This document shows positions 1-34,725 of a stretch of DNA of 34,725 nucleotides, in pieces (position 1 is the stretch's first letter; each line of letters opens with the position of its first letter). The stretch comes from Chloracidobacterium sp. Its GTDB lineage: Bacteria; Acidobacteriota; Blastocatellia; Pyrinomonadales; Pyrinomonadaceae. Under the pieces are notes generated by a model. It was not told the DNA's origin, did not search any database, and saw only the letters and a list, made by a program, of their open reading frames with translations. A program made the translations under genes and the position numbers. The stretch spans positions 1 through 34,725 of the forward strand of contig JANYIL010000062.1 in the NCBI GenBank assembly GCA_025362075.1. Direction: 5' to 3'.

Positions 1-171
1 CTCACGGTTGACGAAGCCGGCGACGTCGCCACGATCCAGAAAACCAGCGGCCCGCCGATGCTGCAAAACGCCGCCAAGGACGCGATCAAAAAATGGAAGT
101 TTAAGCCCTTCGTCCGCGACGGCCAGCCGGTCAAGGCGACGGGTTTTGTAAGTTTTAACTTCGCGCTGTAA
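1..171 (+). CDS. C-terminal fragment of TonB-family (energy transducer) protein, truncated by window edge
   Basis: Frame 1 reads LTVDEAGDVATIQKTSGPPMLQNAAKDAIKKWKFKPFVRDGQPVKATGFVSFNFAL*, typical TonB C-terminal domain. Confidence 0.75.
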   Translation, partial: LTVDEAGDVATIQKTSGPPMLQNAAKDAIKKWKFKPFVRDGQPVKATGFVSFNFAL

Positions 172-180
172 GAAATAAGA

Positions 181-254
181 ATTAGCCACGAACTACACGA
201 ATTACACGAACGTTTTTTGGTCTGTTCGTGACGTTCGTGTAGTTCGTGGCTAAT
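181..254. repeat. Inverted-repeat hairpin element (attagccacgaactacacgaa ... ttcgtgtagttcgtggctaat)
   Basis: Left arm 181-212 and right arm 232-254 are complementary except for one extra 9-nt tandem unit (ttacacgaa) in the left arm. Confidence 0.85.
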
Positions 255-285
255 TTTTCTGCTGTGTCTGGGTTAGAATGCCACT

Positions 286-3183
286 ATGCGTTCTCTACTA
301 GTCATTTTACTATTTGTTATCGGCGTTGCGGCGCAAACTCCCCCGATCGAAACCGGCGTTTCGCACACGTTGGCCCAATGGCGAGCTGCTCGATATTCGG
401 ATATTCGCTATAAGTTCAACCTGACGCTCGAAAAAATGTCGCCCGTGCTGAAAGGCACGATGGAGATCAGGGTTAACTTAAACTCGCTGGTGGAATCCGA
501 GCCTAGCCCCAAATCTATCATTCTCGACTGGCGAAAGATCACCGGCCATGAAAAAGATTCAACAATCTCGAACGTGACCGTCAATGGCACACCGATGGAC
601 GTTCGCGGCGGTGGGGCCTTTGAGATCACCAGCACTAAACCGTACATTATCGACGACCGAGACCATCTCATCATCGGCGGCGCCCAGTCGGGCGAAAACG
701 TTGTCAAACTGGATTTCACCTCGCCGATCCTGACCAGCGGCTCGGCGATCACGCGGTACATCGATAAGGAAGACGGCGCGGAATATGTCTATTCGCTCTT
801 TGTCCCGTCCGACGCCAGCACGGCGTTCCCGGTCTTTGACCAGCCGGATCTGAAGGCGAGGTTCACGTTAACGACTCACGTGCCCGCCGACTGGGTGGTA
901 ATAAGCAATGATTTGAGCGTTAGTGCTACGGACGGACGTACTCTATCCACTAACTTTTACGAAACCAAACCTATCAGCACCTACGTCTTTGCCTTTACGG
1001 CGGGGCCGTGGCAGCGGATACCACCGCTTAGAGTCGGTTTCGTCGGGGGCGGCCTGCCTCCGTATCCGGATATCGCGTATCATGTTCGCGCATCTCAAGC
1101 CAAGAAGTTCCAGCCCCACGCTGCCGAGGTCTTTCGGCTGACGAGCGAGGGCATCAAATTCCTCGAAACCTACTTCGACTACAAATTTCCCTGGCCCAAA
1201 TACGATCTTGTCCTGATCCCCGAATTCCCCTTTGGCGGGATGGAGCATGCGGGAGCTACGTTTCTGCGAGAGTCATCCGTTATTTTCCCGACCGAGCCGA
1301 CCAAAAACGACCAGATCTCGCGGGCGAACCTTATCTTTCACGAGACGGCGCATCAGTGGTTTGGGGACACTGTGACGATGAAATGGTTTGACGACCTGTG
1401 GCTAAAAGAGGGGTTTGCCGAGTTTATGGCATACAAGACGCTCGAGAAAGTTATGCCCGAGGCCAACGCCTGGAAAATCTTTTACGAACGCAACAAACAG
1501 GCCGCCTACCAGACCGATTCAACCAAGGGCACGACCCCCATCTATCAGGAGATCGCCAACCTCTCGGCCGCCAAGAGCGCCTACGGCAACATCGTCTATC
1601 GAAAGGCGCCTTCGTTTCTCCGCCAAGCCGAGTTTTATCTAGGCGAAGACAAATTCCAAACCGCCGTCCGCGTGTTCCTGAAGAAACACGAGTACGCAAA
1701 TGCGGGCTGGGAAGATCTGGTGAAGGAGTTTGAGACGGCAAGTGGAAGGGATCTGAAAGAGTGGGCGAAACAGTGGGTAACCCAGAGAGGCCTACCTATT
1801 TATAGGGTTCAAAGAACGCAGGACGACCCAAATATCTATGAAGTCACAATAGTCCCGAGCGACGCTCTTCGATTAGGAGGAGTCTGGCAAATGAAAGTGC
1901 AGACGCTAGCCGTAACATCGGATAAAAACGGAACGACTAATCCTATAGCGTTGTTCACCGTGTCGAATGGTCGAATGGACCCATATCGAATGTCCGAAAC
2001 CATCTCTGACGGAACCCAGAGCCTCTATTATTATTTTCCAAACTACGGCGACTACGGCTACGGCATCTTTCTGCTCGACGCCAAAAGCCGCGATTATGTC
2101 CTGAAAAATATCCAGAACGAAAAGGACCCGTTTTTACGGACAATGATGTGGGGCAGCCTCTGGGACAGCGTCCGCGAAGCCGAGCTTGATCCGAAGGATT
2201 ATGTCGAGCTGGTGGTAAAAATGCTGGGCTCCGACGTTCGGAGTTCCGACTTTAGTCGGCCCTCCACCGCAAAGATGCCAGCTAAAGCTGGAACTCCAAA
2301 CACGGAGACCGACGAAGGCACGATCCAGACACTGCTTAGCCGAGTCTCGACGACGATGAATTATTACGTCTCGGACACGCAGCGGTCCGCACTTGCCCTT
2401 AAGGTCGAGTCGCTCCTAATCGACAGGATACAAAATGCCCCTACCGCCGGACAGCGGATCACTTTTTACCGTGCATTCCTGGGTCTCGCATCGACCGAGC
2501 GTGCCCGGGGCGTCCTCAAGCAGATACTCAGGAATGGCTCGCCCAGGTCAGAACCACCTGCGGTAGCGGGTGGTTTAACTCGGCGGTCACCCAGCTCCGA
2601 CAAAAAAGACTCAAGTAAACCGACAAGTAACAATGACCATCTTCAACCACCCGCTACCGCAGGTGGTTCTGACTTCCACCTCAAAACCAAAGACCGTTTC
2701 GACATTGTCACGCGTCTCATCATCCTCGGCGACGCGGACGCTCCTAAACTGCTCGTCGATCTCGAAAAAACCGAGACGGGCGACGATGCCAAACGCTATG
2801 CTTACGCCGCCAAGGCCGGCGCGGCGACTGCCGAGAACAAGGCCAAATACTGGAACGATTTCCTGACCAACAAAGACATTTCCGAGAGTTGGATCGAGGC
2901 CGCCATGGTGCCGTTTAATTCGATCAGGCAAACGCAGCTAACTCAGCAATTTCTGGAGCGCGCCCTCGCCGAGCTGCCAAACCTCAAACGCTCGCGCAAG
3001 ATATTTTTTGTCAATGGCTGGCTCGGTGCCTTCATCGGCGGCCAACGCAGTGAGGCGGCCCTGGCTGTCGTCAACAAGTTCCTCGCCGATAATCCAAATC
3101 TCGACAACGACCTGCGGCTAAAAATACTCGAAAACGTCGATACCATCGAACGGGCGGTCAAGATCAGGAATAAGTACAAATAG
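286..3183 (+). CDS. M1 family metallopeptidase (aminopeptidase N-like), secreted
   Basis: 965 aa; signal peptide; GGMEHAG and HETAHQWFGDTVT...KEGFAEFMAY zinc site. Confidence 0.93.
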   Translation: MRSLLVILLFVIGVAAQTPPIETGVSHTLAQWRAARYSDIRYKFNLTLEKMSPVLKGTMEIRVNLNSLVESEPSPKSIILDWRKITGHEKDSTISNVTVNGTPMDVRGGGAFEITSTKPYIIDDRDHLIIGGAQSGENVVKLDFTSPILTSGSAITRYIDKEDGAEYVYSLFVPSDASTAFPVFDQPDLKARFTLTTHVPADWVVISNDLSVSATDGRTLSTNFYETKPISTYVFAFTAGPWQRIPPLRVGFVGGGLPPYPDIAYHVRASQAKKFQPHAAEVFRLTSEGIKFLETYFDYKFPWPKYDLVLIPEFPFGGMEHAGATFLRESSVIFPTEPTKNDQISRANLIFHETAHQWFGDTVTMKWFDDLWLKEGFAEFMAYKTLEKVMPEANAWKIFYERNKQAAYQTDSTKGTTPIYQEIANLSAAKSAYGNIVYRKAPSFLRQAEFYLGEDKFQTAVRVFLKKHEYANAGWEDLVKEFETASGRDLKEWAKQWVTQRGLPIYRVQRTQDDPNIYEVTIVPSDALRLGGVWQMKVQTLAVTSDKNGTTNPIALFTVSNGRMDPYRMSETISDGTQSLYYYFPNYGDYGYGIFLLDAKSRDYVLKNIQNEKDPFLRTMMWGSLWDSVREAELDPKDYVELVVKMLGSDVRSSDFSRPSTAKMPAKAGTPNTETDEGTIQTLLSRVSTTMNYYVSDTQRSALALKVESLLIDRIQNAPTAGQRITFYRAFLGLASTERARGVLKQILRNGSPRSEPPAVAGGLTRRSPSSDKKDSSKPTSNNDHLQPPATAGGSDFHLKTKDRFDIVTRLIILGDADAPKLLVDLEKTETGDDAKRYAYAAKAGAATAENKAKYWNDFLTNKDISESWIEAAMVPFNSIRQTQLTQQFLERALAELPNLKRSRKIFFVNGWLGAFIGGQRSEAALAVVNKFLADNPNLDNDLRLKILENVDTIERAVKIRNKYK
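2240..2297. repeat. Inverted-repeat element inserted in-frame within the M1 peptidase gene
   Basis: ggagttccgactttagtcggc (2240-2260) vs gccagctaaagctggaactcc (2277-2297); each arm also has its own small stem. Confidence 0.75.
2547..2673. repeat. Perfect 29-bp inverted repeat with 69-nt centre, in-frame within the M1 peptidase gene
   Basis: gtcagaaccacctgcggtagcgggtggtt (2547-2575) and exact reverse complement aaccacccgctaccgcaggtggttctgac (2645-2673). Confidence 0.95.
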
Positions 3184-3210
3184 CAGGTGGCGCCGGTTAG
3201 AAATGAACGT

Positions 3211-3292
3211 AAAATCTCTGCGTTGCTCTGCGTCTTCCTCAAGGCGGCCTCTGCGTTCAAATCCGGGTAACCGCAGAGTACGCAGAGATTTT
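3211..3292. repeat. Intergenic inverted repeat (aaaatctctgcgttgctctgcg ... cgcagagtacgcagagatttt)
   Basis: Arms 3211-3232 and 3271-3292 nearly complementary. Confidence 0.75.
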
Positions 3293-3432
3293 CGCAGAGA
3301 ACGCGGAGAAGACTGCTACGCATTGTACACGCCACAAACCAGAACGCTGCCACCCGATTAAACACCGCCGGACGGGGGCCACCGCTACCAATTATTTACA
3401 CAACCCGCCCGCCCAAGCTAAACTCAATATTT

Positions 3433-3918
3433 ATGGCTGAGTCGATCGCGTTTACAAATGGTGCCGGCCGCAAAATGGTCTATGGCGAGCTGGCGCCGCA
3501 GATCGAGGCGCTGCTGGCGGGCGAGACCGATCTCGTGGCAAATCTCGCGAACGTGGCCGCCGTGTTGAAAGAGGCATTCGGATTCTTCTGGATCGGGTTT
3601 TACATCGTTAAGGACGGCCAGCTTGTGCTAGGCCCGTTTCAGGGGCCGCTCGCGTGTACGCGGATCGCTTTCGATCAGGGCGTTTGTGGCCATGCATATA
3701 CGACGCGGCATACGGTGATCGTCGCGGATGTGGACGAATTTCCCGGGCATATTGCCTGTGCTTCGGCGTCGAGGTCCGAGATCGTCATTCCCATACTTGA
3801 CCGGAGCGGAGCCGTTTTCGGCGTTTTGGACGTCGACAGCGACAACCTCGACGACTTTGGCCAGGCGGACGCCGACGGACTCGGTCGGATAGTAGAGATA
3901 ATTCAGCGGACGATCTAG
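3433..3918 (+). CDS. msrC: GAF-domain free methionine-(R)-sulfoxide reductase
   Basis: LGPFQGPLACTRIAFDQGVCGHAY...FPGHIACASASRSEIVIPI with the three characteristic cysteines. Confidence 0.88.
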   Translation: MAESIAFTNGAGRKMVYGELAPQIEALLAGETDLVANLANVAAVLKEAFGFFWIGFYIVKDGQLVLGPFQGPLACTRIAFDQGVCGHAYTTRHTVIVADVDEFPGHIACASASRSEIVIPILDRSGAVFGVLDVDSDNLDDFGQADADGLGRIVEIIQRTI

Positions 3919-3927
3919 TGCGGCGTT

Positions 3928-4938
3928 ATGAACGGAGCGGAATACCCACTTTGGGTCTGGATAGTCTTTTTTTTGACGGTTTTGTCGGCCCTTTTTGTCG
4001 ATGTTGGCATCGTCAACCGCCGCGCGCACATGCCGAGCCGGCATGAAACTATTATCTGGAGCATCGTCTGGATCTCGCTCGCCCTCGCCTTTAACGGCTT
4101 TATTCTTACTCAGTTCGGTACGCCAAAGGCGAAGGAATTTTTCACTGGCTATCTGATCGAGCTGTCGCTGTCGATCGACAATCTGTTTGTTTTTCTACTG
4201 ATATTCCGGTATTTCAAGGTGCCCGCGAAATACCAGCATCGCGTACTGTTTTGGGGCATTTTCATGGCGATGGTGATGAGGCTGGTGATGATCTTTGCCG
4301 GGGCCCAACTTGTCGAGAATTTTAGCTGGATACTCTATCTTTTCGGCGCGTTCCTGATCTACACGGGCATCAAGATGTTCGGCGAGGACGAGTCGTTCGA
4401 CCCCGGAAAAAGCTCGATGGTCAATCTGACCACGAGATTTGTGCGTATATCCAAGCACTACGACGGTGACAGTTTCTTCGTCAACATAGACGGCAAACGC
4501 ACCGGCACGCTACTTCTGCTGGTGCTGATCGTGATTAATGTCGCCGATCTGGTCTTTGCCGTCGATTCCATTCCCGCGATCTTTGGCATCACGACCGATC
4601 GGTTTGTCGTCTACACGTCGAATATTTTTGCGATCCTGGGCCTCAGGACATTTTATTTTTTGCTGGTCGAGATGGCGGAAAAGTTTCATTTCCTCAAGTA
4701 TGGGCTCGCTTTTGTGTTAACGTTTATCGGTATCAAAATGCTCTTGCCTCTGGCGGCCCAAGGCTTGATAATGTTACAAGGTGGGGGAGAGGATTCGGCC
4801 GTAAACGCTTTTTTACAGCGGTTTGTGCATCACGAGTATGAGCAAACGGTTATTAACCTATCGCTCGGCGTGGTTGCCGGATCGATACTCACGTCGGTCG
4901 CCCTGTCGCTGATCTTTCCCCACAAACGCGAGGGATGA
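3928..4938 (+). CDS. TerC/Alx family integral membrane protein
   Basis: 336 aa; SLSIDNLFVFLLIFRYF, DLVFAVDSIPAIFGIT motifs. Confidence 0.92.
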   Translation: MNGAEYPLWVWIVFFLTVLSALFVDVGIVNRRAHMPSRHETIIWSIVWISLALAFNGFILTQFGTPKAKEFFTGYLIELSLSIDNLFVFLLIFRYFKVPAKYQHRVLFWGIFMAMVMRLVMIFAGAQLVENFSWILYLFGAFLIYTGIKMFGEDESFDPGKSSMVNLTTRFVRISKHYDGDSFFVNIDGKRTGTLLLLVLIVINVADLVFAVDSIPAIFGITTDRFVVYTSNIFAILGLRTFYFLLVEMAEKFHFLKYGLAFVLTFIGIKMLLPLAAQGLIMLQGGGEDSAVNAFLQRFVHHEYEQTVINLSLGVVAGSILTSVALSLIFPHKREG

Positions 4939-4954
4939 ATTATATCCACCCTTA

Positions 4955-6193
4955 ATGGAAGATAACAAATACCGCAAATTTTACGTCGACTGGTGGAATA
5001 TCCGCAACAGCACGATCTACTCGGTGATCGCTGTTGTCATAATTTTACTGGCCCTCGGCGGAGGTGCGTGGTGGGCGTCGCGGCACAATTGGTTTATCGA
5101 CACGCCCGACCAGAATGTACCGAAAGATGCGGCCCGGATCGTTTCATTCGAGGGTGATGTGCGGATCATCCGTGCCGCGACACGCGAGACGATAGTCGTC
5201 AAAAGCGAGACTTTCGTCACCGCCGGGGACACGATCCAGACGATGGCAGACGGGCGGGCGACCGTGCAAAATATCGATGGCTCGGTCTTTTACGTCAAGC
5301 CCAACAGCGCCATGGTGGTCAAGGTTTCGACCTCGCTCTTTGGCGGAAAGGACGTCCGGCTGACGGTGAATGACGGCCAGGTAAACGTCAAGACGAGCGA
5401 TCAGCCGCAAGACTCGAAAAACATCGTCGAGGTAGCCGATTCGGAAAACCGCGTGCTGTCGAATACGGACGCGAGCTTTAATGCCGATTCGCAGACCAAC
5501 GGCGGCGAGATTCGCATCAGTCGCGGCGGGGTGGAAACGACGATCGGCGGCGAAAAGACGACGATCAGTGAAAACGAGTTTGCCTCGGTCAACAACGGCA
5601 AGCTGTCGGCACGCGAAAAATTGCTCGCACCGCCAAGGCCCGTCGCCCCGGCAAATTCGGCCCAGATCCCCGATTCCGGCGGCGGCGTGAGCGTGGCATT
5701 TAGCTGGCAGGCACCCGAGGAAAACCCGATCGCGAGCTATTATCTGCAGATCTCAAAATCGCCGATCTTTGCGGCAGATTCGATACTCGTCGACAAAAGC
5801 TCGATGACGACCCGCGAATTCCGTCTCGCCGGCATCTCGCCCGGCACGTATTACTGGCGGGTCAAGGCAACATCGGTCTCAGGCCAAACGACAAACTGGA
5901 ACGACGCGTGGAAGTTCCTGGTGGTGCGGCCGAGCGATAACGTTTCGATCGACGCGACCAACGTCCAGGTCGAACGCGTCGGTGGAAATGTGTATATCCT
6001 AACGGGCCGCACCTTGCCCGGAATGAGCGTCAGGACGGCGGGCCGCGACACGTTTGCCGGGCCCGACGGGTCGTTCCGCTTGCAAATATCGTCGCCGTCG
6101 GTCGAGACCGCCGTCGAGATCAGCGACGATCGTGGCAACCGCCGGGGCTTTATCGTCTCTCTCAGAAATGGCAGCATTTTGCGGCGTTATTAG
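4955..6193 (+). CDS. FecR domain-containing membrane-anchored protein
   Basis: N-terminal TM helix then FecR-like domain (GDTIQTMADGRATVQNIDGSVFYVKPNSAM). Confidence 0.8.
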   Translation: MEDNKYRKFYVDWWNIRNSTIYSVIAVVIILLALGGGAWWASRHNWFIDTPDQNVPKDAARIVSFEGDVRIIRAATRETIVVKSETFVTAGDTIQTMADGRATVQNIDGSVFYVKPNSAMVVKVSTSLFGGKDVRLTVNDGQVNVKTSDQPQDSKNIVEVADSENRVLSNTDASFNADSQTNGGEIRISRGGVETTIGGEKTTISENEFASVNNGKLSAREKLLAPPRPVAPANSAQIPDSGGGVSVAFSWQAPEENPIASYYLQISKSPIFAADSILVDKSSMTTREFRLAGISPGTYYWRVKATSVSGQTTNWNDAWKFLVVRPSDNVSIDATNVQVERVGGNVYILTGRTLPGMSVRTAGRDTFAGPDGSFRLQISSPSVETAVEISDDRGNRRGFIVSLRNGSILRRY

Positions 6194-6214
6194 GGAAAAA
6201 GGGGGGCCGTCGAG

Positions 6215-7159
6215 ATCGCTCATAACCACAACCATCAGAACGAGGATTTACGCACCGGCCGTGCACGGCGGCTGTGGCTTGCTCTCGCTCTGACATTTTT
6301 CTATATGTTTGCCGAGGCGATCGGCGGCTGGGTGACCAATTCGCTTGCCCTGATCGCGGACGCCGGCCACATGCTGACGGATGTAGCGGCCCTCGGCCTG
6401 ACGCTCGGGGCGATCTGGTTTGGCGCCCGCCCGGCTACGGCGCGGAAAACGTTTGGCTATTACCGGCTTGAGATATTGGCGGCGTTTGTTAACGGCATCG
6501 TACTCGTGCTGCTCTCGATAGCCGTTATTTACGAAGGCGTCATCCGCTGGCAGGCACCGCCTGATGTCCATGGCCTGCAGATGACCGTGATCGCCGTGGG
6601 CGGCCTGCTCGTTAATATCGTGGCGGCAAAGCTGCTCCATTCCGGCCACAAACACGACCTCAATATGCGCGGTGCGTGGCTGCATGTCATGGGCGACCTG
6701 CTCGGCACGGTGACGGCCATCGTCGCGGGCGTACTGATCGTCACGCTCGGCTGGCTGTGGGCCGACCCGCTGTGCAGCGTTTTGATCAGCATGATAATTA
6801 TTTTTGGCGCGTGGCGGCTGATCGTCGATTCGGTCAATGTCCTGTTAGAAGGCACGCCCGCCCATATCAATCTCGCGGCCGTCGAGGAAACGATACTTGA
6901 GACCGCTGGCGTCGGAGGCGTCCACGATCTGCACGTCTGGACGATCTCATCCGGCATCGAGGCCCTATCGGCCCATATCAGCCACGACGAATCGGTCGCC
7001 CATTCGGACCTGCTCGCGGCCGTCCGCGAAAAGCTGCACGACCGTTTTGGCCTCGACCACCTGACTATCCAGATGGAGACGATGGACCTCGAGGCCGAAG
7101 CAGTTTATGTCTGCGAGACGGGGACAAAGTGTTTCGAGCCCTCCGCAAAACGCTTTTGA
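6215..7159 (+). CDS. Cation diffusion facilitator (CDF) family transporter; ORF track begins at 6305 but coding probably starts at ATC 6215
   Basis: FYMFAEAIGGWVTNSLALIADAGHMLTDV; in-frame upstream codons give (M)AHNHNHQNEDLRTGRARRLWLALALTFFY. Confidence 0.88.
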   Translation: MAHNHNHQNEDLRTGRARRLWLALALTFFYMFAEAIGGWVTNSLALIADAGHMLTDVAALGLTLGAIWFGARPATARKTFGYYRLEILAAFVNGIVLVLLSIAVIYEGVIRWQAPPDVHGLQMTVIAVGGLLVNIVAAKLLHSGHKHDLNMRGAWLHVMGDLLGTVTAIVAGVLIVTLGWLWADPLCSVLISMIIIFGAWRLIVDSVNVLLEGTPAHINLAAVEETILETAGVGGVHDLHVWTISSGIEALSAHISHDESVAHSDLLAAVREKLHDRFGLDHLTIQMETMDLEAEAVYVCETGTKCFEPSAKRF

Positions 7160-7164
7160 CGCCT

Positions 7165-8415
7165 ATGCCCACCATCGACCTCAAATACGGCACGGCCGCG
7201 ATCCCGTTCGAATACGACATCGACCGTTTCGATGTCCTCGGCCAGACCTCTCATAAACCGGCCCTGTCCGATGTTGAGATAGGTGAAAAACTCGATCAAC
7301 CCATCGATGCCCCTGCGCTCGAAGAAAAAATAAAGCCGGGCGAGACGGTCCTGCTCGTCGTCCCGGACGCCACACGCGAAACGGCTGCCGGGCAGGTCGT
7401 AAACCTGCTCGTTCGCCGCCTCATTGCCAACGGCACGACGCCATTTGAGATCAGCATCATTTTCGCGACCGGCATCCACCGCAAAGTCACCGAGGCTGAA
7501 AAGTCCTCGATCCTGACGCCGTTCATTGCTCAGCGGATAAAAACATTAGACCACGATCCGCGCGACCTGATGCAGATAGTTCGTGTGGGCGAAACCTCGG
7601 GCGGAGTACCGGTCGAGCTAAACCGGGCAGTTCTCGAACACGACCATGTCATTCTGATAGGCGGGGTCACGTTTCACTATTTTGCGGGTTTCACTGGCGG
7701 ACGAAAGCTAATATGCCCGGGCCTCGCGTCGGCGCGGACGGTCGCGGCAACGCATAAGCTCGCCTTTGACTGCGAGACATTGTCTCGTCGCGACGGCGTC
7801 GATACGGGGAAACTAGATGGAAACGCGGTTCATGAGGCCTTCATGGAGGCGGTCGCGATGGTCGATCCAGCTTTCGCGATCACGACCATGGTCGATGACG
7901 CCGGCGAGATTGTCGATTTATTTTGCGGTAATTGGAAAACGTCGCATCGTGCCGCCTGCGATGGCTACGCGGCTGAGCATACGATCAAGTTGAAAGAAAA
8001 ACGCGACCTTGTCATCGCCAGTTGTAACGGGTTCCCCCACGACATAAATATCGTCCAGGCCCACAAAACGCTCGATGCCGCCGCCCGCGCGTGTACCGAT
8101 GGAGGGACAATCGTCCTGCTTGCTGAATGCACCGACGGACTGGGACGTGACGATTTTCTAAATTGGTTCAATGCCGCCGATAGCAGCGATCTCGCAGCCA
8201 ATCTCTGCAAAAAATATCAGGTCAACGGCCAAACCGCATGGAGCCTTTTGAAAAAGGCGGAGAGATTTAATATTCAGATCGTAACCGGATTGGAAAAAAG
8301 TCAGACGGATAAGATGAGGCTGGTCAAAATCACCGATCCCGCATCGGTTATCTCGACGGCTGACAAAGGGTATATTTTACCCTTCGGGGGGAAATTTCAG
8401 GTAGAGAAAGTCTGA
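7165..8415 (+). CDS. LarA-like nickel-dependent lactate racemase family protein (start likely 7165 rather than 7129)
   Basis: LLVVPDATR, IIFATGIHR, GGVTFHYFAGFTGGRKLICPG, THKL motifs. Confidence 0.82.
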   Translation: MPTIDLKYGTAAIPFEYDIDRFDVLGQTSHKPALSDVEIGEKLDQPIDAPALEEKIKPGETVLLVVPDATRETAAGQVVNLLVRRLIANGTTPFEISIIFATGIHRKVTEAEKSSILTPFIAQRIKTLDHDPRDLMQIVRVGETSGGVPVELNRAVLEHDHVILIGGVTFHYFAGFTGGRKLICPGLASARTVAATHKLAFDCETLSRRDGVDTGKLDGNAVHEAFMEAVAMVDPAFAITTMVDDAGEIVDLFCGNWKTSHRAACDGYAAEHTIKLKEKRDLVIASCNGFPHDINIVQAHKTLDAAARACTDGGTIVLLAECTDGLGRDDFLNWFNAADSSDLAANLCKKYQVNGQTAWSLLKKAERFNIQIVTGLEKSQTDKMRLVKITDPASVISTADKGYILPFGGKFQVEKV

Positions 8416-8653
8416 ATAGTCAAATTTTGTCGCTGAAGGCGACGAATGCAATAAGGTCGAGTAACACCCGACTAACGTGTGCGGCAAGCACTACGTACTC
8501 GGTTAAGGGACGCATAACCTATTGAATATTCAACCCTTATAGGGTCGGTACATATTGCCGGACATGACCGTCGGGATGCTGCGGGGCGCTATTTCATATG
8601 TCCGCTTAGCGGACTTCGAGGGCTTTTCAGACATCCTAATTGGCCTTATAACA

Positions 8654-9019
8654 CTATCTGTTGAACGGAGACGAGACCTTCCAACTCGTCAGCGATAGCT
8701 GGTCTTTAAGACTCTGAAAGACCACCGCCGTTGCGGTCCGGCGACGCCCTCGCCGGTCGGCGACGCGCAGCACCAGGCGGTAGTTCATCCCGGCGACGAC
8801 CTGTTGCTCGGCCCTGACGACCTTGATGAGCGTCACCCTGTTACCGGTGCGTAAGGTGCGTTGCTGGACAGCGAATTTGGCCGCACGTTTTACTTCCTTT
8901 GACGAAGTTGATGTGTCGCCGTATGCGCCGGTCATCTGCGCCGCAACGCCACTGGCCGCCGCATAAATGCCAAATACAAAAACGATGGTGAGCGAATAAT
9001 ACAAAAATCGCTTTTTCAT
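8654..9019 (-). CDS. Secreted small protein with cystatin-like domain
   Basis: Signal peptide; EVKRAAKFAVQQ ... QVVAGMNYRLVLRV (QxVxG motif) ... LTSWKV. Confidence 0.65.
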   Translation of the reverse strand: MKKRFLYYSLTIVFVFGIYAAASGVAAQMTGAYGDTSTSSKEVKRAAKFAVQQRTLRTGNRVTLIKVVRAEQQVVAGMNYRLVLRVADRRGRRRTATAVVFQSLKDQLSLTSWKVSSPFNR

Positions 9020-9038
9020 GATGATCTCCCTTTTCGAA

Positions 9039-10184
9039 TTAGCCTGCTAACTTTCTCAACCCGGCGACGATTTCCGGAAGTAGTATCTCGGTGACCTGAT
9101 CGACCTCCGCCGCCGTATTAAATCTTCCTAGCGAAAACCGTATCGCTCCCATCGCGTAGGCGTACGGCACGTTCATCGCCTGTAGAACGGGAGACGCCGT
9201 GTGGTCTTGCGCATTGCACGCCGACCCGGTCGAGACGCACACACCGTCTGCGTCGAGCTTGGCGACGATCATCTCGCCGTTGGTATTTTCAAACGAAATG
9301 TTCGACGCATTCGGCAGCCTCTTCGAGATATCCGCGGTACCGTTTAGACGAGAATTTGGAATAGTATTCAAAATATTGGATTCCAGCCGCTCGCGCAACT
9401 CGCGTATTTTCGCCATCGGCGACATATCTTTCACAAATTCCGCCGCCGCTCCAATGCCCGCTATCTGATGCACGGCCTCGGTCCCCGGCCGCCGGCCGCG
9501 TTCCTGTCCGCCGCCGGTGAAAAGCTGCGGCAGCTCGACACCGTCGCGAATATACAAGGCACCGACACCTTTTGGGCCGTAAAATTTATGAGCTGAAACC
9601 GAAAACAGATCGATGGCCGTCGACGCCAGATCGACCGGTATCTTACCAACCGCATTCACCCCATCGACATGAAACAGAGCGTCCGAGTGTTCTTTTACAA
9701 CGCCCGCGATCTCATCGACCGGGAACAAAACGCCGGTCTCGTTGTTCGCCAGCATTACCGAAACGACCGCCGTCTGCTCGCTCAGCCCCACACGTAACTG
9801 GTCGAGATCGATTGCTCCCGCCTCGTCCACATCCAGCCACGTAATGCGATAGCCGTCCTTTTCCAAGCCTTCGCAGAGCTTGCGAACCGCGTCGTGCTCG
9901 ACGCGTGTCGTGATGATGTGTTTCTTTTCGGGGCGGGCTTTCAGGGTCCCGAGTATCGCCCAATTGTCGCTCTCGGTGCCGCACGAGGTAAAGACGATCT
10001 CGTCGGCACTTGAACCCAGCAGCGCGGCCACACTCGCACGGGCTTCCTCGACGACCCGCGAAATTTCGCTGCCAAAACCGTAGGCCGACGACGGATTTCC
10101 ATACGATGCAGTAAGATAGGGGTGCATCGCATCAAACACTTCCGGAGCGATGCATGTCGTTGCGTTATTGTCGAAATAAATCAT
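9039..10184 (-). CDS. Cysteine desulfurase (NifS/IscS family)
   Basis: MIYFDNNATT, VSAHKFYGPKGVGALY (PLP Lys), STGSACNAQ. Confidence 0.95.
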   Translation of the reverse strand: MIYFDNNATTCIAPEVFDAMHPYLTASYGNPSSAYGFGSEISRVVEEARASVAALLGSSADEIVFTSCGTESDNWAILGTLKARPEKKHIITTRVEHDAVRKLCEGLEKDGYRITWLDVDEAGAIDLDQLRVGLSEQTAVVSVMLANNETGVLFPVDEIAGVVKEHSDALFHVDGVNAVGKIPVDLASTAIDLFSVSAHKFYGPKGVGALYIRDGVELPQLFTGGGQERGRRPGTEAVHQIAGIGAAAEFVKDMSPMAKIRELRERLESNILNTIPNSRLNGTADISKRLPNASNISFENTNGEMIVAKLDADGVCVSTGSACNAQDHTASPVLQAMNVPYAYAMGAIRFSLGRFNTAAEVDQVTEILLPEIVAGLRKLAG

Positions 10185-10250
10185 GGGCGCCGATTTTTAA
10201 GGACGCGGTCAATTTACCATTTGCGCGTTTACATTTACAATTAGCTTACC

Positions 10251-11954
10251 TTGAGTGCAACCTTAACAATAACCGAACCAACCGGCCGCGTATGGGAATT
10301 GAGCATTGTCCCGGGCCGCGTCTACACGATCGGACGGGCGAAGGAAAATGACGTCGTCCTCAATGACCGCCGCGTCTCGCGAAAACATGCCTTTGTCGAT
10401 AGCGACGAGGCCGGGTTTCGGATAGTCGACGGCTTTGTCGAGAACGGCCAGCTCTACCGCAGCGTTAATCATGTTTTCGTCAACGGTTCGATGAACCTCG
10501 AACGCCATCTCGCGAGCGGCGACGCGATCACAATCGGCGAAAGCAAACTCGAATTTCGCGCTATACAGCCCATTGCCGCGTCCGAGCCCGACGTTCCTGA
10601 AACAATTGCAAATCTCCCGCTTACGTTTGAAAAATCTAAAAGCATAAACTTTGACGATTTGCCCCTAGGCCATACTCAGGTGCAGATGTCGGTCAACGAG
10701 ATAATCGGACGCCGGTCGAATATGTCGCTCGAAACGGCCGTCGCCACGCCCGAGGAGATCAAAGACCTGCGACGTAAGGCCAAGATACTCGAGCTGCTCT
10801 TCGAGATGAGCAAAACGCTTGGCACGGTTTTTGAGTTGGAAGAGATATTTGAAAAGGCGACCGACCTGATCTTTCGCGGGACACCGGCCGACCGCGTCGT
10901 CGCATTGCTGGCCGAAGAGGCCCCGGACGGCAAGATCCTCGACGACAGCCTGTATCAGATCGGCGCAAAAACGCGTGATGAGAGCTTTGCAAAGCTGACC
11001 GAGAAATTGACCGTCAGCCGGACCATCACAAAACGCGTGATGCAGTACGGCGTCGCGATCCTCTCGCAGGACGCAAAAACGGACGAGCAGTTTCGCGGTG
11101 CCGAGTCAATCGTGTCCCAAGGCGTCCGTTCGACGATATGTGCTCCGCTGATCACGCAGTCAAACGTTCACGGCGTGTTGTACGCCGACCGGCTCGACCC
11201 GTTTGCGGCGTTTTCGCCGGATCATCTCGAGTTGATCAGTGCGGTTGCGGCCCAGACGGCAGTTACCGTCGAAACCGTCAAGGCCCACAAACGCCTCGCC
11301 CGTGAAGAGGTCGCGAGGGCTAATTACAGCCGTTTCATGCCCGAATACGTCGTGAAACAGCTGCTCGAAAATCCGGATTCGTTCCGCCTCGGCGGTGTCA
11401 ACCAGACGATCACCGTGCTTTTTGCGGACATTCGCGGATTCACCGCGTTTTCCGAGCATCAGAATCCGGAAAAGGTCGTCGGACTGCTAAATCATTATTT
11501 TTCTGCCATGACCGAGATAATTTTTGACCACGGCGGAACGCTTGATAAGTATATTGGCGATGAGCTAATGGCCCTTTTCGGAGCACCGACCGCGACACCG
11601 GACGACGCGGCCAACGCCGTCAAGGCCGCGGTTGCAATGCAGAAGAGGTTGATTGACCTTAACAAGGAACTGCTGGCCCAGGGCTTTTGGGAAGTGGCCG
11701 TCGGCATGGGATTGCACACCGGCGAAGCGACGGTCGGTTATATCGGATCGGAAAGGCGTTCCGAGTACACGGCGATCGGCGATACGGTCAATACCGCCTC
11801 TCGGCTTCAGGGTAATGCGGCAGACGGACAGATATTGATAAGCGAAGCGACGGCAAGGGCCGCCGGCAACATCTTCCCGATGATCCGGCGCGAACCGCTG
11901 ACGGTCAAGAATCGCTTGCAGCCCGTCGAGTCTTTTGAAGTAAAATGGAATTGA
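10251..11954 (+). CDS. FHA-GAF-class III adenylate/guanylate cyclase (TTG start)
   Basis: FHA (YTIGRAKENDVVLNDRRVSRKHA), GAF, cyclase (LFADIRGFTAFSE, KYIGDELMALFGAP, YTAIGDTVNTASRLQ). Confidence 0.92.
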   Translation: MSATLTITEPTGRVWELSIVPGRVYTIGRAKENDVVLNDRRVSRKHAFVDSDEAGFRIVDGFVENGQLYRSVNHVFVNGSMNLERHLASGDAITIGESKLEFRAIQPIAASEPDVPETIANLPLTFEKSKSINFDDLPLGHTQVQMSVNEIIGRRSNMSLETAVATPEEIKDLRRKAKILELLFEMSKTLGTVFELEEIFEKATDLIFRGTPADRVVALLAEEAPDGKILDDSLYQIGAKTRDESFAKLTEKLTVSRTITKRVMQYGVAILSQDAKTDEQFRGAESIVSQGVRSTICAPLITQSNVHGVLYADRLDPFAAFSPDHLELISAVAAQTAVTVETVKAHKRLAREEVARANYSRFMPEYVVKQLLENPDSFRLGGVNQTITVLFADIRGFTAFSEHQNPEKVVGLLNHYFSAMTEIIFDHGGTLDKYIGDELMALFGAPTATPDDAANAVKAAVAMQKRLIDLNKELLAQGFWEVAVGMGLHTGEATVGYIGSERRSEYTAIGDTVNTASRLQGNAADGQILISEATARAAGNIFPMIRREPLTVKNRLQPVESFEVKWN

Positions 11955-12113
11955 TATTCTCGTTAAGGTGTGTATTTTTCTAACCCGTTTGCGGGACTAT
12001 TTAATTTATGGGTTAATGACAAAATTTTTTTCGCGAAATCTCGAAAAATAATGCAATTCGGCGGGTTTTGTGAATATAATTGGTTTATCCGGTAAGTTTC
12101 AGTTAGCTTTGTT

Positions 12114-13187
12114 ATGTTAAAGATCTCATCTTTAAAAAAATTAGTCACAGACTCGATGGCGATCGATCTCGGCACGGCAAGCACGATCATTGCCGTCAAG
12201 GGGCGGGGCGTCGTGCTCGATGAGCCCTCACTGGTCGCGATCAATGAGATGTCCGACGAGATCGTCGCCTTTGGCCAGGAGGCGGCCGAAATGCGGGGCC
12301 GCGAGGGCCGCGATGTAATCGTCAAGGCACCGCTGATCGGTGGCGTCGTTGCGGATTTTGAGCGGACCAAGAAAATGCTCGCCCATTTTGTGAAAAAGGC
12401 GAAAACGGGCGGCTCTAACATTTCGCTTCAGGCCGTCATGAGCATGGTCTCGGACGTCACGCACGTCGAGCAGCGGGCGCTGCTAAACGCCGCCGAAGAG
12501 GCCCATATCGGCAAGGTCTTTATGATGGAAGAGGGCCTCGCGGCCGCATTCGGCGCGGGCGTTTTGCCGACCGACAAGCGGGCATCCGCGATCGTCGATA
12601 TCGGGGCCGGGACGACGAATATCGCGTTTATTGCTAAGGGCGCCATCGTGCATTCGACATCCGAGCGCTACGGCAGCAACGCGATCAACGAGAGTCTTGC
12701 CACCCATCTCCGCCGTCATCGCGGTATTCAGGTTGGCGAGGAAACAACTGAGCATCTCAAGACGACATTTGCATCGACATTCCTGCCCGAAGACCTCTCA
12801 AAGGCGGTCGAGATTCGCGGCCGCGACGTCCAGACCGGCAGTCCCCACGCCGAAGAGGTCACCAGCGGCGAGGTTTACGCCATCGTCGAGGGCATCGTCC
12901 GCCGCATCGCTCTGCGGGTGAAAGACACACTTACCGAGCTTCGCCCCGAGGTTGCCGCCGACATCTACGATCGCGGCGTCATACTCACAGGCGGCGGAGC
13001 CCTGCTCGAGGGCATCGATCAGTACATGCGTGCCTTTATAAATCTGCCTGTCACGATCGCCGAGGAACCGCGCTACGCCACCGTCAACGGCCTCGTCAAA
13101 ATGTTCGAGGATCCAAAACTCCTCGAACGCGTCTCACGCAACGAGCTCAGCGTCCTCCAAAACGCCGAGATCCCGTTTGAGGTTTGA
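12114..13187 (+). CDS. mreB: MreB/rod-shape determining actin-like protein
   Basis: MAIDLGTASTIIAVKGRGVVLDEPSLVA; IVDIGAGTTNIAFIAKG; GVILTGGGALLEGID. Confidence 0.92.
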   Translation: MLKISSLKKLVTDSMAIDLGTASTIIAVKGRGVVLDEPSLVAINEMSDEIVAFGQEAAEMRGREGRDVIVKAPLIGGVVADFERTKKMLAHFVKKAKTGGSNISLQAVMSMVSDVTHVEQRALLNAAEEAHIGKVFMMEEGLAAAFGAGVLPTDKRASAIVDIGAGTTNIAFIAKGAIVHSTSERYGSNAINESLATHLRRHRGIQVGEETTEHLKTTFASTFLPEDLSKAVEIRGRDVQTGSPHAEEVTSGEVYAIVEGIVRRIALRVKDTLTELRPEVAADIYDRGVILTGGGALLEGIDQYMRAFINLPVTIAEEPRYATVNGLVKMFEDPKLLERVSRNELSVLQNAEIPFEV

Positions 13188-13287
13188 CTCGCATCCCCAG
13201 GAAAAAGCCCTGCATACATGGGAACCAAAAGATAGGGTCCGCCGTAACTTGTTGTGATATTCTTAGGACACAGTTAGCGATATTGCG

Positions 13288-14124
13288 ATGCGCCTGACCG
13301 ACCTAATTCCGACTATAAACACGCTGCGAAATGTTCTCGACATTACGCTGGTTTTTATCATCGTGTACGTCGTGCTCAAGCTATTTCGCGGCACGCGGGC
13401 TGTTCCGACGGTCGTAGGGATGGTCATTCTCGCGTTGCTTTACTGGCTCGCGGCGGCGCAGGAGTTGTCAACGCTCGAATTCGTGCTTCGTTACGCTGTC
13501 GGTTTTATCGGCATCGCGATCATAGTGCTGTTTCAATCCGAGATTCGGCAAGCGTTGATGTATTTTGCCAACCGTTTGCGTTTTCCGATCCTAAATCGAC
13601 AGCGGGGACAATTCGGCGGCAGCGTGTATGACGAGATCGTTCTTGCGGTCACGACACTGGCCTCCGAAAAGACCGGAGCCCTTATAGTTATTGAACGCAA
13701 TGTGGGATTGCGCAATTTCGTCGACGCCGGGGTCCAGCTCGATGCCCGGCTGAGCTACGACCTGCTCGTGACGATTTTTAACCCGTCGACACCGCTCCAT
13801 GATGGGGCCGTCGTTATACAAAACGAACGCCTCGCGGCCGCATCGGTCTTTTTACCGCTGACAAAAAACCCTGAAATTTCACGCGAACTCGGCACCCGCC
13901 ACCGCGCGGCCATCGGCATCACCGAGGGCTCGGACGCCATTTCAATCGTAGTTTCTGAGGAAACCGGCCTCATCACATACGTCGAGGCGGGCGTCGTCCA
14001 CCGCAACCTGGATACGACCCAGCTTCGCAAATTCCTCCTCGATGCCCTCGAGATACCGTTGATCGAACTGCGGGAAAAAAAGGTATTCACGACAGAGAAC
14101 ACAGAGGGCACGGAGATTGTTTAA
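13288..14124 (+). CDS. cdaA: Diadenylate cyclase CdaA
   Basis: N-terminal TM helices; DAC domain with STPLHDGAVVI and GTRHRAAIGI. Confidence 0.93.
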   Translation: MRLTDLIPTINTLRNVLDITLVFIIVYVVLKLFRGTRAVPTVVGMVILALLYWLAAAQELSTLEFVLRYAVGFIGIAIIVLFQSEIRQALMYFANRLRFPILNRQRGQFGGSVYDEIVLAVTTLASEKTGALIVIERNVGLRNFVDAGVQLDARLSYDLLVTIFNPSTPLHDGAVVIQNERLAAASVFLPLTKNPEISRELGTRHRAAIGITEGSDAISIVVSEETGLITYVEAGVVHRNLDTTQLRKFLLDALEIPLIELREKKVFTTENTEGTEIV

Positions 14125-14130
14125 AAAACG

Positions 14131-15015
14131 ATGGCCGGTAAGCTCTTTGCAAAGCATATAGTTCGAAAGATATTCCTCGAGGACTGGGGCCTAAAACTGG
14201 TGGCGCTCGTCATTACGCTTGCCCTTTGGTTTGGGGTGACTGGCCTCAGCAAACCATCCAAGGAACAGATTAGCCGGATACCGCTAAACCCGACGATCTC
14301 GACTGAAACCTTGATCACAAACGCCATCAAACCGGATATCGACATCTTTGTCAGCGGTGACAAACGAAATCTGGACAAGATCGTCAAGGGCGACCTCTCG
14401 GCCAGTCTTGATCTGTCCGAGGTTCCTCCCGGTGACTGGGTGATCACCCTGTCGCCCGATACCATTTCGGTAAATCTGCCGCAGGGCGTAACACTCGACA
14501 GGGTTCAACCCGGCAATCTCGCCGTCAAGATCGAGGCTGTCGCCGAAAAGGATATCGAGGTCAAGCCGGAAACAGTCGGCACGGTCGCGCCGGGATACGA
14601 GATCTACAGTTCGTCGTCGATCCCGCAAAAGATCCGCGTCCGCGGCCCGGCAAGCATTGTTGATAAACTCGAATACGTCCAGACCGACAAGATCGACATC
14701 ACCGGACGGCTTGATGGTTTTACGGCAAAACAGATCCCCGTAAACGCCTCCGACCCGAAAGCCGCCGTGCTTAATACGGTCGTCGATGTCTATTTCAAGG
14801 TCGGCGAAAAGCGCGTCGAACGTGAATTTACGGTACCCGTATCTGGAAGCCCGGGCAAAATCGCAACCTTTTCGATCTATGGGCCAAAAACCCTGATAGC
14901 AAAGACGCGGGCAGACGCTTTCAAGATCGAAACCGGAAGCTATGATACGCCACAGGTCGTCCTGCCCGCCGAGCTTCAGGATCTGGTCGAGGTCAGAAGG
15001 TTAAGGGTTAAATAG
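14131..15015 (+). CDS. YbbR-like domain protein (CdaR-type)
   Basis: N-terminal TM then YbbR repeats; 6 bp downstream of cdaA. Confidence 0.82.
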   Translation: MAGKLFAKHIVRKIFLEDWGLKLVALVITLALWFGVTGLSKPSKEQISRIPLNPTISTETLITNAIKPDIDIFVSGDKRNLDKIVKGDLSASLDLSEVPPGDWVITLSPDTISVNLPQGVTLDRVQPGNLAVKIEAVAEKDIEVKPETVGTVAPGYEIYSSSSIPQKIRVRGPASIVDKLEYVQTDKIDITGRLDGFTAKQIPVNASDPKAAVLNTVVDVYFKVGEKRVEREFTVPVSGSPGKIATFSIYGPKTLIAKTRADAFKIETGSYDTPQVVLPAELQDLVEVRRLRVK

Positions 15016-15706
15016 TGCCGCTTTCGCTAAAGCTCGCCAGAAATGCCTTGATGTCCTTTCGCATCTCTTCCGTGATCTCGTGCTTTGCCGTGTAATGTTG
15101 TGCACGATAACTCGGTATCGCCGCGCTGAGCTTTTCGTTAAAGGTTCGGAATTGCTCCTGCGTGTAAAACTCGTCATCGTCACCGTATAAATAAAACGTT
15201 TCGGCTGAAAATGGTTTGTAGAACGGGTTTGTATCGAGATCGCCGGGTATGCCACCGCAGACGCCGATCACACCACGCAAAACCTCACGATGTGTAAACG
15301 CAAATCGAAAATTGAGAGCACACGCCTGCGAAAATCCGTAGATGAATATACGCGTCCGATCTATCGTGCCATCAGCCGCGAGTTTGTCGATCACGTCGAG
15401 CACAAATTTGTGATGCAGGCGGACGTGCTGTTCGGGCTTATGGTCCGATAGCCAGCCAAATCCGATACGATAGCCATCAGCAGTCTGACGATAGTGCGGA
15501 TGCGGCGCCTGGATAGCGGCAATAACCCAATTATCCGGTGCAACGAGTCTAGCCTCGCGCATCATGTATCGCTTATGAGCTCCGTATCCATGAACGGCTA
15601 TCAAGAGCGGTGCCGGTTTGGTAATGTCTTCCGGTACAAAAACGTCGTAATAGAGTTCGATCTCGGCCTTAACCGTAAGATCGGTTTGCAAATTTTCATC
15701 GGCCAT
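15008..15706 (-). CDS. Alpha/beta hydrolase (phospholipase/carboxylesterase type)
   Basis: PLLIAVHGYGAHKR, IYGFSQACALNFRFA (GxSxx nucleophile), GDDDEFY. Confidence 0.78.
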   Translation of the reverse strand: MADENLQTDLTVKAEIELYYDVFVPEDITKPAPLLIAVHGYGAHKRYMMREARLVAPDNWVIAAIQAPHPHYRQTADGYRIGFGWLSDHKPEQHVRLHHKFVLDVIDKLAADGTIDRTRIFIYGFSQACALNFRFAFTHREVLRGVIGVCGGIPGDLDTNPFYKPFSAETFYLYGDDDEFYTQEQFRTFNEKLSAAIPSYRAQHYTAKHEITEEMRKDIKAFLASFSESGTI

Positions 15707-15751
15707 ATCTCGATTGTAAGGTGGTTATCGACCGTCGCAAAACAGTACCTT

Positions 15752-16270
15752 TCACCAAAACACTTTTTCTAACGACCATATATCGCGAATCTGAGCCAAC
15801 AGCTCGTCAAAATAATTCCCGCCCCCAGCCTGTTTCAACAACTCATCATTCATCGTGAACCCTTTCACGATATATTCACGCAGCCGCTGCGTGGCCCAGA
15901 TGCGGAAATGGGTGGCAATGCGGCTTTTCACTCTGTAGCCGACCGACAATATTACGTCTAAATTATAATGATCTATCTCGCGTTGAACCTTTCGCTCTCC
16001 CTCGGTCTGAACTATAAAGAATTTCTTTATAGTTGAAACGACATCCACTTCGCCTTCATCAAATATGTTCTGAATATGCTGGCCTATATTTTGTCTGGTC
16101 GTCTGAAACAATTCGGCCAGACCGACCTGCGTCAACCACACAGTCTCATCCTCCAGCCGCGTCTCGATCCGCGTCCCGCCGTCGTCTGTTTGATAGATGA
16201 TTAGCTCGCTTTTATCTGCTGTCATTATGACCTTGTCAGAACCGAAAGCCGTAGCGATCGTATTTGACAC
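15752..16270 (-). pseudogene. RhuM family protein, C-terminally truncated
   Basis: ETVWLTQVGLAELFQTTRQNIGQHIQNIFDEGE...STIKKFFIVQTEGERKVQREIDHYNLDVILSVGYRVKS, typical RhuM; ends at LEKVFW* where homologs continue. Confidence 0.75.
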
Positions 16271-16296
16271 AATACTTCGATTCTTGGCGGGGTCTT

Positions 16297-16710
16297 TTAT
16301 GAAAGATAATCTGCTAATTTACTCGGAAGGTGCGGAAGCTCCCGGGGTTTTGTTTCACGCTCCCAGACTACATTCACTTGCCATCCTGCCTCCCGTAAGA
16401 GTAATTGCTGTGACCGATCCCGCCTTACGTTGCGATCCCTTTTCTCTTTCCAAAATTCCCCATTTGTACCTGGTTGCACGATTCCGTACTTGCAATCGTG
16501 CATATGAAAGAAACAGCCATGAACAAAGATAATCTTTCTCAGTCTCGGAAACACTAAATCGGGCTTCCCTGGTAAATCCTTACGATGTAGGCGAAATCGA
16601 TAACCCATCGAATGGACGAGCGAGCGCACAACCATTTCTGGTTTGGTGTCGCTACTTCGTATTCGAGATATGTTCAACTTGCGCTGAATCGGAGTTAGAA
16701 CATCTGCCAT
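16297..16710 (-). CDS. vsr: Very short patch repair endonuclease (Vsr)
   Basis: SDTKPEMVVRSLVHSMGYRFRLHRKDLPGKPDLVFPRLRKIIFVHGCFFHMHDC...EFWKEKRDRNVRRD. Confidence 0.93.
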   Translation of the reverse strand: MADVLTPIQRKLNISRIRSSDTKPEMVVRSLVHSMGYRFRLHRKDLPGKPDLVFPRLRKIIFVHGCFFHMHDCKYGIVQPGTNGEFWKEKRDRNVRRDRSQQLLLREAGWQVNVVWERETKPRELPHLPSKLADYLS

Positions 16711-16714
16711 CTTT

Positions 16715-17071
16715 CTAATTCAATTTTGAACGAGCGGATTCGAAGAAGTTCTCGACCGAAAGGACGTTCATGTCATCCACTTTTGGGTATTTTTTATGAA
16801 GTGATTTAGGAACTACCAGCGTGACATTTGCATCTCGCATTTCTACTAACTGGTTACTTGAGATTCCGGGTTGCATAGTCAGGATGTATTTCTTTTGAAC
16901 TCGCTTACCTTCCCTCAAAACCTGGCGCCAACGATTCTTACATGTGGTCTTTACACCTACAACAAGTAGCTTTTCAACTGGAAATTGCGGGTCAAGATAG
17001 CTTTTCTCATCGGGAAAAATAATATCCCGTCTTCGTCGATGTCGGCGTCGTAGAATTGGGCGGTACGGCAC
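16715..17071 (-). pseudogene. C-terminal fragment of EcoRII-like type II restriction endonuclease
   Basis: DIIFPDEKSYLDPQFPVEKLLVVGVKTTCKNRWRQVLREGKRVQKKYILTMQPGISSNQLVEM...VTLVVPKSLHKKYP; N-terminal part is out-of-frame sequence. Confidence 0.75.
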
Positions 17072-17105
17072 ATGATGCGGGGTTTGCGGGTTACAATGGC
17101 GAAGC

Positions 17106-17378
17106 TTAAAGCCAGACTATCTCGATCTCTTTTTCCAGTTGCTCAAATTCGTGATCGCCGGTCAACAGGGTGGCTTTATTATGTTTGGCGAGGGCGGCGG
17201 CAAAGCAGTCGGCGTAGGAGATGCCGCCTTTGGCTTTGAACCTTGCGGCTATGCGGGTTAACTCAATGTCGGCATCGACTTCGACCTGGATACGCGTACC
17301 GGCCTTGATACCGAGCTTTCGGCGAGCCGATGACGGTATCTGGTATCTTTGCTCCTGGGTAAGCCCGCGATAGCTCAT
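17106..17378 (-). CDS. Chimeric VapB(AbrB)-VapC(PIN C-terminal) ORF; probable toxin-antitoxin remnant
   Basis: N-term MSYRGLTQEQRYQIPSSARRKLGIKAGTRIQVEVD (AbrB); C-term ISYADCFAAALAKHNKATLLTGDHEFEQLEKEIEIVWL (PIN C-terminus). Confidence 0.7.
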   Translation of the reverse strand: MSYRGLTQEQRYQIPSSARRKLGIKAGTRIQVEVDADIELTRIAARFKAKGGISYADCFAAALAKHNKATLLTGDHEFEQLEKEIEIVWL

Positions 17379-17469
17379 TTGATGCTCCTTTTGATGGCAG
17401 TTAAAAGATGCGTTAAATCTACTTCAACTTACCCTTCTCTGCCACTTTCAAAAGTTGCACTTATTATAT

Positions 17470-17607
17470 GAATTCACGGTCATCCCCGATACAACAATGA
17501 TAATTCTCACCAAATTCGGTACGCCCGACAAAAATGGGGATATCAACGTGCCGTTTCCGATGCATTATGTGATCGCCAGAGATGGAAATGTTGTCCTCAA
17601 AACATAG
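17470..17607 (+). pseudogene. Fragment of thioredoxin-like/redoxin domain protein
   Basis: Frame without start: EFTVIPDTTMIILTKFGTPDKNGDINVPFPMHYVIARDGNVVLKT*. Confidence 0.45.
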
Positions 17608-17660
17608 CAAATAAAAGGAATCGATACGGTTAAATTTGAACTAAGGAAAATGTTTTGGTG

Positions 17661-17749
17661 TCCGAACAAACTGAAAATTAAAAACTGGCAACTGAAAATG
17701 AGGTGATTTCGTTTTCAGTTTTAACTTTTTAGTTTTCAGTTTCTTCGGA
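17661..17749. repeat. Intergenic inverted repeat, 38-nt arms
   Basis: tccgaacaaactgaaaattaaaaactggcaactgaaaa vs RC of 17712-17749 tccgaagaaactgaaaactaaaaagttaaaactgaaaa. Confidence 0.9.
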
Positions 17750-17805
17750 GCTAACAGTTGTCTGGCGACGGCGCATCGGGTATATTTTGATTTCACCTCT
17801 CGTGC

Positions 17806-17891
17806 GGAGAGGTAGCCTAATTGGTAAGGCAGTAGTCTTGAAAACTACCGCGCGTAAGCGCTTGCAGGTTCGAGTCCTGTCCTCTCCGCCA
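17806..17891 (+). tRNA. tRNA-Ser (anticodon TGA), CCA encoded
   Basis: GGAGAGG/CCTCTCC acceptor stem, GTAGTCTTGAAAACTAC anticodon arm, long variable arm GCGCGTAAGCGC, T arm CAGGTTCGAGTCCTG, GCCA end. Confidence 0.95.
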
Positions 17892-17899
17892 TAATAATA

Positions 17900-17949
17900 G
17901 GCATCTTCAGAGCTTTGTAGTCTTGAGATGCCTTTCTTATTTTTTCTTT
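17900..17949 (+). terminator. Probable intrinsic terminator after tRNA-Ser
   Basis: ggcatct ... agatgcc stem followed by tttcttattttttc. Confidence 0.6.
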
Positions 17950-18177
17950 GAAGATGCTGAATTTATGGCGTTAGGCCAATGCGTCGAAGTAAATCCTTAA
18001 AGCGCGTCTTATTTCGCATAGAATCGAATTACGGCTCGACCGTCAGCCAGATCAGATAAAAAGGGAATTCGTTTACCGAAAACGGCACATTTAAGGTAAT
18101 CATCCCAAACGGCACCGTAGTCTATGCGGGCTGTTTCAACGCTACCTCGCACCGCCTTACATTCTAGGCACGGCAAT

Positions 18178-18214
18178 CGTGAGTTAGACTCTGCTTTTTA
18201 CAGTCTAACTCACG
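18178..18214. repeat. Perfect 13-bp stem hairpin cgtgagttagact/agtctaactcacg
   Basis: Direct reading; 11-nt loop. Confidence 0.85.
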
Positions 18215-18303
18215 TCTTCAAAACCCATTTCTTATAATTTTGCTTGATTTCAATTTCACATTTGTTATAGCCTAAGTGCATACTGAATGAGGATTCATTC
18301 ATA

Positions 18304-18930
18304 ATGATGCGTATGCTGAAAGCTGTCCGAAACGGCCCGCCAACGAGGGCCGTCGTTACCGATAAACGCGAGGCGATATTGCGCGCGGCGACGAAGGTCT
18401 TTGCGAGTAAGGGCTATTTTAATTCCAAGGTCGCGGACATCGCGGCTGAGGCGGGTATTGCGGACGGCACGGTGTATCTTTATTTCAAGAGCAAGGACGA
18501 GATACTGCATTCGATCTTTGACCAGGCGATGGCCGAATTTATTTCCGAGGGCAAAAAAGAGCTGGCTTTAATCAATGACCCTAAAGCAAAACTGACAAAG
18601 ATCGCCGAGCTGCATCTGGAAAAACTGGGTGCCGACCGCGATCTTGCCATCGTCTGTCAGGTCGAGCTTCGCGGCTCGACGAAATTTATGCAGGATTTTT
18701 CGGAGGCGGGTTTTGCGGAGTATCTGGACATTATCCGGCAAACGATCACGGACGGGCAGAAGGCCGGAATCTTTCGCGATGACATAAAACCGGTCGTCGC
18801 GGCAAAGATCCTGTACGGGGCCCTTGATGAAATGGTGACAAACTGGGTCCTGTCAAAGAAATCATATCCGCTCCCGCCGATGGCCTGCGAGGTCCTTAAA
18901 TTATTTTTTGGAGGCGTGTTGGTTAAATGA
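18304..18930 (+). CDS. TetR family transcriptional regulator
   Basis: REAILRAATKVFASKGYFNSKVADIAAEAGIADGTVYLYFKSKDEI. Confidence 0.92.
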   Translation: MMRMLKAVRNGPPTRAVVTDKREAILRAATKVFASKGYFNSKVADIAAEAGIADGTVYLYFKSKDEILHSIFDQAMAEFISEGKKELALINDPKAKLTKIAELHLEKLGADRDLAIVCQVELRGSTKFMQDFSEAGFAEYLDIIRQTITDGQKAGIFRDDIKPVVAAKILYGALDEMVTNWVLSKKSYPLPPMACEVLKLFFGGVLVK

Positions 18931-20804
18931 CCGCTCCATCCGAAACTATTCTGTCCGTCAGGCCAAACCCGCTCGGTCGAGGTGTGCCTTTGACCGCGAA
19001 CGAACCTCAAACACTCCCAGAATTGTTTTTAAGGTCGGTTACAGAATACAACCTGCCGGATGCGTTGAATTACAAGGCCGGTGACGAATGGAAAGCTATT
19101 TCCTCGGCCCGGATGATCGAACGGGCCGAGAATATAGCGCTGGGGCTTTATTCGCTTGGACTTCGCAAAGGCGACAGGGCGGCGATACTTGCGGCAAATT
19201 GCCCCGAATGGACGCTGGCGGATGCCGGTTGCCAATTTGCGGGCGTTATCGATGTGCCGATCTACACGACGCTTGCTCCGGACACGGTTCGGTACGTCAT
19301 CGACGACAGTGCGGCGCGCGTTATCTTTTTGCAGGATATTGAGACTTACGATAGGTTGGAAAGCGCTCTGGCTGGCTGCGATTCGATCGAGTCGTTTGTT
19401 ATTTTCAGGCCCGACGGGGCTAACGGCAAAAATATTCTCTCGCTTGCCCAACTCGAAACAGCAGGAGTTGCTCTTGGAGATGAAAAGCCCGGGCTGTCGG
19501 AGGAATCGCGGCATGCCGTCAAATCGGACGACATCGCGACGCTGATCTACACCAGCGGCACGACCGGCGAACCAAAGGGCGTGATGCTCACGCACGCCAA
19601 TCTCATCTCAAATGTCATCGACGCAAGCGAACGATACGGGTTTACCGGCAGGGACGTTTCGCTGTCGGTGCTGCCGCTGTCGCATGTGTTCGAACGCACC
19701 GGCATGTACGTGTACATCATGTACGGCATGCGCGTGCATTTTGCCGAGTCGATCGACAAGGTGCCGGACAATCTCAAAGAGGTCCGGCCGACGATCTTTA
19801 TCGGAGTGCCGCGGATATTCGAAAAGGTATTCGAACGGGCGCGGCTGAAAGCGGCCCAGGCCGGACGGATCAACGAGGTTGTCTTTGACTGGGCGATCGA
19901 GGTGGCGAAAGAATTTGCGGCCGTGCATGAGGCCGGAGAGGCGATATCGATGGCCCTCGCCGCCAAGCACAGCGTGGCGGATACGATCGTCTATGCCAAG
20001 CTACGCGAGTTTTTTGGCGGCAATCTGCGTTTTTGCATAACGGGCGGGGCGGCGCTGTCGGATGAGATATTTCTCATTTTTACCGGAGCCGGAATTTCGA
20101 TAATGCAGGGCTATGGCTTGACCGAGACCTCGCCGGTGATCTCATCGAGTAACCCAGTGAACGTCCGGGTTGGCACCGTTGGCAAGCCGATCAGAAACGT
20201 ACAGATGCGGATCGCTAAAGATGGCGAGATCGAGGTGAGCGGTCCCGGAGTCATGGCGGGCTATTATCACAAACCCGAGGCGACGGCCGACGCCTTTACC
20301 GACGATGGCTGGTTCAAAACGGGCGACATCGGCGCTATCGACGTGGATGGGTATCTAAAGATAACCGACCGAAAAAAAGAACTATTCAAGACGTCGGGTG
20401 GCAAATACATCGCCCCGGGGCCGATCGAACAGATGCTGCGCGGTTCGCGGTTCGTCAATCAGGTCGTACTGGTCGGCAACGAGCGAAGATTCCCCGCCGC
20501 CTTGATCGTGCCGAATTTTGAAATGCTCGAGTCCTACGCAAAACTGAAAGAGCTGGACATCTCGACGCCCACCGAGTTTTGCCATAACCCGCGTATCCTC
20601 GACCTTTTTTCCCGCCAGATCGAAGCGATGACACAGAATCTAGCGAAATATGAAAAGGTAAAGAGCTTTGCCCTGCTCGAGTATGAAATGACGGTCGAGA
20701 GCGGCGAGCTGACGCCGACATTAAAAGTAAAACGCCGGGTCGTGGACGAAAAATATCGCGCCGTTATAGATAAGATCTACAACGACGCGAATGTTAGAGT
20801 ATGA
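18927..20804 (+). CDS. Long-chain acyl-CoA synthetase (AMP-binding enzyme, FadD15-like)
   Basis: LIYTSGTTGEPKGVMLTHANL, QGYGLTETSPVIS, ATG/TGA overlap with TetR gene. Confidence 0.93.
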   Translation: MTAPSETILSVRPNPLGRGVPLTANEPQTLPELFLRSVTEYNLPDALNYKAGDEWKAISSARMIERAENIALGLYSLGLRKGDRAAILAANCPEWTLADAGCQFAGVIDVPIYTTLAPDTVRYVIDDSAARVIFLQDIETYDRLESALAGCDSIESFVIFRPDGANGKNILSLAQLETAGVALGDEKPGLSEESRHAVKSDDIATLIYTSGTTGEPKGVMLTHANLISNVIDASERYGFTGRDVSLSVLPLSHVFERTGMYVYIMYGMRVHFAESIDKVPDNLKEVRPTIFIGVPRIFEKVFERARLKAAQAGRINEVVFDWAIEVAKEFAAVHEAGEAISMALAAKHSVADTIVYAKLREFFGGNLRFCITGGAALSDEIFLIFTGAGISIMQGYGLTETSPVISSSNPVNVRVGTVGKPIRNVQMRIAKDGEIEVSGPGVMAGYYHKPEATADAFTDDGWFKTGDIGAIDVDGYLKITDRKKELFKTSGGKYIAPGPIEQMLRGSRFVNQVVLVGNERRFPAALIVPNFEMLESYAKLKELDISTPTEFCHNPRILDLFSRQIEAMTQNLAKYEKVKSFALLEYEMTVESGELTPTLKVKRRVVDEKYRAVIDKIYNDANVRV

Positions 20805-20814
20805 TACCGGAGGT

Positions 20815-21849
20815 TTAGTAAACCGCCCTGTAACCCCCGCCCGTACTGGCGGCCATCACAGTCGCCTTACCGGCGCCGAGAGCAAATTTCAGAATCTGTA
20901 GCGCGGTGCTTTCTTTGGCCTTGCCCACCTCGACGATATCCTGCGGTTTTAGCATGATATCCTTCTGCTTTCCGGCCTTGATTAGATCGTAGTTGGCCAC
21001 GATGACCTCGCGTTCCTGGATCGAATTGGGGTCGCCGTTCGGTTTCAGGCGATATACCTTGATTTCCTTCGTCTTGGCCTCGGCCCTCGGGCCGCTTACC
21101 TTGGCGATCGCCTCTGAAAGCGAGAGGCCGCCTTCTTTTAGGTAAATGCCCTGCGGAGCCTGAACCTCGCCCATGATATAGACGGGCACTGCCCGTTTAA
21201 CCTCAATTATGTCGCCCGGCAGAATGATCGGATTCGAATCTTCCTTTCCAAGCTTGAGATTTGCAATGCTGTAAATACGCGACGGGACATCGGTCGGGTC
21301 GCTGGACTGCGACTTCCAATTGGTATCATCTCCCGGATCTGCACATATCGGCGGCGTGTTTCGAAAGACCTGAACGGTGCCGCCGGCCTCTTCCTTAACG
21401 CCGCCGGCCCACGAGATAAATTCCATCAGCGTCGCTTTGCGGTAAAGCACGAGAGTCTGCGGAGAGTTGACCTCGCCGTAGATATACGTGGGCGGACGGC
21501 TGTTTTTCTTGAGTTGCAGACTGACCGCCGGGTCCTTAAGGTATTGACTGAGCCCCGCTGTGATATCGGCAGTCAGCTCGTCTTCCGTTCGACATTGGGC
21601 GATGACGGGCTTGGTCGAGAATGGCAGTTTGATCTTTCCCGCTTCATTGACGACCGCCATAAAACCAAATTGCTCTTCGCCGAGCACCTTCACCGTCACC
21701 TCGTCACCGGGGCCAAGCATGTAGGTCCTCGGCGGCGGTGTTTTTGTAGAAACGGGCGGCGGAGAAGTAAAGGGCATAGTGCTCTGGGCGGACGACGAAC
21801 TGTACAGCAAAATCGAAATGAATAAGACAAATAAATATTTAATTTTCAC
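20815..21849 (-). CDS. Polysaccharide biosynthesis/export (Wza-like, SLBB) protein
   Basis: Signal peptide; YMLGPGDEVTVKVLGEEQFGFMAVVNEAGKIKLPF; SLBB repeats. Confidence 0.85.
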   Translation of the reverse strand: MKIKYLFVLFISILLYSSSSAQSTMPFTSPPPVSTKTPPPRTYMLGPGDEVTVKVLGEEQFGFMAVVNEAGKIKLPFSTKPVIAQCRTEDELTADITAGLSQYLKDPAVSLQLKKNSRPPTYIYGEVNSPQTLVLYRKATLMEFISWAGGVKEEAGGTVQVFRNTPPICADPGDDTNWKSQSSDPTDVPSRIYSIANLKLGKEDSNPIILPGDIIEVKRAVPVYIMGEVQAPQGIYLKEGGLSLSEAIAKVSGPRAEAKTKEIKVYRLKPNGDPNSIQEREVIVANYDLIKAGKQKDIMLKPQDIVEVGKAKESTALQILKFALGAGKATVMAASTGGGYRAVY

Positions 21850-22034
21850 GGCAAAACCTCCAACTGCGTTACAAAATCAGAGTTTAACGCACATCGACGC
21901 GCGAAACAACCATATTTACCGGCTGATCTTGACGGTCAGTATGATGTTGAAAGTCAATTCGCCGTTTGCCGTGCAAAAGCGAGGGGGCTATAAGGCGAGT
22001 CTGTTCGAATAAATCGTGTTAAAATAAGAGGTAA

Positions 22035-22238
22035 ATGACCGCGAAAAACCGTCAAACACGAATTGTCAAAATGTCCGAGCAAGAGGACGCTGCGGATCTA
22101 CGCAAGACTACAACCCCCGAAGAACGTTGGGGAATGATGTGGCAACTGACTCAGGACGCTTGGGCTTTCACAGGAGGCCATATTGCTGAACCAAAACTTC
22201 AAAGACATATTGTTCGCGTTTACCGCCGAAAAAGTTGA
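22035..22238 (+). CDS. Small hypothetical protein overlapping a downstream nucleotidyltransferase (possible TA-like pair)
   Basis: EQEDAADLRKTTTPEERWGMMWQLTQDAWAFTGG...EPKLQRHIVRVYRRKS; 56-nt out-of-frame overlap with next ORF. Confidence 0.6.
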   Translation: MTAKNRQTRIVKMSEQEDAADLRKTTTPEERWGMMWQLTQDAWAFTGGHIAEPKLQRHIVRVYRRKS

Positions 22239-22635
22239 ATTTATGGTTGTGGGTGGTTTCGCGGTTGCCTTTCACGGATACCTTCGATCAACTGGCGATA
22301 TTGATCTGTGGATTCGATGCTCCGCTGAAAACGCAAAAAGGGTTTGGAAGGCTTTGCAAGAATTTGGCGCACCCCTGTTTGATCTGACGCTAGATGATTT
22401 GCAAACGCCTGGAACCGTTTTCCAAATGGGCGTGATTCCGACTCGTATTGACGTAATTCTGAAGATAGATGGCGTAGATTTCGACGACGCTTGGAAGGAT
22501 CATACCATGATAGGCGTTGAAGACATGAGTGTTCCGGTAATAGGAAAGGAGCATTTGTTAATAAATAAAAAGGCGTCCAACCGTCCTAAGGATCAAAATG
22601 ATATTTTGTGGCTCGAAAGTGAGGAAAAGGGCTAG
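22183..22635 (+). CDS. Nucleotidyltransferase-fold protein (MNT/DUF6036-like)
   Basis: EFMVVGGFAVAFHGYLRSTGDIDLWI; GG...DxD-type NTase motif; TTG start. Confidence 0.75.
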   Translation: MLNQNFKDILFAFTAEKVEFMVVGGFAVAFHGYLRSTGDIDLWIRCSAENAKRVWKALQEFGAPLFDLTLDDLQTPGTVFQMGVIPTRIDVILKIDGVDFDDAWKDHTMIGVEDMSVPVIGKEHLLINKKASNRPKDQNDILWLESEEKG

Positions 22636-23898
22636 ATGACGCAACCCAAAATTTCTAAAAACCGCATCTCAAGCAAAGCCGCGAGCTTTACCGAATCGGT
22701 CATCCGCGAGATGACACGTGAGGCGTTAAAATACGGGGCCGTTAATCTCGGTCAGGGCTTCCCCGATTTTGCCGCTCCGGACGACATCAAGCAAAAGGCC
22801 ATCGAGGCGATCGCCGCCGACCATAACCAATATGCGATAACGTGGGGCGTTAAGAGCTTTCGCGACGCCATTGCGGCTAAAACAAAGTGGTTTTTGGGAA
22901 TGGATGTTGATCCGGAAACCGAGATCACGGTCACGTGCGGATCAACCGAAGGTATGATCGCCGCGATGATGGCGACGGTCGATCCGGGCGAAGAGGTCGT
23001 CGTTTTCGAACCTTTCTACGAAAATTACGCCCCCGACGCGATCCTCTCGGACGCGACGCCGCGGCATGTGCCGCTGTATCGGACGGATAACAGTTTTATC
23101 TTTGACCGCGAAGAGCTGCGCTCCGCATTCAACGAGAAGACCAAGGGGATCATCATCTGCAATCCGAACAATCCGACGGGCAAGGTCTTTACCCGCGATG
23201 AACTCGAATTCATTGCCGACCTCTGCAAGGAATTTGACGCTCTTTGTTTTACCGACGAGATCTACGAACACATCATCTACGATCTAGCGAAAAACGGAAA
23301 ACGGATAACGGAAAATGATAAGTCCGAAGAACGACTGATAACCGACAACCGACAACCGACAACTCCCCACACCTGCATGGCCAATATCGAAGGGATGCGT
23401 GAACGGACGGTTGTCGTAAATTCGCTATCCAAAACATATTCAGTGACCGGTTGGCGCGTCGGTTACTGCATCGCCCCGCCTGATATCACCTCAGCGATCC
23501 GCAAGGTCCACGACTTTCTAACCGTCGGCGCCGCAAATCCGCTCCAGCACGCCGGTGCCTATGCTCTGGGTTTGCCGCCCAGCTACTACGACGATCTCCA
23601 GCGTGACTACCAGAAAAAACGCGATTTTATCGTCCCGATACTGCAAAACGCCGGATTCAAATGCGACCTTCCGGACGGCGCCTACTATGTAATGTGCGAT
23701 ATTTCGGCGTTTGGCTTTCCTAACGACATCGAATTTACAAAACACCTGATCCGCGAGATCGGAGTCGCGGTTGTGCCGGGCTCGTCGTTTTACCATGACC
23801 CGGCAATGGGATCACAGTTGGTTCGGTTCTGTTTCTGCAAAAAGGACGAAACGCTAGACGCCGCCGCCGACAGATTGAAAGGACTGGAACGCTGTTGA
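22636..23898 (+). CDS. Pyridoxal-phosphate-dependent aminotransferase (class I/II) with repeat-derived in-frame insertion
   Basis: NLGQGFPDF, NPNNPTGKVF, DEIYEHIIYD, VVNSLSKTYSVTGWRVGY. Confidence 0.93.
   Translation: MTQPKISKNRISSKAASFTESVIREMTREALKYGAVNLGQGFPDFAAPDDIKQKAIEAIAADHNQYAITWGVKSFRDAIAAKTKWFLGMDVDPETEITVTCGSTEGMIAAMMATVDPGEEVVVFEPFYENYAPDAILSDATPRHVPLYRTDNSFIFDREELRSAFNEKTKGIIICNPNNPTGKVFTRDELEFIADLCKEFDALCFTDEIYEHIIYDLAKNGKRITENDKSEERLITDNRQPTTPHTCMANIEGMRERTVVVNSLSKTYSVTGWRVGYCIAPPDITSAIRKVHDFLTVGAANPLQHAGAYALGLPPSYYDDLQRDYQKKRDFIVPILQNAGFKCDLPDGAYYVMCDISAFGFPNDIEFTKHLIREIGVAVVPGSSFYHDPAMGSQLVRFCFCKKDETLDAAADRLKGLERC
23290..23318. repeat. Arm-like repeat inside aminotransferase gene, same family as element at 29440
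   Basis: aaaaacggaaaacggataacggaaaatga differs by one base and one 7-nt tandem unit from 29440-29475. Confidence 0.8.
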
Positions 23899-23983
23899 GG
23901 CAACGTTTTCCGTTGGTCGAGCAACAAAAATCATATCTAAACCGTAAAGAACCGGTCGTTAGTAGTCCTCTTGGAGGGTTCTC

Positions 23984-24664
23984 ATGATTATCAGATCACT
24001 CGCTTTTATCCTAATCGTCGCTTCATCTTTTGTTTTCGTGACCGCGCAAACTATGGATGCTCAAAAGGAAAACGTGGACAAGGCCGCAAAGACATCGAGC
24101 GCACGGGGAACCGAACGGCTGCGTGACTTACCTTTTCCGGGTGGTATCGACCTACAGTTCGTTATCAAAGAGCTGGCACGCGATCTAAATCTCAACGTCC
24201 TGTTTGATGGTGAATCGTTCCGTGGGACGGGCAGAAAGACGTATGTTGATCTTAAGAATGTAACGTCGGCAACGGCGCTGGATTATATTCTCTTGCAAGA
24301 AAACTTGTTTTTCGAAGAGGCCGGACCGAAGACGATCCTGGTGGCGAGCCGATTCCAAGGAAGATCGATCCCTCAGATCGGTGTCGGACTTACGCCGTTG
24401 ACTGAGCAGCTTGCCCAATATTTTGGCGTCGATGGCGGAATACTCATTAACGCGGTAGGCGACAATTCGGCTGCCTCGATTGCGGGACTCAAGGCCGGGG
24501 ACGTGATCGTAGAAATCGACGGTGTATCCCTTAAAGGCGCACTTGGACTCGTTCGCTCCATAAGCGAGAAAACTGAAGGCGATGTCACCCTGAAGATCGT
24601 TCGCGACCGCAAAGTCCAGACGGTAAGCGTAACTCCACGAAGGGGTATCCAATCTGTTTTGTGA
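23984..24664 (+). CDS. Secreted STN-like + PDZ domain protein
   Basis: Signal peptide; FVIKELARDLNLNVLFDGESF...; PDZ GGILINAVGDNSAASIAGLKAGDVIVEIDGVSL. Confidence 0.75.
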   Translation: MIIRSLAFILIVASSFVFVTAQTMDAQKENVDKAAKTSSARGTERLRDLPFPGGIDLQFVIKELARDLNLNVLFDGESFRGTGRKTYVDLKNVTSATALDYILLQENLFFEEAGPKTILVASRFQGRSIPQIGVGLTPLTEQLAQYFGVDGGILINAVGDNSAASIAGLKAGDVIVEIDGVSLKGALGLVRSISEKTEGDVTLKIVRDRKVQTVSVTPRRGIQSVL

Positions 24665-24691
24665 GGTGAATGATACCGGGCGGCTAAGCAC

Positions 24692-25747
24692 TCAGATCAA
24701 GCGGAAATCGGGATTATTCTTCCTCCGCCAGACAAATCCATCCAGCACGTAATGCGTCAGTTGCGGCAGAGCGAGCAGCGGTGCGATAAATGTCCGCATG
24801 TCGTGGGTCCAGTTCCAGTCGCCGCCGAATAGCCATTGCCGCTCATGCCACACGCCGCGATGCCAGAAAAGCTCTTCGAAATACGCCAGGGCCCAGAGTG
24901 TGGCAAGGAATACTAGCCAGTTTGACGACAGCACGCGGTAAACGCGACCCGTCGTCTCCCTCCGCATCCGGGCGTAAACATAGATCAATGCAAAATACGG
25001 CACGCCGTGGATGATCACGTTGGTCACCGTAAAGGCATAGTCCGAATTGAAATACACGATGCCTATATACCAGCAGATAGCTGTCGTCGCGACGACGATG
25101 TCCTTGCCGATATTCAGAAAGCCGTGTGTGAAATAGAGATAGATCGATTTTGCAAAATAAGCGGTCAACGCAAGAACGTAGATTGGAAAAAGAATCGTTT
25201 CGACGATTGCCGGTATCGATATGAAATCGTTCTTTACGAACCACTCAAAATTACGCGGCAGCCGCGTCATCCAAAACGCAAGGGGATAAACGCTCGCCAG
25301 GTAGATCGCTGCCGCATCGACCCACCACGTCCAACGTTCCGTTTCCTTGAGTTTGCGCCGATAGAGATTTACCCAACCGTATTGCTGCCTGATAAAATGA
25401 AAAACCGCGACCGCCGCGAGCGCCTTCCAAAAAATAAGCTCGCCCTCGGAATAGAGCGCAACGCCGATCGCATAACCAAAAACCGGCACCAACAGATAAA
25501 GCCAAAACCGGCGTTTGAACTCTTCCTTATCAAAATAGACGCGGAAGCTGGTCGACCAGACGTGTGCGACGTCGATAAAAAGTACCGCCATCACCCATGT
25601 CCACTCCGGCGATTCGCCATTCAACAGGCCGATCTGTGAACCGACCACCAGCAGCAAAAGCGACGCAACGGCGCTCCCCAAAAAGACCGTCAGATCGATC
25701 TCACGGGAAAAGAGCCAGTAGTTTGTTTTTGAAAGTGTTGCGTCCAT
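24692..25747 (-). CDS. Polytopic integral membrane protein (likely start 25747; ORF track start 25783 includes repeat-derived codons)
   Basis: Multiple hydrophobic helices from MDATLSKTNYWLFSREIDLTVFLGS. Confidence 0.7.
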   Translation of the reverse strand: MDATLSKTNYWLFSREIDLTVFLGSAVASLLLLVVGSQIGLLNGESPEWTWVMAVLFIDVAHVWSTSFRVYFDKEEFKRRFWLYLLVPVFGYAIGVALYSEGELIFWKALAAVAVFHFIRQQYGWVNLYRRKLKETERWTWWVDAAAIYLASVYPLAFWMTRLPRNFEWFVKNDFISIPAIVETILFPIYVLALTAYFAKSIYLYFTHGFLNIGKDIVVATTAICWYIGIVYFNSDYAFTVTNVIIHGVPYFALIYVYARMRRETTGRVYRVLSSNWLVFLATLWALAYFEELFWHRGVWHERQWLFGGDWNWTHDMRTFIAPLLALPQLTHYVLDGFVWRRKNNPDFRLI

Positions 25748-25752
25748 AAACC

Positions 25753-25892
25753 GACTGGAGCGGCAAGCATCCTTGCTTGCCACGCCGGTTCCTCCGACGT
25801 TACGGCACTCCCGCGCATCTCACATTGAATTTATCCGATCTCAACGGCGGTCTTTCGACCGCTGGCAAGCCGGGATGCTTGCCGCTCCAGTC
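25753..25892. repeat. Inverted-repeat element, 29-nt arms each with internal stem
   Basis: gactggagcggcaagcatccttgcttgcc (25753-25781) vs ggcaagccgggatgcttgccgctccagtc (25864-25892). Confidence 0.92.
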
Positions 25893-27483
25893 ATATGATC
25901 TCACCCGCAGCGTGCAGTCCATGATAAAACGCTTCTTCAAAAAGCGCGATGCCGCTCAGGTCGGTGTGGGCAAAATGGATGTTGCGGTACGGCTTAACCG
26001 CCTTTTCGCGAATGCCACTCCATATAAAATTTGGCCTTGGGCTAATCATCGCATGGCCCCAACGCATCACGTCGAGCCGCTCCGTCAATTCGTAAATATC
26101 CGGATGCGCCCGAGCAAGATCGGTCAGGCAGACATCGGCAAGCTGTTTCCATTCGTAATTAAAGAGCGTCGTTCGGCCATTCGGTTCGGCACACATCGGA
26201 TAGTAATAGGTCAGGATCGTCGGGCCGTAATCGATGCCTTTTTGATGGGTCGCGGTCACATAACCGAGCGATGGGCTTTCGTACAAAACGTTGTCCCAGG
26301 ATAGCGGAAAATCCTTTGGGAACCTCGGTTTCGGCCGGTCTTTCAGAAAAAGATTGGCTACGAACCACGCATTGTGCTGAAATTCGCCGGCGGCAAACGG
26401 CGGGTTTTCGCGAAAACCACGTATGACCCACGGTGCCGTAAATACAGGCGATGAGTAAATGATCTTTTCGCAATGAATGCCTCGAATCTCGTTACCGTCG
26501 AGGCAAACAACATCGACGCCCTTTTCGTTTGGCTCGACCGAGACGACCATCTGCGATCTGCGAACGTTGTCTTTGACCTTGTCGTAAAAATGATTTACAA
26601 ACTGGCCGTTGCCCTCCGGGCAAGTTATGAACGGCTGCGATTCCGCGCCGCTTTTGCGGACACGCGAGCAAAAATAGAACAGCCCGACCCACGCCGACGC
26701 CTGATCGACCTTGAGCCCGTAATCGTCGCGGGTCGCGTAATCGCAATACCAGAGCAGCCGCTCGGACGTGAAACCATTCTGCCGCAGCCATTCGGCAAAT
26801 GTGAGCTTATCGAGAGCTGTAACGGTCGCGTCGTTCGAGCACATCTCAAGCGGCACGACAAACGCCCGCCGCCCGCGAGCATCACGCCAGTTGACCCACT
26901 TATCGATATGTTTCTGAAAGTCTGCGAATTGCCGCTTATCATCCTCGCTCGCTCCGGCGTTGAGATAAAGCCCTTCATACCAACGGCCTTTGTAAAATAC
27001 GCGCTCCTCGGGTTCACGGCATAGAAACTGCTCTTTGACCACAACTTCGCCTAAGGCATCGCGCCCTTCGATCAGCGACATCTCGTCCAGAAACGAGATC
27101 AGGTCGTTGTTTTCCTTAAACGGTACCGGCAGATAATGCGCCCCCCACGGATAGCCAACCGGCTCACCACGATCGCTGCGGGCCGTGCCCCCGATCTCCT
27201 TTTCAAGTTCGAGCAGGACAAAATCGTTGAAATTATCTTTCTTGAACTTCCACGCCGCCGTCAGCCCCGCAACACCGCCACCGACGATCACGACCCTTTT
27301 CGTTTCCCATTTGTCGGCAGGAACTTCAAATTTGCGGTTTTCTCTAAGAACGTGCCCCAGACTTGCGGATTGCCCTATAATCTCGCCTTCGGGAAACAGG
27401 CGCGATTCTTCCGACTGGCACGCAGCAAACGCAAACGGTGCTCCGAGGAATAGGGTCAGCAGTTCTCGTCGTGTGAGGGTCAT
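25891..27483 (-). CDS. FAD-dependent amine oxidoreductase with Tat/lipoprotein-type N-terminus (likely start 27483)
   Basis: MTLTRRELLTLFLGAPFAFAAC; RVVIVGGGVAGLTAAWKF dinucleotide-binding motif; GGTARS. Confidence 0.85.
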   Translation of the reverse strand: MTLTRRELLTLFLGAPFAFAACQSEESRLFPEGEIIGQSASLGHVLRENRKFEVPADKWETKRVVIVGGGVAGLTAAWKFKKDNFNDFVLLELEKEIGGTARSDRGEPVGYPWGAHYLPVPFKENNDLISFLDEMSLIEGRDALGEVVVKEQFLCREPEERVFYKGRWYEGLYLNAGASEDDKRQFADFQKHIDKWVNWRDARGRRAFVVPLEMCSNDATVTALDKLTFAEWLRQNGFTSERLLWYCDYATRDDYGLKVDQASAWVGLFYFCSRVRKSGAESQPFITCPEGNGQFVNHFYDKVKDNVRRSQMVVSVEPNEKGVDVVCLDGNEIRGIHCEKIIYSSPVFTAPWVIRGFRENPPFAAGEFQHNAWFVANLFLKDRPKPRFPKDFPLSWDNVLYESPSLGYVTATHQKGIDYGPTILTYYYPMCAEPNGRTTLFNYEWKQLADVCLTDLARAHPDIYELTERLDVMRWGHAMISPRPNFIWSGIREKAVKPYRNIHFAHTDLSGIALFEEAFYHGLHAAGEII

Positions 27484-27910
27484 ACGGAATAAGTGATAGG
27501 TACAAAGTGAAAGGTAATAAGTTATTGTTCGGTTTCCCGGAGTGTTTTGATGGCTGATATCAGCATTTTCTGAAGCTCTTCGCAATCATCGAGTAGTGAT
27601 CTGGTCTGTGTCTCGCTGATAAACTCGCCATCTCTCAAAAGACGGAGTAGTTTGTTTTAAAGGCTTCTTTATTTGCTATCGAATATTTTTGACGGAGTTC
27701 GATTCGATCGTCACCCTGTTTGCCTTCCTCGATGAACAAACCAATGTTGATACCGCTGTCGAGGATCTTTTTCGAAATTACAAACTCCTTCTTTTCCGAA
27801 TGGAGAACTCGCTCAATCTAACGATCCGCAATGCAAAAGCATAAGACTTATCTCTCAATGGATCTGCCATAACTTTTAACCTTTCACCTATTACTTATAA
27901 CTTATTCCGG
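27484..27910. mobile_element. Composite unit: 40-bp imperfect inverted repeats flanking an S23 four-helix-bundle pseudogene
   Basis: 27484-27523 matches reverse complement of 27871-27910 at 32 of 40 positions without gaps. Confidence 0.7.
27522..27870 (-). pseudogene. Four-helix bundle (S23/IVS-type) protein, two frameshifts
   Basis: MADPLRDKSYAFALRIVRLSE / VLHSEKKEFVISKKILDSGINIGLFIEEGKQGDDRIELRQKYSIANKEAFKTNYSVF / LRLLRDGEFISETQTRSLLDDCEELQKMLISAIKTLRETEQ* in successive frames. Confidence 0.75.
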
Positions 27911-27915
27911 AGATG

Positions 27916-29439
27916 CTATTGCTCAAACCGTCGCCACTCAGCCTCATAATATCGAACCAATGCTTGATTATCTAACCTGTTTATCTCGATCTCGTCGTTT
28001 GGACGTGATGTGTCGCTAGGAAATTCAAACATTGACGCAAAAGAATTGTCGTTGAGAAAACGAAGCTCGATGCCCGCCGGCGGCTTAGCCGGTTGGTCAA
28101 AAGGCTGTAGTTTTGCGAGTGCGTAGCCCCAGATGCCAAAGCTCGGCACCGTCGTTTGATATGGGCGGACAGTGAAACCTACAGATTCGAGGGTTTTGAC
28201 GATACACCAGAACGATTTACGGGCAACGAGCGGTGAGGTGGTCTGAATAACGACCGACGAATCGGGCTTGAGCTTGTTTTTCAGAAGGTTGTAAAAGCGG
28301 GTCGTGTAGAGCTTGCCGAGGGCAAAATTGTTCGGGTCCGGAAAATCGACGATGGCGATGTCGAATGGCTCGGTCTGCGTATTGTCGAGCCAGACGAATG
28401 CGTCCGCGTTTGTCACGTGCACGCGCGGGTCGCTGAACGAATGCTTGTTTAGCTCGCCAAGCGGAGGCACCGCGACCGAGACTTTCGTCATATCCGGATC
28501 GAGATCGACGAGCTGGATAAATTCTACCGAATCGTATTTTTCGATCTCGCGCAACGCAAGGCCGTCGCCACCGCCCAGTACGAGCACGCGTTTTGCGACT
28601 CCGTCATATGCCGCAAACGGCGGATGGACGAGCGCTTCGTGATAACGGTATTCGTCAAACGAACTGAATTGCAGATTGCCGTTCAGGAAAAGCGAGTAGC
28701 CAAGCTTTCCTTTGGTCACGACGATCCGCTGATACGGCGAGCTTTTGGCGTAAATGATGTTGTCGGCAAACAGGGCGTCCTCGGCGAGCGTCGTCAACCG
28801 GTCGGCCTTGATAAAGGCAATTATCAGGAGAACGAGGATCACGGCGCCTTTGACACGCATGATCGTTACATTTTTTTTGATCAGCGGCAGCAGCAGCCAC
28901 GTTCCCCAGATTCCTACGCCCGCGTTGAACATGCCAAAGAGCAGCGACGTGCGGGTGAGTCCTAATTTTGGAACAAGAAATATCGGGAACAGCAGCGATG
29001 CCGCCAGAGCTCCGATGTAATCAAATGCAAGAACTCGCGAAACGAGATCTTTGAAATCGAGTTCGTCTTTCAGGATCCGCATTAGCAGCGGAATCTCGAG
29101 GCCGACCAGAACGCCAATCACAAAAACGACGCCGTAGAGCACGATACTGAAATACGAAAGATGGGCGAATGTCAGAAACAGCAGCGGTGCCGAAAATCCG
29201 CCGACGACCGCCACCGCCAGCTCAACCTCGACAAATTTACCGGCGATATCCTTATCGATAAATCGCGACAGCCACGAACCGACGCCCATTGCAAACAGGT
29301 AAATGCCGATGATTATCGAAAATTGTGTGACGGAATCGCCAAGGACGTAGCTCGAAAGGGTTCCCGCAAGCAGCTCATAAAAGAGCCCGCATGTGGCGAT
29401 GACAAAGACGTTGAGAAAAAGTAGCGGCGCGCGTTTCAT
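27916..29439 (-). CDS. Spermidine synthase-like protein with N-terminal membrane domain (likely start 29439; track start 29490 lies in a repeat)
   Basis: N-terminal multi-TM; VLVLGGGDGLALREIEKYDSVEFIQLVDLDPDM; DIAIVDFPDPNN. Confidence 0.88.
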   Translation of the reverse strand: MKRAPLLFLNVFVIATCGLFYELLAGTLSSYVLGDSVTQFSIIIGIYLFAMGVGSWLSRFIDKDIAGKFVEVELAVAVVGGFSAPLLFLTFAHLSYFSIVLYGVVFVIGVLVGLEIPLLMRILKDELDFKDLVSRVLAFDYIGALAASLLFPIFLVPKLGLTRTSLLFGMFNAGVGIWGTWLLLPLIKKNVTIMRVKGAVILVLLIIAFIKADRLTTLAEDALFADNIIYAKSSPYQRIVVTKGKLGYSLFLNGNLQFSSFDEYRYHEALVHPPFAAYDGVAKRVLVLGGGDGLALREIEKYDSVEFIQLVDLDPDMTKVSVAVPPLGELNKHSFSDPRVHVTNADAFVWLDNTQTEPFDIAIVDFPDPNNFALGKLYTTRFYNLLKNKLKPDSSVVIQTTSPLVARKSFWCIVKTLESVGFTVRPYQTTVPSFGIWGYALAKLQPFDQPAKPPAGIELRFLNDNSFASMFEFPSDTSRPNDEIEINRLDNQALVRYYEAEWRRFEQ

Positions 29440-29515
29440 AAAAACGGAAAATGGATAACGGATAACGGAAAATGAAAAAACAGCAGTCATTTTCCGCTTT
29501 CCATTTTCCGTTTTT
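29440..29515. repeat. Inverted-repeat hairpin aaaaacggaaaatgga(taacgga)taacggaaaatga ... tcattttccgctttccattttccgttttt
   Basis: Arms 29440-29475 and 29487-29515. Confidence 0.88.
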
Positions 29516-29524
29516 CAATTTGGC

Positions 29525-29785
29525 TTAGCTGTGGACAGCCGCCGAAATAATCATTGCGACGCCAATTATTACAGCTCCGATAATGATCGCGAGCGAAGTA
29601 TTCTGGTCGACTTCGATCTCTTTCTTGACCGAGAATGGAGCAACCAACACGATGATAAGGAAAGCAAGTGCAAATACGACCAGGCCAAAAGCGACAAATA
29701 TGACCGTTGTTTCGATAGTGGTCCAAAGCTTATCCAACTCAACGGCGAGCCCGAGAACCGGGGCGATTGTTAGCAAATTCAACAT
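29525..29785 (-). CDS. DUF350 family small membrane protein
   Basis: 86 aa, two to three TM helices, VFVAFGLVVFALAFLIIV ... QNTSLAIIIGAVIIGVAMIISAAV. Confidence 0.82.
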   Translation of the reverse strand: MLNLLTIAPVLGLAVELDKLWTTIETTVIFVAFGLVVFALAFLIIVLVAPFSVKKEIEVDQNTSLAIIIGAVIIGVAMIISAAVHS

Positions 29786-29934
29786 TATTTTCCTCCGTGA
29801 AATCCTGAATAAAAGAACGGCACTCCCAAACGCGAGTGGCTGCCGGAATTAGCCAATTCCCAGCCAAACCAGGTCGAGACCCCATAAAATGCAAGGATGC
29901 CGATACCGAAAACCATATAGAGTTTTTTTAACAT
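29785..29934 (-). CDS. 49-aa putative small membrane protein, not in ORF track
   Basis: MLKKLYMVFGIGILAFYGVSTWFGWELANSGSHSRLGVPFFYSGFHGGK*; stop overlaps DUF350 start (TAATG); GGAGG-like RBS for DUF350 inside it. Confidence 0.75.
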   Translation of the reverse strand: MLKKLYMVFGIGILAFYGVSTWFGWELANSGSHSRLGVPFFYSGFHGGK

Positions 29935-29951
29935 AAGTCTTAATAGTTTAT

Positions 29952-30015
29952 TGAGTTTGTAGAGTTCGTTGAGAAAAACATTTTCTCAACGAACTCTACA
30001 AACTCTACAAACTCA
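29952..30015. repeat. Inverted-repeat hairpin tgagtttgtagagttcgttgagaaaa ... ttttctcaacgaactctacaaactctacaaactca
   Basis: Right arm has one extra 9-nt tandem unit. Confidence 0.9.
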
Positions 30016-31962
30016 CTCCTCCGAGTCGTCCGAACTATCCGACGATGACGCCCCGCTAGAGCTAAACATGCTCTCTTTCCACCGACCGGATTCGAACGAC
30101 ATTTTACGAAACAGCCCAAGGATCGGCATTATCAGCAAAACGAGGAACGCGCAGCAGAAATTGACGCCGCGGTTCACGCCCTGCTCGACCTTAACGGAGA
30201 CAGGTATCTGAGTCTGCCATTTCTCCCAGGTACCATGCACGTGCAGCGTATATTTCCCGGCCGGGACCGACGACAACGTTGCGTCGGTCGACTTATCGCC
30301 CTCGCTCCAAGATTCGCCGTCATCGACACCGCTGTAATATTCGATCGGGATATTGATCTCTTCGGCGATCGCACCGCTCTGCTCGTTGACCAGATCGACA
30401 TCCAGGCTCGCCCATGAATTATCGACCTGGGCTCCCGCTGTAACGCGGACATTCTGGTTCCCTTTTAGATCGAACGGCTGACTGGTGACGATCTGCTCGG
30501 TCGTCGCGTTAGCCATCGGCGGCAGCACGACATCCTGCGACATGACCGTTTTCGTGAGCCCCGTCAGAGGGATGCTAAATATCGCCACCACGATCAGCAG
30601 CAGCAGCGGCAACGCTCCCCACGTGTAATAAAAACGCCCCGTAAACGGCTGATTCGGTGCGATGCCCCACGGCCGCGGCAGGCCCGAGATGCCGAAGATC
30701 TTTTCGATCTCATCATTGGTCATGTAGGTGCCGACCGACCAATTGATCTCGTTCTGCGAGATCTCCTGCGACAGCATCAATGGGGCGGCGACATAATCGA
30801 CTGCACGGACGGTCTCGCCCTGCTCGACACGCCAGTAAAATTCGCCTTTGACGTACTCGACAACCGCCGGCGCGTCCTGAAAGATCTTGAACGTATTGCC
30901 GTTGTAATTGACTGTCGTACCGAGCGGCTCGACCTCGGCGGCATTCACCGGTTCGACAAAATTCCAGTGGTTATCCGAATGCACCAGCCAGCGAAACCCA
31001 ACCATCGGGTTGTACAACAGGTATTCGTGCCAATAATACTTGATACCGTCAATGGTAACGCTGCGGACGACGGCGCCGATGATCTTGAATTTGACGTCGC
31101 CGGGAAACACGCCCTCGGCACCGATCGGCGCGACAAAATCAGGCTGTTCCGGCGGCGGATTGAGGGCCTTGAGATAGGTGAGCTTGCCCTTATTGACATC
31201 GAGCAGCGAATTGCAGTTCGGACATGTTACGCGTTCGGCCTTGTCGGGAGCCGTGAGCGATAGCGGCCCGCCGCAGTTCGGGCATCCCATACCGGTTGCC
31301 GAGACCGTCCGTGCCTCACGCTGGACAGGTTTTGCATCGCCGAGCCCGATCTCAGCAAGCGTGACCTGGGCACCGACAAAGACCCACGGCGGGTCCATGC
31401 TGTAATCGATCGTCGCAAATGCATTGTTCTTGCCCGCGAGATCGGCGTACGCAAATTGCTCGCCGGGCGTCAGCCTGTACGGTATCTCGCCATCGGCAGC
31501 GACCGCCGTTCCGTGGCCGCGTTCCTGAACCATCAGCGGTGTCGGGCTCGGTATCTCTGGGATCGTCTGGCCAAGCTGCAACCCGTCAAACGTCGGCAAG
31601 GCAACGCCTGCGGGTAGAGGCTGATAAAACGTCAGGTAAAATCGCCCTTGTGCCTCGGCCAGCCAGCCGACCCAGCCGTTTGAGAACGTTGCGTACCATT
31701 CGTCCCAATACCCGCCCAGCTCATGCCGGTTTTGCGCCCGGCCGGTCAGCTCAAAATGTGTATCTTTGTATGTCCCTTTCAGGCCTAGCTTTAGCGGAGA
31801 TTCCGAATCGGCAATTTCGGCGACCTTGCCCAGGTCTTCAAGTCCACGATCAGTCCTCGCGACCGCCGAGCGGCAGTATGGGCACACCAGAACTATGGTC
31901 GAACCGGCCGTAAATTCGATCGACGCCCCGCAGGTCGGGCAATTTGCCTTTAGCACGCTCAT
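30013..31962 (-). CDS. DUF4178 domain-containing protein with zinc-ribbon-like CxxC motifs
   Basis: CPTCGASIEF...CPYC; CPNCGGPLSL...CPNCNSLLDV; C-terminal TM segments. Confidence 0.8.
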   Translation of the reverse strand: MSVLKANCPTCGASIEFTAGSTIVLVCPYCRSAVARTDRGLEDLGKVAEIADSESPLKLGLKGTYKDTHFELTGRAQNRHELGGYWDEWYATFSNGWVGWLAEAQGRFYLTFYQPLPAGVALPTFDGLQLGQTIPEIPSPTPLMVQERGHGTAVAADGEIPYRLTPGEQFAYADLAGKNNAFATIDYSMDPPWVFVGAQVTLAEIGLGDAKPVQREARTVSATGMGCPNCGGPLSLTAPDKAERVTCPNCNSLLDVNKGKLTYLKALNPPPEQPDFVAPIGAEGVFPGDVKFKIIGAVVRSVTIDGIKYYWHEYLLYNPMVGFRWLVHSDNHWNFVEPVNAAEVEPLGTTVNYNGNTFKIFQDAPAVVEYVKGEFYWRVEQGETVRAVDYVAAPLMLSQEISQNEINWSVGTYMTNDEIEKIFGISGLPRPWGIAPNQPFTGRFYYTWGALPLLLLIVVAIFSIPLTGLTKTVMSQDVVLPPMANATTEQIVTSQPFDLKGNQNVRVTAGAQVDNSWASLDVDLVNEQSGAIAEEINIPIEYYSGVDDGESWSEGDKSTDATLSSVPAGKYTLHVHGTWEKWQTQIPVSVKVEQGVNRGVNFCCAFLVLLIMPILGLFRKMSFESGRWKESMFSSSGASSSDSSDDSEE

Positions 31963-32345
31963 CGTTCGCCTCCTGCGGTTTCAAATCTCAGATCTGAAAT
32001 TTGAGATCCTCCCCGGTCTATCTTTGTAACCGTAACTTGGGCAGCGCGAAGAACGGTCTTGAGGTTTGCATCCCAATCCCACTCGGGCCGCTCGCGGCAG
32101 CAGTAAAGATTAAATGTCCCGGTTTGGTGTTCCGGATAGGTGTGACAGGCAAGGTGCGACTCGGTCAACGCCACGAGGCCGGTGACGCCGCCCTCGCCCT
32201 CGAATTTGTGCCAGACGGAGCCGATCGCTTTTAAGCCAAGCTCCGCGATTACGCGGTCGAGTATCCAACGCAGAACGGATTCATCGCGCAGGGCAGCCTT
32301 GTCGCAACCCGTCGCCTCGATCAACCATTCCGTTCCAACGATCAT
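31959..32345 (-). CDS. speD: S-adenosylmethionine decarboxylase proenzyme
   Basis: LTESHLACHTYPEHQTGTFNLYCC, processing-site ESH; ATGA overlap with DUF4178 gene. Confidence 0.92.
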   Translation of the reverse strand: MIVGTEWLIEATGCDKAALRDESVLRWILDRVIAELGLKAIGSVWHKFEGEGGVTGLVALTESHLACHTYPEHQTGTFNLYCCRERPEWDWDANLKTVLRAAQVTVTKIDRGGSQISDLRFETAGGER

Positions 32346-32440
32346 ACCGCTTAGATCAAAATGCGTTACAAAAAAAATAAACTGCTAAGTCAGGAACCTG
32401 CATCTAAACGCCTGCGTTATAATGCAAAGACTAGTGAAGT

Positions 32441-33388
32441 ATGTCGAACAAAACTATAGCTAAATTTTCCGCTTTTGTCATATCGAGTTTGCTGCTAGGC
32501 CTACTTTTTTCGGCCTGCTCTCCTGTGTCCTCGACCGTTGTCGAAAACGATACGGTTTCGCATTTTGGCCATCCCGTCGTTATCGGAACGATCAGGTCCC
32601 CCGACATTACCGAGAGCAGCGGCATCGCGGCGTCCCGCTGCCAGAACGGCGTGCTCTGGACGCACAACGATTCCGGTGACGACGCTTTTATTTTTGCCGT
32701 CAGTTTCAAGGGCGACAGCCTTGGCACGTGGAAAGTTCCAAATGCTCAGAACATCGACTGGGAAGACATCGCCGCCTATAAGGACAATCGCGGAAAATGC
32801 TTTATCTACATTGGCGAGATCGGTGACAACAAAGCAAAACGCCCGGAACACGCGATATACCGTATCGCCGAGCCCGTAGTTACGCCCGACGGTGCCAGCT
32901 CGTCCCGCCGGGCACCTTTGACCGCGTCAAATGCGTCCGTTATTCGTTTTAGCTATCCGGAACGCAATTCCGACGCCGAAACGCTCATGGTCAATCCCAA
33001 AAACGGTGATATCTACGTCATTACCAAACACGTGAGCGGTCCGGCGGGCATATTTCGGATCAAACCCGATTTTGATCGCGGCGACCTGGTCAAAGCCGAA
33101 AAGATCGGCGAGTTGTCCGTCCCCGCGATCCCGAATGGTTTCCTGACCGGCGGCGACATCTCGCCCGATGGCCAGCATGTGATAATCTGCGACTACACCC
33201 AAGCCTACGAATACACGGTGCCCAAAAATGCGGCAAATTTTGACGAGGTCTGGAAACAGGCCCCCGAAAGGATCGATCGCGGCCCGCTCGCCCAGGGCGA
33301 GGCCGTCTGCTACAACGTCGACGGAACCGCCATCTTCCTGACCAGCGAAGGAAAGAATTCGCCGCTGATCGAAGTAAAACGCAAATAA
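32441..33388 (+). CDS. Hypothetical lipoprotein, possibly beta-propeller
   Basis: Lipobox LLFSAC; repeated motifs ESSGIAASRCQNGVLWTHNDSGDDAFIFAV. Confidence 0.65.
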   Translation: MSNKTIAKFSAFVISSLLLGLLFSACSPVSSTVVENDTVSHFGHPVVIGTIRSPDITESSGIAASRCQNGVLWTHNDSGDDAFIFAVSFKGDSLGTWKVPNAQNIDWEDIAAYKDNRGKCFIYIGEIGDNKAKRPEHAIYRIAEPVVTPDGASSSRRAPLTASNASVIRFSYPERNSDAETLMVNPKNGDIYVITKHVSGPAGIFRIKPDFDRGDLVKAEKIGELSVPAIPNGFLTGGDISPDGQHVIICDYTQAYEYTVPKNAANFDEVWKQAPERIDRGPLAQGEAVCYNVDGTAIFLTSEGKNSPLIEVKRK

Positions 33389-33425
33389 GTCACTTTCGGA
33401 ATAACTTATAACGGCAATAATATAC

Positions 33426-33454
33426 TTGACACACCAAACGGATAGTGCTATTCT
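33426..33454 (+). promoter_or_regulatory. Sigma70-like promoter for transposase
   Basis: TTGACA - 17 nt - TATTCT. Confidence 0.6.
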
Positions 33455-33463
33455 TATTATACT

Positions 33464-34411
33464 ATGAAAGAGAACGCACTACCCAAAACCGAAATCCAAG
33501 CTGTTAGATACTTTGCCGACGAACAAATCTGTATTGATTTTGTTGCATCCTTACGTTGGCTAGACGGTAATCCGGTCTGTCCTCATTGCGGAAATAACAC
33601 CGTTTATTTTCTTTCTACTCGAAAGATTTTCAAGTGCAAAGCGAAAGAATGCCGAAAGCAGTTTTCTATTAAAATCGGAACCATCTTTGAAGATTCAGCT
33701 ATCAAGTTGGACAAGTGGCTTATTGCGATGTGGAAGATCGCCAACGCTAAGAACGGCATCAGTTCCTATGAACTGCACCGTGCATTAGGTATAACCCAAA
33801 AAAGCGCTTGGTTCGTCTTGCATCGCATCAGAACCGCAATGACCACTGGCACTATTGAAAAACTCTCGGGCGAAGTAGAATGTGACGAAACTGCTATTGG
33901 TGCGAATCCGCGAAAAATGAATGCCTCGGCTCGTAAGTCTAAGACCATCCGGCAAGGTTCTACCGCTCACAAAACCACCGTTATGGGAATGGTTCAAAGG
34001 GGCGGCAAAGTAAAAGCGAAAATTATCACCGACCGCACTGCTGAAACTGTGCGTGAGGTCGTATTAGAAAATGTCGAACACGGTTCGGAGCTAATGACTG
34101 ACGAATTTCGCTCGTATCGAAATCTTCGCGATCTTTACGTCCATCAATACGTCAATCACGCCGTTACCTATGTTCGGGATAACATTCATACTAACAATAT
34201 CGAAAACTTCTGGAGCCTCTTGAAACGAACTATCAAGGGAACTTACGTTTCAGTTTCGCCCGCCCACTTGCAGAAATATATAGAAGAGCAAATGTTTAGA
34301 TATAACGAACGTGAGGGTAACGACCAAATGCGTTTTATGTCTATGATCGAGCTGATTAGCGGAAAGCGTCTTACCTATTCACAGCTAATCGGCTATGAAA
34401 CAGGACGCTAA
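33464..34411 (+). mobile_element. IS1595 family (ISXO2-like) transposase
   Basis: CPHCGNNTVYFLSTRKIFKCKAKECRKQFSIKIGTIFEDSAIKLDKWL; VECDETAIGANPRK; NNIENFWSLLKRTIKGTYVSV. Confidence 0.92.
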
Positions 34412-34441
34412 TAAACCTCAAAAGAAACGCGGGCGTCCCAA

Positions 34442-34464
34442 AAGGGTTTGATTTTCAAACCCTT
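34442..34464 (+). terminator. Hairpin downstream of transposase
   Basis: aagggttt gattttc aaaccctt perfect 8-bp stem. Confidence 0.5.
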
Positions 34465-34631
34465 GCAATGTATATTTAGCTGTTCTATTTTTAATACGGA
34501 GAGGTTTAGACGAAGGCCATGCCCGGACTTCGCTCAGGAAAAAAACTCTTCACACCTGCGGTTGCACCCATGCTATCAACATCTCGCAACGCTGGCTTGA
34601 TATTAGTGTATCACGGAGGCCAGTAAAAAGC

Positions 34632-34725
34632 ATGAGCGACTATTCAAGCGACACAATTTATTTACGTGTAGGCAATACCGACGAAATAACCCTCTCGGAT
34701 TTTGTCGATTCTTTGAGTGACTTCA
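34632..34725 (+). CDS. N-terminal fragment of hypothetical protein, truncated by window edge
   Basis: ggaggccagtaaaaagcATG; MSDYSSDTIYLRVGNTDEITLSDFVDSLSDF. Confidence 0.6.
   Translation, partial: MSDYSSDTIYLRVGNTDEITLSDFVDSLSDF

Follow-up and report, generated by a model that had tools for sequence, protein, structure and literature searches.

Small word-armed inverted-repeat elements and a REP/BIME-like repeat at the gene junctions of a Chloracidobacterium polyamine operon

Introduction

The 23S rRNA gene of Coxiella burnetii carries an intervening sequence (IVS) of 428 nt, which is bounded by a 28-bp terminal inverted repeat and holds an S23p/IVP gene (PMC4990558). Such rRNA intervening sequences are excised by RNase III; the C. 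burnetii IVS was termed a selfish element by its authors, who discussed its mobility, and as late as 2016 the function and origin of rRNA IVSs were described as unclear (PMC4990558). Bacteria also contain MITE-like palindromic repeats, among them Correia/NEMIS, ERIC, RUP and Chunjie; transcripts of Correia elements are substrates of RNase III, and Chunjie has inserted into an operon (PMC2229807, PMC10969869). Avd, a protein of diversity-generating retroelements, is a four-helix-bundle relative of PF05635 (PMC10053308).

Here we present an analysis of a minus-strand operon of seven genes from Chloracidobacterium sp. (GCA_025362075.1, JANYIL010000062.1:1-34725; this whole stretch of 34,725 nt is referred to as the window). 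Small inverted-repeat elements, whose place is right behind a stop codon, probably invaded the junctions of this operon: two hairpins and a 427-nt insert would form one class, termed word-armed, and a fourth repeat is of REP/BIME-like type. A full word-armed element consists of a word arm, one small gene and the complementary arm, the arms being inverted repeats of 15–45 nt that contain 3–5 near-identical copies of a short word.

The 427-nt insert resembles the C. burnetii IVS in its size, its terminal inverted repeat (41 nt against 28 bp) and its protein family. By contrast, it lies between the protein genes speE and FAD and not in a 23S rRNA gene, a genome contains many elements of its kind, every one having word arms of its own, and its excision is a prediction. 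Like the MITE-like repeats, word-armed elements are short, palindromic and mostly intergenic, but those repeats have a fixed consensus, whereas word arms keep the rule and vary the letters from element to element. The family of the hairpin at the DUF4178/small ORF junction is short and non-coding, with inverted-repeat termini and several copies; its word arms are shared with elements carrying IVP or GxxExxY genes, which contain no transposase, and not with a transposase-bearing parent. Unlike the retroelements of Avd, word-armed elements themselves show no reverse transcriptase within their bounds.

Inverted repeats at the operon junctions

The operon and its repeats are listed in Table 1. A previous reading of the window from sequence alone (the sequence-only reading) had placed inverted repeats at four of the six gene junctions; the computed arms agree with it, the outer limits lying 0–7 nt off. 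Its two exceptions, speD/DUF4178 and small ORF/DUF350, are indeed overlaps (ATGA and TAATG, respectively), the former being 4 nt long in almost all 21 genomes under comparison, and the short repeat that it saw at the speD 3' end was recovered as a palindrome. Neither the small ORF nor the last gene of the cluster has a Pfam match.

Table 1 Genes and repeats of the operon (window coordinates). Genes were called in this analysis; start codons are approximate and stops exact.
Feature	Position	Strand	Details
speD (S-adenosylmethionine decarboxylase)	31959–32345	-	PF02675, E=1.4e-24
Palindrome of 24 nt, speD 3' end	31981–32004		computed
DUF4178 protein	30013–31962	-	PF13785, E=3.5e-26
Gene-less word hairpin, DUF4178/small ORF	29945–30013		arms 29945–29977/29981–30013, 33 nt, 94%, loop 3 nt
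Small ORF, 49 aa	29785–29934	-	gene caller; kept here in most relatives
DUF350 membrane protein	29525–29785	-	PF03994, E=1.2e-9
Gene-less word hairpin, DUF350/speE	29440–29515		arms 29440–29465/29490–29515, 26 nt, 88%
speE-like polyamine aminopropyltransferase	27916–29439	-	NF002956, E=9.3e-195
IVS-like element, speE/FAD, 427 nt	27484–27910	-	insert relative to G033, G030, G032 and G004, which lack the element
5' arm (as transcribed) of speE/FAD element	27869–27909	-	41 nt, 83%
Decayed four-helix-bundle (23S_rRNA_IVP) ORF, three frames	27522–27870	-	translations; PF05635, E=1.4e-4 on 27644–27796
3' arm (as transcribed) of speE/FAD element	27485–27525	-	41 nt, 83%; 343 nt separates the arms
FAD-dependent amine oxidoreductase	25891–27483	-	PF01593, E=1.4e-14
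REP/BIME-like inverted repeat, FAD/membrane protein	25753–25892		arms 25753–25782/25863–25892, 30 nt, 93%
Membrane protein, last gene of cluster	24692–25747	-	conserved in relatives' operons

The first hairpin, with the 9-nt words GAGTTTGTA/GAGTTCGTT, overlaps the DUF4178 stop by 1 nt, and the second, with the 7-nt words GGAAAAT/GGATAAC, has its last base directly before the speE start. The arm of the speE/FAD element ends 1 nt short of the base preceding the FAD start, and its PF05635 match falls under the curated cut-off because the ORF is decayed. The REP/BIME-like repeat overlaps the FAD stop and lies 5 nt from the membrane-protein start. The arms are mostly long word arms, and end at or next to a start codon.

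Hairpins with an arm score of at least 16 number 75 in the genome sample (714 kb in 61 contigs, or 1.02 Mb once the operon loci of relatives are added), against 0 in dinucleotide shuffles of the 714 kb. RNA folding of the three short elements in the operon gives z-scores of -7.2, -12.5 and -9.4. The density of hairpins in the operon is in mild excess (three hairpins; Poisson p ~0.03, calculated post hoc), and is only mildly unusual, since the whole genome has roughly one such element per 10 kb. The phenomenon is thus a genome-wide one and not peculiar to this operon. Rfam returned no match at curated thresholds, and its sub-threshold miRNA matches merely reflect hairpins. The sequence-only reading had also held that the junctions contain different elements and no single amplified repeat. 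The sequences do differ, and three kinds are mixed here, but each belongs to a separate family with members elsewhere in the genome.

Filled and empty sites among relatives

We compared every junction of the operon in twenty relatives of the same genus, many of them metagenome-assembled and mostly 73–77% identical to the window at the nucleotide level (genome labels, as in Table 1, are ours). As had been predicted from the window, some relatives have empty sites, where the 4-nt overlap is restored. The speE/FAD junction is an empty 4-nt overlap (ATGA/TTGA) in G033, G030, G032 and G004, the first two of which have the closest speE among the relatives and ATGA at this site, and it is nearly a 4-nt overlap in G025 and G035. 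The same junction holds 418–465 nt in the source genome, G036, G012, G003, G017 and G015. In all of these except G015, the insert encodes a four-helix bundle of the 23S_rRNA_IVP family (PF05635, TIGR02436), decayed in the source genome and intact in G012 (PF05635, E=1.7e-17); the insert of G015 encodes a GxxExxY protein (PF13366, PDDEXK_3, TIGR04256) instead. Short IVP remnants are present in G002 and G022. Mapped onto the tree of the operon proteins, the state of this junction requires at least 6 changes.

Two further junctions vary in the same comparison. Most relatives have a DUF4178/small ORF gap of 7–20 nt, as against 79 nt in the source genome and 145 nt in G036, where another hairpin is found. 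At the FAD/membrane protein junction the states run from overlapping genes in G027 to inserts that contain other genes and measure several hundred nucleotides. Together, the same-genus relatives indicate that the junctions of the operon were invaded. No target-site duplication was found in comparison with these relatives, whose divergence (mostly 73–77% identity) blurs the exact target and the insertion boundaries.

A word-armed class carrying IVP or GxxExxY genes

The source genome contains 15 matches to PF05635 and 6 to PF13366, and 37 same-genus genomes contain 1–17 and 0–11 each, respectively. Within the genus, an inverted-repeat score of at least 15 is reached at 33 of 44 IVP loci and 27 of 35 GxxExxY loci, where the 95th percentile of 101 control genes is 10.5. 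At a score of at least 13 on the listed strands, 69 of 79 loci are bracketed by arms, compared with 2 of 101 control genes (p=4e-36). The architecture extends beyond the genus: arms were found at 25 of 28 IVP loci across the phylum (controls, 1/53) and at 58 of 80 GxxExxY loci across many phyla (controls, 0/140), or 61 of 80 with a slightly wider search window. The genomes of this wider GxxExxY sample are labelled planctomycetes, chloroflexi, proteobacteria, verrucomicrobia, bacteroidetes, desulfobacteria and others, with one Methanothrix. Arms went undetected at ~13% of the IVP/GxxExxY loci in the genus and at roughly one in four of the GxxExxY loci sampled more widely.

The words are 7 nt long in IVP elements (8–9 nt in some) and 9–10 nt long in GxxExxY elements. 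Autocorrelation of the arms reaches 0.57–0.67 at 7 nt for IVP (and 0.57 at 14 nt) and 0.50 at 9 nt for GxxExxY, against a background of ~0.25. The words themselves vary by element; examples are GTAAATC, AGTTCAA, AATGCGG and GGGACCT for IVP and CCACAGAGA, GCCACGAAT and CCGCAGAGA for GxxExxY. Word similarity correlates with protein similarity for GxxExxY (Mantel r=0.52, p=0.001) and weakly for IVP (r=0.15, p=0.009). Shared subfamily descent may be part of the GxxExxY correlation, and a cognate pair of word and protein would give the same result. In the source genome, two IVP proteins that are 76% identical (loci L076 and L077) have a common word and non-homologous flanks; two like pairs (L292/L293 and L164/L165) are split between different genomes.

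The gene-less hairpins share words with a full element of the same genome in several families, as read by eye, which suggests that they are linked to the gene-bearing elements. The family of the DUF4178/small ORF hairpin has about six further long matches in the source genome, and its words also flank IVP elements on one contig (C126). Its sites, with gene names read from translation starts, are rpsJ/rplC, groES/groEL and mreB/mreC, and positions behind fabI and rpsO. From these comparisons, we assign the two short hairpins at DUF4178/small ORF and DUF350/speE to the word-armed class as gene-less members, and the speE/FAD insert as a decayed IVP element.

In the GxxExxY alignment, the E, Y, D, E and K of the PD-(D/E)XK nuclease motif are invariant. 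IVP matches the solved structures 2rld and 2gsc by sequence; the same comparison gave no solved relative of GxxExxY. We know of no enzyme activity of IVP proteins. PADLOC matched neither cargo protein. In the open-access literature we found no description of the word-armed class, no printed instance of six typical words, and no paper in which the IVP family is linked to both inverted repeats and transposition; such absences are weak evidence.

Position and orientation

Gene-bearing elements usually begin at or only a few nucleotides from the upstream stop, and in many cases the stop codon and the start of the arm share bases. At codirectional junctions the cargo gene is in sense with its neighbours in 58 of 59 cases (genus) and 59 of 61 cases (wider sets), or 117 of 120 overall. 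With the element removed, the gap would be 45 nt or less in 43 of 59 cases; such gaps make up 7% of codirectional intergenic DNA. Purine-rich arm first was tried as an orientation signal and dropped, as the two strands of an inverted repeat read the same.

A possible but unlikely account of these positions involves no targeting: ordinary short mobile repeats would insert at random and persist only where they fall between cistrons, the stop-codon position being due to selection against broken genes alone. Coding sequence makes up 89% of the total, so repeats that break genes would be purged, and the REP-like repeats of the genome are likewise concentrated at gene ends. However, the gene-less word hairpins are placed more narrowly than this predicts. 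None of 30 lies inside an ORF, compared with 6 of 49 REP-like repeats (p=0.08 for this difference alone); 15 of the 21 in codirectional gaps lie where the residual gap is 45 nt or less (p=2e-13); and those in longer gaps favour the stop side (15/17). Nor does random landing explain the 117:3 sense bias, unless expression of the small gene is also selected. The bias may stem from the inability of antisense copies to express their gene, and could reflect selection for small-gene expression rather than an insertion rule. These counts and the empty sites strongly support the suggestion made from the window that stop/start junctions are targeted by the elements or are where they survive; the stop-codon position itself may be due to targeting, selection or both.

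The DUF350/speE site

One junction behaves differently from the remaining three. The DUF350/speE hairpin is present in 15 of 15 members of one clade and in 0 of 6 of its sister clade, and the gap that contains it is 78–90 nt in 14 of the 15 (117 nt in G010). Its words change within the clade: GGAAAATGG is found in the source genome, G030 and G035, CACGGAGACGCGG in G033, G015, G026 and G012, AAAGGATAAAGG in G036 and G023, ACAGGATAG in G025 and G034, and still other words elsewhere, which amounts to at least 10 changes of word type on the tree.

The constancy of this hairpin bears on a second alternative, raised by the sequence-only reading as RNA punctuation, in which hairpins are kept as signals for processing, stability or coupling, their sequence being free to turn over. 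All 15 clade members fold here (z of -2.7 to -7.4, against -0.4 to +1.2 in the sister clade) despite the word changes, with a gap that is near-constant in 14 of them, and the arms on the transcribed strand have 44 G-U and 24 A-C mismatches (p=0.02), a modest bias drawn from related sequences. Genome-wide, by contrast, G-U mismatches do not outnumber A-C mismatches on the transcribed strand (14:22; 15:15), and many relatives have nothing inserted at the other three junctions. On the mismatch test we reject the view that all hairpins are RNA-selected, DUF350/speE excepted. As a general explanation we therefore judge RNA punctuation improbable, its weak support coming from this single junction, which we take to have been refilled repeatedly, perhaps with some RNA-level benefit there.

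A REP/BIME-like repeat at the FAD/membrane protein junction

The fourth repeat is best filed as REP/BIME-like, apart from the word-armed class. Each of its arms has its own 7-bp inner palindrome, the arms stand in inverted order, and its units have 28 matches at ~15 distinct places in the source genome. It thus resembles REP/BIME repeats in its palindromic units, their inverted pairing, their many copies and the presence of REP-associated tyrosine transposases in the genome (two over the cut-off). Such a transposase probably moved it, cognate pairing being our assumption. That all four repeats belong to one REP/BIME-type family moved by these transposases is very improbable, despite the two transposases and a further one at the speD/DUF4178 junction of G012, as the other three repeats lack a long inner palindrome in each arm and word arms instead accompany IVP or GxxExxY genes.

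Discussion

We favour invasion of the junctions by word-armed elements, joined at one site by a REP/BIME-like repeat. The mobility of the word-armed elements is inferred from sequence comparison. We propose that the cargo gene would be translated from the mRNA of the host operon, and that the cargo protein would recognise its own arms, drive the copying and insertion of full elements and spread gene-less hairpins in trans. Insertion between cistrons would be tolerated because no reading frame is broken. The arms may pair in the transcript, where RNase III would probably cut them, by analogy with rRNA intervening sequences and with Correia elements in mRNA (PMC4990558, PMC2229807, PMC10969869).

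More broadly, we consider the arguments evenly balanced as to whether these elements constitute a new, phylum-crossing mobile class, in which insertion occurs in sense at the stop codons of expressed genes, a tiny cargo protein reads its own 7- or 9-nt word and spreads gene-less hairpins in trans, and the rRNA IVS would be a special case. In this analysis, the S23/IVP protein belongs to elements that occur in many copies between protein genes, almost always in operon sense and mostly just behind stops, and the same element architecture is found around the unrelated GxxExxY protein, with its nuclease-like residues, in many phyla. The data thus suggest a role for IVP and GxxExxY, two very common proteins of unknown function. 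They further suggest that each cargo protein knows its own repeat word, and the mobility of the elements is directly testable.

Genes at operon junctions

In one relative (L048 in G012), the speD/DUF4178 junction, otherwise an overlap, has been opened by a gene for a REP-associated tyrosine transposase, flanked by REP-like sequence. In three other relatives (L039, L043 and L051 of G013, G017 and G004, respectively), the junction between the FAD oxidoreductase and membrane protein genes holds a hicA/hicB-like toxin–antitoxin pair. Tested on G013, HicB matched at E=1.1e-15 and the HicA match fell below the cut-off (E=9.3e-5).

Repeats outside the operon

Repeats resembling the REP/BIME-like copy in the peptidase-like ORF also lie within other ORFs of the same genome (L055 and L065). 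The lone word arm at 14084-14124 is a solo-arm relic. It supplies the final codons of its ORF, running into the stop, at a tight junction whose other member is the ORF at 14131. The two words arrayed in the aminotransferase-like ORF differ and are not mutually complementary.

Between genes, the words of the hairpin at 177-258 are identical to those of GxxExxY element L092, the pyrimidine-rich arm at 3213-3310 is the first arm, and the hairpin at 17661-17749 is among the few word hairpins distant from all gene ends. In the GxxExxY element L091, both flanks are complete word hairpins in themselves, as if the element had been inserted between two gene-less hairpins, or assembled from them.

Repeat features of the window and of its genome (G000)
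Position	Feature	Context
177-258	GxxExxY-type word hairpin, words GCCACGAACTACACGAATTACACGAA	in gap from ORF end at 171 to start of peptidase-like ORF at 286
2547-2673	REP/BIME-like repeat GTCAGAACCACCTGCGGTAGCGGGTGGTT	in frame within 965-aa peptidase-like ORF
3213-3310	CGCAGAG-type words, inverted order	between peptidase-like ORF and ORF at 3433
14084-14124	solitary word arm CACGACAGAGAACACAGAGGGCACGGAGA	3' end of ORF 13288-14124
17661-17749	hairpin of 7-nt words	within long divergent gap
23286-23365	two in-frame arrays of 7-nt words, GGAAAAC/GGATAAC and AACCGAC	in aminotransferase-like ORF 22636-23898
G000 C24:12416-12760	GxxExxY element L091

Follow-up and report, generated by a model that had tools for sequence, protein, structure and literature searches.

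The window, that is, the whole stretch of 34,725 nucleotides of Chloracidobacterium sp. DNA analysed here, contains a remnant of an S23-type open reading frame, enclosed by two inverted arms and wedged between two protein-coding genes. The unit and its neighbours are arranged as follows:

25894-27483, minus strand: downstream flanking gene, a flavin-containing amine oxidoreductase, with its start codon directly at the unit edge
27484-27525: one of the two arms (the 3' one when read in the S23 sense), a tandem 7-nt repeat overlapped by the S23 stop codon
27522-27870, minus strand: S23 (PF05635 / TIGR02436) pseudogene in three frames, with two frameshifts
27869-27910: the other arm (the 5' one when read in the S23 sense), a tandem 7-nt repeat (GGAATAAGTTATAAGTAATAGGTGAAAGGTTAAAAGTTAT) adjoining the S23 start codon
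27916-29490, minus strand: upstream flanking gene, a spermine/spermidine synthase domain protein, with its stop 5 nt from the S23 unit

As both flanking genes are on the minus strand, the S23 unit lies in operon sense. An initial annotation of this DNA had placed the arms at 27484-27523 and 27871-27910 and counted 32 matches in 40 positions, which we reproduce; a repeat finder delimited them as 27485-27525 and 27869-27909 (41 nt, 83%), and 30 matches in 40 were never reached in 200 shuffled versions of the 628-nt region. The edges of the reading frame also fall where that annotation had put them, with the start codon (27870-27868, minus strand) abutting one arm and the stop codon (27524-27522) overlapping the other. 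It had missed the 7-nt period of the tandem repeats in the arms (GTGATAG GTACAAA GTGAAAG GTAATAA GTTATTG). The two frameshifts it had reported are present: the peptides MADPLRDKSYAFALRIV, EFVISKKILDSGINIGL..KEAFKTNY and LLRLLRDGEF..RETEQ, the last of which ends at the stop codon, are in three different frames. The middle peptide matches PF05635 with an E-value of 3.4e-5, under the curated cut-off. In the predicted fold of the transcript, the arms are paired and the stem is closed (z −4.8). An Rfam scan of the window found tRNA only and no rRNA. Two long near-perfect inverted repeats elsewhere in the window (2547-2673 and 25753-25892), with loops of 63 and 80 nt, have no tandem-repeat period and are not of the S23 type.

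The flanks of six units of the host genome (G000) were located in 24 congeners. At the window site, an S23-type unit of about 415-440 nt is present in G000, G005, G008 and G017, and the site is empty, with 0-10 nt between the genes, in G001, G004, G010, G011 and G024. Intact copies and empty sites, which the initial annotation had proposed to look for, are both found here: besides the five empty congeners, there is an intact S23 gene in G017 (L086), encoding 113 amino acids that match PF05635 with an E-value of 1e-16, between arms like those of the window copy. The 442-nt unit of G008 is of the same kind as the S23 units. The copy in G005 is the nearest S23 relative of that in G017 (60%), yet its arms are quite different on both sides. 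In G002, the site contains a 110-nt unit consisting of the two arms and both ends of the S23 reading frame, the middle of S23 being deleted, and in G015 a GxxExxY gene is located between arms. Identical arms shared by all relatives irrespective of S23, named in the initial annotation as an argument against a mobile unit, are not what is seen: the site in congeners is empty, differently armed or, in G002, internally deleted.

Other sites vary in a similar way. At the site of L003, at least five species have a unit and three have none, and G008 has a solo hairpin, i.e., one free of S23; that of L006 contains S23 in G000 and solo hairpins elsewhere, made of the same heptamer in G016 and of three different ones in G018, G008 and G001. 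The empty sites in congeners are intergenic gaps of 0-25 nt, mostly without any remnant. No target-site duplication is visible when filled and empty sites are compared, a comparison limited by the divergence of the flanks. Units found at one site in several species may go back to one old insertion, and the pattern of presence and absence could in part reflect loss.

Inverted arms are not peculiar to this locus. They flank 178 of the 215 distinct S23 (PF05635) genes with enough flanking sequence (83%), versus 3 of 770 other open reading frames of at least 100 amino acids from the same loci (0.4%); genes were scored as armed at an inverted-arm score of at least 15.5, a threshold chosen by us and used for the controls as well, and the 99% quantile of the score for flanks paired between different S23 loci was 17.5. 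The S23 genes were taken from the host genus and class (81 of 90 armed), from 80 GTDB contigs of many phyla (66 of 86) and from viral contigs (31 of 39), the sample from other phyla being the best 80 loci for one peptide motif of one S23 clade. The figure for the genus and class answers a further objection raised in the initial annotation, namely that the S23 genes of relatives might lack arms. No rRNA gene turned up in a scan of 73 other-phylum S23 loci, and a search of open-licence full texts found no report linking S23 genes of protein operons to tandem-repeat arms.

In the host genome (an assembly of 3.9 Mb in 299 contigs, 88% complete), all 15 PF05635 matches have inverted arms. Most of these arm pairs have a repeat unit of their own (AGTTCAA, GAATGCG, GATTGCG, AATTACG, GGTGAAT, AAAGGAT, TGCACAA and so on) and a few have units of 8, 9 or 10 nt; a unit is common to L002 and L009, and another to L003 and L004. 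The repeat sequence is degenerate and varies between loci, and a terminal sequence conserved across families was sought and not found. The dominant period, by contrast, is restricted: among 185 cases it is 7 nt in 137, 8 nt in 28 and 9 nt in 15. On the sense strand, the 5' arm is the purine-richer one in 153 cases and the purine-poorer one in 28. The element has a median length of 479 nt. A fixed number of repeats per arm was considered and rejected: the arms have 4.8, 5.1 and 3.7 units at periods of 7, 8 and 9 nt, establishing neither a constant length nor a constant number. The units of Flavobacteriia-type genomes (L226, L240, L246, L247, L253, L265 and L268) tend towards 8-nt rather than 7-nt repeats.

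The repeat unit is mostly shared between S23 genes above 80% identity and almost never below 60%. The two arms change in concert. Among orthologous pairs with 62-80% identity, the arms within a unit are more alike than the orthologous arms in 44 of 56 cases, versus 4 of 27 above 80% identity; the pairs are not independent, and the counts do not distinguish copying between arms from selection for pairing. Mapped onto the S23 tree, the period changes 23 times, versus 46 times after shuffling (minimum 42), a clustering partly due to the inheritance of shared arms by close relatives.

The units occupy tight gaps, beginning a median of 2 nt after the upstream reading frame and ending 11 nt before the downstream one; between co-directional genes, S23 has the same sense in 107 cases and the opposite sense in 21. 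We know of no function for S23 proteins, and a role as a defence-system protein was discarded, there being no PADLOC match. The median dN/dS of about 0.07 (15 orthologous pairs) indicates purifying selection. The solved structures of S23 relatives, 2rld and 2gsc, contain five chains each, and an S23-type protein of Xanthomonas has been reported to be a homopentamer (PMC4990558).

Hairpins with S23-type arms and no S23 gene are dispersed in these genomes, three of them within the window, which also contains one resembling the arms of GxxExxY (PF13366) units:

177-258: solo hairpin with a 9-nt period (CCACGAA/ACACGAA), similar to GxxExxY-unit arms
17661-17749: S23-free hairpin of the family TCCGAACAAACTGAAAA, whose termini also delimit units of S23 size in G005 and G008
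29440-29515: solo hairpin with a 7-nt period (ACGGAAA/ACGGATA); other hairpin families or none at this site in relatives
29945-30013: solo hairpin with a 9-nt period (TTGAGTTCG), the unit family of the S23 units L002 and L009 of the same genome

The termini TCCGAACAAACTGAAAA are found on units of 431 and 442 nt and also, at different sites distributed over four genomes, on seven solo hairpins (72-117 nt), with no match for a control with the reversed pattern; the 9-nt family TTGAGTTCR has 22 matches in G000, versus 2 for its control. Such common arm sequences support the earlier suggestion that the cargo-free hairpins derive from S23 units. Close to the S23 units of the GTDB and viral sets, at distances of a few kb at most, 92 recurrences of arm k-mers were counted, as opposed to 26 of reversed k-mers. 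The site at 29440-29515 appears to be a hot spot, occupied in relatives (L075-L087 and L391-L420) by hairpins of the AAAGGAT, ACAGGAT, GAGTTTGGA and GACGCGGAGAC families or by none. On the viral contig L302, a phage-like gene (5400-6050) is located between repeats (AGTCTGT) of the same unit as those of an S23 unit a few kb away; the segment 5471-5945, one of the control hits and considered as another possible cargo, is a phage-like region flanked by solo hairpins and has no Pfam match.

Signs of movement come from old copies. L003 and L004, in one genome, have unrelated flanks, 75% protein identity and shared arms, and their homology starts and stops at the outer ends of the arms; together with the solo copies of TCCGAACA, this pair represents the same unit with defined ends at unrelated sites, as expected of a transposon. 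Of 30 non-orthologous pairs whose proteins are at least 70% identical, 12 have arms in common; among all pairs at 40-50%, the proportion is about 1%. Near-identical S23 units at unrelated sites were not found, and recent transposition was discarded for the close pairs examined, which turned out to be orthologous. Since these close pairs have homologous flanks, movement would be slow and has to be read from old differences. There is no transposase within the unit, the arms leaving room for one small reading frame, S23, and no catalytic gene was found in S23 units.

A second family is carried in the same manner. GxxExxY (PF13366), a protein of the PD-(D/E)XK nuclease superfamily, is encoded by multi-copy genes flanked by inverted tandem-repeat arms (L421-L450 and L452-L476), namely 26 of 30 genes in relatives and 15 of 21 further genes in a phylum sample; in viral contigs, there is one locus only. 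One copy in a relative (L080) is at the window site. As in S23 units, a single small reading frame lies between inverted tandem-repeat arms, in many copies and with an insertion site in common; the protein and the style of the arms differ, the arm units (TTAACCACAGAGAACACAGAG, CACAGAG, CACGGAT, CACGAA, ACAGGAT) mostly having a period of 8-10 nt. That GxxExxY genes are armed like S23 genes makes a broader class of elements conceivable.

The nearest known counterpart is the intervening sequence (IVS) of 23S rRNA. That of Coxiella contains an S23p reading frame, 28-bp terminal inverted repeats and tandem heptamers (GACAGAT), and is cleaved by RNase III (PMC4990558). The units described here resemble such sequences of Coxiella and Leptospira in having an S23 reading frame, a length of about 430 nt, terminal inverted repeats, heptamers beside the reading frame and carriage in a host transcript; they differ in being located in protein operons, in many copies per genome, with locus-specific arms and dispersed solo hairpins. 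Intact copies match PF05635 / TIGR02436 (the window fragment is below the cut-off) and the window unit has terminal inverted repeats that form a stem; neither it nor any of the 73 other-phylum loci lies inside an rRNA gene, for which reason we do not class it as an rRNA IVS. On present evidence, it appears to function like one. The S23 protein, known chiefly from insertions in rRNA genes, owes its name to rRNA, a rare location for its gene.

REPINs and REP elements with their RAYT (Y1) genes share with S23 units the short palindromes, the solo and gene-flanking copies and the lack of visible target duplications; the S23 units, however, have no transposase, their arms are locus-specific tandem repeats of 7-9 nt, and in these genomes REPs of a separate, ordinary kind accompany the Y1 genes. 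MITEs derived from internally deleted autonomous transposons are a further parallel, in that the solo hairpins share termini with gene-carrying units and the one in G002 keeps both ends of the reading frame, although a known transposase, target duplications and a terminus conserved across families are absent from the S23 solo hairpins. The heptanucleotide STRRs of cyanobacteria and the TAACTGA repeats of Beggiatoaceae are likewise intergenic 7-nt tandem repeats; those of S23 units differ by forming inverted arms around a reading frame. The TAACTGA repeats were described as direct repeats, in a paper that does not mention S23 (PMC4679880).

The initial annotation had proposed an IVS-like mobile unit, a stem plus a four-helix protein, in a protein operon. 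The arms at the S23 genes of relatives and the empty, filled and deleted alleles at the site support this, and we infer that the unit moves. The reading we favour, and consider likely, is that S23 units are minimal mobile units, intron-like and widespread as a class, that reside in protein operons, and that the window feature is, with the same probability, a decaying copy of one. Each unit, of about 420-510 bp, would comprise one S23 reading frame, coding for a pentamer-forming four-helix bundle, between two inverted arms, and would enter a short gap between operon genes, mostly oriented like the host transcript, S23 probably being expressed by read-through. In RNA, the arms would close a long stem around the reading frame; by analogy with the 23S rRNA IVS, this stem is probably a substrate of RNase III, whose cleavage would make the insert tolerable to the host genes. 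S23, which is under selection, probably binds its own arms, conceivably one repeat per subunit, which is a guess. Reading frame and arms are inherited together, and in old paralogues they are found together at different sites. Solo hairpins, spread in the manner of MITEs, would be what internal deletion leaves behind; the class would include the rRNA IVS as its branch residing in rRNA, and some enzyme would presumably be the mover.

Two alternatives concern the unit itself. S23 might be an ordinary host gene, its arms terminators or regulatory hairpins, and its presence and absence gene loss instead of insertion. Its conservation (dN/dS 0.07) and the vertical stability of some copies across a genus (Mesorhizobium) would suit this; against it stand the empty sites, which are gaps of 0-25 nt mostly without remnant, the arms, found at 83% of S23 genes and at 0.4% of other reading frames, and the 7-9-nt period of arms that recur elsewhere without S23, making this explanation quite improbable. 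We are equally sceptical of hairpins that came first, by replication slippage and hairpin-templated copying, S23 having settled in them later. Solo hairpins do outnumber S23 units in both families examined, and where G000 has S23 at the L006 site, G016 has a solo hairpin of the very same heptamer; the solo at the window site in G002, however, retains the first and last S23 codons, so S23 was lost there, and the arm period tracks the S23 tree.

The other two concern the mover. Y1 (RAYT/IS200-like) transposases could move the units in trans, as with REPINs, which we regard as unlikely. Y1_Tnp is present in 38 of 40 genomes, both genomes without it are also without S23, and the hairpin shape and missing target duplication would fit; G029, however, has 10 Y1 genes and no S23, and the Y1 loci fetched have, where armed, REP-type palindromes and not tandem-repeat arms. 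Movement by Y1/RAYT of the same palindromes as in S23 units was discarded on this ground. Y1 (RAYT-like) genes (L324-L343; 5-21 per congener genome), mostly flanked by ordinary REP palindromes, form a separate REPIN-type system. S23 might also, as a relative of Avd, recruit a reverse transcriptase as in diversity-generating retroelements, and Avd and PF05635 have indeed been reported to be homologous (PMC10053308). RVT_1, however, was not found in G000 (88% complete), G007, G013, G015, G017, G019 or further genomes, in which S23 genes number 10-17. A reverse transcriptase (PF00078) acting in trans was rejected in view of this absence from many S23-rich genomes; it is an unlikely mover of S23 units, and retro-mobility as a whole is highly improbable.

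Preferring the minimal mobile unit of protein operons to these alternatives, we would give even chances to a more far-reaching proposal: that S23 units are a categorically new class of mobile element, set by architecture and not by terminal sequence, in which one small reading frame (S23 or, independently, GxxExxY) lies between inverted tandem-repeat arms, the sequence of the repeat unit being replaced over time as period and arm pairing are kept. It would be an intron-like parasite of operons across bacterial phyla; the rRNA IVS would form its rRNA-resident branch, and many of the unexplained intergenic heptamer hairpins would be solo derivatives of it.

The data indicate that the usual home of S23 genes, across many bacterial phyla, is a gap between operon genes within a repeat-armed hairpin, and S23 units look like a widespread, unrecognised class of minimal mobile element. 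A common origin would follow for rRNA IVSs, for the "four helix bundle protein" genes present in multiple copies and for some, at least, of the intergenic heptamer hairpins. What moves an IVS, an old question, could be tested in ordinary bacteria; that the arms change in concert at a fixed period is a genetic puzzle in its own right. Genes for 23S_rRNA_IVP have been listed as CRISPR-associated, a Pleurocapsa copy being located between cmr3 and cmr2 after a gap of 85 nt (PMC3936711); the position of this copy fits a unit in a gap of a cas operon rather than a Cas function, which may explain the listing.
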